A program made the translations under genes and the position numbers. From assembly GCF_007744515.1 (NCBI RefSeq), contig NZ_CP036268.1:62001-126000 (forward strand): a stretch of DNA of 64,000 bases, given 5' to 3'. The first letter of the stretch is position 1; each line of letters begins with the position of its first letter. This document shows positions 1 to 64,000 of this stretch, in pieces. Source of the stretch: Stratiformator vulcanicus (lineage in GTDB: Bacteria > Planctomycetota > Planctomycetia > Planctomycetales > Planctomycetaceae). The notes under the pieces are model-generated. The model saw only the letters and a program-made list of their open reading frames with translations, was not told where the DNA came from and did not search any database.

Positions 1-1
1 G

Positions 2-616
2 CTGCTGTCCGACACGGTCGGGTTCGTTCGCAATCTGCCGCACCACTTGGTGGCGTCGTTCCGCTCAACGCTCGAAGAGGCCCGGCAGGCCGATCTGCTG
101 CTGCACGTCGTCGATGCGAGTAATCCGGAAGCCGAGGAACAGATTCGGACGGTCTACGAGGTGCTCGAAGAGATCGGCGTTGAGACCGACAGCGTGCAGC
201 TCGTCTTCAACAAGATCGACAAGGCGGAAGCCGAAGGGCCGTCCACGCTCGATATCTTAAGGCGTGAGTTTCCCGATGCGGTCTCCGTCAGCGCCGCTAC
301 CGGTCGCGGGATCGAACGCCTGACGGAACTCGTCACCATACGGTTGGGTGACGGCTATGTCGACGCGGTGATCGATACCTCCGCGGGCAACGGCAAGCTG
401 CTCGCCTTCCTCGCGGCACACGGCGTGATTCAGAATCGGGACTACGTCGATTCACGTGTCCGCGTTGAAGTTCGCCTGCCGCGGACGACGGCCGACCGCA
501 TCTTCGCGGATGAGTCGTTAGTGGATGAGGACACGAAGTTCGAACTCCTTTCGGCAAAGTCGGGAGAATCGCTGGGCGACCCGCTCCAACCCGCAACGCA
601 CGCGGCTTCAGGGTGA
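2..616 (+). CDS. hflX: GTPase HflX, C-terminal part (5' end outside window)
   Basis: Reading frame 2 is open from the first bases and continues to a TGA at 614-616, so only the C-terminal about 204 residues are present. The G3 motif DTVGF and a downstream LPHHLVASFRSTLEEA segment are characteristic of HflX (Obg-like family), followed by the LLLHVVD strand and the G4 motif FNKID. The P-loop and the N-terminal HflX domain lie before the window. HflX is known as a GTPase that binds the 50S subunit and splits stalled or heat-damaged ribosomes; that role is inferred from family membership. An apparent TTG start at 47 is internal, because conserved residues precede it. Confidence 0.95.
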   Translation: MLSDTVGFVRNLPHHLVASFRSTLEEARQADLLLHVVDASNPEAEEQIRTVYEVLEEIGVETDSVQLVFNKIDKAEAEGPSTLDILRREFPDAVSVSAATGRGIERLTELVTIRLGDGYVDAVIDTSAGNGKLLAFLAAHGVIQNRDYVDSRVRVEVRLPRTTADRIFADESLVDEDTKFELLSAKSGESLGDPLQPATHAASG

Positions 617-908
617 ATTGAATCGCAACGCTCAACAAACAAGCCCGTCGCCAAGCAAGAGACTTACTCACGAAATCACGAAAGAGTTTAAAGCTTATGA
701 TCAGATGCGAAGCATTTTTAAGATGATCAACTGCGCTAATTCTCGCGATGATAAAGTCGCGATCTCAAGTCGCGTGGGCTTTTCCTATTTTCGGGCAACC
801 CTTTCCATACAATGGGAATTTGCGAGCTAATCCCTTGCTGGCGTTGCGGGCTTGTTTGCGTTCAGAATTATTTTCGAACTCTTAGGGCACTTCTTAAAGA
901 CGTTTGCC

Positions 909-1541
909 ATGTCGACATCCCGCAGCATTGACGACGTGATCCATCACCCGCGACCGGGTGAGCCGGCGTACTTCATCGCGGAGTTCTGGCCCGATCAAGG
1001 CCGGTGGAGCGAAGAGGCTTATTTTCGGCTCCCCAAGCAGCAGGGCGTGGAACTTGTTGACGGTCGATTGGAGATGCTTGCTGTGCCGACAACTACTCAT
1101 CAGCGGCTCATGAAATGGGTGTTTCGACTCTTGATGATCAGCGTCGATGATCGCGGCTTGGGCGAAACGTTTCCGGCTGGGTTGCGGGTTCGAATCCGAG
1201 CTGGAAATGTCCGCGAGCCCGATGTCGTTGTTGTTCTAAATCGCCGACCGGGAGCCGACGAAAATCGAGCTCTCAATCACGCCGACCTCGCTGTTGAAGT
1301 CGTCAGTCCCAGTGATCCCGATCGCGATTGGGTTGAAAAGCACCGCGATTATGCGGAGGCCGGCATCAGCGAATATTGGATCGTCGACCCACGCGACCGC
1401 ACGTTGACGATCTTCTCACTCGACGAGGCCGGCGTTTATCAACAGGCGGGTCGCTGCGCAAGCGGGCAGACCGCGCGATCAACCTTGCTGCCTGACGTGA
1501 CCGTAGTCATCGATGAGCTTTTTGCCTGCGTGGGCGAGTGA
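909..1541 (+). CDS. Uma2-family putative endonuclease (DUF820)
   Basis: A 210-aa protein of the Uma2 family, whose fold is that of PD-(D/E)XK restriction endonucleases. Visible motifs are VELVDGRLEML near residue 50, EPDVVVV near 110, AVEVVSPSDPDRDW near 135 and the terminal signature YAEAGISEYWIVDP near 160. The Asp of EPDVV, the Glu of VEVVS and the Lys of EKHRDY match the expected catalytic positions. The frame is open from 852, but the ATG at 909 precedes the first family-like residues, so I start there. It stands alone between hflX and a deacetylase gene. The family is hugely amplified in planctomycetes and cyanobacteria and its biological role is unproven. A second copy lies at 54025-54690. 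Confidence 0.8.
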   Translation: MSTSRSIDDVIHHPRPGEPAYFIAEFWPDQGRWSEEAYFRLPKQQGVELVDGRLEMLAVPTTTHQRLMKWVFRLLMISVDDRGLGETFPAGLRVRIRAGNVREPDVVVVLNRRPGADENRALNHADLAVEVVSPSDPDRDWVEKHRDYAEAGISEYWIVDPRDRTLTIFSLDEAGVYQQAGRCASGQTARSTLLPDVTVVIDELFACVGE

Positions 1542-1758
1542 CAAGCTGAGCAGTTGGCTTTGACGGCCGGATGACGTGGATCACGGTTCGTCTTGGATCG
1601 AGTGAAAGTCCCCATCGAAGTCGATTTGATGCCGTGATGTCACCACCGAGGCGAATTTGCGGATGCAGGGGCTTACATGGGCCTCCTTCCCCGTTTAGGC
1701 TTTCTGATCGACCTCAACGCTTTCTTTCAGTGACGTTTCATCCGATCGAGGAATTGAA

Positions 1759-2676
1759 ATGAATTCGAAGCCGGTTACCGGAGAATACGCACGCGAACGG
1801 CAGGTGCCTCGCCGCGAAGCTTTAGGCACTTTAGCGGCCGTTGCCGCAGGGGCGATGACGGTTTCGCCCCGCTCGCTCTTTGCAGCCGAGACCGACAAGC
1901 CGGTTCGACTCATCACTCGTGCCGACGATCTTGGCGGGATGCGGAGCCTTAATCACGCGGTGATTGAGTGCGTCGATCCCGGGATTGTGCGAAACGCTTC
2001 GGTCATGGCAACGACGCCTTACACTGCCGAGGCCGCTAAGACGTTTGCCGCTCGTGAAGACATCTGCTTCGGGCTGCATTCGGTGCTGACATCGGAATGG
2101 GACGACGTGCGGTGGGGACCGGTCGCCCCGAAAAAGCATGTGCCTTCGCTGCTTCAGGAAGACGGCACGCTGCATCAGTTTCATGCCGGACTGAAGGGCG
2201 TCAATGCCGATGAAGCCCTGATCGAGCTTGATGCTCAGCTCGCGAGAATTAAGAAGTTGGGCTTTAAGCCGAAGTATGTCGACTCGCATATGGGGGCGGT
2301 CACACACGTTCCGGAATTGCCGGAGAAGTTTGCCGCGTGGTGTGCTGCCAACGATCTGTTTGACTATCGCGATGCGAGCATTACCAAACCCCCCGGCGTA
2401 CATGGATACGGCAGTGTTAAAAATCGTCGCAAGCCGGATGACTTCCCCGATGTCGTGCTCAGCGCAATTAAGAAATGCACTCCGGGGGAAATTTACCTTC
2501 TTAATGGACATCCCGCCTACAACGATGCCGAAACCCAAAAGCTGGGCCACGACGGCTACGCTGACGGAGCCGTGGCAAACAATTTGAACCTCGAGCGATT
2601 GGTCTTCACGGATCCTCGCATTATCGAATTGTGCGAGAGCGATGCCGTGGAACTGGTGCGCTACGACGAACTGTAA
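1759..2676 (+). CDS. ChbG/HpnK (YdjC)-type polysaccharide deacetylase, Tat-exported
   Basis: A 305-aa protein with a twin-arginine-like leader (VPRREALGTLAAVAAGAMTV, residues 16-35) ending near SLFAAE. The mature part begins VRLITRADDLGGMRSLNHAV, the ADDxG metal-binding start of the YdjC/ChbG family of carbohydrate deacetylases. FGLHSVLTSEW near residue 115, KYVDSHMGAVTHVPEL near 175 and YLLNGHPAYND near 250 supply the conserved His residues. Known relatives remove acetyl groups from chitooligosaccharides or hopanoid precursors; the substrate here is unknown. Tat export is unusual for ChbG itself but common for planctomycete relatives. A bidirectional terminator follows at about 2701. The start ATG at 1759 has GAGGAA 7-12 bases upstream. 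Confidence 0.82.
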   Translation: MNSKPVTGEYARERQVPRREALGTLAAVAAGAMTVSPRSLFAAETDKPVRLITRADDLGGMRSLNHAVIECVDPGIVRNASVMATTPYTAEAAKTFAAREDICFGLHSVLTSEWDDVRWGPVAPKKHVPSLLQEDGTLHQFHAGLKGVNADEALIELDAQLARIKKLGFKPKYVDSHMGAVTHVPELPEKFAAWCAANDLFDYRDASITKPPGVHGYGSVKNRRKPDDFPDVVLSAIKKCTPGEIYLLNGHPAYNDAETQKLGHDGYADGAVANNLNLERLVFTDPRIIELCESDAVELVRYDEL

Positions 2677-2697
2677 TACTTTGGATTATGCATCAAT

Positions 2698-2736
2698 AAA
2701 AAAGCCCCGGCGTTGAAACGTCGGGGCTTTTCGTTT
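2698..2736. terminator. Bidirectional intrinsic terminator between convergent genes
   Basis: Arms AAAGCCCCGGCG and CGTCGGGGCTTT (one G-T mismatch) around a TTGAAA loop at 2701-2730, with T-rich sequence on the plus side and an A-run (ATAAAAAA on plus, a T-run on minus) on the other. It lies between the deacetylase stop and the fliA stop, so it can end both transcripts. Confidence 0.85.
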
Positions 2737-2752
2737 GGTGCCGAAAGGTCGA

Positions 2753-3553
2753 TCAACCGAATTCCGGTCGACGACGGCGGAGTTGGTCTTTGAGGCGTGC
2801 GACGATGCTCGAGTGCATCTGGCTAACGCGGCTTTCAGAGAGGCCGAGCGTCTGGCCGATGTCCTTCATCGTCAGCTCTTCGTAGTAATAAAGGATGATG
2901 ATCAGCCGCTCGTTGCGATTGAGGCCCTTTGTGACGAGCTTCATCACGTCCCGCTTCTGCAGGCCGAGCGTCGGATCTTCGCCCTTCGAGTCTTCGAGGA
3001 TGTCGACTTCGCGGACGTCTTTATAACTGTCGGTCTCGTACCATTTCTTATTGAGACTGACGAGATTGACGGCCGAGGCTTCGGTCTTCAGTTTTTCGAA
3101 CTCTTCGATCGGCAATTGCATCTTGCCGGCGATTTCCTGATCGGTCGGTGGCCGACCGTGTTCGGCTTCGGCCGATTTGCGGGCCGCTTCGAGCTTTGAG
3201 GCTTTGCTGCGAACGAGCCGAGGGACCCAGTCCATCGTACGGAGTTCGTCGAGCATGGCCCCGCGAATTCGCGGCACGCAATACGTTTCGAACTTAACGC
3301 CGCGTTCCAGATCGAACGCATCGATCGCGTCCATCAGGCCGAAGACGCCCGCACTGATGAGGTCGTTCATGTCGACCCCCTCGGGCAGTCGCTGCCAGAC
3401 ACGTTCGGCGTTGTAGCGTACAAGAGGCAGGTATCGCTCGATCAGGCGATTGCGAAGTGCCTGATCCGATTGGTCGACCTTAAAGGCCTTCCAGACATCG
3501 GTGACATCCTCGGCCTTGGTTCGTGCGCCGGCATATTTCGTGTGTGTCGTCAT
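2753..3553 (-). CDS. fliA: FliA/WhiG-family RNA polymerase sigma factor
   Basis: A 266-aa sigma-70-family factor. Region 2 is at about residues 30-110 (LVRYNAERVWQRLPEGVD, DLISAGVFGLMDAIDAFD, GVKFETYCVPRIRGAMLDEL, ending in TMDWVPRLVR). Region 3 (GRPPTDQEIAGKMQLPIEEF) is at about 135-155, and region 4 (NRNERLIIILYYYEELTMKD, LGLSESRVSQMHSSIVARLK) is at 210-260. The EYWVPR-like linker is diagnostic of FliA/WhiG. In motile bacteria this factor transcribes late flagellar genes, and its position downstream of flhA and flhF supports that role. No anti-sigma factor FlgM is seen in the window. Confidence 0.92.
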   Translation of the reverse strand: MTTHTKYAGARTKAEDVTDVWKAFKVDQSDQALRNRLIERYLPLVRYNAERVWQRLPEGVDMNDLISAGVFGLMDAIDAFDLERGVKFETYCVPRIRGAMLDELRTMDWVPRLVRSKASKLEAARKSAEAEHGRPPTDQEIAGKMQLPIEEFEKLKTEASAVNLVSLNKKWYETDSYKDVREVDILEDSKGEDPTLGLQKRDVMKLVTKGLNRNERLIIILYYYEELTMKDIGQTLGLSESRVSQMHSSIVARLKDQLRRRRPEFG

Positions 3554-3673
3554 CCAGCCCTCCGTGGTCTCGTCATCGTCCGTCGCAAATCCTTGCGAGG
3601 ACGTTTAATCGGTCGGTTCCCGTGCCGCTGTCTTCCCGCTGCCTTTACCGTGTCATCTGCTGCGAAATGCCGA

Positions 3674-3931
3674 TCACTGATTGTCGTGATCGCTCGAATC
3701 ATCTGCCGTTTCTTGCGTCGCACGCACGGCATTATCGAATCGAATAGCGGCGACTTCTTCCGCGAGTCGCCGGCCGATCTCTCCGAACACAAACCCCAGC
3801 AGGTAGAAGATCGCCCCTGCGGCGAAGGATGCCAGCAGCCCGGGGATGACGGCGGCTCCGGACAGCGCCGACTGCGCTGCGACTGCTGCGAGTGCGATCA
3901 GTCCGAGCCGTTGTGCGTAATGGACCGCCAT
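3674..3931 (-). CDS. Small two-helix membrane protein in the flagellar operon
   Basis: 85 aa. Two hydrophobic segments are visible: about residues 10-28 (LGLIALAAVAAQSALSGAAV) and 30-50 (PGLLASFAAGAIFYLLGFVF). An amphipathic tail with GEIGRRLAEEVAAIRFDNAV and an acidic C-terminus (DDSSDHDNQ) follows. I do not recognise a family. It lies between flhF and fliA on the same strand, the place where flhG is found in many flagellar operons, so a link to flagellar assembly is inferred only from position. The start ATG at 3931 leaves 174 bases to the flhF stop. Confidence 0.6.
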   Translation of the reverse strand: MAVHYAQRLGLIALAAVAAQSALSGAAVIPGLLASFAAGAIFYLLGFVFGEIGRRLAEEVAAIRFDNAVRATQETADDSSDHDNQ

Positions 3932-4105
3932 TAATTTGAGTGTCCCGTCGGCACGGTCGGAAATAGGAGACGGCGCGCGGCGGCCGCCATGGCTTATTAT
4001 CGGTCATCGTCGGTTCGTTCTTGAGAAAAACTGTCGGAGGCCTCGAAGTCAGGCCAGCCGTTAAACTTTGCAATCGATCGTTCCGCCCGGACGTCCGGGT
4101 TTTAA

Positions 4106-5368
4106 TTAAGCGTTCGGCGTCAGGGGGAGAATGGCGTTGGCTGCGGCGTCGCTGGTCGCGGTTTCGAAATCATCGGGAACGTTTTGTCCCGTCGTGAAGT
4201 AGCTGAGCGGCAGACCGGAGTGTCGGCAGAGCGTGACAATTCCGCCCGCGCCGTCGGCTTCGTCCAATTTGCTGGCGACCAGGTGAGTCACGCCAACGCG
4301 GCGAAATTGGTCCACGGCGTTTAAAAGCGCCCGGCGGCTTGCGGCGACACTGACGACCAGATGCACTTCGTCGACATCGGCGGCATTAAGCAGGTCGCGC
4401 AGTTCATCAATCTGTCGGGCATCTCGTGGACTGCGACCGGCTGTGTCGATGAATATTAAGTCGACGTCGGCGAGGTCTTCCAGCGCGTCACGCATCTCGC
4501 TGCGATCGGCGACGACTCGCATTGGCAGGTCAATAATTTCGGCGTAGGTCTTCAGTTGTTCGACTGCGGCCACCCGATACGTGTCGACGGTGACCAGACC
4601 CATTGAGACATCGCCCCGCATTTTCAGGTCGGCGGCGAGCTTCGCGATGGTCGTCGTTTTGCCAACCCCGGTCGGGCCGACGAGCGCGACAACTTTGCGT
4701 TGACCCCGCACGGGCTCGATCGAACCGCCGCAGCGGATCTCCGCACCAAGACGATGATGGATGGCCTCTCGGAGCGAAATGTTCGGATTGGACCGGGCGG
4801 TCGTGACGAGTCGGCGAGCGTCCGTATGATCGACGCCGCTTTGAATTAAGTCCTCGTAGACTTCCGTCTGCGTCTCGTCGAGTTGATCGTCCTCACCAAA
4901 ACGGCGTTCTCGCTCAATTCGCTCCAACGCTCGCTGGATGATGTCGAGCCGGTTCGCCAATGCGTCGGTCTGATCGACGGCGGGCGCGGCTGATCGTTGG
5001 GGGCGAACGGGACTCGTCGTCTCTGGCGAAGCCTTTTCTTCGGTCTCGCTCCATCGGCCGTCCGTCAGGGGTGAGTCATAGTTCTGCGTGGCGATTTCGC
5101 GGACGATATCGACGGCTTTGCGCTCCTGAATTGTCATTGCGGGCGCGGGCCGACGGCGGGGCGGTGTGCGCCGGGCTGCCGCTTTCGTGGTGATGCCGAG
5201 TCCCGCCGTAATTTCGACTTCCGCCTTCGGTTGAGAAAACGACAGCAGCCGCTTGCGGGCCGGGACCTCACGCGTGTTGAGAATGACCGCATCGGAGCCC
5301 ATCTCGCGTTTCACGCGGTCGAGTGCGTCCTGCATTGATGCGGCTCGAAAGCTGCGAATATCGGGCAT
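4106..5368 (-). CDS. flhF: Flagellar biosynthesis GTPase FlhF
   Basis: 420 aa, SRP-type GTPase. The N-terminus MPDIRSFRAASMQDALDRVK and GSDAVILNTREV match the FlhF N-domain. A low-complexity basic/acidic linker fills about residues 70-170. The NG domain begins near 185 (LIQSGVDHTDARRLV) with the P-loop GPTGVGKTTTIAKLAADL near 225, VDTYRVAAVEQLKTYAEI near 258, the DTAGRSPRD G3 near 300 and the ASKLDEADGAGG G4/G5 region near 365. FlhF sets the site and number of polar flagella and helps insert FliF and the export gate. It follows flhA with a 96-base gap on the same strand. The usual partner FlhG is not encoded next to it. Confidence 0.93.
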   Translation of the reverse strand: MPDIRSFRAASMQDALDRVKREMGSDAVILNTREVPARKRLLSFSQPKAEVEITAGLGITTKAAARRTPPRRRPAPAMTIQERKAVDIVREIATQNYDSPLTDGRWSETEEKASPETTSPVRPQRSAAPAVDQTDALANRLDIIQRALERIERERRFGEDDQLDETQTEVYEDLIQSGVDHTDARRLVTTARSNPNISLREAIHHRLGAEIRCGGSIEPVRGQRKVVALVGPTGVGKTTTIAKLAADLKMRGDVSMGLVTVDTYRVAAVEQLKTYAEIIDLPMRVVADRSEMRDALEDLADVDLIFIDTAGRSPRDARQIDELRDLLNAADVDEVHLVVSVAASRRALLNAVDQFRRVGVTHLVASKLDEADGAGGIVTLCRHSGLPLSYFTTGQNVPDDFETATSDAAANAILPLTPNA

Positions 5369-5464
5369 GATTTGAGGCAGGCAGGAGGAGGGCGGGCTGT
5401 GCCCGCCGGTTTAATGTTGAGAGTTGAGAGGTGAGTGACTCTTGTTGTCAGCTCTAATTGCGTC

Positions 5465-7543
5465 TTAGCCGCGGACGTCGGGGACGCTGCCGTGGACTTC
5501 GACATTGGTGTCGCGTGTGATTTCGTTAAGGCTCAGAACGGCGAGTTTGGAGAGAGAGCTACGCGTGATTTGTTTCAGCCCGGCCCGAACCTGCGGCCCG
5601 CACACGACGACGGCGGGATGGCCCGCGGAGGTCAGTGCGGACAGGGAATCGGCCAGTTGTTTGACGGTCTGATCGACGACGTTCGGCGGAAGTTTGATCG
5701 CCAGTCCCGCTTCGCCAAATTCGAAGCCTTTGGAAAGTGTGTCTTCCAAACCGGGATCGAGTGTGACGCAATGCAGGACGTTGTCGCGGTCGCGGTACTG
5801 CTGGCAGATCGTGCGGGCCAAGGCGTTGCGGACGTATTCGGTCAGAATGCCAAGGTCTTTGGTCCGGTCGGCAAAGTCACCGAGGGTTTCGAGGATCGTT
5901 TCGAGGTCCCGGATCGGCACCCGCTCCTTGAGCAGGTTCGCGAGGATCTGATGCACCTGCGAGACTTTGAGTTGATCGGGAATGAGCTCTTCGACGACGT
6001 TCGGCGAATGTTCTTTCAGATTGTCGAGAAGCTGGTGGACGTGCTGGCGGGTGAGGATTTCTGCGGCGTGGTCGCGGACGATCTCGGTCAGGTGCGTGAT
6101 CAATACCGCACTCGGCTCGACGACCTGATAGCCGTACAACTCGGCCCGTTCGACGGCGGATAGTTCGATCCAGTGGGCCGGTCGACCGAACGCCGGTTCG
6201 GTCGTCTCGACGCCGGGGAGTGATCCGGAAGCTGCGCCGGTATCGATTGCCAACCGGGCATCGGCGTAGGCTTCGCCTTTGGCGATTGGCACATCGCGGA
6301 GTTTGATGCGATAGGTGCGTTGATCGAGGCGAATGTTGTCGCGAATTCGGACCTTCGGCAGGATCATGCCGAGTTCCTGCGCGATTTTATTGCGAATGCG
6401 GACGACCCGATCGAGCAGATCGCCACCGCTCGAGGGATCGGCGAGCTTGAGCAGTCCGACGCCGAGTTCGAGTTCGAGCGGATCGACGAGCAGGTTCTCT
6501 TCCGGCTTTGGTTCGGGCCGCTGGGCCTGTTCCTGCTGCCGCTCCTGCTTGGCTTGCTCGACAACTTTCTGCGAATTCGATCGCCGGAGACTGACCCCGA
6601 CGACGGCGCAACCGGCTCCCAAAGTGAGCATCGGCATCGTCGGCAATCCGGTCAGCGACAGGGCGACGAGAAAGCTCGCGGCCAGGAACATCGCTTCGGG
6701 ATGCCGAAACATCTGGCCGACGACGTCCTGCGGCAGGTTGCTGGCTGAGGACGTTCGCGTGACGACAAGTGCCGCGGCGAGAGAGATTAGAAAGCCCGGA
6801 ACTTGAGTGACGAGACCGTCGCCGATGGTCAACGTCGTGAAGACGCGGGCGGCGTCGGAGGCATTCATCCCGTTTTCGACCATGCCGACATAAAAGCCGC
6901 CGGCGATGTTGATCAATGTGATCACGATCGAGGCGATCGCATCGCCGCGGACGAATTTACTGGCACCATCCATCGACCCGTAGAAATCGGCTTGGCTGGT
7001 AATTTCTTCGCGGCGGGATTTGGCTTGTTCGGACGTGATTAATCCGGCGTTCAGATCGGCGTCGATCGCCATCTGCTTACCGGGCATGCCGTCGAGCGCA
7101 AATCGCGCGGCGACTTCACTGATCCGCGTCGCACCCTTGGTAATCACAAGGAACTGAATCGCGATCAGAATGACGAACAGGATCACTCCGACTGCGAGGT
7201 TCCCGCTGGTAACGAAGCTGCCGAAGGCTTCAATTACGCCCCCGGCCGCATTGGTTCCGTCGGTCGCCCCGCGGCTGAGGATGAGTCGCGTACTGGCGAC
7301 GTTGAGCACCAGTCGCACGAGCGTCGTGCCCAGCAGAATCGCCGGGAAAACGCTGAATTCGAGCGGCTTGGCGACATAGATGGTCGTCAGCAGGATCAGT
7401 ACCCCGATCGTGACGTTGCACGCCAGAAGCATGTCCATCAACACCGGCGGCAGCGGCGCGACGATTACAAGAATCGCCGTGACGATGAGCACGGGGAAGA
7501 TCAGACCGCGGGTACCCGCGAGGATGTCACGCAACGATCCCAT
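5465..7543 (-). CDS. flhA: Flagellar type III export gate protein FlhA
   Basis: 692 aa, full length for FlhA. The N-terminal half has about eight membrane helices, starting with LIFPVLIVTAILVIVAPLPP and including LEFSVFPAILLGTTLVRLVL. The FHIPEP signature region reads RFALDGMPGKQMAIDADLNA followed by SRREEITSQADFYGSMDGAS. The C-terminal cytoplasmic domain (about 345-692) carries the chaperone-docking subdomains, with HIVEPSAVLITHLTEIV-like sequence and IPIRDLETILETLGDFA-like sequence. FlhA is the ring-forming export gate of the flagellar type III apparatus. It is the first gene of the minus-strand block flhA-flhF-orf-fliA. ATG at 7543 is the family start. Confidence 0.95.
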   Translation of the reverse strand: MGSLRDILAGTRGLIFPVLIVTAILVIVAPLPPVLMDMLLACNVTIGVLILLTTIYVAKPLEFSVFPAILLGTTLVRLVLNVASTRLILSRGATDGTNAAGGVIEAFGSFVTSGNLAVGVILFVILIAIQFLVITKGATRISEVAARFALDGMPGKQMAIDADLNAGLITSEQAKSRREEITSQADFYGSMDGASKFVRGDAIASIVITLINIAGGFYVGMVENGMNASDAARVFTTLTIGDGLVTQVPGFLISLAAALVVTRTSSASNLPQDVVGQMFRHPEAMFLAASFLVALSLTGLPTMPMLTLGAGCAVVGVSLRRSNSQKVVEQAKQERQQEQAQRPEPKPEENLLVDPLELELGVGLLKLADPSSGGDLLDRVVRIRNKIAQELGMILPKVRIRDNIRLDQRTYRIKLRDVPIAKGEAYADARLAIDTGAASGSLPGVETTEPAFGRPAHWIELSAVERAELYGYQVVEPSAVLITHLTEIVRDHAAEILTRQHVHQLLDNLKEHSPNVVEELIPDQLKVSQVHQILANLLKERVPIRDLETILETLGDFADRTKDLGILTEYVRNALARTICQQYRDRDNVLHCVTLDPGLEDTLSKGFEFGEAGLAIKLPPNVVDQTVKQLADSLSALTSAGHPAVVVCGPQVRAGLKQITRSSLSKLAVLSLNEITRDTNVEVHGSVPDVRG

Positions 7544-7787
7544 GGAGGTCGCTTTGGCCTCTGAGCCGGAAAGGGAATGGTGGTAGCAGTGGGGAAGTCA
7601 GCTTGGAGATGAGGGCCGATTGATAGCGAATCTGGACCCAATTGATCCAGTTTTCTTCGACGCCGCGGAACATTTTGTAAATGTTTCCCCGGTTGGCATC
7701 GGTTTCGCCGGGATCAGGCGACCACATTCTGGACACCGAACGGAGCGAAACGCACGGCGCGCTAGACGGTCGACGATCGGCACGCGG
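7544..7787. other. Intergenic stretch upstream of flhA, no gene recognised
   Basis: 244 bases between the nitrilase stop and the flhA start, both on the minus strand. A minus-strand open frame can be drawn through it, but its translation has no consistent family features and runs into the nitrilase gene in another frame. The region probably holds the flhA leader and promoter. I could not identify a convincing sigma-54 or sigma-28 box by eye. Confidence 0.4.
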
Positions 7788-8603
7788 TCATACGCCCGAA
7801 AGCGCATCGTTGAGCAGCGTCGGTATGACCGAGCGGCAACGATCGACATCGGCGAGCTCAATTTCGGCATCGATGACTTCTGCATCCGTCCCGGCCCGGG
7901 CGAGAACTTCGCCCCACGGTGAAACGATCATCGAATGGCCGAAGGTTCTCTTGCCGCCGGGGTGCTGTCCGCATTGGTTCGGAGCTAAGACAAACGAGCC
8001 GGTCTCGATGGCACGCGCACGCACCAAGACTTCCCAGTGGGCCTCACCCGTCGCCTGCGTGAAAGCGGCCGGGATCGATAAGACGTTCGCACCCGCCTGT
8101 GCGAGCCGTCGATACAGCAGCGGGAATCGAACGTCGTAACAAATCGACAGACCGATCGTTCCGAAATCGGTCGGCACGGTCGTGAGTGAACTGCCGGCTT
8201 GGTAATAGTCGGATTCGCGATGCGCTTCGCCGCCCGGCAGCGAGACGTCGAACAGATGAATCTTGTCGTACGTCGCGGGTGGTGAGCCGTCCGGCGAAAA
8301 CAGATAGCTGCGGTTGGCGACCTTCGTGGGACTGAGCGGAACATGCAGTGAGCCGACGAGAATCAAGCAATTCAACTCCCGCGCCAGCGCGGCGAATCGC
8401 TCCACGCCCTCTGTTGCTTCTCGCTGAGCGATCGCGACGAGCGATGACGTGTCGGCGATCATCGCAAGCACATTTTCGGGCAGCACGATCAGCTTCGCTC
8501 CCCGCCCGGCCGCATCACGGCACAGTTCAATCGCGCGGCCCAGATTGCGCGAGAAATCGTCACTGGAATTGCACTGCACACAGGCGGCGGTGAATTGAAT
8601 CAT
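7788..8603 (-). CDS. Carbon-nitrogen hydrolase (Nit/omega-amidase-like)
   Basis: 271 aa, nitrilase superfamily. The Glu-Lys-Cys triad is visible: E in KLIVLPENV (about residue 43), K in ATYDKIHLFDV (about 113) and C in IGLSICYDVRFPLLYR (about 150). The SICYDVRFP form of the Cys box and the YDKIHLFDV form of the Lys box are typical of Nit1/Nit2-like proteins. These hydrolyse deaminated glutathione or alpha-keto amides and serve in metabolite repair. ATG at 8603 gives the standard family N-terminus (FTAACVQCNSSDDF). It is on the same strand as flhA but functionally unrelated. Confidence 0.88.
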   Translation of the reverse strand: MIQFTAACVQCNSSDDFSRNLGRAIELCRDAAGRGAKLIVLPENVLAMIADTSSLVAIAQREATEGVERFAALARELNCLILVGSLHVPLSPTKVANRSYLFSPDGSPPATYDKIHLFDVSLPGGEAHRESDYYQAGSSLTTVPTDFGTIGLSICYDVRFPLLYRRLAQAGANVLSIPAAFTQATGEAHWEVLVRARAIETGSFVLAPNQCGQHPGGKRTFGHSMIVSPWGEVLARAGTDAEVIDAEIELADVDRCRSVIPTLLNDALSGV

Positions 8604-8790
8604 GACGGCAATACCTGCGGAGCGAGCATCCGATGAATGCCGCTTCAGCCGGAACAGACGCAGTGGCGAACTCGCTTCAACCAGCGTGGAACACGCGAGT
8701 CAAAAAGTATACATCACGCCGCGCATAGAGAGTTCGACAAAACGGCCGCCGATCAATTTCATCCGCACGAGCGCATTGGAAGTATCGCGG

Positions 8791-11664
8791 TTAACGATCG
8801 CGGCTCGCCAGGCGATCGTTGGGCGGCAGCACGTGCAGCATCACTGGTTGGCTGACCGGGTCGCCTCCGACTTCGGACTTCAGGTGAAACAGTCGCGAAC
8901 CGGGTTGGGCCGTTTCGTCGGCCGTGATGAAGAAGTCGCGTTCGCTTGTCCCGCCCACAATCATGAGGCCGTTGAGCCCGATGTTGTCGACGATCACCCC
9001 TTTGGCCAAGTTGCGGCCCGCGTCGCCTTTGCCGAGCGGAATCCGACCTTTGAACCCGTTGCGCTCAGCCCGCACGTTCAAATGGATGGTTTCGCCGGGG
9101 CGAATTTCGAAAGCGAGCAGCCCATCGGATGCGGATGAGACGGGGGGCGTGCCGCCGGGGAGTGGTTCGATCGTGATCTTCAACCCGGGTTTGGAATCGA
9201 TCTTAATGCTCGGAGCGATGCCGAAATTGCGGGTGACTTCTTCGCCGCGGATCATCGCGGTGGCGGTCCCAACGACCACGTCGCGCGATTTGTCACCGGG
9301 CTTCGGCGCGATCACCGGGATCGTCGCGGCCGCTCCTGATGCGGCAATCAATCCGAACGCTTCGGTACGGCCCGCTTCGATCACGACGGGGCTCGTTGCC
9401 GTCAGTCCGTCGGGCAGCGTGTCGACGTCGACACGAATCGGTCCGTCATAGCCGTCAATCCGTTTCGCCCGCACAACGAACTCGCGACCGCTCCCGCTAC
9501 GAATCGCGAGGCTTTCTTTCTTGTCGACCCAAACTTCAAACCGGGGATTGCGCGGGCGGATGTGAAGTTTGTAATGGGCTTTTGGATCATCGATCCCGCG
9601 GACATCGCGAACGGCGGCGATGTATTCGCCGTCGGCGGGGGCGGTGAAGAACAGCCTTGAATCCTTACCGATGTCCCGCCGGGCCGCATCGTCGTTCTCG
9701 TAGTGGATCGTGAAGACCGGCAGGCCGTTGGGAATGATCTCGGCCTCCGGCGCATGCGGTTCGACCACGTAAGCCGGTTCGCCGAGGGCGTGGGCCAGCG
9801 GCGTCGTATCGAAATAGCCCCAACGCTTGCCGAATTCCGGTTCCATCTCGAAGCCGGAGTCAGGCCCGCGGGGGTGCGACCGCAGCATCGCGACTTCGCC
9901 GCTGGCGAACAGCAACTGCCCGAGCTTCATTTCCTGCCAGTTGAACAACCGGAAGTCCCCGGCCTGGTCGGCATCTTTCCCGCGGAAGGTGAAGTAGGAC
10001 TCCCGGACCGCCTGCAGTTTGACCCGGGGCAGCCGTTCGCCGTCGGAGGTCAGCACTTCGATGAATGAATCGAGCGTCGATTTATTCCGCGCGGCCTCGA
10101 TCTCCAGCACCCATTGCTGACCGGCTTTCGCGGTGAATCGATACAGATCGGTGTCGACTGCCGATTCCGAGTCGTTATGGATTAGGCCCGAAATGACCGC
10201 GGGCACAGTCACGGCTTGAGCCGTCGCCGCCGTCGCATTCGGCTCCTGCTCGGCCACATCGGTCGCCTCGCCGGTAATGCGGACGTAATCGGTCTCGGCC
10301 GTCGATCGGCGCGATTTCGGCGGAGCGACTTCGGGGATTTCGTACCGATCAATTTGACCATCCATGCGTCCGACGATGAACGATCGGCCGTTCGGCGTCA
10401 CGGCGAGGCTCGACACGACGTCGCGGTCGGCATCGCGCCACACGTGCAGCTCCCGCACTGAGGCGGCGTCCCATAATTTGATGGTCTTGTCTTCCGATGC
10501 GGAAATCAGTCGTTGTCCGTCCGGGGTCATTTCAAGGTGTGTGATCGGCCCCTCATGGCCGAAGCGGGCGATCGTCTGCGGGTTGATCCGCGGCTTGTCG
10601 GTCGAGATAAACTTCCAGATGCGAATCTTCTTGTCGGCCCCCGCGGCGAAGACCGTCTCGCCGTCGGCACCGAATCCGCAGCCATATTCTTCATTGAGCG
10701 GCTGGCCGAGCGTGTCGAGGCGGACGCCGTCTTCGACCCGCCAGACCTTGCACGTATCGTCGGCACTCGCGCTGACGAGGAAGCGACCGTTGGGGTCGAA
10801 GGCCACATCGTAGATCGCGCCATTGTGCCCGCCGAGTGTGCGGAGTTGCTCGCCGCTGTTCACATCCCACAGAATGATCTTGCGGTCGTAGCTGCAGGTC
10901 GCGAGGACACTGCCGCTGGGCGAGAGCGTGGCGTCGTACAGAATGTCGCGGTGGCCCTTGAACTCGCGAACCAGTTCGCCCGTTTCGACATCCCACAATG
11001 CCGCGACGCCCCCGAGTCCGACGACGCCCGATGCGGTGAGCAGATGGCGGCCGTCTTTGATGAACTCGATCGATGTAACTTTGCCGGGAAACTCATCGAG
11101 TTCGACGACGGGATCACTCTCCATCGCGGAGCCGAACTCGCTCGCGTTATAGATCGCGACGGTGCCGAAGCGCGCGACGGCCAGCAGGCCGCCGTCGGGG
11201 GCGATGTCGACCGCGGTGATCGGGCGGATGTCAGCTTTGCCTTCGATCTTCGGTACGATCAGCGAGAGCCGGTCCGGCTCGACGCCCGCGGGACCCTTCG
11301 CCCCGCCGTCGATCCAGCGGGTGAGAATGGCGATTTCATTTTCGCCGGGCTTCGGCTCATCATCTGGCGGCATCGCGGGCTCGGCTTCGCCGGTGATCAG
11401 CCGCACGATCAGGCTCGACTCGGCATCCCCGGCCAGCACCGCGGGGCCGTCGGGCGTGCCTTTGAGCAGCGCGTCATAACTGTGCAGGGCGAAGTCGCCA
11501 TCCGGGGCGAAATCACCGTGACAGCCGGCACAATACTTGGTGAGGATCGGCGCGACTTCGGTGTTGAAGTCGGGGGCGGCACCGTCCTCGGCGAGAGCGA
11601 TCGCTCCGCATAAGATTGGGGAGACCACGAAGAGCGTTCGAAGAGGCATCAACATGCGATTCAT
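8791..11664 (-). CDS. Exported PSCyt1 cytochrome-like protein with WD40 repeats
   Basis: About 957 aa. A signal peptide (LRTLFVVSPILCGAIALAED) is followed by the planctomycete cytochrome c-like domain with haem motif CAGCH and distal GEAEPAMPPDDEPKP near residue 100. About six WD40 blades follow (residues 155-450; ends such as IILWDVNSGEQ, CKVWRVEDGV, KIRIWKF and TIKLWDAASV). A PPC-like beta-sandwich near 500 (DTDLYRFTAKAGQQWVLEIE) and further Ig-like domains continue to the C-terminus. This architecture is found in planctomycete clusters with DUF1553 and DUF1501 proteins and probably acts at the cell surface or periplasm; substrate unknown. The frame opens at 11694, but the ATG at 11664 fits the signal peptide better. 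The next gene upstream on this strand is the PSCyt2 protein. Confidence 0.85.
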   Translation of the reverse strand: MNRMLMPLRTLFVVSPILCGAIALAEDGAAPDFNTEVAPILTKYCAGCHGDFAPDGDFALHSYDALLKGTPDGPAVLAGDAESSLIVRLITGEAEPAMPPDDEPKPGENEIAILTRWIDGGAKGPAGVEPDRLSLIVPKIEGKADIRPITAVDIAPDGGLLAVARFGTVAIYNASEFGSAMESDPVVELDEFPGKVTSIEFIKDGRHLLTASGVVGLGGVAALWDVETGELVREFKGHRDILYDATLSPSGSVLATCSYDRKIILWDVNSGEQLRTLGGHNGAIYDVAFDPNGRFLVSASADDTCKVWRVEDGVRLDTLGQPLNEEYGCGFGADGETVFAAGADKKIRIWKFISTDKPRINPQTIARFGHEGPITHLEMTPDGQRLISASEDKTIKLWDAASVRELHVWRDADRDVVSSLAVTPNGRSFIVGRMDGQIDRYEIPEVAPPKSRRSTAETDYVRITGEATDVAEQEPNATAATAQAVTVPAVISGLIHNDSESAVDTDLYRFTAKAGQQWVLEIEAARNKSTLDSFIEVLTSDGERLPRVKLQAVRESYFTFRGKDADQAGDFRLFNWQEMKLGQLLFASGEVAMLRSHPRGPDSGFEMEPEFGKRWGYFDTTPLAHALGEPAYVVEPHAPEAEIIPNGLPVFTIHYENDDAARRDIGKDSRLFFTAPADGEYIAAVRDVRGIDDPKAHYKLHIRPRNPRFEVWVDKKESLAIRSGSGREFVVRAKRIDGYDGPIRVDVDTLPDGLTATSPVVIEAGRTEAFGLIAASGAAATIPVIAPKPGDKSRDVVVGTATAMIRGEEVTRNFGIAPSIKIDSKPGLKITIEPLPGGTPPVSSASDGLLAFEIRPGETIHLNVRAERNGFKGRIPLGKGDAGRNLAKGVIVDNIGLNGLMIVGGTSERDFFITADETAQPGSRLFHLKSEVGGDPVSQPVMLHVLPPNDRLASRDR

Positions 11665-11698
11665 CATATTCAAAGTTTGGATCGCGAAAGGCATTATG

Positions 11699-11731
11699 GA
11701 GTGGCCCGGACAACGTCCGGGCCACTCTTTT
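11699..11731. repeat. Minimal copy of the GTGGCCCGGAC palindromic repeat (hairpin with T-run)
   Basis: Perfect 13-bp arms GAGTGGCCCGGAC and GTCCGGGCCACTC around AAC, followed on the plus strand by TTTTAG. The arms are identical to the ends of the about 144-bp repeats at 19760, 20179 and 51232, so this looks like a collapsed member of that family. It lies in the 118-base gap between the PSCyt2 stop and the PSCyt1 start (minus strand) and could act as a terminator or mRNA-stabilising hairpin. Confidence 0.8.
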
Positions 11732-11782
11732 AGTCTTGTTTTTCTTCGTCACCCTTGCACGTGCTGCGGGCTTGTCACGGAC

Positions 11783-14272
11783 TCAGTGATTGAAGATGAA
11801 TTCGCGGCTTGTGAGCACGGCCCACAGAATGTCTTCCAGCACAATGCGCTCGTCGTCCGCGCCCGCGGCCGGAAGTATATCCTGAAGCTGCGTTCGTTCG
11901 CGTTCGGTCGGAAAGCGGGCCAGCGCGTTGAGATAGATTTCGTCGAGCAGGGCCCCGTCCGACATCCCGTCACTTCGCAGCTTGACGAAATCGCCGACGC
12001 AGCTTTGTTTGTTCGCGAGTTTGTCGTTGATCGTGTTGCCGTTGGACAGGTGCAGCACCTGCACCATGCTGGGCTCATCAGAGCGCTCGCACTCGCAGAC
12101 GATGCGGCGTTCGTTGCGACCGAACGTGTTGAGGAAATAATTCTCGACGGCCGAATCGTGTAGCTGAATCGCGCGGGTGCCGTTCTTATAGATGTCGACG
12201 TCCTGGCGGTTGTTGCCGGGGAAGACGATCTTGTCGAACTTCGTGGGCACTTCGGTGACCCGCACGATCGCGTCGTGCAGGACCTCGGCGGTCATTCGTT
12301 TGGGGTAGTAGCGCGAGTAGAAGCGTTTGTCGTTCTTGTTGCCGGCAAGCGGTTCGCTGGACCGCTGATAGGCATTCGAGCTCAGGATCGCCCGCATTAA
12401 CGACTTCAAGTCAAAGTCCTGCTCGACGAGATAACCGGCGGCGGCGTTGAGCAATTCGTCGTTCGAAGCGGGGTTGGAGACCCGCATATCGTCGACCTTT
12501 TCGACGATCCCGACACCAAAGAATTTCGCCCAGACACGGTTGGCGATCGAGCGCGAGAAATACGGATTCTCCGGCGAGACGAGCCATGCGGCGAGATGCG
12601 AGCGACGGTCGGACGTGTCGTCGATCGCCAGTGGCTCGGCGTCAAGCGGCGCCGGCGGTTGCGGGTTTCCCGTCCTCGGCTGAACGAGGTCGCCCGACTC
12701 CGACACGTAGAGCGTCCGCAGTCCGTCACCGTTGCGAGGCTCGCCGCCCCAGCCCTTGGCCTTCACCCGGGCGAACAGGTTCGCCATCGCGTAATATTGA
12801 TCGTTGGTCCATTTCTCGAGCGGGTGGTTGTGGCACTTCGCGCATCCGATCGACAAACCCATGAAGGCCTGCGAGGCGTTCTCGGTCATGTCTTCGGGGG
12901 ATTGATGCAGCGCGTAGAAATTCGTCGCCCCGTTTTCGTAACTGCTCCCCGTCGCGGTCAGCACCTCCCGGACGAGATCATCCCAAGCGGTGTTCTGTGC
13001 GACATGCCCGCGGAGCCAGCCGTAATAGGCCTCCAAGGCTTTCGGCCGCAGCAGCGTGCCGTTCATGAGAAAGATGTCGGACCACTGATAGGTCCAATAG
13101 TCGACGAATTCCGGGCGTTCAAGCAATTCATCGATCAGTTGCTCGCGCTTGTCTACGGAGTCATCGGCAAGAAACGTGCGGACTTCTTCCGAAGTCGGCA
13201 ACAGGCCGATCGTGTCGACGTAGGCGCGCCGGATGAAGCTGGCGTCACTGCAAGGGCCGGACGCCACGAGGTTCAATCGCTCCAGTTGCCGATTCACATG
13301 CTCGTCAATGAAATTCACCGGTTCGCGGGTGTCGACAACATCGCCCGCCGATGCGACGGCTTCAAAGGGGACCGTGACGCGGGCGATGGCCAACTTGCTG
13401 GAGTACCAGGCCACAATTGCCCCCTCCCCCGGCCCGATCACCGTCACGGTGCCGTGTTCGTCGACGGAGCAAACGGCTTCATCGGAGGAAGACCAGATCA
13501 CCCACTCGCTCACATCGACGGCTCGGCCGTCGGAGAAATGGGCGATGACCACAAGGTCCTGTTTCGAGCCGACTGTGTGGATCGAGCGCCCCGGCAGCAC
13601 CTCGATTCGCTCGACCTCAGTATCGGCTTTCGTCGGGGGCGACGCCCCGGCCGCGATCCACTCTGAGAGAATCTGATACTCACGCGAGTCGGTTTCAAAT
13701 CGCAAGCCGCCCTTATGCGGCAATGCTCCGGACGGTTTGGCGATCAACAGGCTTCGCCCCGGGTCGGCCAATTCGATCCGCCGACCGCGGTCTTGCTTGG
13801 CGATGTTGAAGTAGTCGCTCATCGGGTCGTAACCGCGGAGTGAGAGGCGGAAGCCCCCCTTCCCCGCGAGTGCCCCGTGACAGGCGCCCGAATTGCAACC
13901 GGCCTTCGAGAGCACTGGCAGCACGGCGTGACGAAACCCCCACGCCTCCGAGGAGTTCATCCCGACGACCGTCACCTCCGCAGTGACCGATCCGTTCGGA
14001 GTCTTCGCGACGATGTCGGTATTGCCGTTGGCGACCGGGTGCACGACGCCTTCGTTGGTGACCGTCGCGACCGCCGGGTTACTCGTTGACCAAGTGATGC
14101 CCTCGCGAACCTGCGCACCGATTTCCTCTCCCGATTGCCGCTGCAAAAGCAGTCGCTGCGAGGCTGCTTCGCCGTGCAGCGTTGCTTGCGGCGGAAGGAT
14201 CGTCAGCGCGTCCTCCGCCAGGGCGGCCGAAGCGCAGAGCGTGAGAGCGAAGGCGATCGAGAAACTCTTCAT
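11783..14272 (-). CDS. PSCyt2/DUF1549-DUF1553 protein with Big2 domain
   Basis: 829 aa from ATG 14272, which begins a clear signal peptide (MKSFSIAFALTLCASAALAE); the frame is open further upstream but without family features. A bacterial Ig-like group 2 domain (ITWSTSNPAVATVTNEGVVH) comes first. A GCNSGACHG haem-like motif, another Ig-like segment and the DUF1549 domain (ASFIRRAYVDTIGLLPTSEE) with CAKCHNHPLEKWTNDQYY follow. The DUF1553 domain (NPYFSRSIANRVWAKFFGVG onward) ends the protein. DUF1549/1553 proteins are planctomycete-specific, exported and of unknown function, and are thought to be redox or sugar-degradation related because of the haem-like motifs. It is the middle member of a same-strand cluster: DUF1501, this gene, PSCyt1/WD40. 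Confidence 0.9.
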   Translation of the reverse strand: MKSFSIAFALTLCASAALAEDALTILPPQATLHGEAASQRLLLQRQSGEEIGAQVREGITWSTSNPAVATVTNEGVVHPVANGNTDIVAKTPNGSVTAEVTVVGMNSSEAWGFRHAVLPVLSKAGCNSGACHGALAGKGGFRLSLRGYDPMSDYFNIAKQDRGRRIELADPGRSLLIAKPSGALPHKGGLRFETDSREYQILSEWIAAGASPPTKADTEVERIEVLPGRSIHTVGSKQDLVVIAHFSDGRAVDVSEWVIWSSSDEAVCSVDEHGTVTVIGPGEGAIVAWYSSKLAIARVTVPFEAVASAGDVVDTREPVNFIDEHVNRQLERLNLVASGPCSDASFIRRAYVDTIGLLPTSEEVRTFLADDSVDKREQLIDELLERPEFVDYWTYQWSDIFLMNGTLLRPKALEAYYGWLRGHVAQNTAWDDLVREVLTATGSSYENGATNFYALHQSPEDMTENASQAFMGLSIGCAKCHNHPLEKWTNDQYYAMANLFARVKAKGWGGEPRNGDGLRTLYVSESGDLVQPRTGNPQPPAPLDAEPLAIDDTSDRRSHLAAWLVSPENPYFSRSIANRVWAKFFGVGIVEKVDDMRVSNPASNDELLNAAAGYLVEQDFDLKSLMRAILSSNAYQRSSEPLAGNKNDKRFYSRYYPKRMTAEVLHDAIVRVTEVPTKFDKIVFPGNNRQDVDIYKNGTRAIQLHDSAVENYFLNTFGRNERRIVCECERSDEPSMVQVLHLSNGNTINDKLANKQSCVGDFVKLRSDGMSDGALLDEIYLNALARFPTERERTQLQDILPAAGADDERIVLEDILWAVLTSREFIFNH

Positions 14273-14301
14273 GTCTCGTCTTCTTACATTTCTGAAACAC
14301 A

Positions 14302-14543
14302 AGCCCGACGCGCGAGCGAGAGATTTCATGATTGATGCTTGGTCAGGGTGCCGGGGGCGTGTCGCCCCCGCATCTCGGTGTTCGTTTACTTCTTGCAATG
14401 TTCGCTGTTTTGTCCACATGCCGGCTTCGATTGGCCGATGCGCCGCATTACGCAGTCATGCTTGTTCCTGCGGGGGCGATAGGCCCCCGCCACCCATTTC
14501 ATTCATTGGTAAGCCCGTCAATCCCTCGCTTGCGCGTCGGGCT
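14302..14543. repeat. Inverted-repeat element framed by AGCCCGACGCGC arms
   Basis: Outer arms at 14302-14324 (AGCCCGACGCGCGAGCGAGA) and 14521-14543 are inverted copies with two mismatches. Inside are two strong G-rich hairpins, GGGGGCG-TGT-CGCCCCC near 14352 and GCGGGGGCGATAGGCCCCCGC near 14470, the latter ending in CCACCC. The whole 242-base stretch fills the gap between the DUF1501 stop and the PSCyt2 start. No open frame inside it looks coding. Confidence 0.75.
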
Positions 14544-14566
14544 AGTAATGAATGCGTCTGTCGAAT

Positions 14567-15943
14567 CTAGAACAGCTCGTGGATCGCTTCGGCTCCGAAG
14601 TCGACGATCGGGAACGGTCGACCGGCCGGGCCGGGGAGCGTTGTGTCGAGGTCGAGGCCGAGGCTGTGAAAGATCGTGGCTACGATGTCTGCCGGCTCAA
14701 CGGGCCGATCAGCCGGAACACCGCCGACAGGGTCACTCGCCCCGACGACCTGCCCGCCCTGCACGCCGCCGCCGGCGAAGTAGACGGTGAAGCACTGCGG
14801 CCAGTGGTCACGACCGCCGGCGGGATTGACCCGCGGCGTGCGGCCGAACTCCGCGAGATTGCAGACCATCGTGTCGTCGAGCATCCCGCGTTCGCTGAGG
14901 TCAGAGATCAACGCGCTATAAGCCTGATCGTACATCGGACAGACGACGTTCTTCATGCCCTCGATCGAGGTGAACGGTTTCGAGCCGTGAATGTCCCACG
15001 TAACTTCATCGAACACCGTCAGGAAGGCATTGACGGTCACGAACCGCACGCCGTTTTCAACAAGTCGGCGGGCCAGCAGGCAGCATTGACCGAAGCGGTT
15101 GCGTCCGTAGCGATCGCGGACCGAATCCGGCTCTTCCGACAGATCGAACGCTTTGCGGGCCTGCGGGCTCGACATCAGCCGGAAAGCGGCTTCGAAGTTC
15201 TCGTTCATCAAGTTCGCATTTTCGGTCGCCTCGAAGGTGGAGACCGTCTCGTCGACGATATCGCGCAGGCGCCGCCGGCGGTTGAGTCGGACCTCGCCGA
15301 TCTCCTGCGGCGGGAGCAGGTCGGGCACTTTGAAGTTCGGTTTGGAAGGATCGGCGTTGAGGGCGAACGGATCGTAGCGTTTGCCGAGGAAGCCACCCGC
15401 TTGACCGTTGGGCAGGTTTCCGCCGCCGCGACCCATCTTCTCGGGCAGCACGACGAACGGCGGCAGATCCGATTTGCGACCTTTCAAATAACTCACGACC
15501 GCCCCGGCGTGAGGTGACTCGACTCCGCCGGTGAACTGTCGGCCGGTTTGAAGCATCTGCCAACCGGAGTCGTGGACCGCGGCCCCGGTGTGATGTGCCG
15601 AACGAACGAGCGAGAACTTGTCGGCGATCTTGGCGTGCTCGGGGAGAATCTCCGAGATCTCGACGCCGTCGGCGACGGTTTTGATCGGCTTGAACGGACC
15701 GCGGATTTCAGCGGGGGCCTCCGGCTTCATGTCGAACAGATCGACCTGACTGGGTGCCCCGAGGTTGAAGATCATGATGCACGAGTTGTTGTCGTGCCCG
15801 TCTTTCACCTTCCCTTGGGCCTGTGCGGCCATCAAATGCGGCAGCGACAGGCCGATGGCCCCGAGCGTGCCGACTTGCAGAAAATCGCGGCGTGTGGTGC
15901 CGTTACAATTGTGAGTGGAGCCGCGTCCGGTGAAACTGAGCAT
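14567..15943 (-). CDS. DUF1501 protein (sulfatase-like fold, Tat-exported)
   Basis: 458 aa. The twin-arginine leader TTRRDFLQVGTLGAIGLSLP (residues 17-36) is followed by the DUF1501 start SCIMIFNLGAPSQVDLFDMK. Further family landmarks are LVRSAHHTGAAVHDSGWQML near 115, LLARRLVENGVRFVTVNA near 290, TWDIHGSK near 315, MVCNLAEFGRTPRVN near 365 and GRDHWPQCFTVYFAGGGVQG near 380. DUF1501 resembles alkaline phosphatase/sulfatase folds, but activity is not established. It is almost always encoded beside a DUF1549/DUF1553 protein, as here, and is the first gene of the minus-strand cluster. It is divergent from the PAS-AraC regulator at 16108, with a 164-base shared control region. Confidence 0.92.
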   Translation of the reverse strand: MLSFTGRGSTHNCNGTTRRDFLQVGTLGAIGLSLPHLMAAQAQGKVKDGHDNNSCIMIFNLGAPSQVDLFDMKPEAPAEIRGPFKPIKTVADGVEISEILPEHAKIADKFSLVRSAHHTGAAVHDSGWQMLQTGRQFTGGVESPHAGAVVSYLKGRKSDLPPFVVLPEKMGRGGGNLPNGQAGGFLGKRYDPFALNADPSKPNFKVPDLLPPQEIGEVRLNRRRRLRDIVDETVSTFEATENANLMNENFEAAFRLMSSPQARKAFDLSEEPDSVRDRYGRNRFGQCCLLARRLVENGVRFVTVNAFLTVFDEVTWDIHGSKPFTSIEGMKNVVCPMYDQAYSALISDLSERGMLDDTMVCNLAEFGRTPRVNPAGGRDHWPQCFTVYFAGGGVQGGQVVGASDPVGGVPADRPVEPADIVATIFHSLGLDLDTTLPGPAGRPFPIVDFGAEAIHELF

Positions 15944-16107
15944 GGCAAAGGCCGTTTCGGCTGACTGATGGCATGGAGCAGGCGCGAGCGATCCTCACGC
16001 GATGGCGAACTGCGATCGCGGGAACGCATCAGCGTATGCCAATAATCTAGTCGCCGACGGCCTGTTTCGCCTAGTAGCAATTCGTCATTTTCTTGTAAAA
16101 ATCGCGC

Positions 16108-16860
16108 ATGCAAATTGCCGTCGATCCGGTCGAGCAGATATCGGCCGAGCTCTCCGTCGCGTTGCAACTGGCCGAATTGTTCGATCAACTGCACGACACC
16201 GTCTTCTTCGCCAAAGACCGCGAGGGCCGCTTCATCCACGTGAACCTCGCATTCCTCACAATGCGTGGGCTTTCCGATCACTCGGAGGTCGTGGGGAAGA
16301 CCGATCTCGACCTGCATCCGCGGTACCTCGCCGAGCAGTATATTGAAGAGGATCGGCAGATCATGGCGTCGGGTAAGCCCCTGCCCAATCAGACATGGCT
16401 CGTCCCCGACAGTCGCGGCGACCTGAAGTGGTATCTTTCCTGCAAGACGCCATTGCTGAATTCCGCCGGCGAAGTCATCGGGATCGCCGGCAAAATGCGA
16501 GACGTGCAGAAGTTCTACACGCAATCGCAGCCCTACGGGGCGATGGATGGCGTCCTGCAATACGTGCTGACGCACTACCCCGAGCGAATCGAGGTTCCCC
16601 AACTTGCCAAGCAGGTTCACCTGTCGGTCAGCCAATTCGGGCGGCGTTTCCAAGAGCTATACAGCATTACGCCCCAGCAATACATCCTCCGCGTGAGGAT
16701 CAACGCAGCCACGCAGGCGCTCACGGCGACCGATCTGACGATCGGCGAAATCGCCCAAAACTGCGGCTTCTTCGACCAAAGCCACTTCACAAAGCAGTTC
16801 AAACGCGAAACCGGAACCACTCCGCTGACCTTCCGGCGTAAATATCGGGAAGATGGGTGA
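16108..16860 (+). CDS. AraC-family transcriptional regulator with N-terminal PAS domain
   Basis: 250 aa. Residues 20-135 form a PAS/PAC module (FDQLHDTVFFAKDREGRFIH, VVGKTDLDLHPRYLAEQYIE, TPLLNSAGEVIGIAGKMRDV). Residues 150-248 are a double helix-turn-helix of AraC type (EVPQLAKQVHLSVSQFGRRF, IGEIAQNCGFFDQSHFTKQF, TPLTFRRKY). The PAS domain presumably senses a small ligand or redox state in the cytoplasm. The gene is transcribed away from the DUF1501-PSCyt2-PSCyt1 cluster, which makes that cluster its most likely target. ATG at 16108 lies at the natural N-terminus. Confidence 0.9.
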   Translation: MQIAVDPVEQISAELSVALQLAELFDQLHDTVFFAKDREGRFIHVNLAFLTMRGLSDHSEVVGKTDLDLHPRYLAEQYIEEDRQIMASGKPLPNQTWLVPDSRGDLKWYLSCKTPLLNSAGEVIGIAGKMRDVQKFYTQSQPYGAMDGVLQYVLTHYPERIEVPQLAKQVHLSVSQFGRRFQELYSITPQQYILRVRINAATQALTATDLTIGEIAQNCGFFDQSHFTKQFKRETGTTPLTFRRKYREDG

Positions 16861-16919
16861 CGTCGGTGATCGAGTTGGTGCCCGCAAGTCCGTTGAACTG
16901 AGTCAAATAGACTAACGTA

Positions 16920-16985
16920 GACAAGCCGCGCACGAAGTAAGCGGATATCGCGCGGGTTGATCCGCTACTTCGTGCGCGGCTTGTC
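16920..16985. repeat. Long near-perfect hairpin (26-bp stem, one bulged A)
   Basis: The left arm 16920-16946 begins GACAAGCCGCGCACGAAGTA and the right arm 16960-16985 is its complement, with a single extra A in the left arm before GCGGAT. The loop is 13 bases. It lies between the AraC-type regulator stop (16860) and the convergent 17067 gene stop, so it may serve as a bidirectional terminator. The stem is much longer than needed, which suggests a mobile palindromic repeat. Confidence 0.85.
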
Positions 16986-17066
16986 GAGCGTCGAAATAGC
17001 ACGCGCTTCGCAACACGGACGACGTGCGTGCCACTCTTCAACGCAGAGTGACGGTCACCAATGGCC

Positions 17067-17579
17067 CTACAAGGTCGGGCCTTCGATCGCCAGAATGCGA
17101 GCCGACTTGTTGACCTGGTTGGTCGCGGTGACGTAGACGCGGATGTTGAAGCCCATGGCCAGCCCGGTCCACGTATACGTGTAAACGTTCGCGGCCGAAT
17201 GCAGCCGACGTTGCACCAGCGGATAGCTCTTCATGTCCTCGACCTTCAACATCGGGTTGCCGGTTTGAAGGTCTTTGAGGGCTGACACGTTGGCTCGGCC
17301 ACGTTCGCCGAGTTTTTCTTTCCAAGCGATCGCCGTCGCTTTGGCTTCTAGCCAAGCGGAGCGCTCGGTGTAAACGAGGCCGCACACGATTGCGAGAATC
17401 GGCCAGATCGCCAGTCGCAGGCCCCATCGCTTCCAGAACGGCTTGCGGTCGAACAGCGATTCGTCGAAATCGTCGCTGTCGTCTTCGGCCATGCCGCGCA
17501 TCCGGTCGCGGAGCGACGACATCATGTCGTCTTCCATCGTGGAAGACGATGGCTGGTCTGTTGATTGAGAGTCGTTCAT
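17067..17579 (-). CDS. Hypothetical membrane-anchored protein
   Basis: 170 aa from ATG 17579; the frame opens at 17681, but upstream residues look non-coding. An acidic N-terminus (residues 20-45, EDDSDDFDESLFDRKPFWKR) precedes one transmembrane helix (LRLAIWPILAIVCGLVYTE, about 52-70). A soluble domain (WLEAKATAIAWKEKLGERGR, NPMLKVEDMKSYPLVQRRLH, YTYTWTGLAMGFNIRVYVTA) follows. I do not recognise the family. Its start is about 250 bases upstream of and divergent from aspS. Confidence 0.7.
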   Translation of the reverse strand: MNDSQSTDQPSSSTMEDDMMSSLRDRMRGMAEDDSDDFDESLFDRKPFWKRWGLRLAIWPILAIVCGLVYTERSAWLEAKATAIAWKEKLGERGRANVSALKDLQTGNPMLKVEDMKSYPLVQRRLHSAANVYTYTWTGLAMGFNIRVYVTATNQVNKSARILAIEGPTL

Positions 17580-17827
17580 GACGGGATCATGCGCAAATTC
17601 CCGCTCGCATCCAAGATCCTTCATCAGAAGTTCATCGAATAGTTGAGCCGGGCGGATCGCCGAGCGCTGCCGTGCCATCAAATTCGCGATCGTTGCGACT
17701 CGAACCGTCTGACCTTATTATGCGGCGACCTGCCGGAGGCACCGCCTTCGGCTCTTTTTCTAGCGACTCCTCGGCAGGTATTGGCCGAATTTCTCGCTCC
17801 CTGCTCCTCGCTCCTGACTCTTCGACT

Positions 17828-19621
17828 ATGCTTCGGACCCATACCTGCGGCGACCTGCGCAAAGATCACGTCGGCGAATCGACCACGCTGTGCGGGTGGG
17901 TCCAGAATTATCGCGACCACGGCGGACTTGTCTTCATCGATCTGCGAGACCGCTACGGGCTGACGCAAGTCGTCTTCAATCCTGACTTTGACCCCGAAAT
18001 GCATGCCGTCGCTCGTGATCTGCGGGCCGAAGACGTCATTCAGGTCACGGGGGAAGTGATCGCCCGCGGCGTCGACGGTAAAGGCAAATCGCTGGAGAAC
18101 CCGAAGCTCCCGACCGGCCAGATCGAAGTCCGTGCGCGGGAACTGAGCGTCCTCAACAAATCGAAGACGCCCCCCTTCGAGCCGAACTCGCAGAACCTGC
18201 CGAACGAGGAACTCCGGCTCAAATATCGCTTCATCGACCTGCGTCGCAAGCCGCTGCAAGACGCCATGGTGATGAAGCATCGCCTGATGCAGATCACGCG
18301 AAACTACTTCGACATCAAGGGCTTTCTGGAGATCGAGACCCCGATCCTCGGCAAGAGCACGCCGGAGGGAGCCCGCGACTATCTCGTCCCCAGCCGGATT
18401 CACGAAGGCGCCTTCTATGCCCTGCCCCAAAGCCCACAGATCTACAAGCAAATTTTGATGGTCGCCGGCTACGACCGGTACTATCAGATCGCCCGCTGCT
18501 TTCGAGACGAAGACCTCCGCGCTGATCGCCAGCCGGAGTTCACGCAGGTCGACATCGAGATGGCGTTCGTCGAACGCGAAGACGTTCTGACCACGATCGA
18601 CGGTTTGATCGCCGCGTACTACGAAGCGTTTAAGGGCAAAGAACTGCCGACTCCCCTGCCCCGTTTCAGTCACGCCGAGGTCATGGAACGCTTCGGCACC
18701 GACAAGCCCGACATGCGATTCGGCATGGAACTGGTCGATGTCAAAGAGATCGCGGCCGAATGCGGCTTCGGGGTCTTTAAAGGCACGATCGACAACGGCG
18801 GCCGCGTCCGCGGAATCAATGCCAAGGGCGCCGCCGGCAAGTACAGCCGCAAAGACATCGACGGCCTGACCGAGTTCGTTAAAGGCTACGGGGCCAAGGG
18901 TCTCGCCTTCTTCCGGGTGAAGGAAGAGGAGGGCAAATTACAGCTCGACTCCCCCATTGCCAAGTTCTTCGAGCCGGAACATCAGGCGGCGATCATCGAG
19001 AAGCTGGGCGGCGAAGCGGGCGACCTGCTGTTCTTCGTGGCCGACAAAGCCCCGGTCACGAGTGCCGCGCTGGCCGCACTGAGGAACCGTCTGGGCAAGG
19101 AATTGGAGCTTTACGGTCCCGATGACTTCGATTGCCATTGGGTCCTCGACTTCCCGCTCGTCGTGTGGGATGAAGAGGAGAATCGCTGGGAGGCCGAGCA
19201 CCACCCGTTCTGCATGGTTCACCCGGACGACGCCGACCTAATGGCGACCGATCCGGGCAAGGTCCGAGCGGCCTCCTATGACCTCGTCTGCAACGGCTAC
19301 GAAGCGGCCTCGGGCAGCGTGCGTATTCACGACCCGAAGGTCCAGCAGCAGGTGTTCGACCTGATCGGCATGTCGGCCGAAGAAGCGGAGAAGCGATTCG
19401 ACTTCCTGTTGGAAGCACTCCGCTACGGCGCTCCGCCCCACGCCGGCATCGCGCTGGGCCTGGACCGCTGGGTCATGATGTTCGGCGACATCCCCAACAT
19501 CCGCGACGTGATCGCCTTCCCGAAAACGCAAAAGGCCTCCGACCTGATGAGCGGCGCCCCCGGCGAGGTCGACACCAAACAGCTTAAAGAACTGCACATC
19601 AAGGTCGACGCGTCGAAGTGA
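17828..19621 (+). CDS. aspS: Aspartyl-tRNA synthetase
   Basis: 597 aa, the length of bacterial-type AspRS with the GAD insertion. The N-terminal OB-fold ([20 protein letters not shown]) binds the anticodon. Class II motif 1 is near residue 160, motif 2 contains [20 protein letters not shown] with the QVDIEM follow-up, the GAD domain spans about 290-420, and motif 3 is [15 protein letters not shown] near 540. ATG 17828 starts the canonical [11 protein letters not shown]. Residues upstream in the same frame (from 17672) are not family-like. Whether the enzyme is discriminating or also charges tRNA-Asn is not decidable here. Confidence 0.97.
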
Positions 19622-19632
19622 TCAAATTAACT

Positions 19633-19655
19633 CCCCTCTCCTCTCGGGAGAGGGG
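19633..19655. terminator. Hairpin after aspS
   Basis: CCCCTCTCC (19633-19641) pairs with GGAGAGGGG-type sequence to 19655 just after the aspS stop. No T-run follows, so factor-independent activity is uncertain. The same CCCTCTCCTCTCGGGAGAGG core reappears at 20045, so it may be a repeat rather than a dedicated terminator. Confidence 0.5.
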
Positions 19656-19759
19656 CCGGGGGTGAGGGGACTGGGCGACGGTAAAATTAATAGCCGCGCT
19701 CAAGATAGCGATAGCAAGATGCGACTCTCGCTTTCTTTCTTGCCACACTGGAAGTTGAA

Positions 19760-19903
19760 GAGTGGCCCGGACAACGTCCGGGTCGCGTCGCGACCAGAGC
19801 ATTCAGGCAGAGCTTGGCCCGACGAATCGGCATCGAATGCTAAATGTGATCGATAGCTGAATGCTCTGGCGGCTGCGCCGCACGGACGTCGCCCGTGCCA
19901 CTC
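19760..19903. repeat. 144-bp palindromic repeat, GTGGCCCGGAC family, copy 1
   Basis: Starts GAGTGGCCCGGACAACGTCC and ends in the inverted counterpart CGTGCCACTC. Inner arms CCAGAGCATTCAGGC and GCTGAATGCTCTGG also pair, so the whole unit folds into one long branched hairpin. It is closely similar to 20179-20320 and shares ends with 51232-51375 and 11699-11731. Confidence 0.85.
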
Positions 19904-19968
19904 GCTATGGAATCGCTTCTTGGGCAAGGGTGAAGAGCAAACAACGATGGCGTTTAGCAACCGCCCCA

Positions 19969-20080
19969 CCCTCCCCTCATCCGGCCTTCGGCCACCTTCT
20001 CCCGAGAGGAGAAGGCCCGCGATTGCTGCCGCAGGCACGAAGTGCCCCCTCTCCTCTCGGGAGAGGGCTGGGGTGAGGGG
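19969..20080. repeat. Palindromic repeat with CTCTCCTCTCGGGAGAGG core
   Basis: The left part contains CATCCGGCCTTCGGCCACC followed by TTCTCCCGAGAGGAGAAGG. The right part contains CCCTCTCCTCTCGGGAGAGG followed by CTGGGGTGAGGGG, which pairs with the CCCTCCCCTCA at the left end. It lies between two copies of the GTGGCCCGGAC family in the 752-base gap between aspS and the DnaJ-type gene; no coding frame is evident in that gap. Confidence 0.7.
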
Positions 20081-20178
20081 CCCACGGCGGCGCTGGATTT
20101 CATAGCCGCGCTCTTAATACCGGAAGCGATTTTAAGTCTCGGCTTTATCGATTACTCTTGCCCGCACCATGTATTCAA

Positions 20179-20320
20179 GAGTGGCCCGGACACCGTCCGG
20201 GTCGCGTCGCGACCAGAGCATTCAGGCAGAGGTTCCCCTACCAATCCGGCACCGAATGTTACATGCGATCAGTAGCTATATGCTCTGGCGGCTGCGCCGC
20301 ACGGACGTTGTCCGTGCCAC
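20179..20320. repeat. 142-bp palindromic repeat, GTGGCCCGGAC family, copy 2
   Basis: Begins GAGTGGCCCGGACACCGTCC and ends GGACGTTGTCCGTGCCAC. The central arms AGAGCATTCAGGC and GCTATATGCTCT are degenerate relative to copy 1 at 19760. The TCGCGTCGCGACCAGAGCAT and TGGCGGCTGCGCCGCACGGA blocks are identical in the two copies. Confidence 0.85.
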
Positions 20321-20373
20321 GCGAAGTCGAATTAAGCTGAGAATATTGATCGGGCTTCGCTCAGCTTTCGTTT

Positions 20374-21309
20374 TCACTGCCACAGGTTTTCTCGCGGGTC
20401 CGTCTCCAACCCTTTTAATTCTTCATACAACTTTCGATGGTCGTCTGTCGGGTCTTCCGGCACGACGATTTTCACCACGACGAATTGGTCGCCGCGGTTT
20501 TTGGTTTTTGGGTCGATCACGCCTTTGCCGCGGAGTCTTAATTTCTTGCCGCTCGAAGTTCCGGGCGGGATGGTGAGCATGAGCGTGCCCTCCGAGAGCG
20601 TCGGGACTTCGACTTTGGCTCCGAGGACCGCTTCGGACGGCGTGACGGGGACGTCGACCAGCAGGTTCGAGCCTTCGCGGCGGAAGTGCGGATGGGCGGC
20701 GATGTGAATTGTAATAAGCAGGTCACCGGCTGGTCCGCCGCTGTAGCCCGGTTGGCCCTGTCCGGCGAGGCGGATCGTGCCGCCCTCTTTGATGCCTGCC
20801 GGGACTTTGATCGAGATCGATTCCGGTTTTCCGTCGCGATCGATCCGCAGGTCGTGCTTTCCCCCCTCGGCGGCCACGGTGAATGGCACGGTGATCTCCG
20901 CCCGCGCATCCGCACCGCGTGCCTGGCGAGGTCGGGCAGCGCGGGGACCGCGGGCGCTGGAGGCCCCGCCGCCGAAGGCTCCGCCGAACAGGTCGCCCAG
21001 ATCGAAGCCCTCCCCAAAGATGTCGTTCAGATCAGGCTGCCCGCCGCCCCCGGGATGGCGATACTGTCCGCCGCCTCCACCCGGCGCTCCCTGAAAGGCG
21101 TGGCCGTAGCGATCGTACTGGGTGCGCTTTTCGGCGCTGCCCAGCACGCTGTAGGCCTCCTGAATCTCTTTGAAGCGTTTCGCGGCGGCCTTATCGTCCG
21201 GCTTGACGTCGGGGTGATTTTCGCGGGCCAGCTTGCGATAGGCCTTGCGGATTTCATCCGCCGAGGCTTCGCGGGAGACGCCGAGCGTCTTGTAATAGTC
21301 TTCAGCCAT
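20374..21309 (-). CDS. DnaJ-family co-chaperone, CbpA-like (no zinc finger)
   Basis: 311 aa. The J domain is at residues 3-70 (DYYKTLGVSREASADEIRKA, ENHPDVKPDD with the HPD motif). A G/F-rich linker with repeated GGGG spans about 75-135. The two beta-barrel substrate-binding domains of DnaJ_C follow (ISIKVPAGIKEGGTIRLAGQ, LLITIHIAAHPHFRREGSNL, VLGAKVEVPTLSEGTLMLTI). The CxxCxGxG zinc region is absent, so it is a type B co-chaperone that stimulates DnaK. It stands alone, transcribed towards aspS. Confidence 0.9.
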   Translation of the reverse strand: MAEDYYKTLGVSREASADEIRKAYRKLARENHPDVKPDDKAAAKRFKEIQEAYSVLGSAEKRTQYDRYGHAFQGAPGGGGGQYRHPGGGGQPDLNDIFGEGFDLGDLFGGAFGGGASSARGPRAARPRQARGADARAEITVPFTVAAEGGKHDLRIDRDGKPESISIKVPAGIKEGGTIRLAGQGQPGYSGGPAGDLLITIHIAAHPHFRREGSNLLVDVPVTPSEAVLGAKVEVPTLSEGTLMLTIPPGTSSGKKLRLRGKGVIDPKTKNRGDQFVVVKIVVPEDPTDDHRKLYEELKGLETDPRENLWQ

Positions 21310-21721
21310 ATTTGATCTGTCGAGGAGGCAGCAAAAAGCACGAGCGACAATTGTAGTTGCGGAAGCGCCGGCGTGAAGGAAGGAGAGTGTTTCGGCGTGA
21401 GATGTGAGGGTTGAGGGTGAGAGGTGTGTGACTTTCGGGCCGGAATTCGATTCTGGTGGTCGCGAACCTGCTTGTGACTACCCGTGGCGGCTTGGGGCAT
21501 CAGGGGAATCGGTAGCGATCAGGTCGTCACTGACTGCCGTGACGGGCGTGCCGGGATGTTTCGAGAAGAAAACATCGGTTCCCGGCGATTTGCCTCAATA
21601 TTCGTTGTGTTTGCCGTCCATCGATCGCAGCATGGGACCAACTGCGGCCAAATCGAAACGACGCGGTCGCAGCTTGAACGGCATCCTGAGAACACATTCA
21701 TTTACGAGTATCGCCCGGCCC
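21310..21721. other. 412-base intergenic region, nothing recognised
   Basis: Divergent spacer between the DnaJ-type gene and the 21722 gene. Open frames cross it on the plus strand, but their translations have no family features and their composition differs from the confirmed downstream part. It presumably contains promoters for both flanking genes. Confidence 0.4.
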
Positions 21722-22351
21722 ATGTTGACGATCTCGAACGACCAACTCCCGCAAACGTGCCTGAGCTATCTGGCCTTCCGCATTGCGTTCAAAGACACGC
21801 TCGAACGCTTGTCGCTGGCGGATCAGATGTGGAGCGATCCGCACGAATGCTTCGGCTTTCTGACCGAGGTGCCGTTTCTGCAGGCCGTCCCGTCGCACGT
21901 CCAGATCGATCTGCTGGCGCGGACGTGGGCCAAGCACCTAGCGACCGACCCGATGGAAGCCGATCTGGTCGATGAAGCCGTCATTTACGCGGCGTGCGAA
22001 TCGGCGGCAGCCATTGTGGAACGCGACCCCGCGTCGGTCCATCGCTTTCTGGACGGGGGGCCGCTCGATGTGACGGTGCCGCTCGATCAATTCCTGGCGA
22101 CTGAACTGCGAGCCCTGCACCTCAATTTGGCGAGCGAAGGGGACTTCCTGCTGATCAGCCAATTCGAGGACATGCACCCCGACGAGGGGGCGAAGCTCAA
22201 AGCGAAGTTCGGTCTTGAACAGGAACGGCTCGAACCGCTGTTCGACGTGCTCGGACTGTGGTCGATTTCGCCGGAATTCCTCGGAAACCTCGCGGGATTG
22301 CTGACCGGTCGCGAAATTCTGTCGACCGTCAAGATTCTCGGCGTGAAGTGA
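21722..22351 (+). CDS. Hypothetical planctomycete protein
   Basis: 209 aa from ATG 21722; the frame is open from 21404, but the residues before this Met are unlike the rest. The sequence is mainly alpha-helical (LSYLAFRIAFKDTLERLSLA, SHVQIDLLARTWAKHLATDP, VDEAVIYAACESAAAIVERD) and acidic, with no signal peptide, membrane segment or metal motif. I do not recognise the family. It ends with LAGLLTGREILSTVKILGVK. A palindromic repeat follows at 22386. Confidence 0.7.
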   Translation: MLTISNDQLPQTCLSYLAFRIAFKDTLERLSLADQMWSDPHECFGFLTEVPFLQAVPSHVQIDLLARTWAKHLATDPMEADLVDEAVIYAACESAAAIVERDPASVHRFLDGGPLDVTVPLDQFLATELRALHLNLASEGDFLLISQFEDMHPDEGAKLKAKFGLEQERLEPLFDVLGLWSISPEFLGNLAGLLTGREILSTVKILGVK

Positions 22352-22385
22352 GTTCAGATTCGAGGGCTGAGAGTCGAGAGTCGTC

Positions 22386-22520
22386 GGGTGGCCGGGGACG
22401 GCGCTTTCGCCGCCCCCGGAAGGCGCACTCTTGGACTCTCGAACTCGCGACTACTTTAAGAGGTTGTTGCCGAAGAAGAGATCACTGTGGGCGTCGTAAA
22501 GACGTCGTCCACAGCCACCC
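22386..22520. repeat. Palindromic repeat, GGGTGGCCGGGGACGG family, copy 1
   Basis: Begins GGGTGGCCGGGGACGGCGCT with an immediate GGCGCTTTCGCC hairpin and ends CGTCGTCCACAGCCACCC, complementary to the start. The first 33 bases are the same as the copy at 37380-37506. It lies between convergent genes (21722 gene and scpB). Confidence 0.75.
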
Positions 22521-22571
22521 TTCGAAGTTTCTGGCTCGTGCGAACTGAACCACTAACTGTTCGGGCTGCTC

Positions 22572-23312
22572 TTATTTGAATCTCAGGTTTTCGATCTGCG
22601 GCATGTCGTCGAGGTCGGCCAGACCGAATACCTCCAGAAACCGGTCGGTCGTGGCGTAGGTGGCGGGCTGCTTCGACTCCTTACTTCGCTCAACGTGGAG
22701 CAAGCCCCGGCGGACGAGGTTATTCAAAATCGGCCCTGCATTGCCATCACGCATGCCTTCGATGTCTTCCCGGGTGACCGGCTGGCGATAGGCGACCAGC
22801 GACAGCACCTCAAGCGTTTCGGGGGTCAGCCTGACGTCCCGCGGGCCCAGACCGAACACCCGCGCTCGGACCGCTTCGAATTCGGAGCGCAGCGTAAATC
22901 GGTATCCGCCCTCACCGAACGTGATCTCGTAGGGTCGTCCTTCATTTCGGTATCGTTCGTCGATTTCGGCGACCATTCGCTCGATCGACTCAGCCGAGTA
23001 TTCGTCGCCCAGCAATTCGCGAAGGCGCTTCAGCGTGAGGTCGATGCCGCCCACGAAGAGCGCCGCCTCGATGACCTGGCGTGCCTGCACCCGAGGAGCG
23101 CTTTGGGGGACCTGCGGCGCTGTCTCGTCCGCTTCGGGTTCGGCAGCGTCGGGCGACGTTCCGAGATCGGCTTCATCGATCACATTGAGGGCACGGCGAT
23201 ACGCCGATTCGATGTCGTCCTCGAATCCGAGTTCGATCGATTCCTCATCAGGGTCGATGTCCAAATCTGCGTCAGCCATGGCCGGGCTATCGTATGTCGC
23301 GTCGAGGTTCAT
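22572..23312 (-). CDS. scpB: Segregation and condensation protein ScpB
   Basis: 246 aa. An acidic N-terminal extension (ADADLDIDPDEESIELGFED) precedes two winged-helix domains. The first has QVIEAALFVGGIDLTLKRLR and the second LTPETLEVLSLVAYRQPVTR followed by LNNLVRRGLLHVERSKESK, both typical of ScpB. ScpB pairs with ScpA and SMC to compact and segregate the chromosome; scpA is not in the window. The ATG at 23312 is two bases after the stop of the endonuclease V fusion gene, so the two genes are probably translated together. The C-terminus DDMPQIENLRFK is short. Confidence 0.92.
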   Translation of the reverse strand: MNLDATYDSPAMADADLDIDPDEESIELGFEDDIESAYRRALNVIDEADLGTSPDAAEPEADETAPQVPQSAPRVQARQVIEAALFVGGIDLTLKRLRELLGDEYSAESIERMVAEIDERYRNEGRPYEITFGEGGYRFTLRSEFEAVRARVFGLGPRDVRLTPETLEVLSLVAYRQPVTREDIEGMRDGNAGPILNNLVRRGLLHVERSKESKQPATYATTDRFLEVFGLADLDDMPQIENLRFK

Positions 23313-23314
23313 AC

Positions 23315-24292
23315 TCAAGACGAGCTTTCGCGGGCGACTTTGCGGCTGAGGCGATCGGCGAGATAGAGCGGCTCCGGGAGCCGATGTCCTCGAAAAAACT
23401 TACGGACGACGGCGGTCGCATCCGCAAGATCGCAGCAATGTCCGGGTGAGACATACAGCGGCTTCGAGGCGGGCGTCGGTTTGACGATTCGACCGATTTC
23501 GCCCTCCGCATCGGTGATGGTGCCTTCACTGCCGACCTTCCCGCAGAGCAATTTCTTACCGACCCCGACGGTCGGGTGATCGAGCACGACGCCGAGTTGA
23601 GACGCGACGCCGCAGCGTCGCGGATGGAGAATGCCGTTTCCGTCAACCAATAGCAGCGGAGCAAGATCGCCGCGCTGCCGAGCTTTCTTGATCGCGGCCA
23701 GATGGGCCGGGATCTCGCGAAACGCGAGGTAGCCGGTGATGTAGGGGAGCGGCGCGGGAACTTTCGCCGTGACCACGCACAAAGGTTCGGAAGAATCGGC
23801 AGCCATCTCGACGTAAGCAGCGACCGCGGTGCCGTCCGATTGATACGAGACGTCGATCCCCGCAACGACATCGGGCATCTCGGGCATTGATTCGATGCTT
23901 ACCTTCGGGCGGACCAGTTCCTGTTGCCTCGCCAACTGCCGCAGCGGCTGCGCCGAGGCGAAATCGCGAAACCGGCATTCGTCGAGTCGGACCCGATTGT
24001 CCCGCATCGGCACGCCGGCGGAACGCAATTGCTCAATTCGCTGCGCGGGATCGGTTCCTCCGGCCGGGCTGATTTCTCCGGTTTGCCGCACGACTCTTCG
24101 CGACTCGGGCAGTTCGGTAGGCGATGGTTCGGGCAGTGCGCTCGCGATCCATTTCGCCGCTTTGATATCGCCAAGAGCCCGCGCGAGGTCACCGAAGGTC
24201 GTGACTTGGCCGGGCGGAATCTGGCGAAGCAGCTTAGCCAATTCCGCTTTTAAATCGGGCGGTTCGTGGAATTGAGGCGAGGAGGTCGTCAC
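23315..24292 (-). CDS. Alkyltransferase-like domain fused to endonuclease V
   Basis: About 325 aa. Residues 15-95 resemble the DNA-binding domain of O6-alkylguanine alkyltransferase (LAKLLRQIPPGQVTTFGDLA, AAKWIASALPE). The active-site PCHRVV is replaced by PESRRVVRQTGEI, so no acceptor cysteine is present, as in alkyltransferase-like (ATL) proteins. Residues 125-320 are endonuclease V (VVAGIDVSYQ, AYVEMA, YITGYLAFREIPAHLAAI, PLLLVDGNGILHPRRCGVAS, PTVGVGKKLLCG), with the catalytic Asp and Glu positions conserved. Endonuclease V nicks near deoxyinosine, and ATL proteins flag bulky O6-alkylguanine. The start is GTG 24292; a TTG at 24316 is the alternative. It is probably co-transcribed with scpB. 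Confidence 0.88.
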   Translation of the reverse strand: MTTSSPQFHEPPDLKAELAKLLRQIPPGQVTTFGDLARALGDIKAAKWIASALPEPSPTELPESRRVVRQTGEISPAGGTDPAQRIEQLRSAGVPMRDNRVRLDECRFRDFASAQPLRQLARQQELVRPKVSIESMPEMPDVVAGIDVSYQSDGTAVAAYVEMAADSSEPLCVVTAKVPAPLPYITGYLAFREIPAHLAAIKKARQRGDLAPLLLVDGNGILHPRRCGVASQLGVVLDHPTVGVGKKLLCGKVGSEGTITDAEGEIGRIVKPTPASKPLYVSPGHCCDLADATAVVRKFFRGHRLPEPLYLADRLSRKVARESSS

Positions 24293-24350
24293 AGATTTTG
24301 GTCGAGGCGAGAGCAAGCGAGGAAACCCATTTCCGCCCCTGTTTGAGGTA

Positions 24351-25034
24351 TCAGGCCGAGGAGCGGATCCGGTCGATAATCATGTGCGGGGCACCAATAT
24401 CGATTACATGGACTTCGCCGGTCAATTCGCGAGCCGCTTCGTTTCGGAATCCGAGCTTCTCGGCCACGAACGTCGCCGTGACGTCCGCACGAACCGTCGT
24501 TCCCAGCGGCTGCCCCGAGTCGCAATCGAGTCCTGACGGGATGTCGACGGCAAACACGTTAGCCCGGCTCGCATTGATCGCGGCGTGAATCGCCGGGAAC
24601 GGTTCGCGGAGTTCGCCGCTGGTTCCGGTTCCCAGCAACGCATCAACGATCCAGTCGGCCCCACCCAAGGCCTCGGCGATCTCGGCAGTCGGTTGGTTGG
24701 AGTCGAAGATGCAGATGTCGGCGTCCATGCGGCGGGCAATTTCGTAATTCACCTTTGCATCACCGGCGAGACCGGAGGGGTCGGCGAATACGAGCAGCCG
24801 AATGTCGTACCCCTGATTGAGCAAATGCCGGGCAATCACGAAGCCGTCACCACCGTTGTTCCCCTTGCCGCAGCAAATGGTCACGGTGCCGCCGGAGAGT
24901 TTCGATCGAAGTAGCTCGGCGCAATTTCGGCCCGCGTTCTCCATGAGCACGAGTCCGGGCATGCCGAAATCTTCGATCGCGATGCGATCGACCTCGCGGA
25001 CCTGTTCACGAGTGAGTGGTTGGCTCTTACGCAT
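24351..25034 (-). CDS. nnrE: NAD(P)H-hydrate epimerase (YjeF N-terminal type)
   Basis: 227 aa, single-domain YjeF_N protein. Landmarks are [54 protein letters not shown] with the GNNGGDG motif, [17 protein letters not shown] and [15 protein letters not shown]. It epimerises damaged R-NAD(P)HX to the S form used by NAD(P)HX dehydratase; the dehydratase domain (NnrD) is not fused here. ATG 25034 is the family start. It overlaps nothing and is divergent from the SDR gene. Confidence 0.93.
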
Positions 25035-25171
25035 TGGTGACCGCCTTTGCGAAGGAGTGCGATTTGGTCAAGTCATCCGATTCCGAGGTCCGCCCCTGTT
25101 CTATCGGTGCCCTCGCGGTGATACCATGGGAACCGCCGAGACTGAACTGCGTTGCCGAATCGGGGTGCGGC

Positions 25172-26038
25172 TTGATTGAAGAATACGCAGACCGCTGGGC
25201 CGTCGTGACCGGTGCGTCATCAGGAATTGGGGCCGAGTACGCGCGCGTGCTCGCCTCACGCGGGATGCACGTGATCCTGGTCGCTCGGCGGAAAGAGCGG
25301 CTCAAAGAACTTGCCGCCGAGTTGTTCGATAAACACGGCACCCGAACCGAAGTTATTTCAGCCGACCTCTCCCAAAGTGAGGAAGTCGGGCGACTGTTTC
25401 GAGAGATCGAGCAGCTTGACGTTCCGGTCGAAATTCTGGTCAACAACGCGGGGTTCGGTGTTGTAGCCGACATCCCAAATACGTCTCGCGAAGACGTGCT
25501 CGACCTGATCCGAGTCAATATTTCGGCGCTCACGGATCTCACCTATCGGTTTCTGCCCTCCATGATTGAACGGCGACACGGGGCGATTCTCAATATCGCC
25601 AGCGTCGCCGGCTTTCAGCCGGTCGCCTATATGGGAGCGTACGCGGCCAGTAAGTCGTACGTTCTGCATTTCAGTGAAGCCCTGTGGGCGGAGACGCGCG
25701 ACCACAACGTGACGGTCATCGCGGTTTGCCCCGGTCCGACCCGAACGGAATTCTTTGACGTCGCCGGGGTCTCCGGCTGGCTCAAGAAACAGTCGGCTCA
25801 AACGCCGGAGCAGGTGGTGAAGTCTTCGCTGAAGGCCGCCGAGCGCAACCGCCAGTTTGTGATTACCGGTTGGCGAAATCGGCTGCTCTCGCTGCTTGTC
25901 CGGATGGCGCCCCGCAAGATCGCCGTGCTGGAGAGCCGGAAATATTTCCGGCCGAAACCGCGAAACGCATCCTCATCGCACGCGGTATCAACGGACGAGA
26001 TCGCCAAGGACTCAGAATCTTCGGCGAAATCGGCCTGA
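25172..26038 (+). CDS. Short-chain dehydrogenase/reductase
   Basis: About 288 aa from a TTG at 25172 that directly precedes the Rossmann strand; the frame is open from 25016, but the earlier part is not family-like. The cofactor motif is [20 protein letters not shown], followed by [11 protein letters not shown] (Arg suggests NADP), the NNAGFG motif, and the catalytic Ser, Tyr and Lys in [20 protein letters not shown] and [14 protein letters not shown]. The C-terminal extension ([20 protein letters not shown]) resembles the DltE/SDR family that acts on lipids or aldehydes. Substrate unknown. Confidence 0.85.
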
Positions 26039-26141
26039 GAGCGGGCTCGCTTTCGAGTACCCCTCTCGGCTTTCGCCGAACTGTCGCGATCGGGTCGGGG
26101 TCTTCCCCTCTTGAGTTTCGTGGTCCTCGAAGGATTGCCCC

Positions 26142-27071
26142 GTGCGTTCGAATGCCCACAATCTGCGAAGGATCGCGTTTCGGATTGCGCGAACCATCGG
26201 ATTCGGATATCTCGCGATTGTGGTGATGTTTGCGTATTTCCAGCGGGCGTTGATGTATCCCGCACTACAGGTCGAACGGCTCGCCGCCCAAGCGGTCGAC
26301 CACGAATTCGATTCGCTCAGCGACGTCACGCAGGAAACGTCGGATGGCTTAACGCTGCACGGTTGGCACGCCAAGCCGAGTCGGCCCGAGGGGGCTTCCG
26401 AAAGTGACCCGCAGCGACGTGCGATTTTGTTCTTTCACGGCAACGGCGGCCATCGGGGCCATCGCCTGTGGGAGTATCACCTGTTCGCCAAGTTCGGCTG
26501 GGAAACGATCGTTTTCGATTACCGGGGTTACGGCGAAAACGCAGGCAGCCCGAGCGAAGACGGACTCGTTGCCGATGCCAAGGCGGCTTGGAAATACGCC
26601 ACCGAGGTGGCCGGGCTGAAACCATCCAATATCGTTCTGTTCGGTGAGTCACTCGGAGGGGGAGTGGCGATTCGGCTGGCGGCAGATTTATTCGAAGCGA
26701 AAACTCCGCCCGCCGCTCTGGTCGTGCGATCGACCTTCCGCACCATGACCGATGCGGCGGTCCATCGCTTTCCTTGGCTGCCCGTCCGGCTGCTCCTGCT
26801 CGACCGCTATGAATCGATCGGACTCGCTCAACAAATTGAGTGCCCGGTCCTCGTCTTTCACGGCGATCGTGACACGGTCATCCCGATCGATCACGCCCGC
26901 GACCTGTTCGACTCGTTTCCGGAGGAATCGGATTCCGGCGTGCCGCGACAGTTCGTGTTGCTCGACGGGGCTGATCACAACAATTACGCCGATGTCGCCG
27001 GGGTCGAGTTTCAACGAGAATTGAAGGCATTCCTCGATAAGGTCATCAGTACCGAGGAACGCGATCCTTAA
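26142..27071 (+). CDS. Membrane-anchored alpha/beta hydrolase
   Basis: 309 aa, GTG start. One N-terminal transmembrane helix (IGFGYLAIVVMFAYFQRALM, about residues 19-38) is followed by an alpha/beta hydrolase fold of the Bem46/ABHD17 type. It shows the oxyanion strand RAILFFHGNGGHRG near 93, DYRGYGENAGSPSEDGL near 120, nucleophile elbow VLFGESLGGG near 150, acid VLVFHGDRDTVIP near 240 and catalytic His in DGADHNNYADV near 285. The active site probably faces the periplasm. Relatives are thioesterases or lysophospholipases; the substrate cannot be assigned. Confidence 0.85.
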   Translation: MRSNAHNLRRIAFRIARTIGFGYLAIVVMFAYFQRALMYPALQVERLAAQAVDHEFDSLSDVTQETSDGLTLHGWHAKPSRPEGASESDPQRRAILFFHGNGGHRGHRLWEYHLFAKFGWETIVFDYRGYGENAGSPSEDGLVADAKAAWKYATEVAGLKPSNIVLFGESLGGGVAIRLAADLFEAKTPPAALVVRSTFRTMTDAAVHRFPWLPVRLLLLDRYESIGLAQQIECPVLVFHGDRDTVIPIDHARDLFDSFPEESDSGVPRQFVLLDGADHNNYADVAGVEFQRELKAFLDKVISTEERDP

Positions 27072-27087
27072 CGCATTGGTTGACGAC

Positions 27088-28395
27088 TCAGGAGAAGAGT
27101 TCATTCACCGGAGCGCCACCCTCGACGATTTTCATCGGCCGGCCGAGCGGGCTCATCGTTTCGGAGTGCATATCGACTTCGAGAGCCTTGCACACTGAGT
27201 GGAACAGATCAGGAACCGTGACGGGGCGATCGGTGACGTTGTCGCCCCCCGCGGAGGTCGCGCCGATGACCTGCCCGCCTTGAACACCGCATCCGGCCAA
27301 GGCCGCATTGAAGGCTCGGGGAAAGTGATCCCGTCCGGCTCGCGCGTTAATTCGCGGCGTCCGGCCGAACTCGCCCGCCCAGACAATCAGCGTGTCATCA
27401 AGCAGGCCCCGGTCCTTCAGATCGGCGATTAACGTGGCGAAAGCCGGGTCACACTGTCCCGAAAGCGTGGCGCACTCTTCGGAATTGTCGCTGTGCGTGT
27501 CCCAGTTGCCGAGATTGACCTCCACGTACGTCACGCCCGACTCAACAAGTCGGCGGGCCAGTAGGCAGCCCCGACCAAAATCGGTGTCACCGTAGCGGTC
27601 CTTCAGTGACTGCGGCTCATTGGCAAGATCGAACGCTTTCAACTCGGGGCTGAGGACGAGATCGGCCGCCTTGGCGTAGATATCACCGTGATCTTTGACG
27701 GTCTGGGCCGCACCTCGCTTGGCGAACTCACCATCAAGTTGCGACAGCAGCGACCTGCGTCGAATGAATCGATCGGGCGACGTCGGGAGGGCGACGTTTT
27801 GCGGGAGCTCGCCGGCTTGCGCGACGCGAAACGGCTCATATTCGACGCCGAGGAAACCCGGTCCGGTTCCGGTCGTCCCGCCGCCGAGCCGTCCGCCGCC
27901 GATCGAAACGATGGAAGGCAAATCAAAATCGTCCGGGGCAATGCGATGGGCGATATTCGCGCCGAGGCTTGGGTGCTTCACGCTGCCCGAAGGCACGTAT
28001 CCCGTATGCATTTGGTAGGTCGCCCGCTGATGGTTGCCTTCCTTATTGGTCATCGAGCGAATCAGCGCGATGTCGTTCATCGCTTTGGCTGTTTCGGTCC
28101 ATGTCGAGGCGATCTCAATACCCGGAACGCTAGTGCGGATGGCTTCAGTGCCTCCGCCGTTTTCATGATCGGGCTTGGGGGAAAAGGTCTCAAACTGGCT
28201 CGGCGCGCCCTGCATCCACAGCAGGATCATCGACTTGTGCTTCCGCTTTAATTCGGATGCGTGTGTCGTCGCGAGGTTATGAAACCCGAGGGCACCCGAA
28301 GCAAGGGCGGTCGCCGAGGCCGTCCGCAGGAAAGAGCGACGGGAAAAGTCTCGACCGAGCGGGCTGAACGAGTGATGCAGGAATGATTTGGTCAT
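27088..28395 (-). CDS. DUF1501 protein (Tat-exported), second copy
   Basis: 435 aa from ATG 28395; upstream residues to 28446 are not leader-like. The Tat leader is DFSRRSFLRTASATALASGA. DUF1501 landmarks are SMILLWMQGAPSQFETFSPK, DIALIRSMTNKEGNHQRATY, LLARRLVESGVTYVEVNLGN, NWDTHSDN, LIVWAGEFGRTPRINARAGR and DHFPRAFNAALAGCGVQGGQ. It pairs with the DUF1549/DUF1553 gene immediately upstream on the same strand (28598), the arrangement seen throughout planctomycetes. The 203-base spacer between them is mostly the heptamer repeat at 28463. About 28% of residues appear shared with the copy at 14567, judged by eye only. Confidence 0.92.
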   Translation of the reverse strand: MTKSFLHHSFSPLGRDFSRRSFLRTASATALASGALGFHNLATTHASELKRKHKSMILLWMQGAPSQFETFSPKPDHENGGGTEAIRTSVPGIEIASTWTETAKAMNDIALIRSMTNKEGNHQRATYQMHTGYVPSGSVKHPSLGANIAHRIAPDDFDLPSIVSIGGGRLGGGTTGTGPGFLGVEYEPFRVAQAGELPQNVALPTSPDRFIRRRSLLSQLDGEFAKRGAAQTVKDHGDIYAKAADLVLSPELKAFDLANEPQSLKDRYGDTDFGRGCLLARRLVESGVTYVEVNLGNWDTHSDNSEECATLSGQCDPAFATLIADLKDRGLLDDTLIVWAGEFGRTPRINARAGRDHFPRAFNAALAGCGVQGGQVIGATSAGGDNVTDRPVTVPDLFHSVCKALEVDMHSETMSPLGRPMKIVEGGAPVNELFS

Positions 28396-28462
28396 GATTA
28401 GATCCCGATAAAATATTTCTATGAAAAATTCTGTCTTGATGACCAAGGACAGAAAAATAAAA

Positions 28463-28595
28463 CTTCTCGCTTCTCGCTTCTCGCTTCTCGCTTCTCGCTT
28501 CTCGCTTCTCGCTTCTCGCTTCTCGCTTCTCGCTTCTCGCTTCTCGCTTCTCGCTTCTCGCTTCTCGCTTCTCGCTTCTCGCTTCTCGCTTCTCG
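28463..28595. repeat. 19 tandem copies of the heptamer CTTCTCG
   Basis: 133 bases of uninterrupted CTTCTCG (GCGAGAA on the minus strand), starting after AATAAAA and ending two bases before the stop codon of the DUF1553 gene. Seven is not a multiple of three, so all frames remain open and read as REAREK-like peptides or their plus-strand equivalents; these frames are not genes. The array lies between two co-oriented genes and is a likely slipped-strand length polymorphism. Confidence 0.97.
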
Positions 28596-28597
28596 CC

Positions 28598-30409
28598 TCA
28601 ACGTCGCGAGACGAACTCGGCGCTGTTAATTAAAGACCAAACAAGGTCTTCATAGGCGTCTCGGCGGCTATCAGCCTTGTCGATGTAGGCGAGGCAGATC
28701 TTTGTTTCTGCCGCGGTCGGCTCGCGTGAAAGCACGTTTAAGTAAACCTCGGCGATCGCGTCTTTATCATCCGAATAGCGCCGCAGGAGTCGGCCCAGTT
28801 GAGACAGCGGATTGGCGGCGATCGAGCGGTTGACCTGATCGCTATTCATTAAGAACAGGGCTTGAGGGATATCGCCGGTCAGGTCTTCTTTGGGCGTCGA
28901 AGGGTCGAAGCCGAAGGTGTTATTAAAGGCGAACCGCAGCCGATCGAGGCCGCCGAGGCGGCCGCCCATGCTTTGGCTGACCCGTGAGCGGAGCGTCGGC
29001 TGCCCCAGCACCTCCGAGAGGGCGTTATAAATCTGGTCGGCCCGCAGGCGAGTCGCCCCCGTGGCGGCAAACGCGTTGCCATCAACGGGATCGGTGTAAG
29101 AGCCATCGAGTGCCCGTTGGTAGGCCTCGGTGTTCATGATCGCGCGGAACAGCCATTTCGGGTCATAATCGCTGGCGGCAAACCCGAACACGAGTGCGTC
29201 CAAGGCGTCCGCATAGCTCGCTTCTCGCTGCGGGCCCATGTCGTCGAGCGGGTGATAGAAGCCTTCGCCGACGAGCTCCGCCCACATGCGATTGACGTAA
29301 GCCCGAGCGAACCACGGATTGCGTGTGCTCGTAATACCGGCCGCAGCAGCTTTGCGGCGAATGCTGTCGGAAGTGCCGGGCGAGACGCGGACGTTTCGAG
29401 ACGCGAACAGGGCCGGTGAAATTAATTCGCCTTTCGCATCGGGGTCCGAAAGGTCCGGCATGAAGTGCTCAATCGAGCGATTGCGGTCGTTCGGCGGCTC
29501 CGGCAGATTCTTTAATTCTTCCAGGTTCAGCGCGCCGTCGCCGTCTTTGTCACCGTAACGCACGATGAAAGGAAACGGTCGTTCGAGCTGAGTTCCCTCA
29601 GTTTCACTCTCGGTGATTCTGCCGTCACGATTCTTATCAATAAAACGGAAGACGAAGTCGGGATTCCTCGCGAATCGGGCGCGGGCGTTGGTGCGATCGC
29701 GATCCTGACTGACGACTTCGAACGAGCGTGGGGCATTCTCCTTTAGCACCGGACGAACACGCACACGTGGGAAGAATGCGGCGAGCTTGTGAAAGTCTTC
29801 ACGCTTCCAAGCGTCATACGGATGATCGTGGCATTGGGCGCATTGAATCTGCACGCCCATAAAGATGCGGCTCACTTCGCCCGCGATCTCATTGGCCTCG
29901 CCATCATGGGCGAAGAGCAGGCCGACCGCGCCGTTCTCGCGGACGTCGCCGGTGGCTGTGATCAGCTCGGTGGCGATTTCATCCCACTTGCGGCCCTCGC
30001 GAAATTGCTCGGCCATCCACCTTTCGAATCTCGGTTCGGACAACCGGGCCCGCTGATTGGTGGCGTGGGAGAAGATCACGTCTTTCCAATAGCGGGCCCA
30101 GTTGAGCGAATAGCCTTCGGTTTCGAGCAGGCGTTCGACCAGCTCTGCTCGCTTTGCGCCGTCCGGCGTCACGGCAAACAGCACGGCCTCGTCAGCCGAG
30201 GGCGGTCCGCCCGTCAGGTCGAATGCCGCCCGCCGCAGGAAGTCGACGTCACTGCATTTTTCCGAAGGGGACACGCCCTGTTCGGCGAATGCCGCGGCCA
30301 GGATCCGATCCACTTCCGCGGCAACCTCGAGCGGCTCCACCGGACGCGCGTACGCCGTAAGCGAACTGAACATCAGGGCCAGACTGAGGGCGACAGGAGT
30401 AAAACGCAT
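28598..30409 (-). CDS. DUF1549-DUF1553 protein with inserted EF-hand motifs
   Basis: 603 aa from ATG 30409, which starts a signal peptide (FTPVALSLALMFSSLTAYAR). DUF1549 begins near residue 25 (VDRILAAAFAEQGVSPSEKC, DFLRRAAFDLTGGPPSADEA) and contains CAQCHDHPYDAWKREDF. Between DUF1549 and DUF1553, near residues 260-310, two EF-hand loops are visible: DKNRDGRITESE and DKDGDGALNLEE. DUF1553 follows (NPWFARAYVNRMWAELVGEG, TGATRLRADQIYNALSEVLG). Calcium binding by the insert is inferred. It probably forms a transcription unit with the DUF1501 gene downstream. Confidence 0.9.
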   Translation of the reverse strand: MRFTPVALSLALMFSSLTAYARPVEPLEVAAEVDRILAAAFAEQGVSPSEKCSDVDFLRRAAFDLTGGPPSADEAVLFAVTPDGAKRAELVERLLETEGYSLNWARYWKDVIFSHATNQRARLSEPRFERWMAEQFREGRKWDEIATELITATGDVRENGAVGLLFAHDGEANEIAGEVSRIFMGVQIQCAQCHDHPYDAWKREDFHKLAAFFPRVRVRPVLKENAPRSFEVVSQDRDRTNARARFARNPDFVFRFIDKNRDGRITESETEGTQLERPFPFIVRYGDKDGDGALNLEELKNLPEPPNDRNRSIEHFMPDLSDPDAKGELISPALFASRNVRVSPGTSDSIRRKAAAAGITSTRNPWFARAYVNRMWAELVGEGFYHPLDDMGPQREASYADALDALVFGFAASDYDPKWLFRAIMNTEAYQRALDGSYTDPVDGNAFAATGATRLRADQIYNALSEVLGQPTLRSRVSQSMGGRLGGLDRLRFAFNNTFGFDPSTPKEDLTGDIPQALFLMNSDQVNRSIAANPLSQLGRLLRRYSDDKDAIAEVYLNVLSREPTAAETKICLAYIDKADSRRDAYEDLVWSLINSAEFVSRR

Positions 30410-30700
30410 AGCGGCGACCTCGTCGTGAGACGCGAGTGAGAGTTGGGACGTGGGGTTAAACCACCCCGGGGGCAGAAAAGTTTCGGTGCTTTTTCCGAGA
30501 ACCACGAATGGGAAAGGCGAAGTATCATTGAAGGCGGTCGGCAACGCCGGTCTCTGTTTCTCCCGCCTCTCACGTTTCCCACGTCTCCGGAATGCCCGTC
30601 TTGCCCGATTTCGGCAAATGACCGATAGTTCGGGCAATGGGCCGCGAGATCAGTGCGCGCGGCTGTTCGGAAAAGTCCCACGGATGGAAGACGCGTCGCC

Positions 30701-32575
30701 ATGTCTCCGGCGGATGTAATGGAAGAATCGCGAGATACGTCGAATTTGACTCCCGCAGCCGGGGGGGCGAATGCGAACCCAGCTGCGTCGCAGGGTCGGC
30801 TCGATCCGGCCGTGCGAACCATCATCGCATCGGCCCGCAAGCCGGAGCGGCCGCCGTCGCTGGGGGCCTGGGTCTGCGGCCTCGTCTGCGGAGTGCTCTT
30901 CTGGGCGAGTTTTTATCCGCTGGCCATCGGTCCGCTCGCCTGGTTCGCGTTCACGCCGCTGGTCATGCTGATTCGGATTCCAGTGCCGACGCGGTGGATG
31001 TATTCAGCCCTGTATCTGACCACGCTGGCCGCAACGCTCGTGCAATTGCAGTGGATGCGGCTCGGCGACGTCACGATGTACCCGGCGTGGATTGCGCTTT
31101 CGCTCTACGTCGCGGTCTATGTTCCGCTGACGGTGTTCCTGTGCCGGGTGGCGCGGACGCGACTCAAGGTTCCGGCCGTGATTGCACTCCCGGTCGTCTG
31201 GGTCGGGACCGAGTGGCTTCAGGCTCACGCCTTCACCGGATTTTCGTGGTACTACCTCGGTCATTCGCAGTGGCAGTGGACGACCTTGATTCAAATCAGC
31301 GACTTGGTTGGCGGCTACGGCGTCAGCTATGTGGTCGCGACCGGCGCAGCCGTTCTCGGTCTGTTTCTGCCGCGCCGGCTCTACCAATCGCTCCGACTGG
31401 AGCCGCCGAAAAGATCGGACTGGCCGAACAATTCTGAGGGGTCGAGTACCTCGCTGCCACCGGTTTCTTTGTCGCACCGAGGCATGGCGACGGCGTGGCT
31501 GATTTGTCTTGTCGCTGCCGCCTGTTTGTATGGAACGCTCCGGCGTGACCCTGCGGTCTTCTCGCCCGGGCCGCGGGTCGCGCTGATCCAAGGAAACTTT
31601 CCGACCAGTCTCGGTCCCCCTACGGTTGCTGCGGGGGACCGCTTTCGGACCTACCACCAGCTCACCGGACTCTCGGTGCCTTACCAGCCCGATCTGATCG
31701 TCTGGCCCGAATCGGTCATGCCGTGGCCGCTGCTGGAAGCCGAAGAGAACCTCTCTCTGGCCGCGATTACCGGAATCGTTCCGAACATTAAAGCCGAGGC
31801 GTTCCGCAGCGGCGAAATGAAAGAGATGTTCGAGAACCTCGCGACGCAGGCGGGAGCCGCCATGATGATCGGTGTGCTCACCGGCGACGTTACTGCCCGG
31901 CACGGCTATCGCACATTCAACAGCGCCGCGTTCAGCCGACCGGAACTCGGACTAGTGGGACGTTACGACAAGGTCCACCGGGTGCCGTTCGGTGAATTCG
32001 TTCCGATGCGGCAATGGATTCCCGGCTTGGAGCAACTGACGCCCTATCGCGGTCAATTCGGCCTCGCCAAAGGTGAAGGACCAGCGAAGTTCGAATACGA
32101 GGGGCACAACTTCACGCCGCTCATCTGTTTCGAAGACACCGTGCCGCATCTGGCAAACGAGTATGTCCGCCGCGAGAATCCCGATGTCCTGGTCAACCTG
32201 ACGAACGACGGCTGGTTCAATGAATCTTCAGAGCAGGAGCAGCACCTGATCTCGGCGCTGTTTCGCACGGTCGAAACGCGGACTCCGCTGGTTCGCGCCG
32301 TCAACACCGGCATCTCCGCCGTGATCGATGGCGACGGGGTCATCTTGGAACCGAAGGTTTTCATTGATGGCGAGACCTTGAAACGGACCGAGTATCGCAC
32401 GGCCTACGGCGGATTCGAGAAGGATCGACATGCCGTGCTCGTGTCCGATGTCCCGCTCGACAGCCGGACGAGTCTGTATGTGCGCGGCGGAGACTGGTTC
32501 GCGATGAGCTGCGCGGTCTTCGCTTCGTTCTGCCTGTTTGTCCGATTCGTCCCGACCCGATCGGTCGCTATTTGA
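30701..32575 (+). CDS. lnt: Apolipoprotein N-acyltransferase
   Basis: 624 aa from ATG 30701; an upstream GTG at 30653 is less likely. About eight membrane helices fill the first half ([40 protein letters not shown] and others). A nitrilase domain follows with the triad Glu in [12 protein letters not shown], Lys in [16 protein letters not shown] and Cys in [11 protein letters not shown]. The closing [20 protein letters not shown] and [15 protein letters not shown] segments are diagnostic. Lnt adds the third acyl chain to lipoproteins in the inner membrane. A charged, Ala-rich N-terminal extension of about 45 residues is longer than in E. coli Lnt. Confidence 0.92.
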
Positions 32576-32956
32576 ACGCGGCTGTCGCACGGGTTGCGAC
32601 CACTTCTCGACGAAGATCGGCGCGATCTCTCGGAATCGCTGCCGGCAAATGGCAGGGTCGATTCCCGGATTGATTCGCAAACTCGGCGGGTGAGATAGAC
32701 GCTCATCGGCCGCTGTGGTCAGATAGGCGTTTGGTGATATCTCCTGCGCCGGGAGATTTCCGATCTGCGATGCGGTTTTCGGTGTTGGATGCGACAATGC
32801 GACGGTCGTGTTCGGGATCGTTCCCGCCTTGCAGCATCCGATAATGATGAAATCAGCAGGCAGGAGCGCGTGTCACCACGGTTTGGCTTCTCGGGTCAAT
32901 AATATTTCGGCCTCAGCCAGACCGCCCGCCTCGATAGATCACAGACAGCTGGTGTA
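32576..32956. other. 381-base intergenic region, nothing recognised
   Basis: Lies between lnt and the kinase gene, both on the plus strand. Minus-strand open frames run through it from inside lnt but have no family features. It probably contains the kinase promoter; no clear terminator hairpin was found by eye. Confidence 0.4.
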
Positions 32957-32959
32957 GTG

Positions 32960-35176
32960 ATGCGACCGGATACCGTCAGCGAACGAGCCAAGACGAAGTC
33001 TCGGGTGGGGGTGGGGCATCGGACGGTCGTTCGTTCGGTCACTCGCACCGGATCGTTTCTTCGCACCCAACTGTGGGTCTGGCCGATCATTGCGGCTCTG
33101 ACGTTGGGTCTACTCGGTCTGTTTTTGCGAAACGCGATCGAAGACACGCTCAGCAAAGAAATCGGCGATGAGCTCGTCACCCTCGTCCAGACCGACGTCG
33201 CCGCAATGAAGCTCTGGCTCAACGAGCAGGAGCGAGCTGCGCGGTCGGTCCTCGAGGATGACACCGTGTTGCGGAATGCTCGCGAACTGGTGCGGTTGAG
33301 CGAAGCGAAAAACACGTCGACGGCGGACCTGCTGCAGGCGCCGCAGCTTGCGGAACTACGGACCGAAATGGATCCGTGGCTGCACGCGCACAACTATGAC
33401 GGTTTCGTGGTCGTCACCGACGGTGGCCGCGTTGCTGCATCACGAAGGGATGCGCCGGTCGGCCTCACCATCGAGCAGGAGCTCGTCGACGTCATGCGAA
33501 CACGGATGGAAGCTCGGGGGGCCACAGTGCTGCCGCCGTTTAAGAGTCGAATTCCGCTTGAAGATGAAGACGGCACGTTAAAGTCGGGGTTGCCGACAAT
33601 GTTCGCAGCCGCTCCGCTGAACCGGGAAGACGGCTCTCTTGCCGCGATTTTCGCGTTAAGAATTCGCCCGGAGGACCAGTTCTCTGAGATTTTAAGAGTC
33701 GCAAGACCGGGAGAGTCCGGCGAGACTTATGCTTTCGATGCCGACGGATTAATGCTCTCGAACAGTCGCTTCGATCCCGACCTGAGAAAAATCGCGCTTC
33801 TTTCCTTCGACCAGGACTCGATTCTGAACATTCTGGTTCGCGATCCCGGTGGTGACATGACGCGGGGCTTTAAACCGCAGGCTCAGCCCTCGGAACGCGA
33901 ACCGACGAAGATGGTGGCCTCGGCGGTCGCCGAAGGTGATGGTTACGATGCCGTCGGATATCGCGACTATCGGGGCGTTCGGGTGATTGGCGCCTGGGTT
34001 TGGCTTCCCGAATATGACTTCGGCATTGCCACCGAGTTGGACGCTTCCGAAGCCTTTATGGCCCTCAATATTCTGCGACGGTTTTTTTGGGGGATGTTTG
34101 CCCTGCTCGGTATCGCGGCTGCAACGATTTTCGTCTTTACGATCTTTATCGAAAGGGCGAATCGGGAAGCACGCAGCGCTGCAATTCAGGCCAAGCAACT
34201 CGGTCAATACGCATTGGACGAAAAATTAGGCGAAGGGGGAATGGGTGTCGTCTATAAAGCGCATCATGCGATGCTGCAGCGACCCACCGCGGTGAAGTTG
34301 TTGCATGCCGAACGAACGACCGAGGAGGCGATCGCACGGTTTGAACGAGAAGTTCAAATCACCGGGCGATTGACCCACCCGAATACAATCGCGATTTACG
34401 ACTACGGGCGGACTCCGGAGGGCGTGTTTTACTATGCGATGGAATTGCTTGACGGTCGTGATTGCGAAGAGCTCGTCAACCAAGCGGGCCGCCTGCCGGA
34501 AAGCCGCGTGATCTACCTGCTGCGGCAGGTTTGCGGGTCACTGTCCGAAGCCCATGCCGTCGGATTAATACACCGTGACATTAAGCCCGCCAATGTCTTT
34601 GTGACGGTACGCGGCGGAATGTACGACTTCGTCAAGGTACTCGATTTCGGCCTCGTTAAAGCCGCCGATGCCGGCAAGATGTCGACGTTGACTAACGCCG
34701 GGGCGATCACGGGGACGCCGCTTTATATGCCGCCCGAGATGATATCGAACCCTGAGTCCACCGATGCTCGCAGTGACCTCTATATGGTCGGAGCGGTGGC
34801 TTATTTCCTGTTGACAGGTCGACCGGTGGTCGACGGCGGCAGTGTGATCGACATCCTACGTCAACAAGCCGAAGTGGTCCCGAAAAAGCCATCTCAACTC
34901 GCAAATCGCGAGATCGATTCCGACCTCGAAGCGATCGTGATGCGTTGCCTGGAGAAGTCGCCGGCAGACCGATTTCAAAGCGCCGATGAACTGGAGGCGG
35001 CCCTTGCGGCCTGTCGATCGGCGAACCAGTGGACCAGGCAGGACGCGGCCCAATGGTGGATGGAGAACTCCGATGAATTCATTTCGCCGGGGAACTTGGA
35101 GCCCCCGGACGCCGACGAAGCGATGGCCAAAACCATGATCGCCGTCCCGACAGAATCGACTCGGCAAGTTCGTTAA
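32960..35176 (+). CDS. Membrane Ser/Thr protein kinase with extracytoplasmic Cache-like sensor
   Basis: 738 aa from ATG 32960 (a GTG immediately precedes it). Transmembrane helix 1 is at about 40-58 (LWVWPIIAALTLGLLGLFL). A 330-residue extracytoplasmic domain follows, with helical start and double-Cache-like strands (DGFVVVTDGGRVAASRRDAP, GETYAFDADGLMLSNSRFDP, AWVWLPEYDFGIATELDASE). Helix 2 is at about 375-397. The Hanks-type kinase domain (about 418-680) shows LGEGGMGVVYKA, the ATP Lys in PTAVKLL, HRDIKPANVF, DFGLVKAAD and the APE-like PPEMISNPES. The layout is sensor outside, kinase inside, the reverse of the PASTA type. Targets unknown. Confidence 0.9.
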   Translation: MRPDTVSERAKTKSRVGVGHRTVVRSVTRTGSFLRTQLWVWPIIAALTLGLLGLFLRNAIEDTLSKEIGDELVTLVQTDVAAMKLWLNEQERAARSVLEDDTVLRNARELVRLSEAKNTSTADLLQAPQLAELRTEMDPWLHAHNYDGFVVVTDGGRVAASRRDAPVGLTIEQELVDVMRTRMEARGATVLPPFKSRIPLEDEDGTLKSGLPTMFAAAPLNREDGSLAAIFALRIRPEDQFSEILRVARPGESGETYAFDADGLMLSNSRFDPDLRKIALLSFDQDSILNILVRDPGGDMTRGFKPQAQPSEREPTKMVASAVAEGDGYDAVGYRDYRGVRVIGAWVWLPEYDFGIATELDASEAFMALNILRRFFWGMFALLGIAAATIFVFTIFIERANREARSAAIQAKQLGQYALDEKLGEGGMGVVYKAHHAMLQRPTAVKLLHAERTTEEAIARFEREVQITGRLTHPNTIAIYDYGRTPEGVFYYAMELLDGRDCEELVNQAGRLPESRVIYLLRQVCGSLSEAHAVGLIHRDIKPANVFVTVRGGMYDFVKVLDFGLVKAADAGKMSTLTNAGAITGTPLYMPPEMISNPESTDARSDLYMVGAVAYFLLTGRPVVDGGSVIDILRQQAEVVPKKPSQLANREIDSDLEAIVMRCLEKSPADRFQSADELEAALAACRSANQWTRQDAAQWWMENSDEFISPGNLEPPDADEAMAKTMIAVPTESTRQVR

Positions 35177-35231
35177 ATTAGTAGCCTTAAGACTCTGAAG
35201 CGCGAGCACTTCTGGCCGCTCAACTGGTCAG

Positions 35232-36386
35232 TCAGGAGACGCCGACCGCGTTGTCCTTGGGGGAACGCTTCTTCCGAGATTGACGCTTACCCCAGCGATC
35301 CGATTCTCCGAATTCGATGAACCGGTGCAGCATGTCGCGATCCAATTCCGGGCAAGGCAGATCGGGCAATGCCGCGATTGTATTTGAGACGTCGAAGACC
35401 GGGTCGGAGGTGACGTACGCGTCATAAATTGCCGTGTTCTCGGCCACGGCCTGCTCGTAAGTATTCCAATCAGAGATGTCGGCATCGTGACCGACAAACT
35501 CGACGCCGTCGATCGAGAAATACTCTAGGCACGTGCCGATGGAGTGATTCGTTGTCGTCGGCTCCGACGGAGCAAGGTGATAGGTCTCGCCGTGAAGCGA
35601 AGGCTGATTAAAAATTCGGACCATCGCGTTCGCGACCCAATCGACCGGAACGACATTTCGCCGTTCTTCGCCGGTGATGCGGACGCGGATCGGGATGAAT
35701 CGCCGCCCGTCTGGCCCCGGCTCGACGCTGCGGGCAATGACCGAGATAAATTTATAATAGCTCAGCAGGCCGTGATAACTGCTCGTGTAGCCGGTCTGGG
35801 CATCGCCCGCGATGATGGCGGGGCGGTAAACGGTGAGTGAATCGAAGCATGAGGCATCGCGGATGATTCGTTCGGCTTCGAATTTGGAACGCTCGTAGTC
35901 GTTCCGGAACGTCTGGCCGGCATCAAGGTCGCATTCCATGATCGGCCCCGGTCGCTCTCCGCAGACGTAAGCCGTCGACACGTGATGGAATTTGCGAATT
36001 TGAGTCGAGCGGCACAGCTCGATCACGTTCCGCAACCCCTCGACGTTGCTGCGGTACGGCTCCCCGCCCTCCTCAGTCGCGATGAATTGCAGGCTCGCGG
36101 CGTTGTGCAACATCGCATCGCAATGAGTCTCGACCCATTGGCGACTCGACTCGTTCAGCCCGAGCCCCGGTCGGTTCAGATCGCCATCGAAGACGGTCGG
36201 AGGCGATAATGATCGGCCGACTTCCTCCTCGAGTGATTCGACGAGTTCCAACAGGCGATCTTGGGCGGACGCGTGTTCGCTCGGTCGCGAGATCACGGCT
36301 ACGTCGACATTCGCGCGAAGCAACTCACGCAGGACGTACCGACCCAGCAACCCGGTCGCCCCGGTCATCAAAACGCTTCGCTGCAT
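35232..36386 (-). CDS. Extended SDR, thioester-reductase-like (NAD_binding_4)
   Basis: 384 aa. Rossmann motif VLMTGATGLLGRYVLRELLR at the N-terminus, DGDLNRPGLGL near 65, HNAASLQF near 93 and SNVEGLRNVIELCRSTQIRK near 115. The Ser/Tyr/Lys site is in FHHVSTAYVCGERPG and NDYERSKFEAERII. VYRPAIIAGDAQTGYTSSYH near 185 and the C-terminal substrate part are typical of the reductase domains that release thioesters as aldehydes, or of fatty acyl-CoA reductases. The basic tail (GKRQSRKKRSPKD) is unusual. The adenylate-forming enzyme at 37656 and the dehydrogenase at 51497 are suggestive partners for fatty acid or aldehyde chemistry, an inference from context. Confidence 0.8.
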   Translation of the reverse strand: MQRSVLMTGATGLLGRYVLRELLRANVDVAVISRPSEHASAQDRLLELVESLEEEVGRSLSPPTVFDGDLNRPGLGLNESSRQWVETHCDAMLHNAASLQFIATEEGGEPYRSNVEGLRNVIELCRSTQIRKFHHVSTAYVCGERPGPIMECDLDAGQTFRNDYERSKFEAERIIRDASCFDSLTVYRPAIIAGDAQTGYTSSYHGLLSYYKFISVIARSVEPGPDGRRFIPIRVRITGEERRNVVPVDWVANAMVRIFNQPSLHGETYHLAPSEPTTTNHSIGTCLEYFSIDGVEFVGHDADISDWNTYEQAVAENTAIYDAYVTSDPVFDVSNTIAALPDLPCPELDRDMLHRFIEFGESDRWGKRQSRKKRSPKDNAVGVS

Positions 36387-36624
36387 CAGTCTCGCTTCCG
36401 TTCGGTTTGAGCGTTCGCAAGCACTGCGGCAGCGGGTCGGAGTGCGTCAAATCTCCGCTGCAATTCGGCTTACACCAATAGAAGGTCTCGATGGCTGAGC
36501 GGGCACGGACAAGACCTCCACGAGAGGTTACCGCTCGACTGTAGCAGCCTCGCCGATGCGCTCAACCGCAACGCCATTTACTTCGGGGAAATCCCTATCA
36601 ATCGGACCTGCCGGCACGGATGCC

Positions 36625-37059
36625 TTACCGTGAAACGCGGAAGACTTGGGAATCATCCTCATCCGGTTCCCATTCCGGCTCGCGGTAACCGGGTTGCGCT
36701 TCTTCCGGTAGTTCCTGCTGATGTTCGAGCACGATCCGATAGGTACGGTCTTTGAGATGCTGCACGAAGTGCTGAAACCAGAGCATCTGCTGAATCCGTG
36801 GCTGTGGGTCGTAGAGATAGATTTGCACGCCCCGCTCACGCCAATCGAAGAGCATTCCGAAGAAGCCGCTCGGAATGTACTTCACGTGGGTCATATCGAC
36901 CGAGATCGCCCGCTTTTTCTCCCGAGTGATCAACCGGATCAGAGTATCACGCAGTAGCGAAAGGTCCGCGCCATCCCAAATATCCATGTCACCGAGATTC
37001 AGCATCGCGACGCCGTTCGCTTCACTGACAATTTTTCGTCGCTTGCGTCGTGTCGCCAT
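36625..37059 (-). CDS. STAS-like domain protein
   Basis: 144 aa from ATG 37059. A basic start (ATRRKRRKIVSEANG) leads into a fold resembling STAS/anti-sigma-antagonist domains: GVAMLNLGDMDIWDGADLSL, LIRLITREKKRAISVDMTHV, KYIPSGFFGMLFDWRERGVQ and IYLYDPQPRIQQMLWFQHFV. The phosphorylatable Ser of SpoIIAA is not evident: the position after VDMTHV reads KYIPSGF, with a Ser in a similar place. The C-terminus is acidic and probably disordered. Similar proteins occur widely in planctomycetes, and a regulatory role is inferred. Confidence 0.65.
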   Translation of the reverse strand: MATRRKRRKIVSEANGVAMLNLGDMDIWDGADLSLLRDTLIRLITREKKRAISVDMTHVKYIPSGFFGMLFDWRERGVQIYLYDPQPRIQQMLWFQHFVQHLKDRTYRIVLEHQQELPEEAQPGYREPEWEPDEDDSQVFRVSR

Positions 37060-37655
37060 TCGAGTCGGCCCCGTGGGTCTGGTCAATCTATGGGGGTGAC
37101 GGCGGCGCTTCGCGTTGTAAGGAATTCGAAGCGCCGCCGGAGAGAAAAGGGAGAACGCAAAGGGCGCACCGGAGCAACATCAGACATGGAAATTATCTCG
37201 TAAACAATTTTACCCATTGCACTTAAGCCATTTAGGTGGGCGATGTTGCTCGCGGGAAACCTGTGTCGTTTCTGCAACGTGGTGTCGTCCACGTTGAATT
37301 TTCGAAACGTCGACCGCGGTTCGGGCAGCGGACTCCGACGCGGCCGGAGAATAGAGAAAGCAAGGCATCATGTTCGGGGGGGTGGCCGGGGACGGCGCTT
37401 TCGCCGCCCCCGGAACGCGCGCTCGCGAAGTCGCGTTGGATCGATGAAGGTGCGACCAAAGGCCGGATCACACGGGGCGTCGCAATGGCACGGTCCTCAG
37501 CCACCCTTTGAGCTTCCGGCTCGGTCAAGCGGACCGTCTTTCGGACTCCGACGCTCGTTGGAAAAGGAGCGGGCGGACCCTATCATGATGGGTCGCGGTA
37601 CATCGGCTGTTGTCGACGCGTACCCGAATCGCTTTCGACCGCCGGAGTTTGCCCC
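37060..37655. other. 596-base intergenic region containing a palindromic repeat
   Basis: Divergent spacer between the STAS-like gene and the ligase gene. It contains the repeat at 37380-37506. The remaining sequence has no coding frame that I can support; ORFs across the repeat translate its inverted arms. Confidence 0.45.
37380..37506. repeat. Palindromic repeat, GGGTGGCCGGGGACGG family, copy 2
   Basis: Begins GGGTGGCCGGGGACGGCGCT with the GGCGCTTTCGCCGCCCCCGG hairpin and ends GGTCCTCAGCCACCC. The left 33 bases match the copy at 22386; the interior differs, and the right end is degenerate. Confidence 0.75.
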
Positions 37656-38777
37656 GTGAAGCACGATATCGCCGTCGCAGAACTGCCCCCCGCCCCGTCA
37701 TCGCCTGAAGAAGCCAAAGCCGCGCTCGACAAACACACCGTCGAGATGGTGCAGTGGCACTTCAGCGAGGAAACCGGCTCCCCCTTCTGGCTGGAGAAGA
37801 AGTCGACCTACGATTTCGACCCGCTGACCGATGTGACGTGCTTCGAAGACCTCCGGCAGTTTCCGGAGTTCGAAGACGAGTGGCTCCGCGGGGGTCCCGT
37901 CCGCCGTTGGTTACCCAAGGGCCTCGAAGGCAAACCGCTGTACGTCTTCGAGACGGGCGGCACCACCGGCATCCCCAAGAGCCGGCTCGTGGCCGAGGAC
38001 CACTGGATCGACTACGAGATGTTCTCGCACACGCTCCCCGATGAGTTCTTCCCGGAAGGAGCCGACTGGCTGATGCTTGGGCCTTCCGGACCACGCCGGC
38101 TGCGACTGGCCGTCGAGCACCTTGCCCAATACCGCGGCGGCATTTCGTTCTGCGTTGACCTCGATCCGCGGTGGGTCGTGAAATTGCTTAAGGCGGGAAA
38201 AGTTGAGGAAGCGAAAGCGTATCAGACGCACGTCATCGATCAGGCCTACACCGTCCTGACGGCGGGCCACGACATCCAATGCATGTTCGCGACGCCGAAG
38301 TTGCTCGAAGCACTCGCGATGAAATTGTTCGACGAAGGCACGAGCATTGAAGAAATCGGCATTAAGGGCATCTTCGCCGGCGGCACCGAGTTCACGCCGC
38401 AGTGGTATAAGTTTTGTAAGGAAGAATTGCTCGGGCCGAACGTCTATATCACGCCGACCTACGGCAACACGCTGATGGGCCTCGCCTGCGGCAAGCCGTT
38501 CGATCCGGCCGAAAATTATAAGATCACGTACTATGCTCCACAGCCGCGAGCCGCCGTCGAGGTCGTCGACTTTGACGACTACAACAAACCGGTCGGCTAC
38601 GGCGAAACCGGCCGCGTGAAGCTCTACACTCTGACGAAAGAACTCTTCATCCCCGGCTTCATGGAACGGGACGAAGGCGAACGCGAAGAACCCTGCGACA
38701 AATACCCCTGGGACGGCGTCAGCGGCGTCAGGCCGTTTCACGTCTTTGCGAAGACGACGACCGTCGGGGTTTATTAA
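37656..38777 (+). CDS. Adenylate-forming ligase, LuxE/PaaK-like
   Basis: 373 aa from GTG 37656. The AMP-binding P-loop reads YVFETGGTTGIPKSRL near residue 95, followed by DWLMLGPSGPRRL near 135. GIKGIFAGGTEFTPQWYKF near 250 and ITPTYGNTLMGLACGKPF near 275 correspond to the adenylate-binding motifs of the phenylacetate-CoA ligase/LuxE branch of the ANL superfamily. VEVVDFDDYNKPVGYGETGR near 310 is the late core motif. The length matches acyl-protein synthetase (LuxE, about 370 aa) and is shorter than PaaK. A carboxylic acid (possibly fatty acid) substrate is inferred. The last codons are echoed by a fragment at 40561-40587. Confidence 0.8.
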   Translation: MKHDIAVAELPPAPSSPEEAKAALDKHTVEMVQWHFSEETGSPFWLEKKSTYDFDPLTDVTCFEDLRQFPEFEDEWLRGGPVRRWLPKGLEGKPLYVFETGGTTGIPKSRLVAEDHWIDYEMFSHTLPDEFFPEGADWLMLGPSGPRRLRLAVEHLAQYRGGISFCVDLDPRWVVKLLKAGKVEEAKAYQTHVIDQAYTVLTAGHDIQCMFATPKLLEALAMKLFDEGTSIEEIGIKGIFAGGTEFTPQWYKFCKEELLGPNVYITPTYGNTLMGLACGKPFDPAENYKITYYAPQPRAAVEVVDFDDYNKPVGYGETGRVKLYTLTKELFIPGFMERDEGEREEPCDKYPWDGVSGVRPFHVFAKTTTVGVY

Positions 38778-38826
38778 GAACGAGCGATTTCACCCGCCCC
38801 GTTTAGCCGCGACCGCCAGGGAGCGT
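38762..38826. repeat. Direct repeat, copy 1 (3' end of ligase gene plus GTTTAGCCGCGACC block)
   Basis: GTCGGGGTTTATTAA (end of the ligase gene) followed 24 bases later by GTTTAGCCGCGACCGCCAGGG-AGCG. The same two blocks in the same order recur at 40572-40640, flanking a 1.8-kb segment. Confidence 0.8.
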
Positions 38827-38899
38827 GCTCACTTTGCACTTAGCCCTCGGTGCTCTCTTAACCTCGGTTTTGAACGTCCCTCTGCTGATTCTCAAAAAC

Positions 38900-39523
38900 A
38901 TGAGTGATCTGAAACCGGTATTCGCCGCAGCCGGACCGATGCTGAAGGAGTTAGGCTTCCGAAAGTTTGGTCCCACGTACACGCGTGAGTACGCTGAGTC
39001 GATCCAAGTAGTCAACTTTCAGAAGAGTCACGGGGGCGAGAAGTTCTTCATCAACATTGGTGCGAGGCCAAAGTTCTTGAAGCTGCACGGTGGCGTGTTC
39101 CCCGACCCGAAAAAGCTGAAGGAATACGAGTGTTGCTTCCGCAGCCGTGTTGACGTTCGCGACGAACCAGGTGGGGCGGGATTTTCGTATACCGAAGACC
39201 CGGAATGGCTCGCTGATCTCGCCGATTCGCTCGCGAATGCGATCGAAGATGAACTGAATCTAGTATCAGAGTATCCGGGCCTCGTGACTCGGATTACGCT
39301 GAAAGAGTTTAAAGCACAGGACGAAACACCGATCTTGGGGGGCACGCGGGCGATCAATCTGCGATTGTTTGCCGATATAGCCTTCGAGTTAGGAATGTTG
39401 CGGAGAGCAAAGTCATTTGCTCGCGAGAGTTTGAAACGATGTCCTCCGAGAGCAAATTCACTGAAGTATGACCTTGAAAGCCTTCTCCAGTCGATCGACT
39501 CAAGACAGGCGGAGCGGGCGTGA
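38900..39523 (+). CDS. DUF4304-domain protein
   Basis: 207 aa from ATG 38900; the frame is open from 38825, but the earlier residues look non-coding. The N-terminal half matches the DUF4304 pattern (PVFAAAGPMLKELGFRKFGP, TYTREYAESIQVVNFQKSHG, KFFINIGARPKFLKL). The second half is helical (LFADIAFELGMLRRAKSFAR). DUF4304 proteins are small cytoplasmic proteins of unknown function, often found among accessory or toxin-immunity genes. Its stop lies four bases before a palindromic repeat, and it is convergent with the SRPBCC gene. Confidence 0.75.
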   Translation: MSDLKPVFAAAGPMLKELGFRKFGPTYTREYAESIQVVNFQKSHGGEKFFINIGARPKFLKLHGGVFPDPKKLKEYECCFRSRVDVRDEPGGAGFSYTEDPEWLADLADSLANAIEDELNLVSEYPGLVTRITLKEFKAQDETPILGGTRAINLRLFADIAFELGMLRRAKSFARESLKRCPPRANSLKYDLESLLQSIDSRQAERA

Positions 39524-39526
39524 AAC

Positions 39527-39727
39527 GCGGGTGGCCCGGAGGTCACACGTCCGGGTCGCACAGCGACAAGAGGTCTCAGGGGACGCTCCCAAAAAAGCGA
39601 CGCCGGCTGGTAATCCGGTAACGGTCGTCGCAGACCTCACTCGACGATCAGTTTCGCCGTTGAAACTCCACGCCGAACCTCTTGCGGCTCCGCCGCCCGG
39701 ACGTAGTAACGTCCGGGCCACCCGCGA
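39527..39727. repeat. Palindromic repeat, GTGGCCCGGA/ACGTCCGGGCCAC type, filling a convergent gene gap
   Basis: Begins GCGGGTGGCCCGGAGGTCAC and ends ACGTCCGGGCCACCCGC, with inner blocks GTCCGGGTCGCACAGCGAC and GCGGCTCCGCCGCCCGGACG like those of the 19760 and 51232 copies. It occupies the 204-base gap between the DUF4304 and SRPBCC stop codons almost exactly. Confidence 0.85.
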
Positions 39728-40213
39728 TCAGCCAACTAAGAGCTCATCAATGCGACAGTACCCCATTTCCATTGCTGCTCCCATTCCAGTCGCCAAGGCC
39801 TCGTCGCGTGCCTTTGTTGACGCATACTCGATCACCGTGGTGACCGTCGTTCTCCGGTCCATCTCCTGAAATGTGATGGTGACGACCGTTTCTTGGTTTG
39901 TGTCGTCGTCCGAATCGCCTATCAGGTGCTTTTCGTCTTGAACTATCTTTCTATGCGTTTCGATTTGACGAAAGTCGCCGGCAATTGAAATCTCCAAACC
40001 GTCTGCTTCATTTCGAAATACGTTCTCGTACTTCCCGCCCACTCGAAAGTCCATCTCACAGATGGGCATCGACCAACCCGGCGGTCCAAGCATCCATTGA
40101 CGAACCAGGTCAGCGTCGGTGAAAGGTTTCCAAACCGAGTCAACTGGCGCGTCGAAGCCTCTAACAACCTCAACCTGTGTGTCAGAAGGGGAGTTTACAA
40201 CGGCTGGTTTCAT
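39728..40213 (-). CDS. SRPBCC/AHSA1-family protein
   Basis: 161 aa from ATG 40213; an upstream ATG at 40264 would add 17 residues. The N-terminal pattern VEVVRGFDAPVDSVWKPFTD then LVRQWMLGPPGWSMPICEMD and FRVGGKYENVF is the classic Aha1/START-like cavity fold. VTITFQEMDRRTTVTTVIEY and the C-terminal helix complete it. Such proteins bind small hydrophobic ligands and are common as mobile, single-gene modules. It lies in the accessory region, with an attC-like repeat about 100 bases upstream (40311-40365). Confidence 0.88.
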   Translation of the reverse strand: MKPAVVNSPSDTQVEVVRGFDAPVDSVWKPFTDADLVRQWMLGPPGWSMPICEMDFRVGGKYENVFRNEADGLEISIAGDFRQIETHRKIVQDEKHLIGDSDDDTNQETVVTITFQEMDRRTTVTTVIEYASTKARDEALATGMGAAMEMGYCRIDELLVG

Positions 40214-40310
40214 GCTCTTGTTCTCTCTTGTTTTGGTGGCTACGCGGGTATCGACAACTTTCATAGAGATTCGCTGGCGACCAACAGTGGCAAAAGGCTG
40301 TTTTAGTCAC

Positions 40311-40365
40311 ATAACTAGTGTTTATTAAGAATGATTCCAAATAACGTGCGCGCGTTATTCGGAAT
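40311..40365 (-). other. attC-like spacer repeat, copy 1
   Basis: Contains ATAACTAGTGTTTATTAAG then an imperfect palindrome of AATAACGTGCGCGCGTTATT type (40334-40365). Four other copies lie at 42449, 46957 (partial), 47766 and 49649, each full copy just upstream of a minus-strand start codon. Read on the minus strand, similarity among copies ends abruptly at AACACTAGTTAT, after which the genes differ, as expected at a cassette recombination point. Confidence 0.6.
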
Positions 40366-40405
40366 GAAAAGTCAAAGTCAGCCGGGCTGCGGACACCGCG
40401 ACCAC

Positions 40406-40557
40406 GGGTGGCCCGGCCGATTCTTGGCCGGGTGCCGAAAGGCACGAGATGTCGTTCGAGGACCTCCCGGTGTATTAGAGACGGATCAGTCAGCGGAACG
40501 GTTTCGAACAACATCCTGTCGCTTCGCGCCCTGGCCGTTCTCACGGCCGGACCACCC
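40406..40557. repeat. 152-bp palindromic repeat, GGGTGGCCCGGCC family, copy A
   Basis: Ends GGGTGGCCCGGCC and GGCCGGACCACCC are inverted. Inside, GTGCCGAAAGGCAC forms a hairpin, and GATGTCGTTCGAGGACC pairs with GGTTTCGAACAACATC. Copies at 42545-42696 and 47015-47166 are exactly the same length (152 bp), and a partial copy ends at 48125. Confidence 0.9.
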
Positions 40558-40571
40558 GCGAAAACAACAAC

Positions 40572-40640
40572 GGTCGGGGTTTATTAACGGCGAGCCGCGA
40601 GGCATTCGACCCGCCGTTTAGCCGCGACCGCCAGGGAGCG
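40572..40640. repeat. Direct repeat, copy 2, with ligase 3'-end remnant
   Basis: Second occurrence of GTCGGGGTTTATTAA and GTTTAGCCGCGACCGCCAGG-GAGCG. Together with the preceding bases from 40561, it reads in frame K-T-T-T-V-G-V-Y-stop, the exact C-terminus of the ligase at 37656, but with different synonymous codons. It is therefore the relic of a diverged homologue rather than a recent copy. Confidence 0.75.
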
Positions 40641-40701
40641 CGGAACACAATCTAAGGGAATATTGGCGAAATCAGCAATTGATCGTTGTATGTTAATGGC
40701 T

Positions 40702-40781
40702 GCCGTAACCGGGCACGAACGGAAGACTTTGATTTCAGCTGCCAAGTGAATTAATGCTCCGGTTCACGGCTTTGTTAGCCC
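40702..40781 (-). other. Integron attC-type recombination site (one half degenerate)
   Basis: Minus-strand order: R'' GGGCTAAC, whose TAA is the stop codon of the SUKH gene (40775-40777); then L'' GCCGTGAACCGG; a 46-base loop; and L' CCGGTTACGGC. L'' and L' are complementary except for one extra G in L'', the extrahelical-base signature of attC sites. The expected R' GTTAGCC-like core after L' is not recognisable (AGCCATTAAC instead), so this site may be inactive. Confidence 0.6.
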
Positions 40782-41398
40782 GCTCGCGATGGAACAAAGG
40801 AGAGGGTACGTTGGTCGAATTGCAGTTCTGAATAAAACGAGACGCGATCAAGTAAGCAAGTTGCGAGAAAGTCAGTCGTGGATTTGGAGTGGACGAGCAA
40901 GTTGTCAGCGACGCCATTGATCGCAACCTTCCAGCGATCTGGATCGTTCTGATCGGCAATCCAATAAAATGTCGTTTCTTGATGGTCGTGACCCCACGGG
41001 ATTATTCCGGGGATGCCGTGAAAACCTGTAAATGCCTCGCTGCCGAGTCGGAAATCGCGGTCGTAGAGGACAGCGAACAACTCCTCAGCAGTGAGGTCAC
41101 TCGCGACACTCAAGTCAGCAATGGCAAATGATAAACGGCCGTCATCGAATGTTCCGGCTCCAAATGTTGCGAGGAAGGTGGAATAATCCGAAGGTAGCTG
41201 GACGCTCTTTGAGTGAGATGGATGAAGTGAGAGAGTTTTTGATGATCGCTTGATCATGCGGTCGAACCGATTCGCGAGTCTTGCCATCGAAGTGGGCATC
41301 GGTTGACGACCGGATGAACTGCATCCCATGCCGCCACACATCAGGGCAATCGCGGCTAGCATACCGCGTCGAGTTAGTTGCCAGTCGGCTCGTGTCAC
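40775..41398 (-). CDS. Exported SUKH (SMI1/KNR4)-like lipoprotein in a cassette
   Basis: 207 aa, GTG start. The leader TRRGMLAAIALMCGGMGC (residues 10-27) ends in Cys before SSSG, a non-canonical lipobox. The remainder resembles a SUKH domain: SVQLPSDYSTFLATFGAGTF, IPGIIPWGHDHQETTFYWIA, KVAINGVADNLLVHSKSTTD and FLATCLL. SUKH proteins commonly neutralise toxins or bind other proteins. The gene is bounded upstream by an attC R' core (GTTAGCCCGC, 41411-41420) and its stop codon lies inside the next attC R'' core, the exact anatomy of an integron gene cassette. Confidence 0.75.
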   Translation of the reverse strand: MTRADWQLTRRGMLAAIALMCGGMGCSSSGRQPMPTSMARLANRFDRMIKRSSKTLSLHPSHSKSVQLPSDYSTFLATFGAGTFDDGRLSFAIADLSVASDLTAEELFAVLYDRDFRLGSEAFTGFHGIPGIIPWGHDHQETTFYWIADQNDPDRWKVAINGVADNLLVHSKSTTDFLATCLLDRVSFYSELQFDQRTLSFVPSRAG

Positions 41399-41413
41399 AG
41401 GGTTCTCAATGCG

Positions 41414-41504
41414 GGCTAACGTCTAAAATCACCCGGTCGCGACGAGAGATTTTCCAATATCAAAACGCCCGACTTCGCGACTCGGGTGCATTTTTTTATT
41501 ATCC
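41414..41504 (-). other. Integron attC-type recombination site (complete)
   Basis: Minus-strand order: R'' GGATAAT (its TAA is the stop codon of the 41499 gene), a 9-base spacer, L'' CACCCGAGTCGCGA (14 nt), a 32-base loop, L' TCGCGACCGGGTG (13 nt), a 9-base spacer and R' GTTAGCC. L'' and L' pair perfectly except for one extra A in L''. The spacers are equal in length, and R''/R' are imperfectly complementary. These are the structural hallmarks of an attC site; the 91-bp size is normal. Confidence 0.72.
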
Positions 41505-42413
41505 GCCTTTATCAGGCCAGTGGTGCGCATGCTCATCGCGGAAAGGAAGCTGCACAAGCCAGTCTTGCAACGCTGGTGAAAGTGATTTCACGTCGTAGTG
41601 CGGGCATTTGCCCTCATTGCTACGAACCCAGTGATACAGCCCATTGTCCCATGGCAAACTGCGGTCCGGGTTGAACTCAGATATCAATGCAACATCGTAC
41701 CATCGGCATAATTCGTAGAGTCCGTGTGGTTCGAGACAGATGTACTTGAATAGATCATAGAGCTGTGAAATCTTACGGCTCGTTTCGATGAAGGAATCGA
41801 GACCGCGGGCAACTTGGACAGGGTCTGAATCCAATAGCCCCTGAAGCGTTGCATACATACAAGTGATGTACATCTTCGGTTTCTTCCATGCCTCGTATTC
41901 AGCGATAGCGTCCGCTAGACGGGTGCGGTCACGACTGATGACTGCAGTAATGCCCGCATGCAAGAGCTTTTCCGCCCATGGGCCAGTTCTGGCCTTGGCG
42001 GGTGTCACCGCCGTGTACCGTTCAAAAAGAGCGATGTCTCCAGATGCCAATGTTCTTAACATGTCATTTGCGTGGCACAAAAAATCATTTTCCTCGTCGC
42101 GAGTCCCCCACCAGTAACGGAGTCGGCCGAACGTACTCGCTGACCGGGCGAGTTCTTCCGGTCGGTCCTCTAAGATACGTTTGGCGTAACCCCGTTCCAA
42201 CAACGGGTAACCACCCATGAGATGCTGTGTCGCATGCGCAATGTATTGCTCTTCGGTCCAGTCAACGCCTCGTATTCGGTTCTCTCCGAGCAGTTTCGGA
42301 AAGTGCTTCTCCTGTTTCGCAGAAATATAGTCATGAAGAGACTGCCCTGCGCCATAACTCTCCACGAGCACTTCAATGTGGCGTTGATATTTCTTGGGAA
42401 GGGTGTCAATCAT
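41499..42413 (-). CDS. Uncharacterised 304-aa protein in a cassette
   Basis: No family is recognised with confidence. The sequence is helical and soluble: [80 protein letters not shown] and [20 protein letters not shown]. The repeated helical hairpins with small-residue spacing recall TPR-like immunity proteins such as Imm49, but that is a weak resemblance. The TAA stop is embedded in the attC R'' core at 41498-41504. An attC-like repeat lies 36 bases upstream of the start. Codon use is less GC-biased than in flanking chromosomal genes. Confidence 0.75.
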
Positions 42414-42448
42414 GATGCGATGTATCTTGAGCGAGCACTTTTGTGCGG

Positions 42449-42502
42449 ATAACTAGTGTTTTTCAGGAATAATTCCGGATGACTGCGCACGTTATTCGGA
42501 AT
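42449..42502 (-). other. attC-like spacer repeat, copy 2
   Basis: ATAACTAGTGTTTTTCAGG then a palindrome degraded on its left arm (ATTCCGGATGACTGCGCACG), with the right arm intact (GTTATTCGGAAT). It is followed on the plus strand by GAAAATGGTTAAAGTCAGCC, shared with the other copies, and then by palindromic repeat copy B. Confidence 0.6.
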
Positions 42503-43064
42503 GAAAATGGTTAAAGTCAGCCGGGCTGCGGACACCGCGACCACGGGTGGCCCGGCCGATTCTCGGCCGGGTGCTGACAGGCACGAGCTGTCGTTCGAGA
42601 ACCTCCCGGTGTATTCGAGACGGATCAGTCAGCGGAACGGTTTCGAACAACATCCTGTCGCTTCGCGACCCGGCCGCTCTGACGGCCGGGCCACCCGCCA
42701 GCAGACTGAGATACGCGGCCGGGTGGGTGTAGTAGATCTTTTTCTTCCGCAAGCCCTCGGGCGGAACCGACTCACCCGTCACAATGCAAACCGGCGGTAG
42801 TTCCACCTCGCTTTTTGCTACAACGGCCTTCCCGTCGATCCGCCAGTCGAAATGAATTTCACGATCGATCTCGTGCTCGGCGATCGGCACACCGCAAACG
42901 GGGCAACGCCTTTCCCCGTCCGCTTCCGTTTCGCAGCATCGCAGGTGCAGCGGCTCCCCGCACGACGGGCACGCCATTCGCGGTTCGTAGCCTTGGATGC
43001 GGTGCTGACAGACCGCACACGTTTTTCCCACGGTCGACGGGAGCGGAGTCGGAACGGCACTCAT
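42492..43064 (-). pseudogene. Zinc-ribbon/RING-like protein gene truncated by a palindromic repeat
   Basis: From ATG 43064 the first about 122 residues look genuine. A treble-clef double zinc module shows CAVCQHRIQGYEPRMACPSC, HLRCC and RRCPVCG. A segment ending IYYTHPAAYLSLLAGG follows that looks like the start of a membrane helix. At 42696 the reading frame enters the 152-bp palindromic repeat, and the remaining 67 residues simply translate that repeat; the same peptide is encoded by the copies at 40406 and 47015. The original C-terminal, probably membrane, part is lost. It might still yield a soluble zinc protein. Confidence 0.7.
42545..42696. repeat. 152-bp palindromic repeat, GGGTGGCCCGGCC family, copy B
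   Basis: Ends GGGTGGCCCGGCC and GGCCGGGCCACCC are perfectly inverted. The inner pair TCGTTCGAGAACC and GGTTTCGAACAAC forms the upper stem. The hairpin GTGCTGACAGGCAC replaces GTGCCGAAAGGCAC of copy A. Its right end is the breakpoint of the zinc-ribbon gene. Confidence 0.9.
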
Positions 43065-43303
43065 GATCGATGGAAATCTGTCTGGAAGGGTTCGAACGGA
43101 TGCGGGTTCTGTGGCCGAATTCATCGGCCACGCCGATCGAATCGATTGATCGCTCCAACGTCAGTCGTTCGCCGATCCGACGCAGACGGATTCACGAGTT
43201 CTTAACCTTCCCGTGGTAGGCTTGTCGAGTCGGCACGGTACGGACGCACTCACTTCCGCGTGCCGACGCAAACGCCCACCAAACTTTCATTCCCCCGCCC
43301 GCA

Positions 43304-45400
43304 ATGTCGCGTCGAAAGCCGAAGAGTGAGCAGCCCCGGCAGTCCGCCGAGGCACAGCCGGAGTCTTCGCGGGCGAAGGTGTGGATGTGGATCGCACCCG
43401 CATTATTCGCCTTGCTGGCCGGCGGCGCGGTGGTCGGATCGAATCTGCCGGGCAGCACCGACGCGAAATCGGGTGGGGATGACAACTCGGACATCGCATC
43501 CGCTTCGTTTCCCGCGACCAAGCCGAAGCCCCAGTCCGTGCCGAACACCGCGGCGAGCCTGCAAGCCCGCATCCAGCAGGCCGTTCGGACAAATCCACGT
43601 TTCGACTCCCACGGTTGGATGGTCCTTTGGAACGAGACGCCCGAGGTCTTCGCAGAATTCGCCGGGGCCTCGAAGCCGCTCGACGACTACAGCAATATCC
43701 GTCCCGCCGACTACAAGAAGCCGGCGGCGTGCGTCGACTGTCACCCGCAGCAGTTCCAGAAGTGGTCGGAGCATCCGCACGCGAAGATGAACCGCACCGC
43801 CTCGGCGGAGACGATCGTCGCCGAGTTCGACGGCTCTTCGATCGACTACCAGGGCGGCACGATCACCGCCTATCAGGACGGCTCCGATCGCCTCATTCGC
43901 ACTGAGAAGGACGACGTCCGCCGCGAGTATCGCGTCACCCGCACGATCGGCTCCCGGTTCTATCAGTACTTCGTGGGGGTACTCACGTCCGGCACGCCGA
44001 TCCCGACGCTCGACGAAACCCCTGGCGAAAGCACGACCGAACTCGTCTTGCCGGTCGGCTGGCAAATTTCCAAGAGGCGCTGGCTCCCCGTCTATGACGT
44101 GTTCGACTTCATGGACTACGACGACCCAGAAGCGGTCAACGGGAAGCCGAACCCGTTCGACACCTACGTCAATTTTCAGCCGAAGGCCTACTACGAGCGC
44201 TGCGGCGAATGCCACACGACGTCGCCCGAGGCGTACCGCATGCTCGTCGATACGCAGGCGGGCGAAATCGGACGCGAGTGGTATCACGTCTCGCTGAAGG
44301 AGCATCTCGCCGACGGGATCGAGCCGATGTTCCCCGGCATCTCCGCTGAGGCTCCCCGAGTGACCGAACGGGACAAGCTGCCCGGTTTCATTCAGACGCT
44401 GGAACAAAGCTATTCGGCCGATCACGCCGTCACGCTCGGCATCAGCTGCGAGGCGTGCCACTTCGGCGGGCGAGAGCACGTCGATTCGGAAGGCAAGATG
44501 CCGCCCCGCTTTCTCGCGTCGGCCCCTCACGTGTTGCCCGTTCAGCCGCACAAGCACGACGTCGGGCGGTCGGTCGGCAACGTCAACCAACTGTGCTCGC
44601 GCTGTCACGCCGCCTACCGCAATCTGCTGCCGAGCGGCGGGCTGCACAAGAACTCCGGCGAGTTCCGCGACGCTACGCACGGCCCCTGCTACAGCGCGAT
44701 GAAATGCACCCACTGCCACGACCCGCATACCGCGACCGGGCTGGAGTGGCCGAAGACGCCCGCTCAGGACGACCAGAGCTGCCTTGCCTGCCACGAGCAC
44801 TACTCAAGCGACGACGCACTCGTGGCCCACACCAAACACCCGGTCGGCAGCAGCGGTTCGAACTGCATGAACTGCCACATGCCGAAGGTGGTCGAAGGCC
44901 TCGAAGACGTCGTCCGCTCCCACCGCATCTCGTCGCCGAACGACCGGCAGGTCATCGAAAGCGGCGGCCTTAACGCCTGCAACCTGTGCCACCTCGACCA
45001 ATCGATCGACTGGACCGTGGCCAAACTCGGTGACTGGTACGGCTTGCGCTATGACGAGCCGCAGATCGCGAAGAACTACCAAAGCAGGACCGCCCCGCTC
45101 AGCCGCGTCTGGCTGCAGCACGACGACTACCCGGTCCGCCTCGCCGCAATCGGGGCGGCCAAGCGTCACGATGCGAAGTGGCTCGCCCCCGACATCGCCG
45201 CCAATCTCGACACCGGATTCTTGATCAATCGCCAGTTCGCCCAAGACACGCTCGAACACCTGCTCGACGTCGACCTCCACGCCGCAGGCTACGACTTCTG
45301 GATGACCCCGGCGGAGCGCAAGCAAACCCTCCCCGCCATCCGCCGACGCCTCGCCGAAGCAGTCCGGCAAGATAATCCGAGCACCGCCAGCGAGGACTAA
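43304..45400 (+). CDS. Octaheme c-type cytochrome, membrane-anchored
   Basis: 698 aa. A basic cytoplasmic start and one helix (WMWIAPALFALLAGGAVVGS, about residues 28-47) anchor it. Eight CXXCH haem motifs are visible in order: CVDCH, CGECH, CEACH, CSRCH, CTHCH, CLACH, CMNCH and CNLCH. The arrangement resembles the cytochrome c-554 / doubled-CXXCH multihaem families used in planctomycete periplasmic electron transfer. The C-terminal 120 residues lack haem sites and look like a HEAT-type helical tail (YPVRLAAIGAAKRHDAKWL). It is the only plus-strand gene between 39.5 and 50.2 kb, and its high GC and codon use are chromosomal, unlike the flanking modules. Confidence 0.9.
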   Translation: MSRRKPKSEQPRQSAEAQPESSRAKVWMWIAPALFALLAGGAVVGSNLPGSTDAKSGGDDNSDIASASFPATKPKPQSVPNTAASLQARIQQAVRTNPRFDSHGWMVLWNETPEVFAEFAGASKPLDDYSNIRPADYKKPAACVDCHPQQFQKWSEHPHAKMNRTASAETIVAEFDGSSIDYQGGTITAYQDGSDRLIRTEKDDVRREYRVTRTIGSRFYQYFVGVLTSGTPIPTLDETPGESTTELVLPVGWQISKRRWLPVYDVFDFMDYDDPEAVNGKPNPFDTYVNFQPKAYYERCGECHTTSPEAYRMLVDTQAGEIGREWYHVSLKEHLADGIEPMFPGISAEAPRVTERDKLPGFIQTLEQSYSADHAVTLGISCEACHFGGREHVDSEGKMPPRFLASAPHVLPVQPHKHDVGRSVGNVNQLCSRCHAAYRNLLPSGGLHKNSGEFRDATHGPCYSAMKCTHCHDPHTATGLEWPKTPAQDDQSCLACHEHYSSDDALVAHTKHPVGSSGSNCMNCHMPKVVEGLEDVVRSHRISSPNDRQVIESGGLNACNLCHLDQSIDWTVAKLGDWYGLRYDEPQIAKNYQSRTAPLSRVWLQHDDYPVRLAAIGAAKRHDAKWLAPDIAANLDTGFLINRQFAQDTLEHLLDVDLHAAGYDFWMTPAERKQTLPAIRRRLAEAVRQDNPSTASED

Positions 45401-45518
45401 CGCACTCCCCCGCTCATCACCGGGCCGGGCTGTTAGCACTTAGCTGTTAGCTTCGGAATAAAAAAGCTAATCGCTAAACGCCTCTCGTCCGCGGTCGGCG
45501 TTTCTGTTGCGACAATGT

Positions 45519-45671
45519 GTGCCACTGCGGACTCGTTCCGCAGTGCTGCGACCAGAGAAGACTTACCACGCCGTTGCATAGTCGCCCCCGTTCCAAGGGG
45601 ACTTGCGACGTTGCAATCACGGATAACGCTATAAGAGGGAGCCGCACTGCGGGACCAGCCCGCAGTGGCAC
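45519..45671. repeat. 153-bp palindromic repeat, GTGCCACTGCGG family
   Basis: Starts GTGCCACTGCGGACTCGTTC-CGCAGTG and ends CACTGCGGGACCAGCCCGCA-GTGGCAC; the two ends are inverted. Inner arms GTTGCATAGTCGC and GCGACGTTGCAATC also pair approximately. A lone end of this family (CACTGCGGGACGAGCCCGCAG) occurs at 47218-47246. It lies between the cytochrome stop and the stop of the 45679 gene. Confidence 0.8.
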
Positions 45672-45678
45672 CGGGCGG

Positions 45679-46410
45679 CTAATTCGGAGGACGAGACCAT
45701 TGTTCGACTTCGCTTGGTAGGACCGGCCCGAGTGGCGGCAGCGGGGGGAAGTCGAACAGGCTCGGCTTGGGCTTCACCGGCTTGTCGGGGGCGACGAGAA
45801 GCGGGTCGGGGATTTCGCCGGTCTTCTGGTAATGCTCCCAGTTGTGGTGCAGGTCGTCGATCTTCTCGAACCGCCCATAAATCGCCGGCAGCGAGACGCC
45901 GCAGTGCCGGTCGAGGTCCCCCGTCGTCGGCCGCCCGCCCCCCAGGTACTCCCGCACCTCGCCGTAGGCATCAAGAATCTGCTTCAATGTGAATGCACTC
46001 GTTAAATGCGTCACCCGTTCGGAGTTCAGCCCCGCGTCCCGCTTCAGTCCGGACCACCCGTCGCGCGGGCAATAGCGCGGAATCGTCTCAGGGCTGATCC
46101 CCGCCCAGCTGCAAAACTCTATCTTTGACGGCTCGCGATTCCCGGTCTCCTCGACGAATTTTTTAAGCCGGCCCGCGAGCATCGCCCGGCTCCACTTCTT
46201 CGCCCCCCGTTTGGTGTTGCCGGAACTGCCGAGCTGCTGCAGCCACGCCGTGCGGACGAGCTCGCCCCAGCCCCCATCCGGAAAATGCCGCCCGACGGTG
46301 TTCTTCCCGACCCTCATCCGCCGACGAAAATCGAGATGCGTCATCGCCACCCCCGGCAACCCCACATACTCCTGCATCTTCCGAATCAACGTCGCCCGCG
46401 TGTATCGCAT
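45679..46410 (-). CDS. Helix-turn-helix repeat protein (homing-endonuclease-associated repeats)
   Basis: 243 aa. Three similar helical units are visible with a terminal Trp/Leu pattern: VGKNTVGRHFPDGGWGELVR, ISPETIPRYCPRDGWSGLKR and VSLPAIYGRFEKIDDLHHNW. These recall the repeats that accompany HNH homing endonucleases, here without a nuclease domain. The tail (KPVKPKPSLFDFPPLPPLGP) is proline-rich and probably disordered. DNA binding is inferred. The protein may be a relative of the 48834 product, which has similar repeats. It starts in a region dense in repeats. Confidence 0.6.
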   Translation of the reverse strand: MRYTRATLIRKMQEYVGLPGVAMTHLDFRRRMRVGKNTVGRHFPDGGWGELVRTAWLQQLGSSGNTKRGAKKWSRAMLAGRLKKFVEETGNREPSKIEFCSWAGISPETIPRYCPRDGWSGLKRDAGLNSERVTHLTSAFTLKQILDAYGEVREYLGGGRPTTGDLDRHCGVSLPAIYGRFEKIDDLHHNWEHYQKTGEIPDPLLVAPDKPVKPKPSLFDFPPLPPLGPVLPSEVEQWSRPPN

Positions 46411-46468
46411 CGTCTCGTCCGGCTGGGGTGAAGTGTCACCTATACCGAACCGGTTGCGCGGCGAGAGA

Positions 46469-46529
46469 AGCTGTCAGCTATCAGCCGTCAGCTTCATTGC
46501 TTGCTGAGAGCCGACAGCCGACAGCTGAT
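46469..46529. repeat. Imperfect inverted repeat, CAGCTATCAGC type
   Basis: AGCTGTCAGCTATCAGCC on the left pairs with the right-hand GCCGACAGCTGATAGCCG region. The arms flank a CTTCATTGCTTGCTGAGAG loop. It lies immediately upstream of the 45679 gene. Confidence 0.6.
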
Positions 46530-46643
46530 AGCCGCACGAGTCAGCATGAGCCGCTTGGGCGCTGGCCCCGGTTGCGTGGGGGAAACTGTCGGCTTTCCCT
46601 GATGAGCGAATCGCTGAGAGCCGGTCGCCAGGAGTTCGAACAG

Positions 46644-46758
46644 GGGTGGCCTACCCGCCCCTCCGGCGGGCATGAGCGTCCGGCCCGATCACGTCCAGGC
46701 CGTCGAGGAATGATGGCACCTCCGCCCTCATGCCCACCTCAGGGTGGGCATGCCACCC
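46644..46758. repeat. Palindromic repeat with GGGTGGC ends
   Basis: Left GGGTGGCCTACCCGCCCCTC and inner CATGAG. Right CTCATGCCCACC, followed by CAGGGTGGGCATGCCACCC. The GGGTGGC/GCCACCC ends are those of the other palindromic families, but the interior is unrelated. Confidence 0.65.
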
Positions 46759-46956
46759 GCCGGGGGCGGCTCGCCCCCGCAGAGTGCGCTTCACTGGCAG
46801 CTTGCACGGTTTCCACTTCGACCGTCCCCTCGTCACGGATTGCCTCACGGAATCGACTGCCATCGGTTTGGTTAAACCAACGCCGGAGCCGTATGGAAAC
46901 GCTGCAACCTGCAAGTCAGCCACCAGATGCGCGGGCAAGCTGCCCCCGGCACCCGC

Positions 46957-46972
46957 GCTCGTTATCCAGAAT
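46957..46972 (-). other. attC-like spacer repeat, copy 3 (partial)
   Basis: Only the right end of the repeat is left (CGTTATCCAGAAT), followed by GAAAATGGTCAAAGCCAGCC-type sequence and palindromic copy C as in the full copies. The ATAACTAGTG half has been lost. Confidence 0.5.
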
Positions 46973-47014
46973 GAAAATGGTCAAAGCCAGCCCGGCTGCG
47001 GACACCGCGACCGC

Positions 47015-47166
47015 GGGTGGCCCGGCCGATTCTCGGCCGGGTGCCGAAAGGCACAAGATGTCGTTCGAGAACCTCCCGTTGTATTCGAGACGGATCAGTC
47101 AGTGGAACGGTTTCGAACAACATCCCGTCGCTTCGCGACCCGGCCGTGTTCACGGCCGGGCCACCC
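47015..47166. repeat. 152-bp palindromic repeat, GGGTGGCCCGGCC family, copy C
   Basis: Ends GGGTGGCCCGGCC and GGCCGGGCCACCC are perfectly inverted. The interior is nearly identical to copies A and B, with scattered substitutions. It is preceded by the same GGCTGCGGACACCGCGACC block as copies A and B. Confidence 0.9.
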
Positions 47167-47256
47167 GCGGTGGCATAACCTGTGCAACGCTCACTCGGAC
47201 CGGCATGCTGAACACAGCACTGCGGGACGAGCCCGCAGTGGCACCTGGCGCGGCAA

Positions 47257-47718
47257 CTACTCTGACATCTCCGAAAACAATTTTGTCGCAGCGGTCTGAA
47301 TCTCGTCTGGAGTCAATTCACACAATTTCGTTGAGATACCCCACTCATGCCCGAATGGATCACGAACGCGCGCAAATCTTTCGCCCCAGAACATGTCAAC
47401 TGGGGCCATTAAAACGGTTGAGTCATTATCTATCATGGTTTTGACCATCGCGTCGCAATCATTAACGTACAGATGGATCGCGACAGTTGTGCCACCAAGT
47501 CGTGCGGGGCTTGGAGTGCCGCCGTGTCCTGGAAGCTCCTCACTTACAAAGAACCGTGCGCTGCCGATACGAAATTCGCAGTGCATCACACGCCCATCCG
47601 GCATATTAAGGAGCAAGTGCGGATCAACTCTGAACACGCGCGAGTAGAACGCGACAGCCTTTGCGGCGTCCGTGATGCTTAGGTATGGGACGAATTCGCA
47701 TGTCGGAGATGACTGCAT
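47257..47718 (-). CDS. VOC (glyoxalase/bleomycin-resistance fold) protein, PhnB-like
   Basis: 153 aa. A VOC metal-fold protein: FVPYLSITDAAKAVAFYSRV at the N-terminus, MPDGRVMHCEFRIGSARFFV near 40, TTVAIHLYVNDCDAMVKTMI near 75 and the closing FWGERFARVRDPFGHEWGIS near 110. The pattern DPFGHEWGIST and the paired-repeat layout are those of the PhnB-like/DUF1428-type subgroup. It could bind a small molecule or metal, and no resistance function can be claimed. It sits 47 bases downstream of an attC-like repeat (47766-47819). Confidence 0.88.
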   Translation of the reverse strand: MQSSPTCEFVPYLSITDAAKAVAFYSRVFRVDPHLLLNMPDGRVMHCEFRIGSARFFVSEELPGHGGTPSPARLGGTTVAIHLYVNDCDAMVKTMIDNDSTVLMAPVDMFWGERFARVRDPFGHEWGISTKLCELTPDEIQTAATKLFSEMSE

Positions 47719-47765
47719 ATTGAACGAAACAATCTGGGTATTAAATGTGATGTAGGCTTAGCGGC

Positions 47766-47819
47766 ATAACTAGTGTTTATCAGGAATGATTCCGAATAAC
47801 GTGCGCACGTTATTCGGAA
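47766..47819 (-). other. attC-like spacer repeat, copy 4
   Basis: ATAACTAGTGTTTATCAGG then an exact palindrome ATTCCGAATAACGTG/CACGTTATTCGGAA at 47789-47819. The sequence after it on the plus strand diverges from the other copies because another palindromic repeat (47851-48021) has inserted. Confidence 0.62.
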
Positions 47820-47850
47820 CAAACTTGGCCGAAACCGGCCGGGCAGCGGC

Positions 47851-48021
47851 GGGTGGCTGGGGACGGGCGCGATTAAGAACAATGCTCATTTTGCGTGGTT
47901 GCCTTCGCCAATCTCAAACCGCCCGCCCCCAGTCTGTGGTTTGATCGTGGTCGACGTCTTGCATTGCAGTCACCACCCCGCGCTCAACTGGGGGCGACTA
48001 AAGGGTCGTCCCCAGCCACCC
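47851..48021. repeat. Palindromic repeat, GGGTGGCTGGGGACG family, copy 1
   Basis: Begins GGGTGGCTGGGGACGGG and ends GGTCGTCCCCAGCCACCC, inverted ends of 15-17 bases. It appears to have landed inside a GGGTGGCCCGGCC-family element, replacing its left arm; the right half of that element continues at 48022-48125. A second copy is at 49896. Confidence 0.75.
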
Positions 48022-48125
48022 GCCGTTCGAGAACCTCCCGGTGTATTCGAGGCGGATAAGTCAGCGGAACGGTTTCGAACAACATCCCGTCGCTTTGCGA
48101 CCCGGCCGTGTTCACGGCCGGGCCA
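48022..48125. repeat. Right half of a 152-bp palindromic repeat (copy D, truncated)
   Basis: GTTCGAGAACCTCCCGGTGT through GGCCGTGTTCACGGCCGGGC-CAC matches the right two thirds of copies A-C. The left GGGTGGCCCGGCC arm is missing and replaced by the element at 47851-48021. Confidence 0.8.
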
Positions 48126-48143
48126 CGGCGAACGACTTCAATT

Positions 48144-48755
48144 TCATGAATCCGCGCGGCCCGCGGCTCCGTGTGCAACGCATTGTTCTGCATCCTCTGA
48201 GGTGCCAGACAAGCCTGCGCCATCGACGAGATTGGGCATCAGGGCGAAGAATTGATCACACCGGTCAATTACCGTTGCCATGTCGTCCGTTCGGAAAACT
48301 TCGGTGTGCAATTGGTCGCAGCAAAATGTTGCACAGTCGATTGCCGTCCGTTCCCAAAGCCGTTTGCACGGCCATGTTTTCAAGACGGTTGCGAACGGCG
48401 CGGAACATTTGTGCGAACGTAGACGGTCGTTGATATTTGTAGCGAATCCAACCTTGAAACGACCGGGATCGTGTTCCGGTTCGAGTTGGATTAGATAAAA
48501 GACACCGTAGTCAATCCCCGGCGTAGTTCCATCATCGTCAGATTCGTCAGCGCCAGCGGTTTGTCTCGAAGCAACATCGGTTTGGAGGGTTTGAAAGTCA
48601 TCCATCGAGATGTACGCGATGGCCTGCCCATTGTGATTCGCACTCTGTTCCTTGAAGGTTTCGATCCCAAGTCGGCGAAGGATCTTGAAGACGGCCTGTT
48701 TCCCGTAGCCGACCGCGTGAGCGGCATCGATCACTGAGATTTGGTCGTCAATCAT
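48144..48755 (-). CDS. GIY-YIG nuclease-like protein with helix-turn-helix start
   Basis: 203 aa from ATG 48755; an alternative start at 48809 adds 18 residues. Residues 5-30 (ISVIDAAHAVGYGKQAVFKI) resemble an excisionase/MerR-type HTH. Residues 85-145 resemble a GIY-YIG domain of the T5orf172 kind: YGVFYLIQLEPEHDPGRFKV, then GFATNINDRLRSHKCSAPF and KRLWERTAIDCAT, giving the Tyr, the KVG, the Arg and the Glu expected at the active site. It is separated by 78 bases from the upstream nuclease-like gene on the same strand and may be co-transcribed. Function could be mobile-element or phage related. Confidence 0.65.
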   Translation of the reverse strand: MIDDQISVIDAAHAVGYGKQAVFKILRRLGIETFKEQSANHNGQAIAYISMDDFQTLQTDVASRQTAGADESDDDGTTPGIDYGVFYLIQLEPEHDPGRFKVGFATNINDRLRSHKCSAPFATVLKTWPCKRLWERTAIDCATFCCDQLHTEVFRTDDMATVIDRCDQFFALMPNLVDGAGLSGTSEDAEQCVAHGAAGRADS

Positions 48756-48833
48756 GTGTAATGTCGTGCCTTGGATGCAGAACGACGGCTGTAACGGGGC
48801 CGCTGCCAAAAAGTTATGATTTCAAAACTGGTG

Positions 48834-49634
48834 TTATCGGCGGCTCCCGTTCATCGCTTGGTTATCCCGCCATTCTCGCAACACGTCTTCCAGTGCCACG
48901 ACGGGAATGGACTGAAGGTCGCGGTTGTTGCGCCAGCAAATACAAATGCAGTCGGCATCCAAATCGTGACCATGTTGAATGTAGTTTGAGCTTTCGTATT
49001 CGAACTCCGCAAGAATGATTTCGCCGTTTCGTTCCAATTCTGCATCGGGAAAATCAGCACGTACGGATCGGATGCGATACTCTAGACGGTCGGCCATCAA
49101 CGAAAACAGAATTATCGTCTCCATTTCGTTTTGTGGCTCGAATTTGAGAACGGAGTCGAAACAAAGAGGTTTTCTGATCGTCTTTTGGCTCGATGGATTT
49201 CGAGGTGGCGCAACCGAAAACTCAAACGAGTCAGCGTGTTTTTCGGTGAAGTACGACTTGACTTGGGTCCATGTTCCCCAACGCAATCTATATGGACGTA
49301 CTGAGAACTTTGAGCTTGCGCCGAATTCTGTCTGTCCGGGAATTTTCTGAATTTGATTTGCGACCCTGATGAACTCCTCAGTCAGTTGGGCGACCGTGTA
49401 GGGTTGCTGAGGTGGGGGGGTGTTTTTATTTGGCTCAAATCCAGCGTCTTCTATGGCCGAAGACCAATTCCCATACTGGTACAGAACTTGGTGCAACGTC
49501 GGCAAATCATTCGTTTGAGCATGCGATTTGTATTCGTTCTGTGTGGGCGGACGTCCCATTTTCGCGTGCAGTTCACGGATCGCAATTCTCGCGGCATTCT
49601 TAAGGTCGGCGATGTCATTGCGATGTATTGGCAT
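48834..49634 (-). CDS. Homing-repeat protein with putative PD-(D/E)XK-like C-terminal domain
   Basis: 266 aa. Two N-terminal repeats of the type found with HNH homing endonucleases are visible: GRPPTQNEYKSHAQTNDLPT with YGNWSSAIEDAGF, and IPGQTEFGASSKFSVRPYRL with WGTWTQVKSYF. The C-terminal part (about 165-260) reads METIILFSLMADRLEYRIRS, FPDAELERNGEIILAEFEYE and HGHDLDADCICICWRNNRD. The E-x-E after a hydrophobic strand and the later D-x-x-x-W pattern suggest a restriction-endonuclease-like fold, a tentative reading. It is AT-richer than chromosomal genes here and lies 15 bases from the attC-like repeat at 49649. Confidence 0.6.
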   Translation of the reverse strand: MPIHRNDIADLKNAARIAIRELHAKMGRPPTQNEYKSHAQTNDLPTLHQVLYQYGNWSSAIEDAGFEPNKNTPPPQQPYTVAQLTEEFIRVANQIQKIPGQTEFGASSKFSVRPYRLRWGTWTQVKSYFTEKHADSFEFSVAPPRNPSSQKTIRKPLCFDSVLKFEPQNEMETIILFSLMADRLEYRIRSVRADFPDAELERNGEIILAEFEYESSNYIQHGHDLDADCICICWRNNRDLQSIPVVALEDVLREWRDNQAMNGSRR

Positions 49635-49648
49635 TGGCTCTACGTGGG

Positions 49649-49703
49649 ATAACTAGTGTTTATCAGGAACCATTCCGAATAACGTGCTCACGTTATTCGG
49701 AAT
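49649..49703 (-). other. attC-like spacer repeat, copy 5
   Basis: ATAACTAGTGTTTATCAGG then the palindrome ATTCCGAATAACGTG/CACGTTATTCGGAAT at 49672-49703, followed by GAAAATGGTCAAAGTCGGCC as in the other copies. It separates the 48834 gene from the integrase fragment. Confidence 0.62.
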
Positions 49704-49769
49704 GAAAATGGTCAAAGTCGGCCGGGCTGCGGACGCCGTGACTGCCGCGGTTAAGTCCATGCCCGTCCA

Positions 49770-50009
49770 TCATTGCCGTCCCAACATCCCGCTGCAATCC
49801 GATAAGCTGTACCCAAGCAGCTCCTGCACGGTTCGGATATCGTCACCGGCTTCGATCAGGTGTGTCGCGAACGAGTGCCGGAATGTGTGGGCGACGGGTG
49901 GCTGGGCCCACGCGTTCGAGGGAAATTTTAAGCCAACGAACTCTGCACGTCTCCGCACTGCATCGACCGCCCTCAGCGCTACTCTGACCGGGGGCCATTG
50001 CAACAGCAA
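49770..50009 (-). pseudogene. Fragment of an integron-type tyrosine recombinase
   Basis: The recognisable part is 28 codons at 49812-49895: [20 protein letters not shown] followed by RTVQELLG. This is the box II HxxR region of tyrosine recombinases, in the wording typical of integron integrases. The preceding residues (49896 on) translate the palindromic repeat at 49896-50061, which has cut the gene. After ELLG the frame loses family character and the catalytic Tyr is absent, so the protein cannot be active. It is oriented like the cassettes, as in reverse-type integrons described in some planctomycetes and spirochaetes. Confidence 0.7.
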
Positions 50010-50061
50010 CCTAGACTCTCGCTCGCTGGGGGCGGCTCTACGAGACCGTCCCCAGCCACCC
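49896..50061. repeat. Palindromic repeat, GGGTGGCTGGG family, copy 2, inside the integrase relic
   Basis: Begins GGGTGGCTGGGCCCACGCG and ends GACCGTCCCCAGCCACCC. The ends match the copy at 47851-48021. Its left boundary coincides with the loss of integrase similarity, so insertion or recombination at this element removed the N-terminal coding part. Confidence 0.7.
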
Positions 50062-50200
50062 GCCGTTAGCGATCGACTCCTATGGAGTAACCGAGTCTGG
50101 CAATGTCCGGGAACCTTTCCGGGCCCGTTGGCATCTGAACGTCAGATACTGTTCACTGAGATTGTTCAGTTTCCCCCTCGGCTCTTTGGGAAAGTTCGCC

Positions 50201-51208
50201 ATGCGCTCGCTCATCTGCTGTGGATTCCTCGTCTTCCTTGTGGCCCTCGGATGTGGGCAACAGGCCCGAGAGTCAGCGAGACATGTGACCTCAAGTCCTG
50301 AGGTGGTGAGCCACAACTATTTGGCCGACTCCTCCGCTGAGGGCTACTCGGCCAATAATGGTTATTTGGCAGAGCCGGAAGGGCGAGACTTGGCTGACCG
50401 GGACACCTATCGGAAGGGAGCTGTTGTCGGAATGGTTGCACCGGATGAGGCGGCAGTCGACTCCGAAAGCAGTGGGGCTGTTGAGGCCAGGAGAGTTTCA
50501 AATACTCAATCGGTCGAGTCACCCAAGATCATCTATACCGCCGAGGTCTCCCTCCGTGTCGACGATTTCGATCAGGCTCAGGAAGACATTAAGGCACTCG
50601 TCGAACAGGCGAACGGATACGTCGCCAAGTCGTCACTGCAACGCAATACCGGCAGCTCGCGATGGGCGACCTGGACGCTTCGGGTACCCTCGGGGCGGTA
50701 TTCGAGTGTGCTGGACAGGTTTGATGACCTTGGACTCGTCGAATCGCGTTCAGAATCGGCCGACGATGTGACGCGGCAGTACATTGACCTGACCGCCCGC
50801 CGCGATAACTTCGCGAGGCTTGAAGCACGCTTGATCGACTTGCTCGAAAAACGCGACGGCAAGATCGAAGAGGTCATCAAGGTCGAGAAAGAACTCGCGC
50901 GAGTCCGCACAGAAATCGAACGCATCTCCGGCGAACTACGATATCTCACGAACCGAGTCGGCTATAGCACGATCAACCTCTCCGTCCGTGAAGAGCGAGA
51001 GTTCGTGCATCAGGAGGAGCCGACGCTGGTGGCGGAGATATCGCAAACCTGGAACGGCTCACTCGCCAATCTCAGCGACTTCGGCGAACGGCTCCTGCTG
51101 GGGTTCATCGCCGTGTTCCCATGGCTGGTGACGGCGTCGGTCGTGATCGTGCCGCTGGCATTCCTCGCCTCACTGCGTCGGCGAAAAGCAGTCGCGGCTG
51201 CGAAATAG
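50201..51208 (+). CDS. DUF4349-domain lipoprotein
   Basis: 335 aa from ATG 50201. The lipobox LVALGC at the end of a short leader (SLICCGFLVFLVALGCGQQA) marks a lipoprotein. A low-complexity region to about residue 115 precedes the DUF4349 domain (KIIYTAEVSLRVDDFDQAQE, ALVEQANGYVAKSSLQ, WTLRVPSGRYSSVLDRFDDL). A long coiled coil (about 200-260, NFARLEARLIDLLEKRDGKI, ELARVRTEIERISGELRYLT) follows, and a C-terminal membrane helix (GFIAVFPWLVTASVVIVPLA) ends before RRRKAV. DUF4349 proteins are widespread envelope proteins of unknown function. Confidence 0.88.
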   Translation: MRSLICCGFLVFLVALGCGQQARESARHVTSSPEVVSHNYLADSSAEGYSANNGYLAEPEGRDLADRDTYRKGAVVGMVAPDEAAVDSESSGAVEARRVSNTQSVESPKIIYTAEVSLRVDDFDQAQEDIKALVEQANGYVAKSSLQRNTGSSRWATWTLRVPSGRYSSVLDRFDDLGLVESRSESADDVTRQYIDLTARRDNFARLEARLIDLLEKRDGKIEEVIKVEKELARVRTEIERISGELRYLTNRVGYSTINLSVREEREFVHQEEPTLVAEISQTWNGSLANLSDFGERLLLGFIAVFPWLVTASVVIVPLAFLASLRRRKAVAAAK

Positions 51209-51231
51209 CTCGCGCTATCACGCTAAATTAG

Positions 51232-51375
51232 GAGTGGCCCGGACACCGTCCGGGTCGCAAAGCGACCAGAGAATCCAGCTCACGTTCCCGAGATACGTTT
51301 CGGCCGCCATGTAATTCGAAAGAGTGAGCTGCATGCTCTTGCGGCTGCGCCGCCCGGACGTCGTCCGGGCCACTC
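51232..51375. repeat. 144-bp palindromic repeat, GTGGCCCGGAC family, copy 3
   Basis: Begins GAGTGGCCCGGACACCGTCC and ends GGACGTCGTCCGGGCCACTC. The inner AGCTCACG and CTGCATGC blocks are diverged from copies 1 and 2. It lies in the gap between the DUF4349 gene and the dehydrogenase gene. Confidence 0.85.
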
Positions 51376-51496
51376 AAAACAGCAATCGCGACCCGTTGTC
51401 TCAAACTTGTCTTGCCGCACGGCTGCGACAAGTGCGGTCATTTGCCTACAATCGGACGTTGAACCCGAAATCCGCACTCAGACTTCCGATTGATCC

Positions 51497-52936
51497 ATGC
51501 TCGAACTTCCCGTGCTCCGTTGGGGCGAAGCTTACGAATCGCTCGACAAGGTCGAGGTCAAGAACTTCGAGACCGGTGAGGTGCTCGCTCAGGTCCATCA
51601 GGCGACCGGCGGCATCCTCAAAATGGATATGCGGAAGGCGCAGCGGGCCCGCGATGTTTTGCGGAAAATTCCGCCCGCCGACCTCATCGCGATGTGCAAG
51701 CAGGCGGGCGAGTTCTATCTGAACGACACGCTCGAAGTCGGCAGCGGGACGCAGACGCCGGCGGAGTTTTGCCAGTTGCAATCGGCCTCGACCGGCCTGC
51801 CCGTCAATATGTGCAAGGCGAACATGGCGAAGTGCGCCTATGTGCTCAAGCACATGGACGAGATTCTCGACGCCCTCACCCGCGGGCTGCCGCTGGAGAT
51901 TCTGGCCCGGGGTTATGGGGAGGAGAGCCGGGGCGTGACAGTCAGTTATCAGGCCACGACGCCAATCCTCGGCTGCGTGTTGCCTTCGAATTCGCCCGGC
52001 GTGCATACGCTGTGGCTGCCGGCGATTCCGATGCAGATCGGTCTCGTCCTCAAACCCGGCTCGACCGAACCTTGGACGCCCTACCGCATGGCCGCGGCCT
52101 TCACGAAGGCGGGCGTGCCGAAGGAAGCGATCGCGCTCTATCCCGGTCCGCACGAAGTCGGCGGGGCGATCACCGAGGTCTGTCGGCGGAGCATGATCTT
52201 CGGCAGCGAAAAGACCGTCCAGCAGTACTCGAATAATCCGAAGGTGCAGGTCCACGGGCCGGGCTTCTCGAAGATCATCTTCGGCGAGGACGCGGCCGAT
52301 CGCTGGGAAGATTACCTCGACCTGATGGCCGCCTCGGTCTTCGCCAACAGCGGCCGAAGCTGCATCAACGCGTCGAGCATCTTCACGCCGAAGCACGGAG
52401 CCGAGATTGCCGACGCCTTGGCGCAGCGGCTCGGGCCGATCACTCCGAAAGCGATGGACGATCCTGACGCCGACCTGTCGGCCTTCACGACTGAAGGCGT
52501 GGCCGCGGCGTTCAATGGGATGATCGAAGACGGGCTGAAGACGTCCGGCGCGACGGAGGTGACGGCGAAGTATCGCGACGGCGACCGGCTCGTCGAGAAG
52601 GACACGCACGACTTCCTGCGGCCCACGATCGTGCACTGCACGTCGCCGGAGCATCCGCTGGCGAAAGCGGAGTACATGTTCCCGTTCGCCTCGGTCGTCG
52701 ATTGCCCGCAGAAGGACATTCTGAAGAAGATCGGCCCCACCCTCGTCGGCACCGCGATCACCGATGACGAGGCGTTTAAAGCGGACCTGCTCGACGCCCT
52801 ACACATCGACCGCCTCAACATCGGCCCCGTCCCCACGGTCGCCCTACACTGGATGCAGCCGCACGAGGGGAACATCGTCGAGTTCCTGTATCGCAACCGC
52901 GCCTTTCAGACGCAACCGCCGCCGAAGGTGGCGTGA
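51497..52936 (+). CDS. Aldehyde dehydrogenase-family enzyme (LuxC-like acyl reductase possible)
   Basis: 479 aa. An aldehyde dehydrogenase fold: cofactor-binding SNSPGVHTLWLPAIPMQIGL with LKPGSTEPWTPYRMAAAF near 170-200, the GGAITEVC and FGSEKTVQQY region near 220, and the catalytic Cys in NSGRSCINASSIF near 292. The Glu general base usually at the GG-K-x-P segment is not obvious, and the N-terminal 100 residues are atypical. Both features recall acyl-CoA/acyl-protein reductases such as LuxC, whose length (about 480) it shares. With the LuxE-like ligase at 37656 it could form a fatty acid reductase, now separated by the cassette region; this is inference. Confidence 0.82.
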   Translation: MLELPVLRWGEAYESLDKVEVKNFETGEVLAQVHQATGGILKMDMRKAQRARDVLRKIPPADLIAMCKQAGEFYLNDTLEVGSGTQTPAEFCQLQSASTGLPVNMCKANMAKCAYVLKHMDEILDALTRGLPLEILARGYGEESRGVTVSYQATTPILGCVLPSNSPGVHTLWLPAIPMQIGLVLKPGSTEPWTPYRMAAAFTKAGVPKEAIALYPGPHEVGGAITEVCRRSMIFGSEKTVQQYSNNPKVQVHGPGFSKIIFGEDAADRWEDYLDLMAASVFANSGRSCINASSIFTPKHGAEIADALAQRLGPITPKAMDDPDADLSAFTTEGVAAAFNGMIEDGLKTSGATEVTAKYRDGDRLVEKDTHDFLRPTIVHCTSPEHPLAKAEYMFPFASVVDCPQKDILKKIGPTLVGTAITDDEAFKADLLDALHIDRLNIGPVPTVALHWMQPHEGNIVEFLYRNRAFQTQPPPKVA

Positions 52937-52952
52937 GGGCGGCCCTAACAAG

Positions 52953-52974
52953 CACCGGGTCCTGAGACCCGGTG
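52953..52974. terminator. Perfect 9-bp hairpin after the dehydrogenase gene
   Basis: CACCGGGTC-CTGA-GACCCGGTG, 17 bases after the stop codon. There is no T-run, so this is a candidate terminator only. Confidence 0.5.
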
Positions 52975-53210
52975 ATGGAGCGCGGTGTGGAGTCTCGCGG
53001 AGAAGGCGGATTCGGCCGTGCACTCGATCCGCGGTTCTTTCGAACGCGCGGCTTGACGGTCGGGATTTCGCTGACATGCGGGAAACGGGGTCGACGAATG
53101 TCGGCCCTTTTTTTATTTCATAAGTGGTCCGCCTTCTGTCGTGCGAGACGCTGGCGATGCACGCGTTCGTCGCTTCTTTTTTTGAAACTGTCTTAGCAGG
53201 AGTTCGTTCC

Positions 53211-53993
53211 GTGACTATTCGGCTCTCTCTCCTGATCTCGCTCCTGGCGACTTTCAATTTGGCGCCAGCGTTCGCGCTTTCTATCGGACAGACGTGGACG
53301 TTCGGCGAATTGGTCGAAGCAAGCGACGAAATCGTCATCTGCGAAATCCTTGACGACGGCTCGGGGTGTATATTGAATTGTCAGTCCCCACATCGGATTC
53401 GCATCATCCAATCGATTAAAGGCGAGCTGGCCGCAGGCGAGGAAACGGCCGCCATGATGTGGGACGTTCAATGGCGTGGGATCGATAGGCATTGGGATTC
53501 GCTTGATTCGTGGGACGAGAATCCGATTCCTCATCAGCCGTGGCGGAAGGGCTCCTGCCATTTGTTCTTTCTGAAGAAGCGCGAAGCGGAGGATCTAATT
53601 CGGAATTCGGAGCGGCCCTACGTGGCGTTTGTGACAGCGACCGGGTTCATCTCGCTCCCGATGGACGAGGCTGAAAAATCTCCTTTCGGCGACACGATTT
53701 CCGATCAGATATCTGATGTTCTAAGTCGCGCTCTGGCGGCGCAAAACGGCATCACGAATTGCAATTTCGTGAATGCCGTGCGACTTGAGATGCTCACGCG
53801 AGACCTGTTCGCGTTTGGAAGCTACTGCGATGAGCAGCCGATGGACCTGCCGGGATTAAGAACGGCGGAGGCAAACGAATGCTTTTTACCTACAACGTTT
53901 CGCGACAAAGTCGTGCCCGACCCACTATTTCTGTGGCACTACCGGGACCATCCGGTTCTGCGAGATCTCGCTGCCGACGCAATAGGGGATTGA
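53211..53993 (+). CDS. Exported hypothetical protein
   Basis: 260 aa. GTG 53211 is preferred because AGGAG lies 9-13 bases upstream and the GTG begins a clean signal peptide (TIRLSLLISLLATFNLAPAF, cut near AFA-LS). An ATG at 53157 in the same frame is the alternative. The mature protein has four to six Cys (GSGCILNCQSPH, KGSCHLFFL, GITNCNF) and beta-rich segments (VEASDEIVICEILDDGS, IRIIQSIKGELAAGEETAAM). This resembles small planctomycete exported proteins of unknown function; no enzyme motif is seen. Confidence 0.75.
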   Translation: MTIRLSLLISLLATFNLAPAFALSIGQTWTFGELVEASDEIVICEILDDGSGCILNCQSPHRIRIIQSIKGELAAGEETAAMMWDVQWRGIDRHWDSLDSWDENPIPHQPWRKGSCHLFFLKKREAEDLIRNSERPYVAFVTATGFISLPMDEAEKSPFGDTISDQISDVLSRALAAQNGITNCNFVNAVRLEMLTRDLFAFGSYCDEQPMDLPGLRTAEANECFLPTTFRDKVVPDPLFLWHYRDHPVLRDLAADAIGD

Positions 53994-54024
53994 CCTTCGG
54001 TCGGCTTCACCGCAGCATGGTTTC

Positions 54025-54690
54025 ATGAGTACCGCATTCGCCCCATCGCCGACGGTCGCCGATACCAGCGCAGCCCTGACCGCAGCCGATCTCGTTGACA
54101 AGTTCGGCCCGATCCGGCTCTCGCGTATCCGCTGGGAACCCCTTCCGGGCACGGCGACGGACGAGGACTATTTCGAGCAACTGCCGAGTTGCAAAGTCCT
54201 CGAGCTTGTCGATGGCGTTTTGGTGGAGAAGCCGAAGGGGTACGAAGAGGGGCGGTTGGCGATGCGTCTCGGCTTTCTATTGATGACGTTCATCGAAGAG
54301 CACGATCTTGGCGAATGTGTCGGCCCTGACGGGATGTTGACGATGTCGACCGACAACATTCGGCTCCCCGATGTTTCCTTTACGGCAAAGGATCGCGCTC
54401 CGAAAGATCGGTCACAGGCTGCTCCGCGGATCGCACCCAATCTTTGTGTCGAGATCCTCAGCCCGAGCAATACGAAGCGGGAAATCGAAAATAAAGTTGC
54501 CGAGTTCTTCGCCTCCGGTGTCGACGTTGTGTGGATCATTGACCCAAAGGCGAAGTCGGCCCTCATTTACCGCGACGGGCAGATTGTCGATACGCTCGAT
54601 GAGGCCGGAGTGTTAAAGGGCGAAGGACCGCTCGCCGGATTTGAACTCTCCCTCTCGGAACTGTTTCGAATGCCCGATGGCCGGCCGTGA
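54025..54690 (+). CDS. Uma2-family putative endonuclease (DUF820), second copy
   Basis: 221 aa. Uma2 landmarks: CKVLELVDGVLVEKPKGYEE near residue 58, VGPDGMLTMSTDNIRLPDVS near 100 (with the PDVS metal site), NLCVEILSPSNTKREIENKV near 135 and FFASGVDVVWIIDPKAKSA near 155. The catalytic Asp, Glu and Lys positions are present. A Ala/Ser-rich N-terminal extension precedes the domain. The 3' end overlaps the KOW protein gene by 14 bases in another frame, so the two are probably translationally coupled. Confidence 0.85.
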   Translation: MSTAFAPSPTVADTSAALTAADLVDKFGPIRLSRIRWEPLPGTATDEDYFEQLPSCKVLELVDGVLVEKPKGYEEGRLAMRLGFLLMTFIEEHDLGECVGPDGMLTMSTDNIRLPDVSFTAKDRAPKDRSQAAPRIAPNLCVEILSPSNTKREIENKVAEFFASGVDVVWIIDPKAKSALIYRDGQIVDTLDEAGVLKGEGPLAGFELSLSELFRMPDGRP

Positions 54691-54877
54691 GCGTCAACCA
54701 CTTCGCATTGGTGACAAGGTCCGTGTGATCGCCGGACCATTTGAGAGCTTTGAGGGCGACCTCGTCGGATTCAATCGCGAGACAGGGCATTGGACCGTGA
54801 CGGTTTTGGTATTCGGGCAACCGACACAATTGGACCTTCGGCCTGAAGCACTGCGTCACGCGACAGCCTTGGAATGA
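54677..54877 (+). CDS. 66-aa KOW-domain protein (NusG C-terminal-like)
   Basis: Starts at ATG 54677 inside the end of the Uma2 gene (14-base overlap in a different frame). Almost the whole protein is a KOW/NusG C-terminal barrel: LRIGDKVRVIAGPFESFEGD then VGFNRETGHWTVTVLVFGQP and LDLRPEALRHA. KOW domains bind ribosomal protein S10 or RNA. A free-standing copy beside a putative nuclease is unusual. It is distinct from the full-length NusG of the cell, which is not in the window. Confidence 0.75.
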   Translation: MAGRERQPLRIGDKVRVIAGPFESFEGDLVGFNRETGHWTVTVLVFGQPTQLDLRPEALRHATALE

Positions 54878-55038
54878 GCGGAGATAGTGTCGTTTAAGTT
54901 GTTGAATTGACTATTGCATTTGCACAATATTTTCAGCCGTCAGCCTGTCATCGACGACACCGTTTCGACCTGCGTCTTTTAATACGACGTGGACGCGTGG
55001 GCAAAGCATTCATTTCAGTTTCGGCCGTAGGATGAACG

Positions 55039-55497
55039 ATGAGACAATCTGAAGAGGGACAATCAAGGTTGTGTGCGCATGTTCCTGTAACACAGTTTGC
55101 GGCACCAGTGTTCCCTGATATCGACTTCCACAATGTGGGGGAGAGCGAAGCGAAATGGGTTAACCGCGGCGCTCTTACTATTCAAGCAGAGACGACAAGT
55201 GGTGAAGTTACCTTGCGCTTCGAACAGGTTATGCAATTACGCGTCACTGCATGGGAGGTATACGAAGTTTTGCATGACCTCACCGGCTCCACCGATCCGA
55301 TTCGTTCCGAACGATGGGATACCGTGCTGGCATTAGAGGAGTCCAAATGGATTCAAGAGAGCGGCGACATCGCAACGATGCGCAACCACGCGTTCCCGGA
55401 ACAGATCAATCATTTTATAGTCCCGCTTCCAGATTTTGTCTGGGACGTTGCTGCAACAACTGTTGAAATCATAAACAATGATTTAGCGAAGCAGTGA
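55039..55497 (+). CDS. Hypothetical protein
   Basis: 152 aa, no recognised family. The sequence is mixed alpha/beta (ALTIQAETTSGEVTLRFEQV, LRVTAWEVYEVLHDLTG, RSERWDTVLALEESKWIQ, FIVPLPDFVWDVAATTVEII) and soluble. Its lower GC and use of TTA/ATA-type codons differ from its neighbours, a hint of recent acquisition. Confidence 0.65.
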   Translation: MRQSEEGQSRLCAHVPVTQFAAPVFPDIDFHNVGESEAKWVNRGALTIQAETTSGEVTLRFEQVMQLRVTAWEVYEVLHDLTGSTDPIRSERWDTVLALEESKWIQESGDIATMRNHAFPEQINHFIVPLPDFVWDVAATTVEIINNDLAKQ

Positions 55498-55622
55498 TTT
55501 AGGAAATAAGAAAAAGAGCGCGAAGTTGATTCCACAGTCGGTGGGGACCAAGCCACAGAATCAACCGGATGAAGCCGTTCAATTCATCGAATCGACCATC
55601 GCCGTCGCACGATCGGCCGTAC

Positions 55623-56969
55623 TTAACGATTTCGCAGGCGATCGAGGCCGTCGCGGATTGCGTCGAAGATTTCGTCGGCGGTCTGTCGCACCTTTTCAGT
55701 ATTAATGCCCGCGGCTTTGGCAATGGCGTCGTAGGCGGCGTCGCGGACCAGCTCAGATAGTTCGGTCGTCTGTTCGTTGGCGAACAGGCCGAGCGTTTCC
55801 GGATCGATCTTGATGTGAAATTCGATGGGAAGTCGGTCCGACTTCTCCCGTAGATGGTCGATGGCCGGGGAGAGGGCCAGCTTCAGCGGCTCCGGGATCT
55901 CCGCGGGCAGTTCGACCTCAATATTTTCGAAAACAATTTTCCAGTGGGAGTCGACCCGCGGTCGTTCTCCGAGCTCCCACTCATCGACAACGAGGATGTC
56001 GGCCCGTCCGTCTCGAAATGCCACGAACGGGCCGCCGTATTGCGAGGCGAGCAGGGCCACCGGCAACCGTCGGAAATCCCATCGCGAGCGGCGTCCCTGG
56101 GCGGTCTCGATGGTGTCGATGTCGAATGTGCTGTCTGCGATCGCACCGCTGCCACGGGAGCGAATTAAAATGTCGATCAGCCAGGTTCTTGCGGAGAGTT
56201 CTTCGATGTTAAATTCTTCAACCGCCAGCTCACCGCGGTAGGTTGACCCGCGGCGCGAAATTCTCAGGTCGAGCCGGGCGTCTTCGATATGCACGTTGCG
56301 GGCGCGAAATTCGGGCTGCTCGATCGAGAAGGCAGACCCCATTGGTTGCTGCAGTCGTCCCGGTGCCGGGGGAGCTTCCGGTGATTGGGTATACGTGCCG
56401 GATAGGCCTTCGAACCGCACCGTTTCGAACTCGACGGTCGACGAAAGGACCGTCCAGATATCGAGATCGACGAGCAGTCGATCGATCTCGATGTCGAAGT
56501 TGTCGCGCGGGTGCGACTCGCGACGCAGCGTGACATCGCCCAGATCGATGCGCCCGGAGAGCAAACTTCCGGTCGCCTGAGTAAAATCAATCTCGATTCC
56601 GGAGCGATCGGCGACGCCCCGGATCAGCCAGCGGGTTGTTGGCTCAAAGGCGACGGTACCGGCAATTAAGCCGCCACCCATCATGACAGCCAGCACAACT
56701 GCGGATACGGCCGAAACCCGGCCAGCAAGTCGGCTTCGATTGCCGGTTCGCTGACCGATTAAAGTCTCAAGTGGCTCCGTGGCCGTATCTGATTCGTTTT
56801 CCTCGGTCGGCAGCTCCGCCGCCTTACCGCGCTGCAACGGTAGCAGCACGAGTTGGGTGATCGTCGCAACGACGAAGACTGCCAGATCAACCAACACCAC
56901 GATCAGCGACATTGCCGCGGTGGCCGCGACCGTCAGCCAGCCGAACAGCAGCAAGACGATCGCTTCCAC
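55623..56969 (-). CDS. AsmA/TamB-like membrane protein
   Basis: 448 aa. Two N-terminal hydrophobic segments (IVLLLFGWLTVAATAAMSLI and VVLVDLAVFVVATITQLVLL) and a third helix near 85-105 (VSAVVLAVMMGGGLIAGTVA). The rest is a beta-rich repeat array typical of AsmA-family lipid-transport proteins: ATGSLLSGRIDLGDVTLRRE, RLLVDLDIWTVLSSTVEFET and FRARNVHIEDARLDLRISRR. Such proteins bridge inner and outer membranes. It is the gene downstream (minus strand) of the CsrA fusion gene, separated by 61 bases. Confidence 0.72.
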   Translation of the reverse strand: MEAIVLLLFGWLTVAATAAMSLIVVLVDLAVFVVATITQLVLLPLQRGKAAELPTEENESDTATEPLETLIGQRTGNRSRLAGRVSAVSAVVLAVMMGGGLIAGTVAFEPTTRWLIRGVADRSGIEIDFTQATGSLLSGRIDLGDVTLRRESHPRDNFDIEIDRLLVDLDIWTVLSSTVEFETVRFEGLSGTYTQSPEAPPAPGRLQQPMGSAFSIEQPEFRARNVHIEDARLDLRISRRGSTYRGELAVEEFNIEELSARTWLIDILIRSRGSGAIADSTFDIDTIETAQGRRSRWDFRRLPVALLASQYGGPFVAFRDGRADILVVDEWELGERPRVDSHWKIVFENIEVELPAEIPEPLKLALSPAIDHLREKSDRLPIEFHIKIDPETLGLFANEQTTELSELVRDAAYDAIAKAAGINTEKVRQTADEIFDAIRDGLDRLRNR

Positions 56970-57030
56970 CGGTTCTCCACCCGGTCTCTGTTAAGGCGAA
57001 GTCAGCCCCTTCCGCTATCGCGGGCGAAAC

Positions 57031-57795
57031 CTATACTTTCCCAGCGGCTTTCGCCGCACTGCCGATACCACGACGAACGGTCCGAATCAGTTGCTCGGCG
57101 TCGAGAGGTTTCGGGAACCAGGCATCGAATTCGTCCGCATCGGCAGTCCGATCTGCGCCGGTCACCGCGACGACTTTGATTCCTTCGAATCTGCTGTCGC
57201 TGCGGATAGCCTCGAGAGTTTCTCGCCCGTTGCGGTTCGGCATGTTCATGTCTAGCAGCACGAGGTCGGGCTTCATTCCGCCTTCGAGTGATTCGATCGC
57301 CTTGGCACCATCGGGCACGGAATCGACCGCGAACCCGTGCGACCGCAGCAACGAGGCGAGCAATTCTCGTTCGTTGTCTTCATCCTCGACCACAAGCAGG
57401 CGAACCTCTCGATTGGAGGGCGCTTCGCCTTGCGGCTGACCAGTACCGCTGGCAAAGGAGTCGAGCTTGCCCATCTCGGTGAAGACCATGTCCAGTGTCT
57501 TCGCCGCTGCTTCTTCCTGGCCCAATTCCTGTTGGCGTTGGAAGAGCTTCAAGGCCAGACCGAGCGTATTAAGCCGGTTCTTCAATTCGTGGCGTTCGGT
57601 CTTAGTGCGGAGTGTCCGCTCAGCGAACGCTTCCAAATCCTCCGGCCCGAGCGTTTCGGGGCGGGCGACGGTGACATCTTTCGGGGCGGCGATACCGAGT
57701 CGAACTCGATTCGTGCCCGCCTGACAGACTTCAACTTTGATTCCGAGGTGCGGAAACAGCACCTGTTCGCCGACACGGCGTGAGAGTACGAGCAT
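57031..57795 (-). CDS. CsrA domain fused to a response-regulator receiver domain
   Basis: 254 aa. Residues 1-52 are a CsrA domain: MLVLSRRVGEQVLFPHLGIK, VRLGIAAPKDVTVARPE, with the L4, R6 and R44-equivalent RNA-contact positions kept. Residues 62-115 form a helical hairpin (TERHELKNRLNTLGLALKLF, AAKTLDMVFTEMGKL) like the dimerisation/His phosphotransfer helices of histidine kinases, with a His before ELKN. Residues 130-245 are a receiver domain: acidic pocket VVEDEDNERE, phosphoacceptor Asp in DLVLLDMNMPNRNG, Thr in VVAVTGAD and Lys in AWFPKPLD. The combination suggests phosphorylation-controlled RNA binding. Divergent from the hybrid kinase gene. Confidence 0.85.
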   Translation of the reverse strand: MLVLSRRVGEQVLFPHLGIKVEVCQAGTNRVRLGIAAPKDVTVARPETLGPEDLEAFAERTLRTKTERHELKNRLNTLGLALKLFQRQQELGQEEAAAKTLDMVFTEMGKLDSFASGTGQPQGEAPSNREVRLLVVEDEDNERELLASLLRSHGFAVDSVPDGAKAIESLEGGMKPDLVLLDMNMPNRNGRETLEAIRSDSRFEGIKVVAVTGADRTADADEFDAWFPKPLDAEQLIRTVRRGIGSAAKAAGKV

Positions 57796-58125
57796 TCCAG
57801 ATCCCTCCTTTGATCTGTCCGACCACGGTTGCGGTCAGAGATGTCCGCTATTGGAAACCTGCATCCTCTTCAATCAGGTTTTTGTTGGTACGAGAATAGC
57901 TCGGGGAATTCATCCGTCTCCGGGGTTGCATCACCAAACATCTCGTCGCAGAATTCTCACCTGATCGAGTTGACTTGTCGAGTCCGCTTTTCACTTTCGC
58001 TGGCGATATTTGGCAAATATCAGGGTTTACCCCAGTGAAATGGTCAGCGAAGACTCGCTGGACACCTCGAAAAGTGCGACAACTGCTCGGTTGCGGACGG
58101 CCTGTCCCGCGGAAAGGATTCTGCA
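57796..58125. other. 330-base divergent control region with a 17-bp operator-like palindrome
   Basis: Between the CsrA-REC gene and the hybrid histidine kinase. It contains GATATTTG-G-CAAATATC at 58005-58021, a perfect 8-bp inverted repeat about 105 bases before the kinase start. No other clear signal was found by eye. Confidence 0.5.
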
Positions 58126-59715
58126 TTGCCGAATAACGAACGTCTGTGGAAAGAGGCGCGGCGCTATGGTTTCGCCGCCTCCGCCACGCTCATAGCAACA
58201 TGGCTCCGGCTACTCGCAGCACCGCTGCTCGATGACCGCGTCCCGTTCGGATTCTTCTTCCTCTCCGTTATCTTAACGGCGTGGCGCTGCGGAACCGGTC
58301 CGGCGGTTTTCGCGGTGATCTTTGGGATCGCGTTGGTCGACGTATTCGTCATTCCGACGCATTACGCCACGATCGTCAATAGCCCGGCTGATTCCCTCGC
58401 TCTACTCGTCTATGCCTTCGCAACGCTCGTGACCATTGCGCTGTTCGAGCGGACAAAAAACCAGCGGCGAGCCGCTGAGCAAAATGCGGCCGAAATCGCA
58501 AAATTAAATGAAAACTTAAGAGAAGCGGCGCAGAAAAAAGACGAGTTCATGGCGCTGCTCGCCCACGAACTACGCAACCCGCTCGCGCCGCTGCGATCGG
58601 GAATCGAGCTGCTCGACCGACCCGAAATCGCGTGGCGCCAAGGGGAGGAGATCCTCAATCGAATGCGAAGGCAGATGCGGCATCTGGTTCGCATCGTCGA
58701 CGATCTGCTCGACGTCTCACGATTTCTGCAGGGGACGCTCAGGCTCAATCGCAATGTCGTCGATCTGCGGACGATCGTGCGAGATGCGATTGAAATGACG
58801 CAACCGGAAATCGATCGCCAGCAGCATGAACTGAAGTTCTTAAGGCCTCCTCTCCCAATTTACATTTACGCCGACATGGTGCGGTTGGTTCAAATCGTAT
58901 CCAATTTGCTCACGAATGCCGCCAAGTACACTCCCCGATGCGGATTGATTGTGGTCACACTCGATCGCAACGGCGGACAGGCCGTCCTGCAGGTTGCCGA
59001 CAACGGAATCGGAATCGCGAATTCCGATCGCGATAAAATCTTTGAATTGTTCGGGCAGGCGTCCGGAGCGCGGGTGGCGAAAGAAGGTGGGCTCGGGCTG
59101 GGCCTGGCTCTAGTGCGTCATCTGACCGACATGCACGATGGCGTCGTCGAAGCCGAAAGCGACGGACCCGGATGCGGGGCGACGTTCCGGATTCGGCTTC
59201 CGCTGGCCACACCGTCGCAATTGGCCGAACGTGTCATTCCCGATGAAACCTTGGTGAGCAAGACCAAGTCGAGCGAGCCGGAAGGCGTTGCGTCCCAGTC
59301 GCTGCAATCGCAGCCGATCCCGGTGAGTGGGTCGGACGGCGAAGCCCTTCGCGTTTTGATTGTCGACGACAATGTCGATGCGGCCGAGACGCTCGGCACC
59401 CTGCTCTCCCTCGACGGATACGAGACGCAGCACGTTTTTGACGGCGTCAACGCGATCGACGCCGTCGAGGAATTTCAGCCCGCGGCGGTACTGCTCGACC
59501 TCGGCATGCCCGGTATGGACGGCTACGAAGTCGCCCGCCGGATGCGGCAGCTTCCCGAAGGCCGCCAATTGAAGATCATTGCCGTCACCGGATGGGGCGG
59601 TGAGGAAGACCGCCGACGCTCGGCCGAGGCCGGATTCGACGAGCACTTCGCCAAGCCGGTCGACCCGGCCATGATCGCCGCATTCCTGTCGGATCGCGAA
59701 GCCGTCCCGCGGTGA
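58126..59715 (+). CDS. Hybrid histidine kinase (DUF4118-HisKA-HATPase-REC)
   Basis: 529 aa, TTG start. An N-terminal DUF4118-like membrane sensor shows LIATWLRLLAAPLLDDRVPF, FFFLSVILTAWRCGTGPAVF and VIFGIALVDVFVIPTHYATI. A coiled linker precedes HisKA (FMALLAHELRNPLAPLRSGI, phospho-His in AHELRN) and the HATPase with N box (LTNAAKYTPRCGLIV), G1 (DNGIGIANSDRDKIFELFGQ) and G2 (GLGLGLALVRHL). The C-terminal receiver domain has LIVDDNVDAAETLGTLL, LLDLGMPGMDGYEVA, IAVTGWGGEEDR and AKPVD. It is divergent from the CsrA-REC gene, which is a plausible phosphorylation partner. Confidence 0.93.
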   Translation: MPNNERLWKEARRYGFAASATLIATWLRLLAAPLLDDRVPFGFFFLSVILTAWRCGTGPAVFAVIFGIALVDVFVIPTHYATIVNSPADSLALLVYAFATLVTIALFERTKNQRRAAEQNAAEIAKLNENLREAAQKKDEFMALLAHELRNPLAPLRSGIELLDRPEIAWRQGEEILNRMRRQMRHLVRIVDDLLDVSRFLQGTLRLNRNVVDLRTIVRDAIEMTQPEIDRQQHELKFLRPPLPIYIYADMVRLVQIVSNLLTNAAKYTPRCGLIVVTLDRNGGQAVLQVADNGIGIANSDRDKIFELFGQASGARVAKEGGLGLGLALVRHLTDMHDGVVEAESDGPGCGATFRIRLPLATPSQLAERVIPDETLVSKTKSSEPEGVASQSLQSQPIPVSGSDGEALRVLIVDDNVDAAETLGTLLSLDGYETQHVFDGVNAIDAVEEFQPAAVLLDLGMPGMDGYEVARRMRQLPEGRQLKIIAVTGWGGEEDRRRSAEAGFDEHFAKPVDPAMIAAFLSDREAVPR

Positions 59716-60177
59716 AGCGAGCGTTCGTAGAGCATCGATCGCCGACGATTATTCGCTTACGAGATCGTCTGTTCGCTTACGAGATCGTCCCCGAACACCG
59801 GGGCTGGCCGAAGCACCGGAACCCAATGAGGGGAATACCTGCATCCCGGGCATCTTCGGAAATTTTCTCAATGTCATATCGACAAAGTCCGATGTCGACG
59901 ATTTAATAAGTAGATACCAGTAGCCCGTCCCATCACATCTTAAGGGCGACTGAGTGAATTTGAGGGTTCTCCTCACTTGCGGGTTTTCGGCTCACAAGAA
60001 TCCATTTCTAGCGGCTCTTCTCGACTTCAAGCTGTCTCCGGTCGTTATCCGGTGCGTCGTTCGACGTGCGGGGTCGACCGACTTTGTCGTCCGGTATCGC
60101 AACAGGTTGAGGTCACTCAACCCGGCGATCACCCGGCATCTCACTTCTCGTGTCCCTGTTCTGGGAGATCGGTCCTC
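59716..60177. other. 462-base intergenic region with a short direct repeat
   Basis: Contains TTCGCTTACGAGATCGTC twice at 59752 and 59772, 20 bases apart. The remainder holds the leader of the DUF1559 gene. The plus-strand frame from 59977 leads into that gene but lacks family features before 60178. Confidence 0.5.
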
Positions 60178-61230
60178 ATGCGCATTTCATTTGTTTCGAG
60201 CCGCCGGAGGCGGCGCGGTTTCACCCTCATCGAACTGCTGGTCGTGATTGCGATCATTGCGATCTTGATCGCATTGTTGCTACCGGCAGTGCAACAGGCC
60301 CGCGAAGCGGCCAAACGAACGGAATGTAAGAACAATCTCAAACAAATCGGCTTGGCACTACACAACTACCACGACGCTCACAGCATGTTTCCGATGGGCA
60401 TGCACACCGGATCACAGGCATCAGGCGATGTCGGCCAGCGGGGCGGTTGGGGCTGGGGCGCTTACCTCCTTCCCTTTATGGAAGAGTCGGCCGTGTATGA
60501 GAATTTCACATTCGAGCAACGGTTGGGCTCTGCCGCCAACCGGAACCTGCTCGGGTCGATCGTCAAGGGCGTACACTGCCCCAGCGACGAAATTCCTAAG
60601 GTATTAAATGACCGTGTCGAGAGTGGTCCGAACGTCAACGTTTCGAATCTGACAACCAGCTATCTCGGTAACGGCGGAGCTTTCATCCACATGAGCTTCA
60701 AAGATGACGGCTCATGTGGACACCCCAGCGCAACGAATTCCATTCCGAACACCGGCGTGCTGATTCAGGACAATCCTGTGCGGTTCCGTGACATCACAGA
60801 CGGGACTTCAAACACAATTGCGGTCGGCGAAGCTGCTTGGCGATTTACGCTCAACGATCAACGTTGGTACGGCAAACCGCAGCCCGGCGGTGCGCACGGC
60901 AACTTCAGTTGGTTTGGCGTATGCGAAGACGTCGGCGGCAGCGTTTACACCTCCAAGCTGGCCGTGATGCGGGTCGGGGCGGTCCCGATTAACGAACCGG
61001 CGTCGACCAGCTCATGGAACTTCGACTTCGCATGGTGGAGTTTCTCGAGCGAGCACACCGGTGGGGCTCAGTTCTGCTTTGCCGACGGTTCGGTTCACTT
61101 CCTCAGCGAAAACATTAATCACACTCGTGAGTTCGGCTGGGGTGCCAATGGCGCTAACTTTGCCAACAATCTCGGCACCTATCAGCGGTTGATGGCTCGC
61201 AACGACGGACGTGTCGTCGGCGCATTCTGA
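60178..61230 (+). CDS. DUF1559 prepilin-like protein, copy 1
   Basis: 350 aa from ATG 60178. A basic leader [13 protein letters not shown] is cut before [20 protein letters not shown], the type IV prepilin signature with Glu5. The DUF1559 body ([33 protein letters not shown]) follows, with the H-X9-DG motif at the end ([20 protein letters not shown]). These proteins are massively amplified in planctomycetes and are presumably exported by a type II/IV system; their job is unknown. It is followed at 54 bases by a paralogue in the same orientation. Confidence 0.92.
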
Positions 61231-61284
61231 TCCGTTGATTCACGTCGCTCAATTCATCTCAAACCATCTCTCAGGACAGTCACA

Positions 61285-62325
61285 ATGAAAACCCGCATGT
61301 CAGGCCGTGGGAGTCGTCCACGCGGCTTTACACTGATCGAACTCTTGGTCGTGATCGCGATCATCGCGATCCTGATCGCACTGTTACTTCCGGCCGTCCA
61401 ACAGGCCCGTGAGGCGGCCCGCCGCAGTTCTTGTAAGAATAATCTGAAGCAGCTCGGGCTCGCGATTCACAACTATCACGACGTCCACGCCATGTTCCCG
61501 CCGGGGCAAAGTACGAATCCGGACGGTTGGGGCTGGCAGGCTCGGATCCTCCCCGGGATGGAGCAGGGCCCGCTCTACGAACAGATGAATCTCGACATTT
61601 CACTGGCCGATCCGCTGAACGTGGCGCTGGCTTCGACGGTATTGCCGAGCTTCCGCTGTCCGTCCGACCCGGCTCCGAACTTCGAAACCGATGCCGAAGG
61701 AGTCGTCACCGATCACGCGATCGGCAGTTACGCCGCTTCCGCCGGCCCCTTCTCGGACGTTCCCGGCTCTGATTTCGGCGGACGCGTCAATGTGAACGGC
61801 GCAAGTACGGCAGTGCTCTTCCCGCTCAATAACGGGTCGGCCTTCTATAAGCATGTCGCAATCAAAGACATCAGCGACGGAACTTCGAACACAATTATGG
61901 TCGGCGAAGTGACGTGGAACTTCAGCCAGAATCAACGGCTCTACGGTGGTGCGACCCAAGGACCGCAAAACGTCCAGAGCTTCGCCAGCTGGCGAAGCGG
62001 GGCGTTCCCGCCGAACGTACCTGTCGGCACCACCATTCCGACCGATTTCGGAAGTAGCGGTACGGTTGAGCAAGTCGGCTTCCACAGTCTGCATACTGGC
62101 GGTGCTCAATTCCTGCTGGCCGACGGGGCCGTCCGGTTCATCAGTGAAAATATTGAGAGCCAGGTTCCGACCGTTCCGGCATGCCATTGGGCACCGACCG
62201 GCGCGCCGTGCACGTGGTTTCTCGATGCGAGTTGGCAGACCTCGCGGAACTTCAACCGGCAGGATCTCGCCGTTTTCCAAAGGCTTCACGCCCGGAACGA
62301 TGATCTGACCGTCGGCGAGTTCTGA
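61285..62325 (+). CDS. DUF1559 prepilin-like protein, copy 2
   Basis: 346 aa. Leader KTRMSGRGSRPRG, then [20 protein letters not shown] as in copy 1. The early body is nearly the same (KNNLKQLGLAIHNYHDVHAM), and the H-X9-DG end reads HTGGAQFLLADGAVRFISEN. The central part diverges (GSYAASAGPFSDVPGSDFGG, FASWRSGAFPPNVPVGTTIP). A strong terminator at 62349 ends the two-gene unit. Confidence 0.92.
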   Translation: MKTRMSGRGSRPRGFTLIELLVVIAIIAILIALLLPAVQQAREAARRSSCKNNLKQLGLAIHNYHDVHAMFPPGQSTNPDGWGWQARILPGMEQGPLYEQMNLDISLADPLNVALASTVLPSFRCPSDPAPNFETDAEGVVTDHAIGSYAASAGPFSDVPGSDFGGRVNVNGASTAVLFPLNNGSAFYKHVAIKDISDGTSNTIMVGEVTWNFSQNQRLYGGATQGPQNVQSFASWRSGAFPPNVPVGTTIPTDFGSSGTVEQVGFHSLHTGGAQFLLADGAVRFISENIESQVPTVPACHWAPTGAPCTWFLDASWQTSRNFNRQDLAVFQRLHARNDDLTVGEF

Positions 62326-62348
62326 CAGAGCCGCTGAACCGATGTGAA

Positions 62349-62380
62349 AGGAAGGCCCCGAGTCGGGGCCTTCCTCGTTT
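62349..62380 (+). terminator. Strong intrinsic terminator after the DUF1559 pair
   Basis: GGAAGGCCCCG-AGT-CGGGGCCTTCC perfect hairpin, followed by TCGTTTC. It lies 24 bases after the stop codon of the 61285 gene. Confidence 0.88.
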
Positions 62381-62544
62381 CAAAGCCGATCCGTTGTGGC
62401 CCACTTTCAGACCGTGGCCGACGCTGAGTTCAAGGTCCGCTCGCACTCCGATTGCAGTGTCCGCGTCGGCAGGCATTGCCTGCGACGACTTGGCGAACCG
62501 GCCATTGCACCTCTTCATCTCATCGTTCTTCGGAAATAGATCAC

Positions 62545-63009
62545 ATGGCTTATCTCTATCGTGCTGGCGGATTTTTCGTCGTCGTTTTCAGCGTCGTGGC
62601 AATTGCCGGGTGCGGGGGTTCATCGAGTGGACCGCAGATGGCCACCGTAACGGGGACCGTGCTGTTCGACGGGCAACCCCTCTCCGAGGCCGAAGTGGTC
62701 TTTTCACCCGAAGCCGGACCGTCTTCGTCGGCACGCACCGACGAGCAGGGAAATTTCACGCTCGTTGGCGGACCTAAGCAGAAGGGTGCGGTCGTCGGCT
62801 CTCATACGGTGCGGATCTCGACTTACCAGCCACCTCAGCCCATCTTCGGCGATCGGGCGAGTTTGAAACAGGGCGAACTCCCCGAAGTCGTCGGCACAAG
62901 TCCGGAGAAGCCCGAGACGGTCCCTTCGAAGTACAATTCGGAGTCGACGCTTACCAAAACCGTAGAGCCCGGCAAGAATGCGTTCACGATTGAATTAACT
63001 TCGAATTAG
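62545..63009 (+). CDS. Small lipoprotein with carboxypeptidase-regulatory-like domain, copy 1
   Basis: 154 aa from ATG 62545. The leader FFVVVFSVVAIAGCGGSSSG carries a lipobox ending IAGC. The body is one beta-sandwich of the CarboxypepD_reg-like type: ATVTGTVLFDGQPLSEAEVV, ARTDEQGNFTLVGGPKQKGA and VGSHTVRISTYQPPQP. The typical C-terminal PSKYNSESTLTKTVEPGKN appears in numerous planctomycete lipoproteins. They are commonly encoded after DUF1559 genes, as here. Function unknown. Confidence 0.88.
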   Translation: MAYLYRAGGFFVVVFSVVAIAGCGGSSSGPQMATVTGTVLFDGQPLSEAEVVFSPEAGPSSSARTDEQGNFTLVGGPKQKGAVVGSHTVRISTYQPPQPIFGDRASLKQGELPEVVGTSPEKPETVPSKYNSESTLTKTVEPGKNAFTIELTSN

Positions 63010-63082
63010 CGGCAAACGTCTGATAGCTGAAAAGCCTACGTCTTAAATCCTTCGTTAACTTCTCTTCCGGAAACTAATCACA

Positions 63083-63586
63083 ATGCAACGACTGTTGGTG
63101 TCGGCGATGATGGGTGAGCGCGTTCATTTGAGAGCGAGCGTCTGCCTGATGGCAGTCTTGCTCTGCGGTGCGGTCGGATGCTCGGGCGGAGCGGGTGACG
63201 GGCCTCAACGGGCACCAGTCAGTGGGGTCGTAACGCTTGACGGAAACGCCGTCGCTGACGCACGGGTCGTCTTCGAACCGGTCGATGGGGGGCCCGCTTC
63301 GACCGGAATGACAGGTCCAGATGGTAAGTTTTCGCTGCAGATCGACGGAATCCAACCGGGCGCGTATACCGGCGAGTACATCGTCCGGGTCACTACGTTT
63401 CGAGAGGAGAAGAAATTCTACGACGGTGTCGAAGCACCAACTGACCCCAGGGACATCCCCCGTCCGACCCGGGTCGAACCCGGAGCTCCGGAGAAAATCC
63501 CTGCCAAGTACAACGAAGAATCGGAGCTGAAACGAACGGTTGAGGCAGGGCAGAATGAGTTCCAACTCGACCTGACCTCGGCTTGA
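63083..63586 (+). CDS. Small lipoprotein with carboxypeptidase-regulatory-like domain, copy 2
   Basis: 167 aa. The leader CLMAVLLCGAVGCSGGAG carries a lipobox ending AVGC. The body is VSGVVTLDGNAVADARVVFE, STGMTGPDGKFSLQIDGIQP and GAYTGEYIVRVTTFREEKKF, and the tail IPAKYNEESELKRTVEAGQN matches the 62545 product closely, so the two are paralogues. The 73-base gap and shared orientation suggest one transcript. Confidence 0.88.
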   Translation: MQRLLVSAMMGERVHLRASVCLMAVLLCGAVGCSGGAGDGPQRAPVSGVVTLDGNAVADARVVFEPVDGGPASTGMTGPDGKFSLQIDGIQPGAYTGEYIVRVTTFREEKKFYDGVEAPTDPRDIPRPTRVEPGAPEKIPAKYNEESELKRTVEAGQNEFQLDLTSA

Positions 63587-63680
63587 GGCGCTGGCAGCCC
63601 ATGGAAAAGCTCAAGTTCGGCTGCGGTCGGCGTTTGTCAACGAACTGCTGAGACTCCGACGGACTTGGGCGACGCCACAA

Positions 63681-64000
63681 TCACCTGCCGATGCCCGGTT
63701 CTTTTAGCGAGACAGTCCCGGCTTCCGCCGTCGAAGACGACATGTCGTAGCCTGACTCGATATTTAATTTCGCGAAACGGAAGCCCGGCCCGGCGGTGTT
63801 GACCGTCGGAGGGGTGGGTCTCGCGACCCATGTCGTCGTCAGACTGATTGAGTGGCCGAGCGAAATTTCGACGGCACCCGCGTACCCTGACCCGTCCGCG
63901 CCGAATGGCACACTCGCGAATCCAACGCTTCCGCCGCAGATCGTTGATTTCTTGATTGCCGCGTCGGCTCCTTCGCTGAAGCAATCTGGCGAATTAACGC
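63681..64000 (-). CDS. C-terminal part of an unrecognised protein (5' end outside window)
   Basis: A minus-strand frame is open from the window edge to TGA at 63681, at least 105 codons. The sequence reads SEGADAAIKKSTICGGSVGF, ADGSGYAGAVEISLGHSISL, TTTWVARPTPPTVNTAGPGF and ends SLKEPGIGR. The GC-rich third positions fit coding DNA, and the small-residue-rich composition suggests an exported beta protein. Other frames in this stretch are less coherent. No family is recognised. Confidence 0.4.
   Translation of the reverse strand, partial: VNSPDCFSEGADAAIKKSTICGGSVGFASVPFGADGSGYAGAVEISLGHSISLTTTWVARPTPPTVNTAGPGFRFAKLNIESGYDMSSSTAEAGTVSLKEPGIGR

Follow-up and report, generated by a model that had tools for sequence, protein, structure and literature searches.

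The window, by which we mean the whole stretch of 64,000 nucleotides analysed, carries on its minus strand an intact open reading frame at positions 57031–57795 (stop codon included), which starts with ATG just downstream of a Shine–Dalgarno sequence and encodes a protein of 254 aa composed of a CsrA domain, a helical hairpin resembling the phosphoacceptor (DHp) domain of histidine kinases, and a receiver (REC) domain. The CsrA domain spans residues 1–48 (57652–57795, minus strand), retains L4, R6 and R45, and matched the Pfam profile PF02599 over residues 1–47, scoring 48.3 bits where the cut-off is 27. A sequence-only reading of this locus had announced a complete CsrA fold; the profile match bears out the assignment of the N-terminus, but "complete" is slightly too strong, since the match covers profile positions 1–46 of 53 and leaves the last ones unmatched. 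The protein also scored below the NCBIfam equivalog cut-offs for CsrA (PRK01712, 41.5 of 73 bits; TIGR00202, 37.6 of 70.1 bits), and with 254 aa it is not a stand-alone CsrA of about 60 aa. We take R45 to correspond to R44 of E. coli CsrA, where R6 and R44 are presumably the RNA-contact Arg residues.

The receiver domain occupies residues 131–245 (57061–57405, minus strand). As the same reading had stated, it is equipped with the phosphorylation residues: Response_reg (PF00072) matched residues 134–238 with 65.9 bits against a cut-off of 30.2, and the predicted phospho-accepting Asp, D182 (57250–57252), is accompanied by D138 and by the conserved Lys K229 (57109–57111). The hairpin that joins both domains was delimited to residues 65–113 (57457–57603, minus strand) by conservation, a Pfam scan and hhalign. 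It carries the predicted phospho-accepting His, H69 (57589–57591), and N73 (57577–57579), which form part of an H-x-x-x-N-x-L box. A Pfam search at E values up to 1 found no family between the CsrA and receiver domains of the window protein and no Hpt (PF01627) match in it, and Pfam detected no HATPase_c domain in the fusion.

On the opposite strand, the divergent gene at 58126–59715 encodes a hybrid kinase with the Pfam architecture DUF4118-HisKA-HATPase_c-REC, the predicted partner of the fusion in view of the neighbours of its homologues. Its predicted phospho-accepting His is residue 147 (58564–58566, plus strand), at HisKA position 11, and the predicted phospho-accepting Asp of its receiver is residue 458 (59497–59499, plus strand), within the REC match. 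Further genes in the vicinity encode a Uma2-family putative endonuclease (54025–54690), a 448-aa protein with sub-threshold Pfam matches only (55623–56969, minus strand; DUF7801, YdbH-like and YbaB), and two adjoining DUF1559 proteins with N-terminal methylation motifs that are pseudopilin-like (59977–62325).

Nine CsrA-like matches, the fusion included, were found in the genome to which the window belongs (loci L001–L007 and L226:6803–7093), one of them only 37 profile positions long. According to the excerpt of PMC4682653, Planctomycetes are among the bacteria that may use FliW to control CsrA; control by FliW was discarded for this genome, in which no FliW match was found.

Distribution and conservation of the fusion

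Matches starting at residue 1 were obtained in 14 of 58 relatives (59 genomes searched, counting its own), with 36–46% identity; these 14 belong to families f1, f2, f3 and f5 of the class, and a fifteenth relative, G015, had its CsrA part shown separately. Using a 15-sequence alignment as the query, we found the fusion family in 100 of 397 sampled genomes of the class (E of 1e-40 or better), in three of which (G558, G610 and G742) the match begins after the CsrA N-terminus, leaving 97. Among 392 genomes of the phylum, a match covering CsrA was present in 21, all of them in the class (a hand count of rows at E of 1e-25 or better), and the matches in other classes are confined to the receiver end. 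The fusion therefore recurs in relatives, if patchily. When a collection of genome contigs was scanned with the single fusion protein, 5 loci were recovered, none of them matching before residue 113. A relative at L025:1501–2253 has an H-x-x-x-N hairpin and a receiver-like part with no recognisable CsrA start.

Three trivial origins were discarded. A frameshift or a misassembled joint between two genes is ruled out, since more than 100 distinct homologues have the start and architecture of the window protein; a phage origin was rejected on a viral scan whose 24 loci all match from residue 113 onward; and a plasmid origin was rejected because no annotated name was CsrA among the matches listed (the best 20 of 719 plasmid rows).

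Two sets of proteins were used for the remaining analyses. One comprises 105 distinct homologues, collected with a start-motif regular expression on loci L073–L199 after removing duplicates and one false match (L153_2382); the other comprises 112 fusions that an HMM search picked out in 107 context loci, which were drawn from part of the matches of the relatives, phylum and class searches. The window protein is 26–43% identical to the other 104 members of the large alignment (median 36%). Mean pairwise identity was 0.48 in the CsrA domain, 0.43 in the receiver, 0.28 in the hairpin and 0.08–0.09 in the two spacers. The CsrA Arg residues are nearly invariant (R6 in 105/105, R45 in 104/105), as are D138 (103/105), D182 (105/105), W226 (105/105) and K229 (103/105) of the receiver. 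In the otherwise variable hairpin, the best-kept residues are H69 (95/105), N73 (92/105) and L75 (97/105), and G92 is present in 90/105. This conservation, together with the profile comparison described below, rules out that the hairpin is a plain linker. The 10 aligned proteins lacking the His still keep D182 (10/10), D138 (9/10) and K229 (8/10).

Partner kinases and the hairpin histidine

For 92 of the 112 fusions a kinase ORF lies no more than 3 kb away, and for 82 no more than 1 kb, as measured between stop-to-stop ORFs. All four orientations occur among these 82: upstream on the same strand in 31, downstream and opposed in 20, downstream on the same strand in 18, and upstream and divergent in 13. 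From the density of HATPase_c (30–59 per genome in 8 genomes of 5.2–8.3 Mb), we estimate that a kinase would fall within 3 kb by chance in about 5% of cases. An earlier and stricter single-sequence search had placed a kinase within 3 kb of 82 of 105 fusions. Only 7 of the 30 fusions with no kinase within 1 kb have an available flank shorter than this distance.

The kind of kinase found within 1 kb is associated with the presence of the hairpin His in the fusion. The nearest kinase is a hybrid for 73 of 76 His-bearing fusions (3 are not) and for 0 of 6 His-less ones. The corresponding Fisher P value of 2.4e-7 overstates this link, because the 82 fusions are not independent events and only two independent losses of the His have a kinase nearby. 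A quick tree, built with the hairpin columns included, requires at least 5 changes of the His label, and its starred branches force only 2; of the five His-less lineages, three are without a kinase within 1 kb, and the two informative ones are an eight-row clade (five rows informative) and L197.

The hybrids next to His-bearing fusions end in a receiver. All 73 stop within 40 aa of their last receiver, so there is no room for an Hpt domain behind it, and Pfam detected no Hpt in the eight partners that were scanned (window, L077, L168, L175, L096, L081, L085 and L178). Of these 73 kinases, 18 are shorter than 700 aa and 51 have 1100–1600 aa; the scanned members of the short type are DUF4118 hybrids like that of the window (window, L096 and L178), and those of the long type are CheB-CheR-PAS hybrids (L077, L081 and L085). 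A hand count of the 30 HATPase_c ORFs of the genome gave 8 with a C-terminal REC, 5 of them with an in-frame Hpt (one CheA-like) and a sixth with an Hpt encoded right beside it, which leaves two with no Hpt, the window kinase among them. The other (HATPase_c at 2222789–2223124; L224:6334–8250, minus strand) adjoins, by eye, a KaiC-like ATPase.

There are exceptions. L133 is a His-bearing fusion whose nearest kinase is receiver-less, and just before the fusion a REC-like end could be recognised by eye in another frame; in L144 and L149, also His-bearing, the receiver-less nearest kinase is over 900 bp away. For the His-less L161_12527, the search within 3 kb found a single kinase, a hybrid at 2.97 kb, and this kinase is also 1.48 kb away from a His-bearing fusion. 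Two further His-less fusions, L103_3942 and L186_12672, have as second neighbour within 1 kb a hybrid kinase that bears its own Hpt (CHASE-HK-REC-REC-Hpt); its being a hybrid speaks against the link, its Hpt in favour of a relay. Six loci (L103, L181, L182, L186, L187 and L161) contain a pair of fusions, of which one has the His and the other lacks it; a CheB-CheR-PAS kinase lies beside the His-less fusion in five of the six according to Pfam and in L161 by eye.

A four-step His-Asp-His-Asp relay accounts for this pattern better than a two-step system would: the hybrid kinases next to His-bearing fusions leave no room for an Hpt after their receiver, as expected if the second His had moved into the regulator, and the His is missing where the nearest kinase is receiver-less (six of six, in two lineages). 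The sequence-only reading had proposed a direct two-component switch on translation. Its phosphorylation input and CsrA output in a single chain are retained here, whereas its two-step form accounts for the data less well. In such a two-step scheme the kinase would phosphorylate D182 directly, the hairpin would serve only to dimerise, and the kinase receiver would act as a phosphate sink or in feedback. The His-less proteins, which keep the receiver residues (D182 in all ten) and six of which have a receiver-less kinase as nearest neighbour, point to some members in which phosphorylation probably bypasses H69; however, dimerisation alone would not need the conservation of H69, N73 and L75, and the nearest kinase of His-bearing fusions is a hybrid in 73 of 76 cases, and we consider direct phosphorylation rather unlikely as an account of the family.

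Relationship of the hairpin to kinase DHp domains

The sequence-only reading had likened the hairpin to the dimerisation segment of a histidine kinase, and the profile comparisons strengthen this likeness. Judging from these comparisons, the hairpin is a degenerate DHp domain. In a Pfam scan of alignment A2, which holds 69 of 82 representative hairpins (the 13 left out are mostly His-less or of odd length, so that the invariant His of A2 is partly due to row selection), HisKA (PF00512) was the commonest family, matching 19 of 69 at E values up to 10. The best E value was 4.9e-6; among the 29 hairpins viewed singly, the best HisKA score was 20.9 bits against a cut-off of 26.9. The window's own hairpin gave no HisKA match with Pfam. 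SPOB_a came second in the scan (6 of 69, best E value 0.014), and the remaining weak matches (XFP_N, TPR families, Caudo_TAP, YfdX and Rubrerythrin) reached at most 5 of 69 each vs the 19 of HisKA, with TPR matches of similar strength ranking second in several of the hairpins viewed singly. From the ends of single matches, the hairpin His falls near HisKA position 11, as does the His of the window kinase.

The hairpins were also compared with 97 DHp segments of kinases from the same loci. Using all rows, as was also done for the conservation counts, hhalign gave a probability of 96.7 with either the 82 or the 105 rows, whereas a reversed profile gave 1.2 and 20 column scrambles gave 0.1–1.2; in the alignment, the hairpin His is placed on the DHp His of the kinases. 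From the single sequence, AF2 gave a low-confidence model (pLDDT 59), used for the helix pattern only, with helices at residues 65–90 and 94–118. This homology and the proximity of kinases make the adjacent hybrid kinase, already singled out as the natural donor in the sequence-only reading, a likely source of the phosphoryl group.

The two groups differ in what surrounds the His. An acidic residue follows it in 45 of 95 His-bearing fusions vs 96 of 97 kinase segments; the window fusion has a Glu directly after H69. Pro at +5 is present in 92 of 97 kinase segments, and in the fusions it is outside the eight commonest residues. The acid after the DHp His is required for autophosphorylation, and because it is often missing, the pattern fits a family in which phosphotransfer was kept and the features of an autokinase were lost.

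The same residues bear on a scheme in which the hairpin, being homologous to the DHp of nearby kinases, would form mixed dimers with the partner, be phosphorylated in trans by its ATPase domain and pass the phosphate to D182, leaving the kinase receiver off the path. The frequent loss of the acid, which nearly all kinase segments keep, argues against it, and it leaves the hybrid make-up of the partners unexplained; we regard it as very unlikely.

The leader hairpin

Two bases before the start codon of the fusion ends a hairpin (57798–57817, minus strand), identified by folding and a scan of the window, with a 6-bp stem and the loop AAAGGAGG, which contains the Shine–Dalgarno sequence. A GGA exposed in a hairpin loop over the Shine–Dalgarno sequence is the classical CsrA site, so this is a putative autoregulatory site and the fusion likely controls its own synthesis through its leader. 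The folded 41-nt leader holds the hairpin, at −10.4 kcal/mol (z of −0.97), an energy that is not unusual; on both strands of the 64 kb, it is the sole ANGGA loop with a perfect stem of at least 6 bp.

The 96 of 112 leaders with ANGGA in place were compared with 155 control ORF starts chosen mechanically. An ANGGA loop closed by a stem of at least 3 bp occurred in 52/96 fusion leaders vs 22/155 controls (300 shuffles: mean 13.9, maximum 27), and one with a stem of at least 4 bp in 23/96 vs 6/155, values that shared descent inflates, as homologous leaders are not independent. With stems of at least 5 bp there was no clear excess (5/96 vs 4/155), and loops with any GGA closed by such stems were not clearly enriched either (8/112 vs a shuffle mean of 4.3 and a maximum of 10). 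In 98 leaders, 93 of them distinct, pairs anchored on the GGA exceeded the column expectation at (−3,4), 38 vs 23.0; at (−4,5), 68 vs 47.9; and at (−5,6), 69 vs 55.2; pair (−6,7) was barely above it (30 vs 25.5), and beyond it no consistent excess pairing was seen. The summed test over (−4,5), (−5,6) and (−6,7) exceeded all 2000 shuffles, and this register was the best of nine; these pairing figures, too, are inflated by shared descent.

That the CsrA part is instead a protein–protein module, which might for instance titrate other CsrA proteins in mixed dimers under the control of phosphorylation, or a relic, is conceivable given the nine CsrA-like matches of the genome and the unmatched last profile positions, but R6 and R45, whose RNA-contact role is known from E. 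coli, are kept in 105/105 and 104/105 proteins and ANGGA leader hairpins are enriched, which makes it the least probable of the readings considered.

By eye, a GGA hairpin loop also precedes the start codon of three other csrA genes in this genome, all of them stand-alone (L002, with a 7-bp stem, L003 and L006). A search of 55000–60500 against Rfam found nothing at gathering scores.

Discussion

From the architecture of the fusion, its conservation, the DHp homology, the adjacent kinases, the link between the His and the kinase receiver, and the leader hairpin, we infer that CsrA is probably the last step of a His-Asp-His-Asp phosphorelay that is autoregulated through its leader. The hybrid kinase at 58126–59715 would autophosphorylate its His and transfer the phosphate to the Asp of its own receiver. 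The hairpin of the fusion, a DHp without an ATPase domain and in the family often without the acid, would then provide the second His, H69, in a role like that of Spo0B or Hpt elsewhere, and from H69 the phosphate would pass to D182 of the fusion receiver. The phosphorylated receiver may alter the affinity of the CsrA dimer for RNA, in either direction. One probable target is its own leader, with the ANGGA hairpin over the Shine–Dalgarno sequence, so that autoregulation would be set or lifted by the relay.

With somewhat less assurance, though still leaning towards it, we extend this reading to a family across the class: relays that would end in a CsrA that shares its chain with the second His and the final Asp, that would control translation directly, with no transcription step, and tune their own leader, and in which the receiver of the kinase and the His of the regulator would be kept or lost together.

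Most known phosphorelays have a transcription factor or an enzyme as their last step, and the known control of CsrA is by decoy sRNAs or FliW. The fusions put a phosphate input and an mRNA-binding output in one chain, beside sensor kinases, some of which are CheB-CheR-PAS hybrids. If the relay reading is correct, they would offer a compact and testable case of signalling from a kinase to translation, and a natural experiment in which a phosphotransfer domain was shifted from the kinase to the regulator.

The list of RNA-binding outputs of response regulators reportedly goes back to Galperin in 2006. The pairing of REC and CsrA is already catalogued: the excerpt of PMC2222644 lists, for response regulators, the RNA-binding output domains ANTAR and CsrA, and in the table excerpted from the review PMC12471899 E. 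coli CsrA is counted as an orphan response regulator. Beyond that list and that table, the matches listed in our literature search, as far as their excerpts go, contained no study of a CsrA–receiver protein and nothing on the hairpin or phosphotransfer domain, a role in a relay or the kinase partners.

The fusion resembles CsrA/RsmA proteins in its N-terminal 47 residues, which score above the Pfam cut-off, in the RNA-contact Arg residues that it keeps and in the GGA leader hairpin over the Shine–Dalgarno sequence; it differs from them by its added phosphotransfer-like hairpin and receiver, by missing the equivalog cut-off, and by residing in a genome with no FliW match. With the response regulators of PMC2222644 it shares REC and CsrA in one chain, but its CsrA is N-terminal and a DHp-like second His lies between the domains, two features on which the excerpt of that source is silent. 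The BarA-UvrY system, which according to the excerpt of PMC4682653 governs CsrA through CsrB/C, is similar in that a phosphorylation system governs CsrA activity; it does so by transcribing decoy sRNAs, whereas in the fusion receiver and CsrA belong to one polypeptide.

Like the fusion hairpin in the proposed relay, Spo0B is a DHp-derived His domain without kinase activity that acts in a His-Asp-His-Asp relay, and SPOB_a ranked second among the families matched by the hairpins (6 of 69); unlike Spo0B, the hairpin has no second ATPase-like domain and lies in cis with the final receiver and the output. Hybrid kinases that bear an Hpt, of which there are five such ORFs in the same genome, follow the same four-step logic, but the fusion would have moved the role of the Hpt from the kinase into the regulator.
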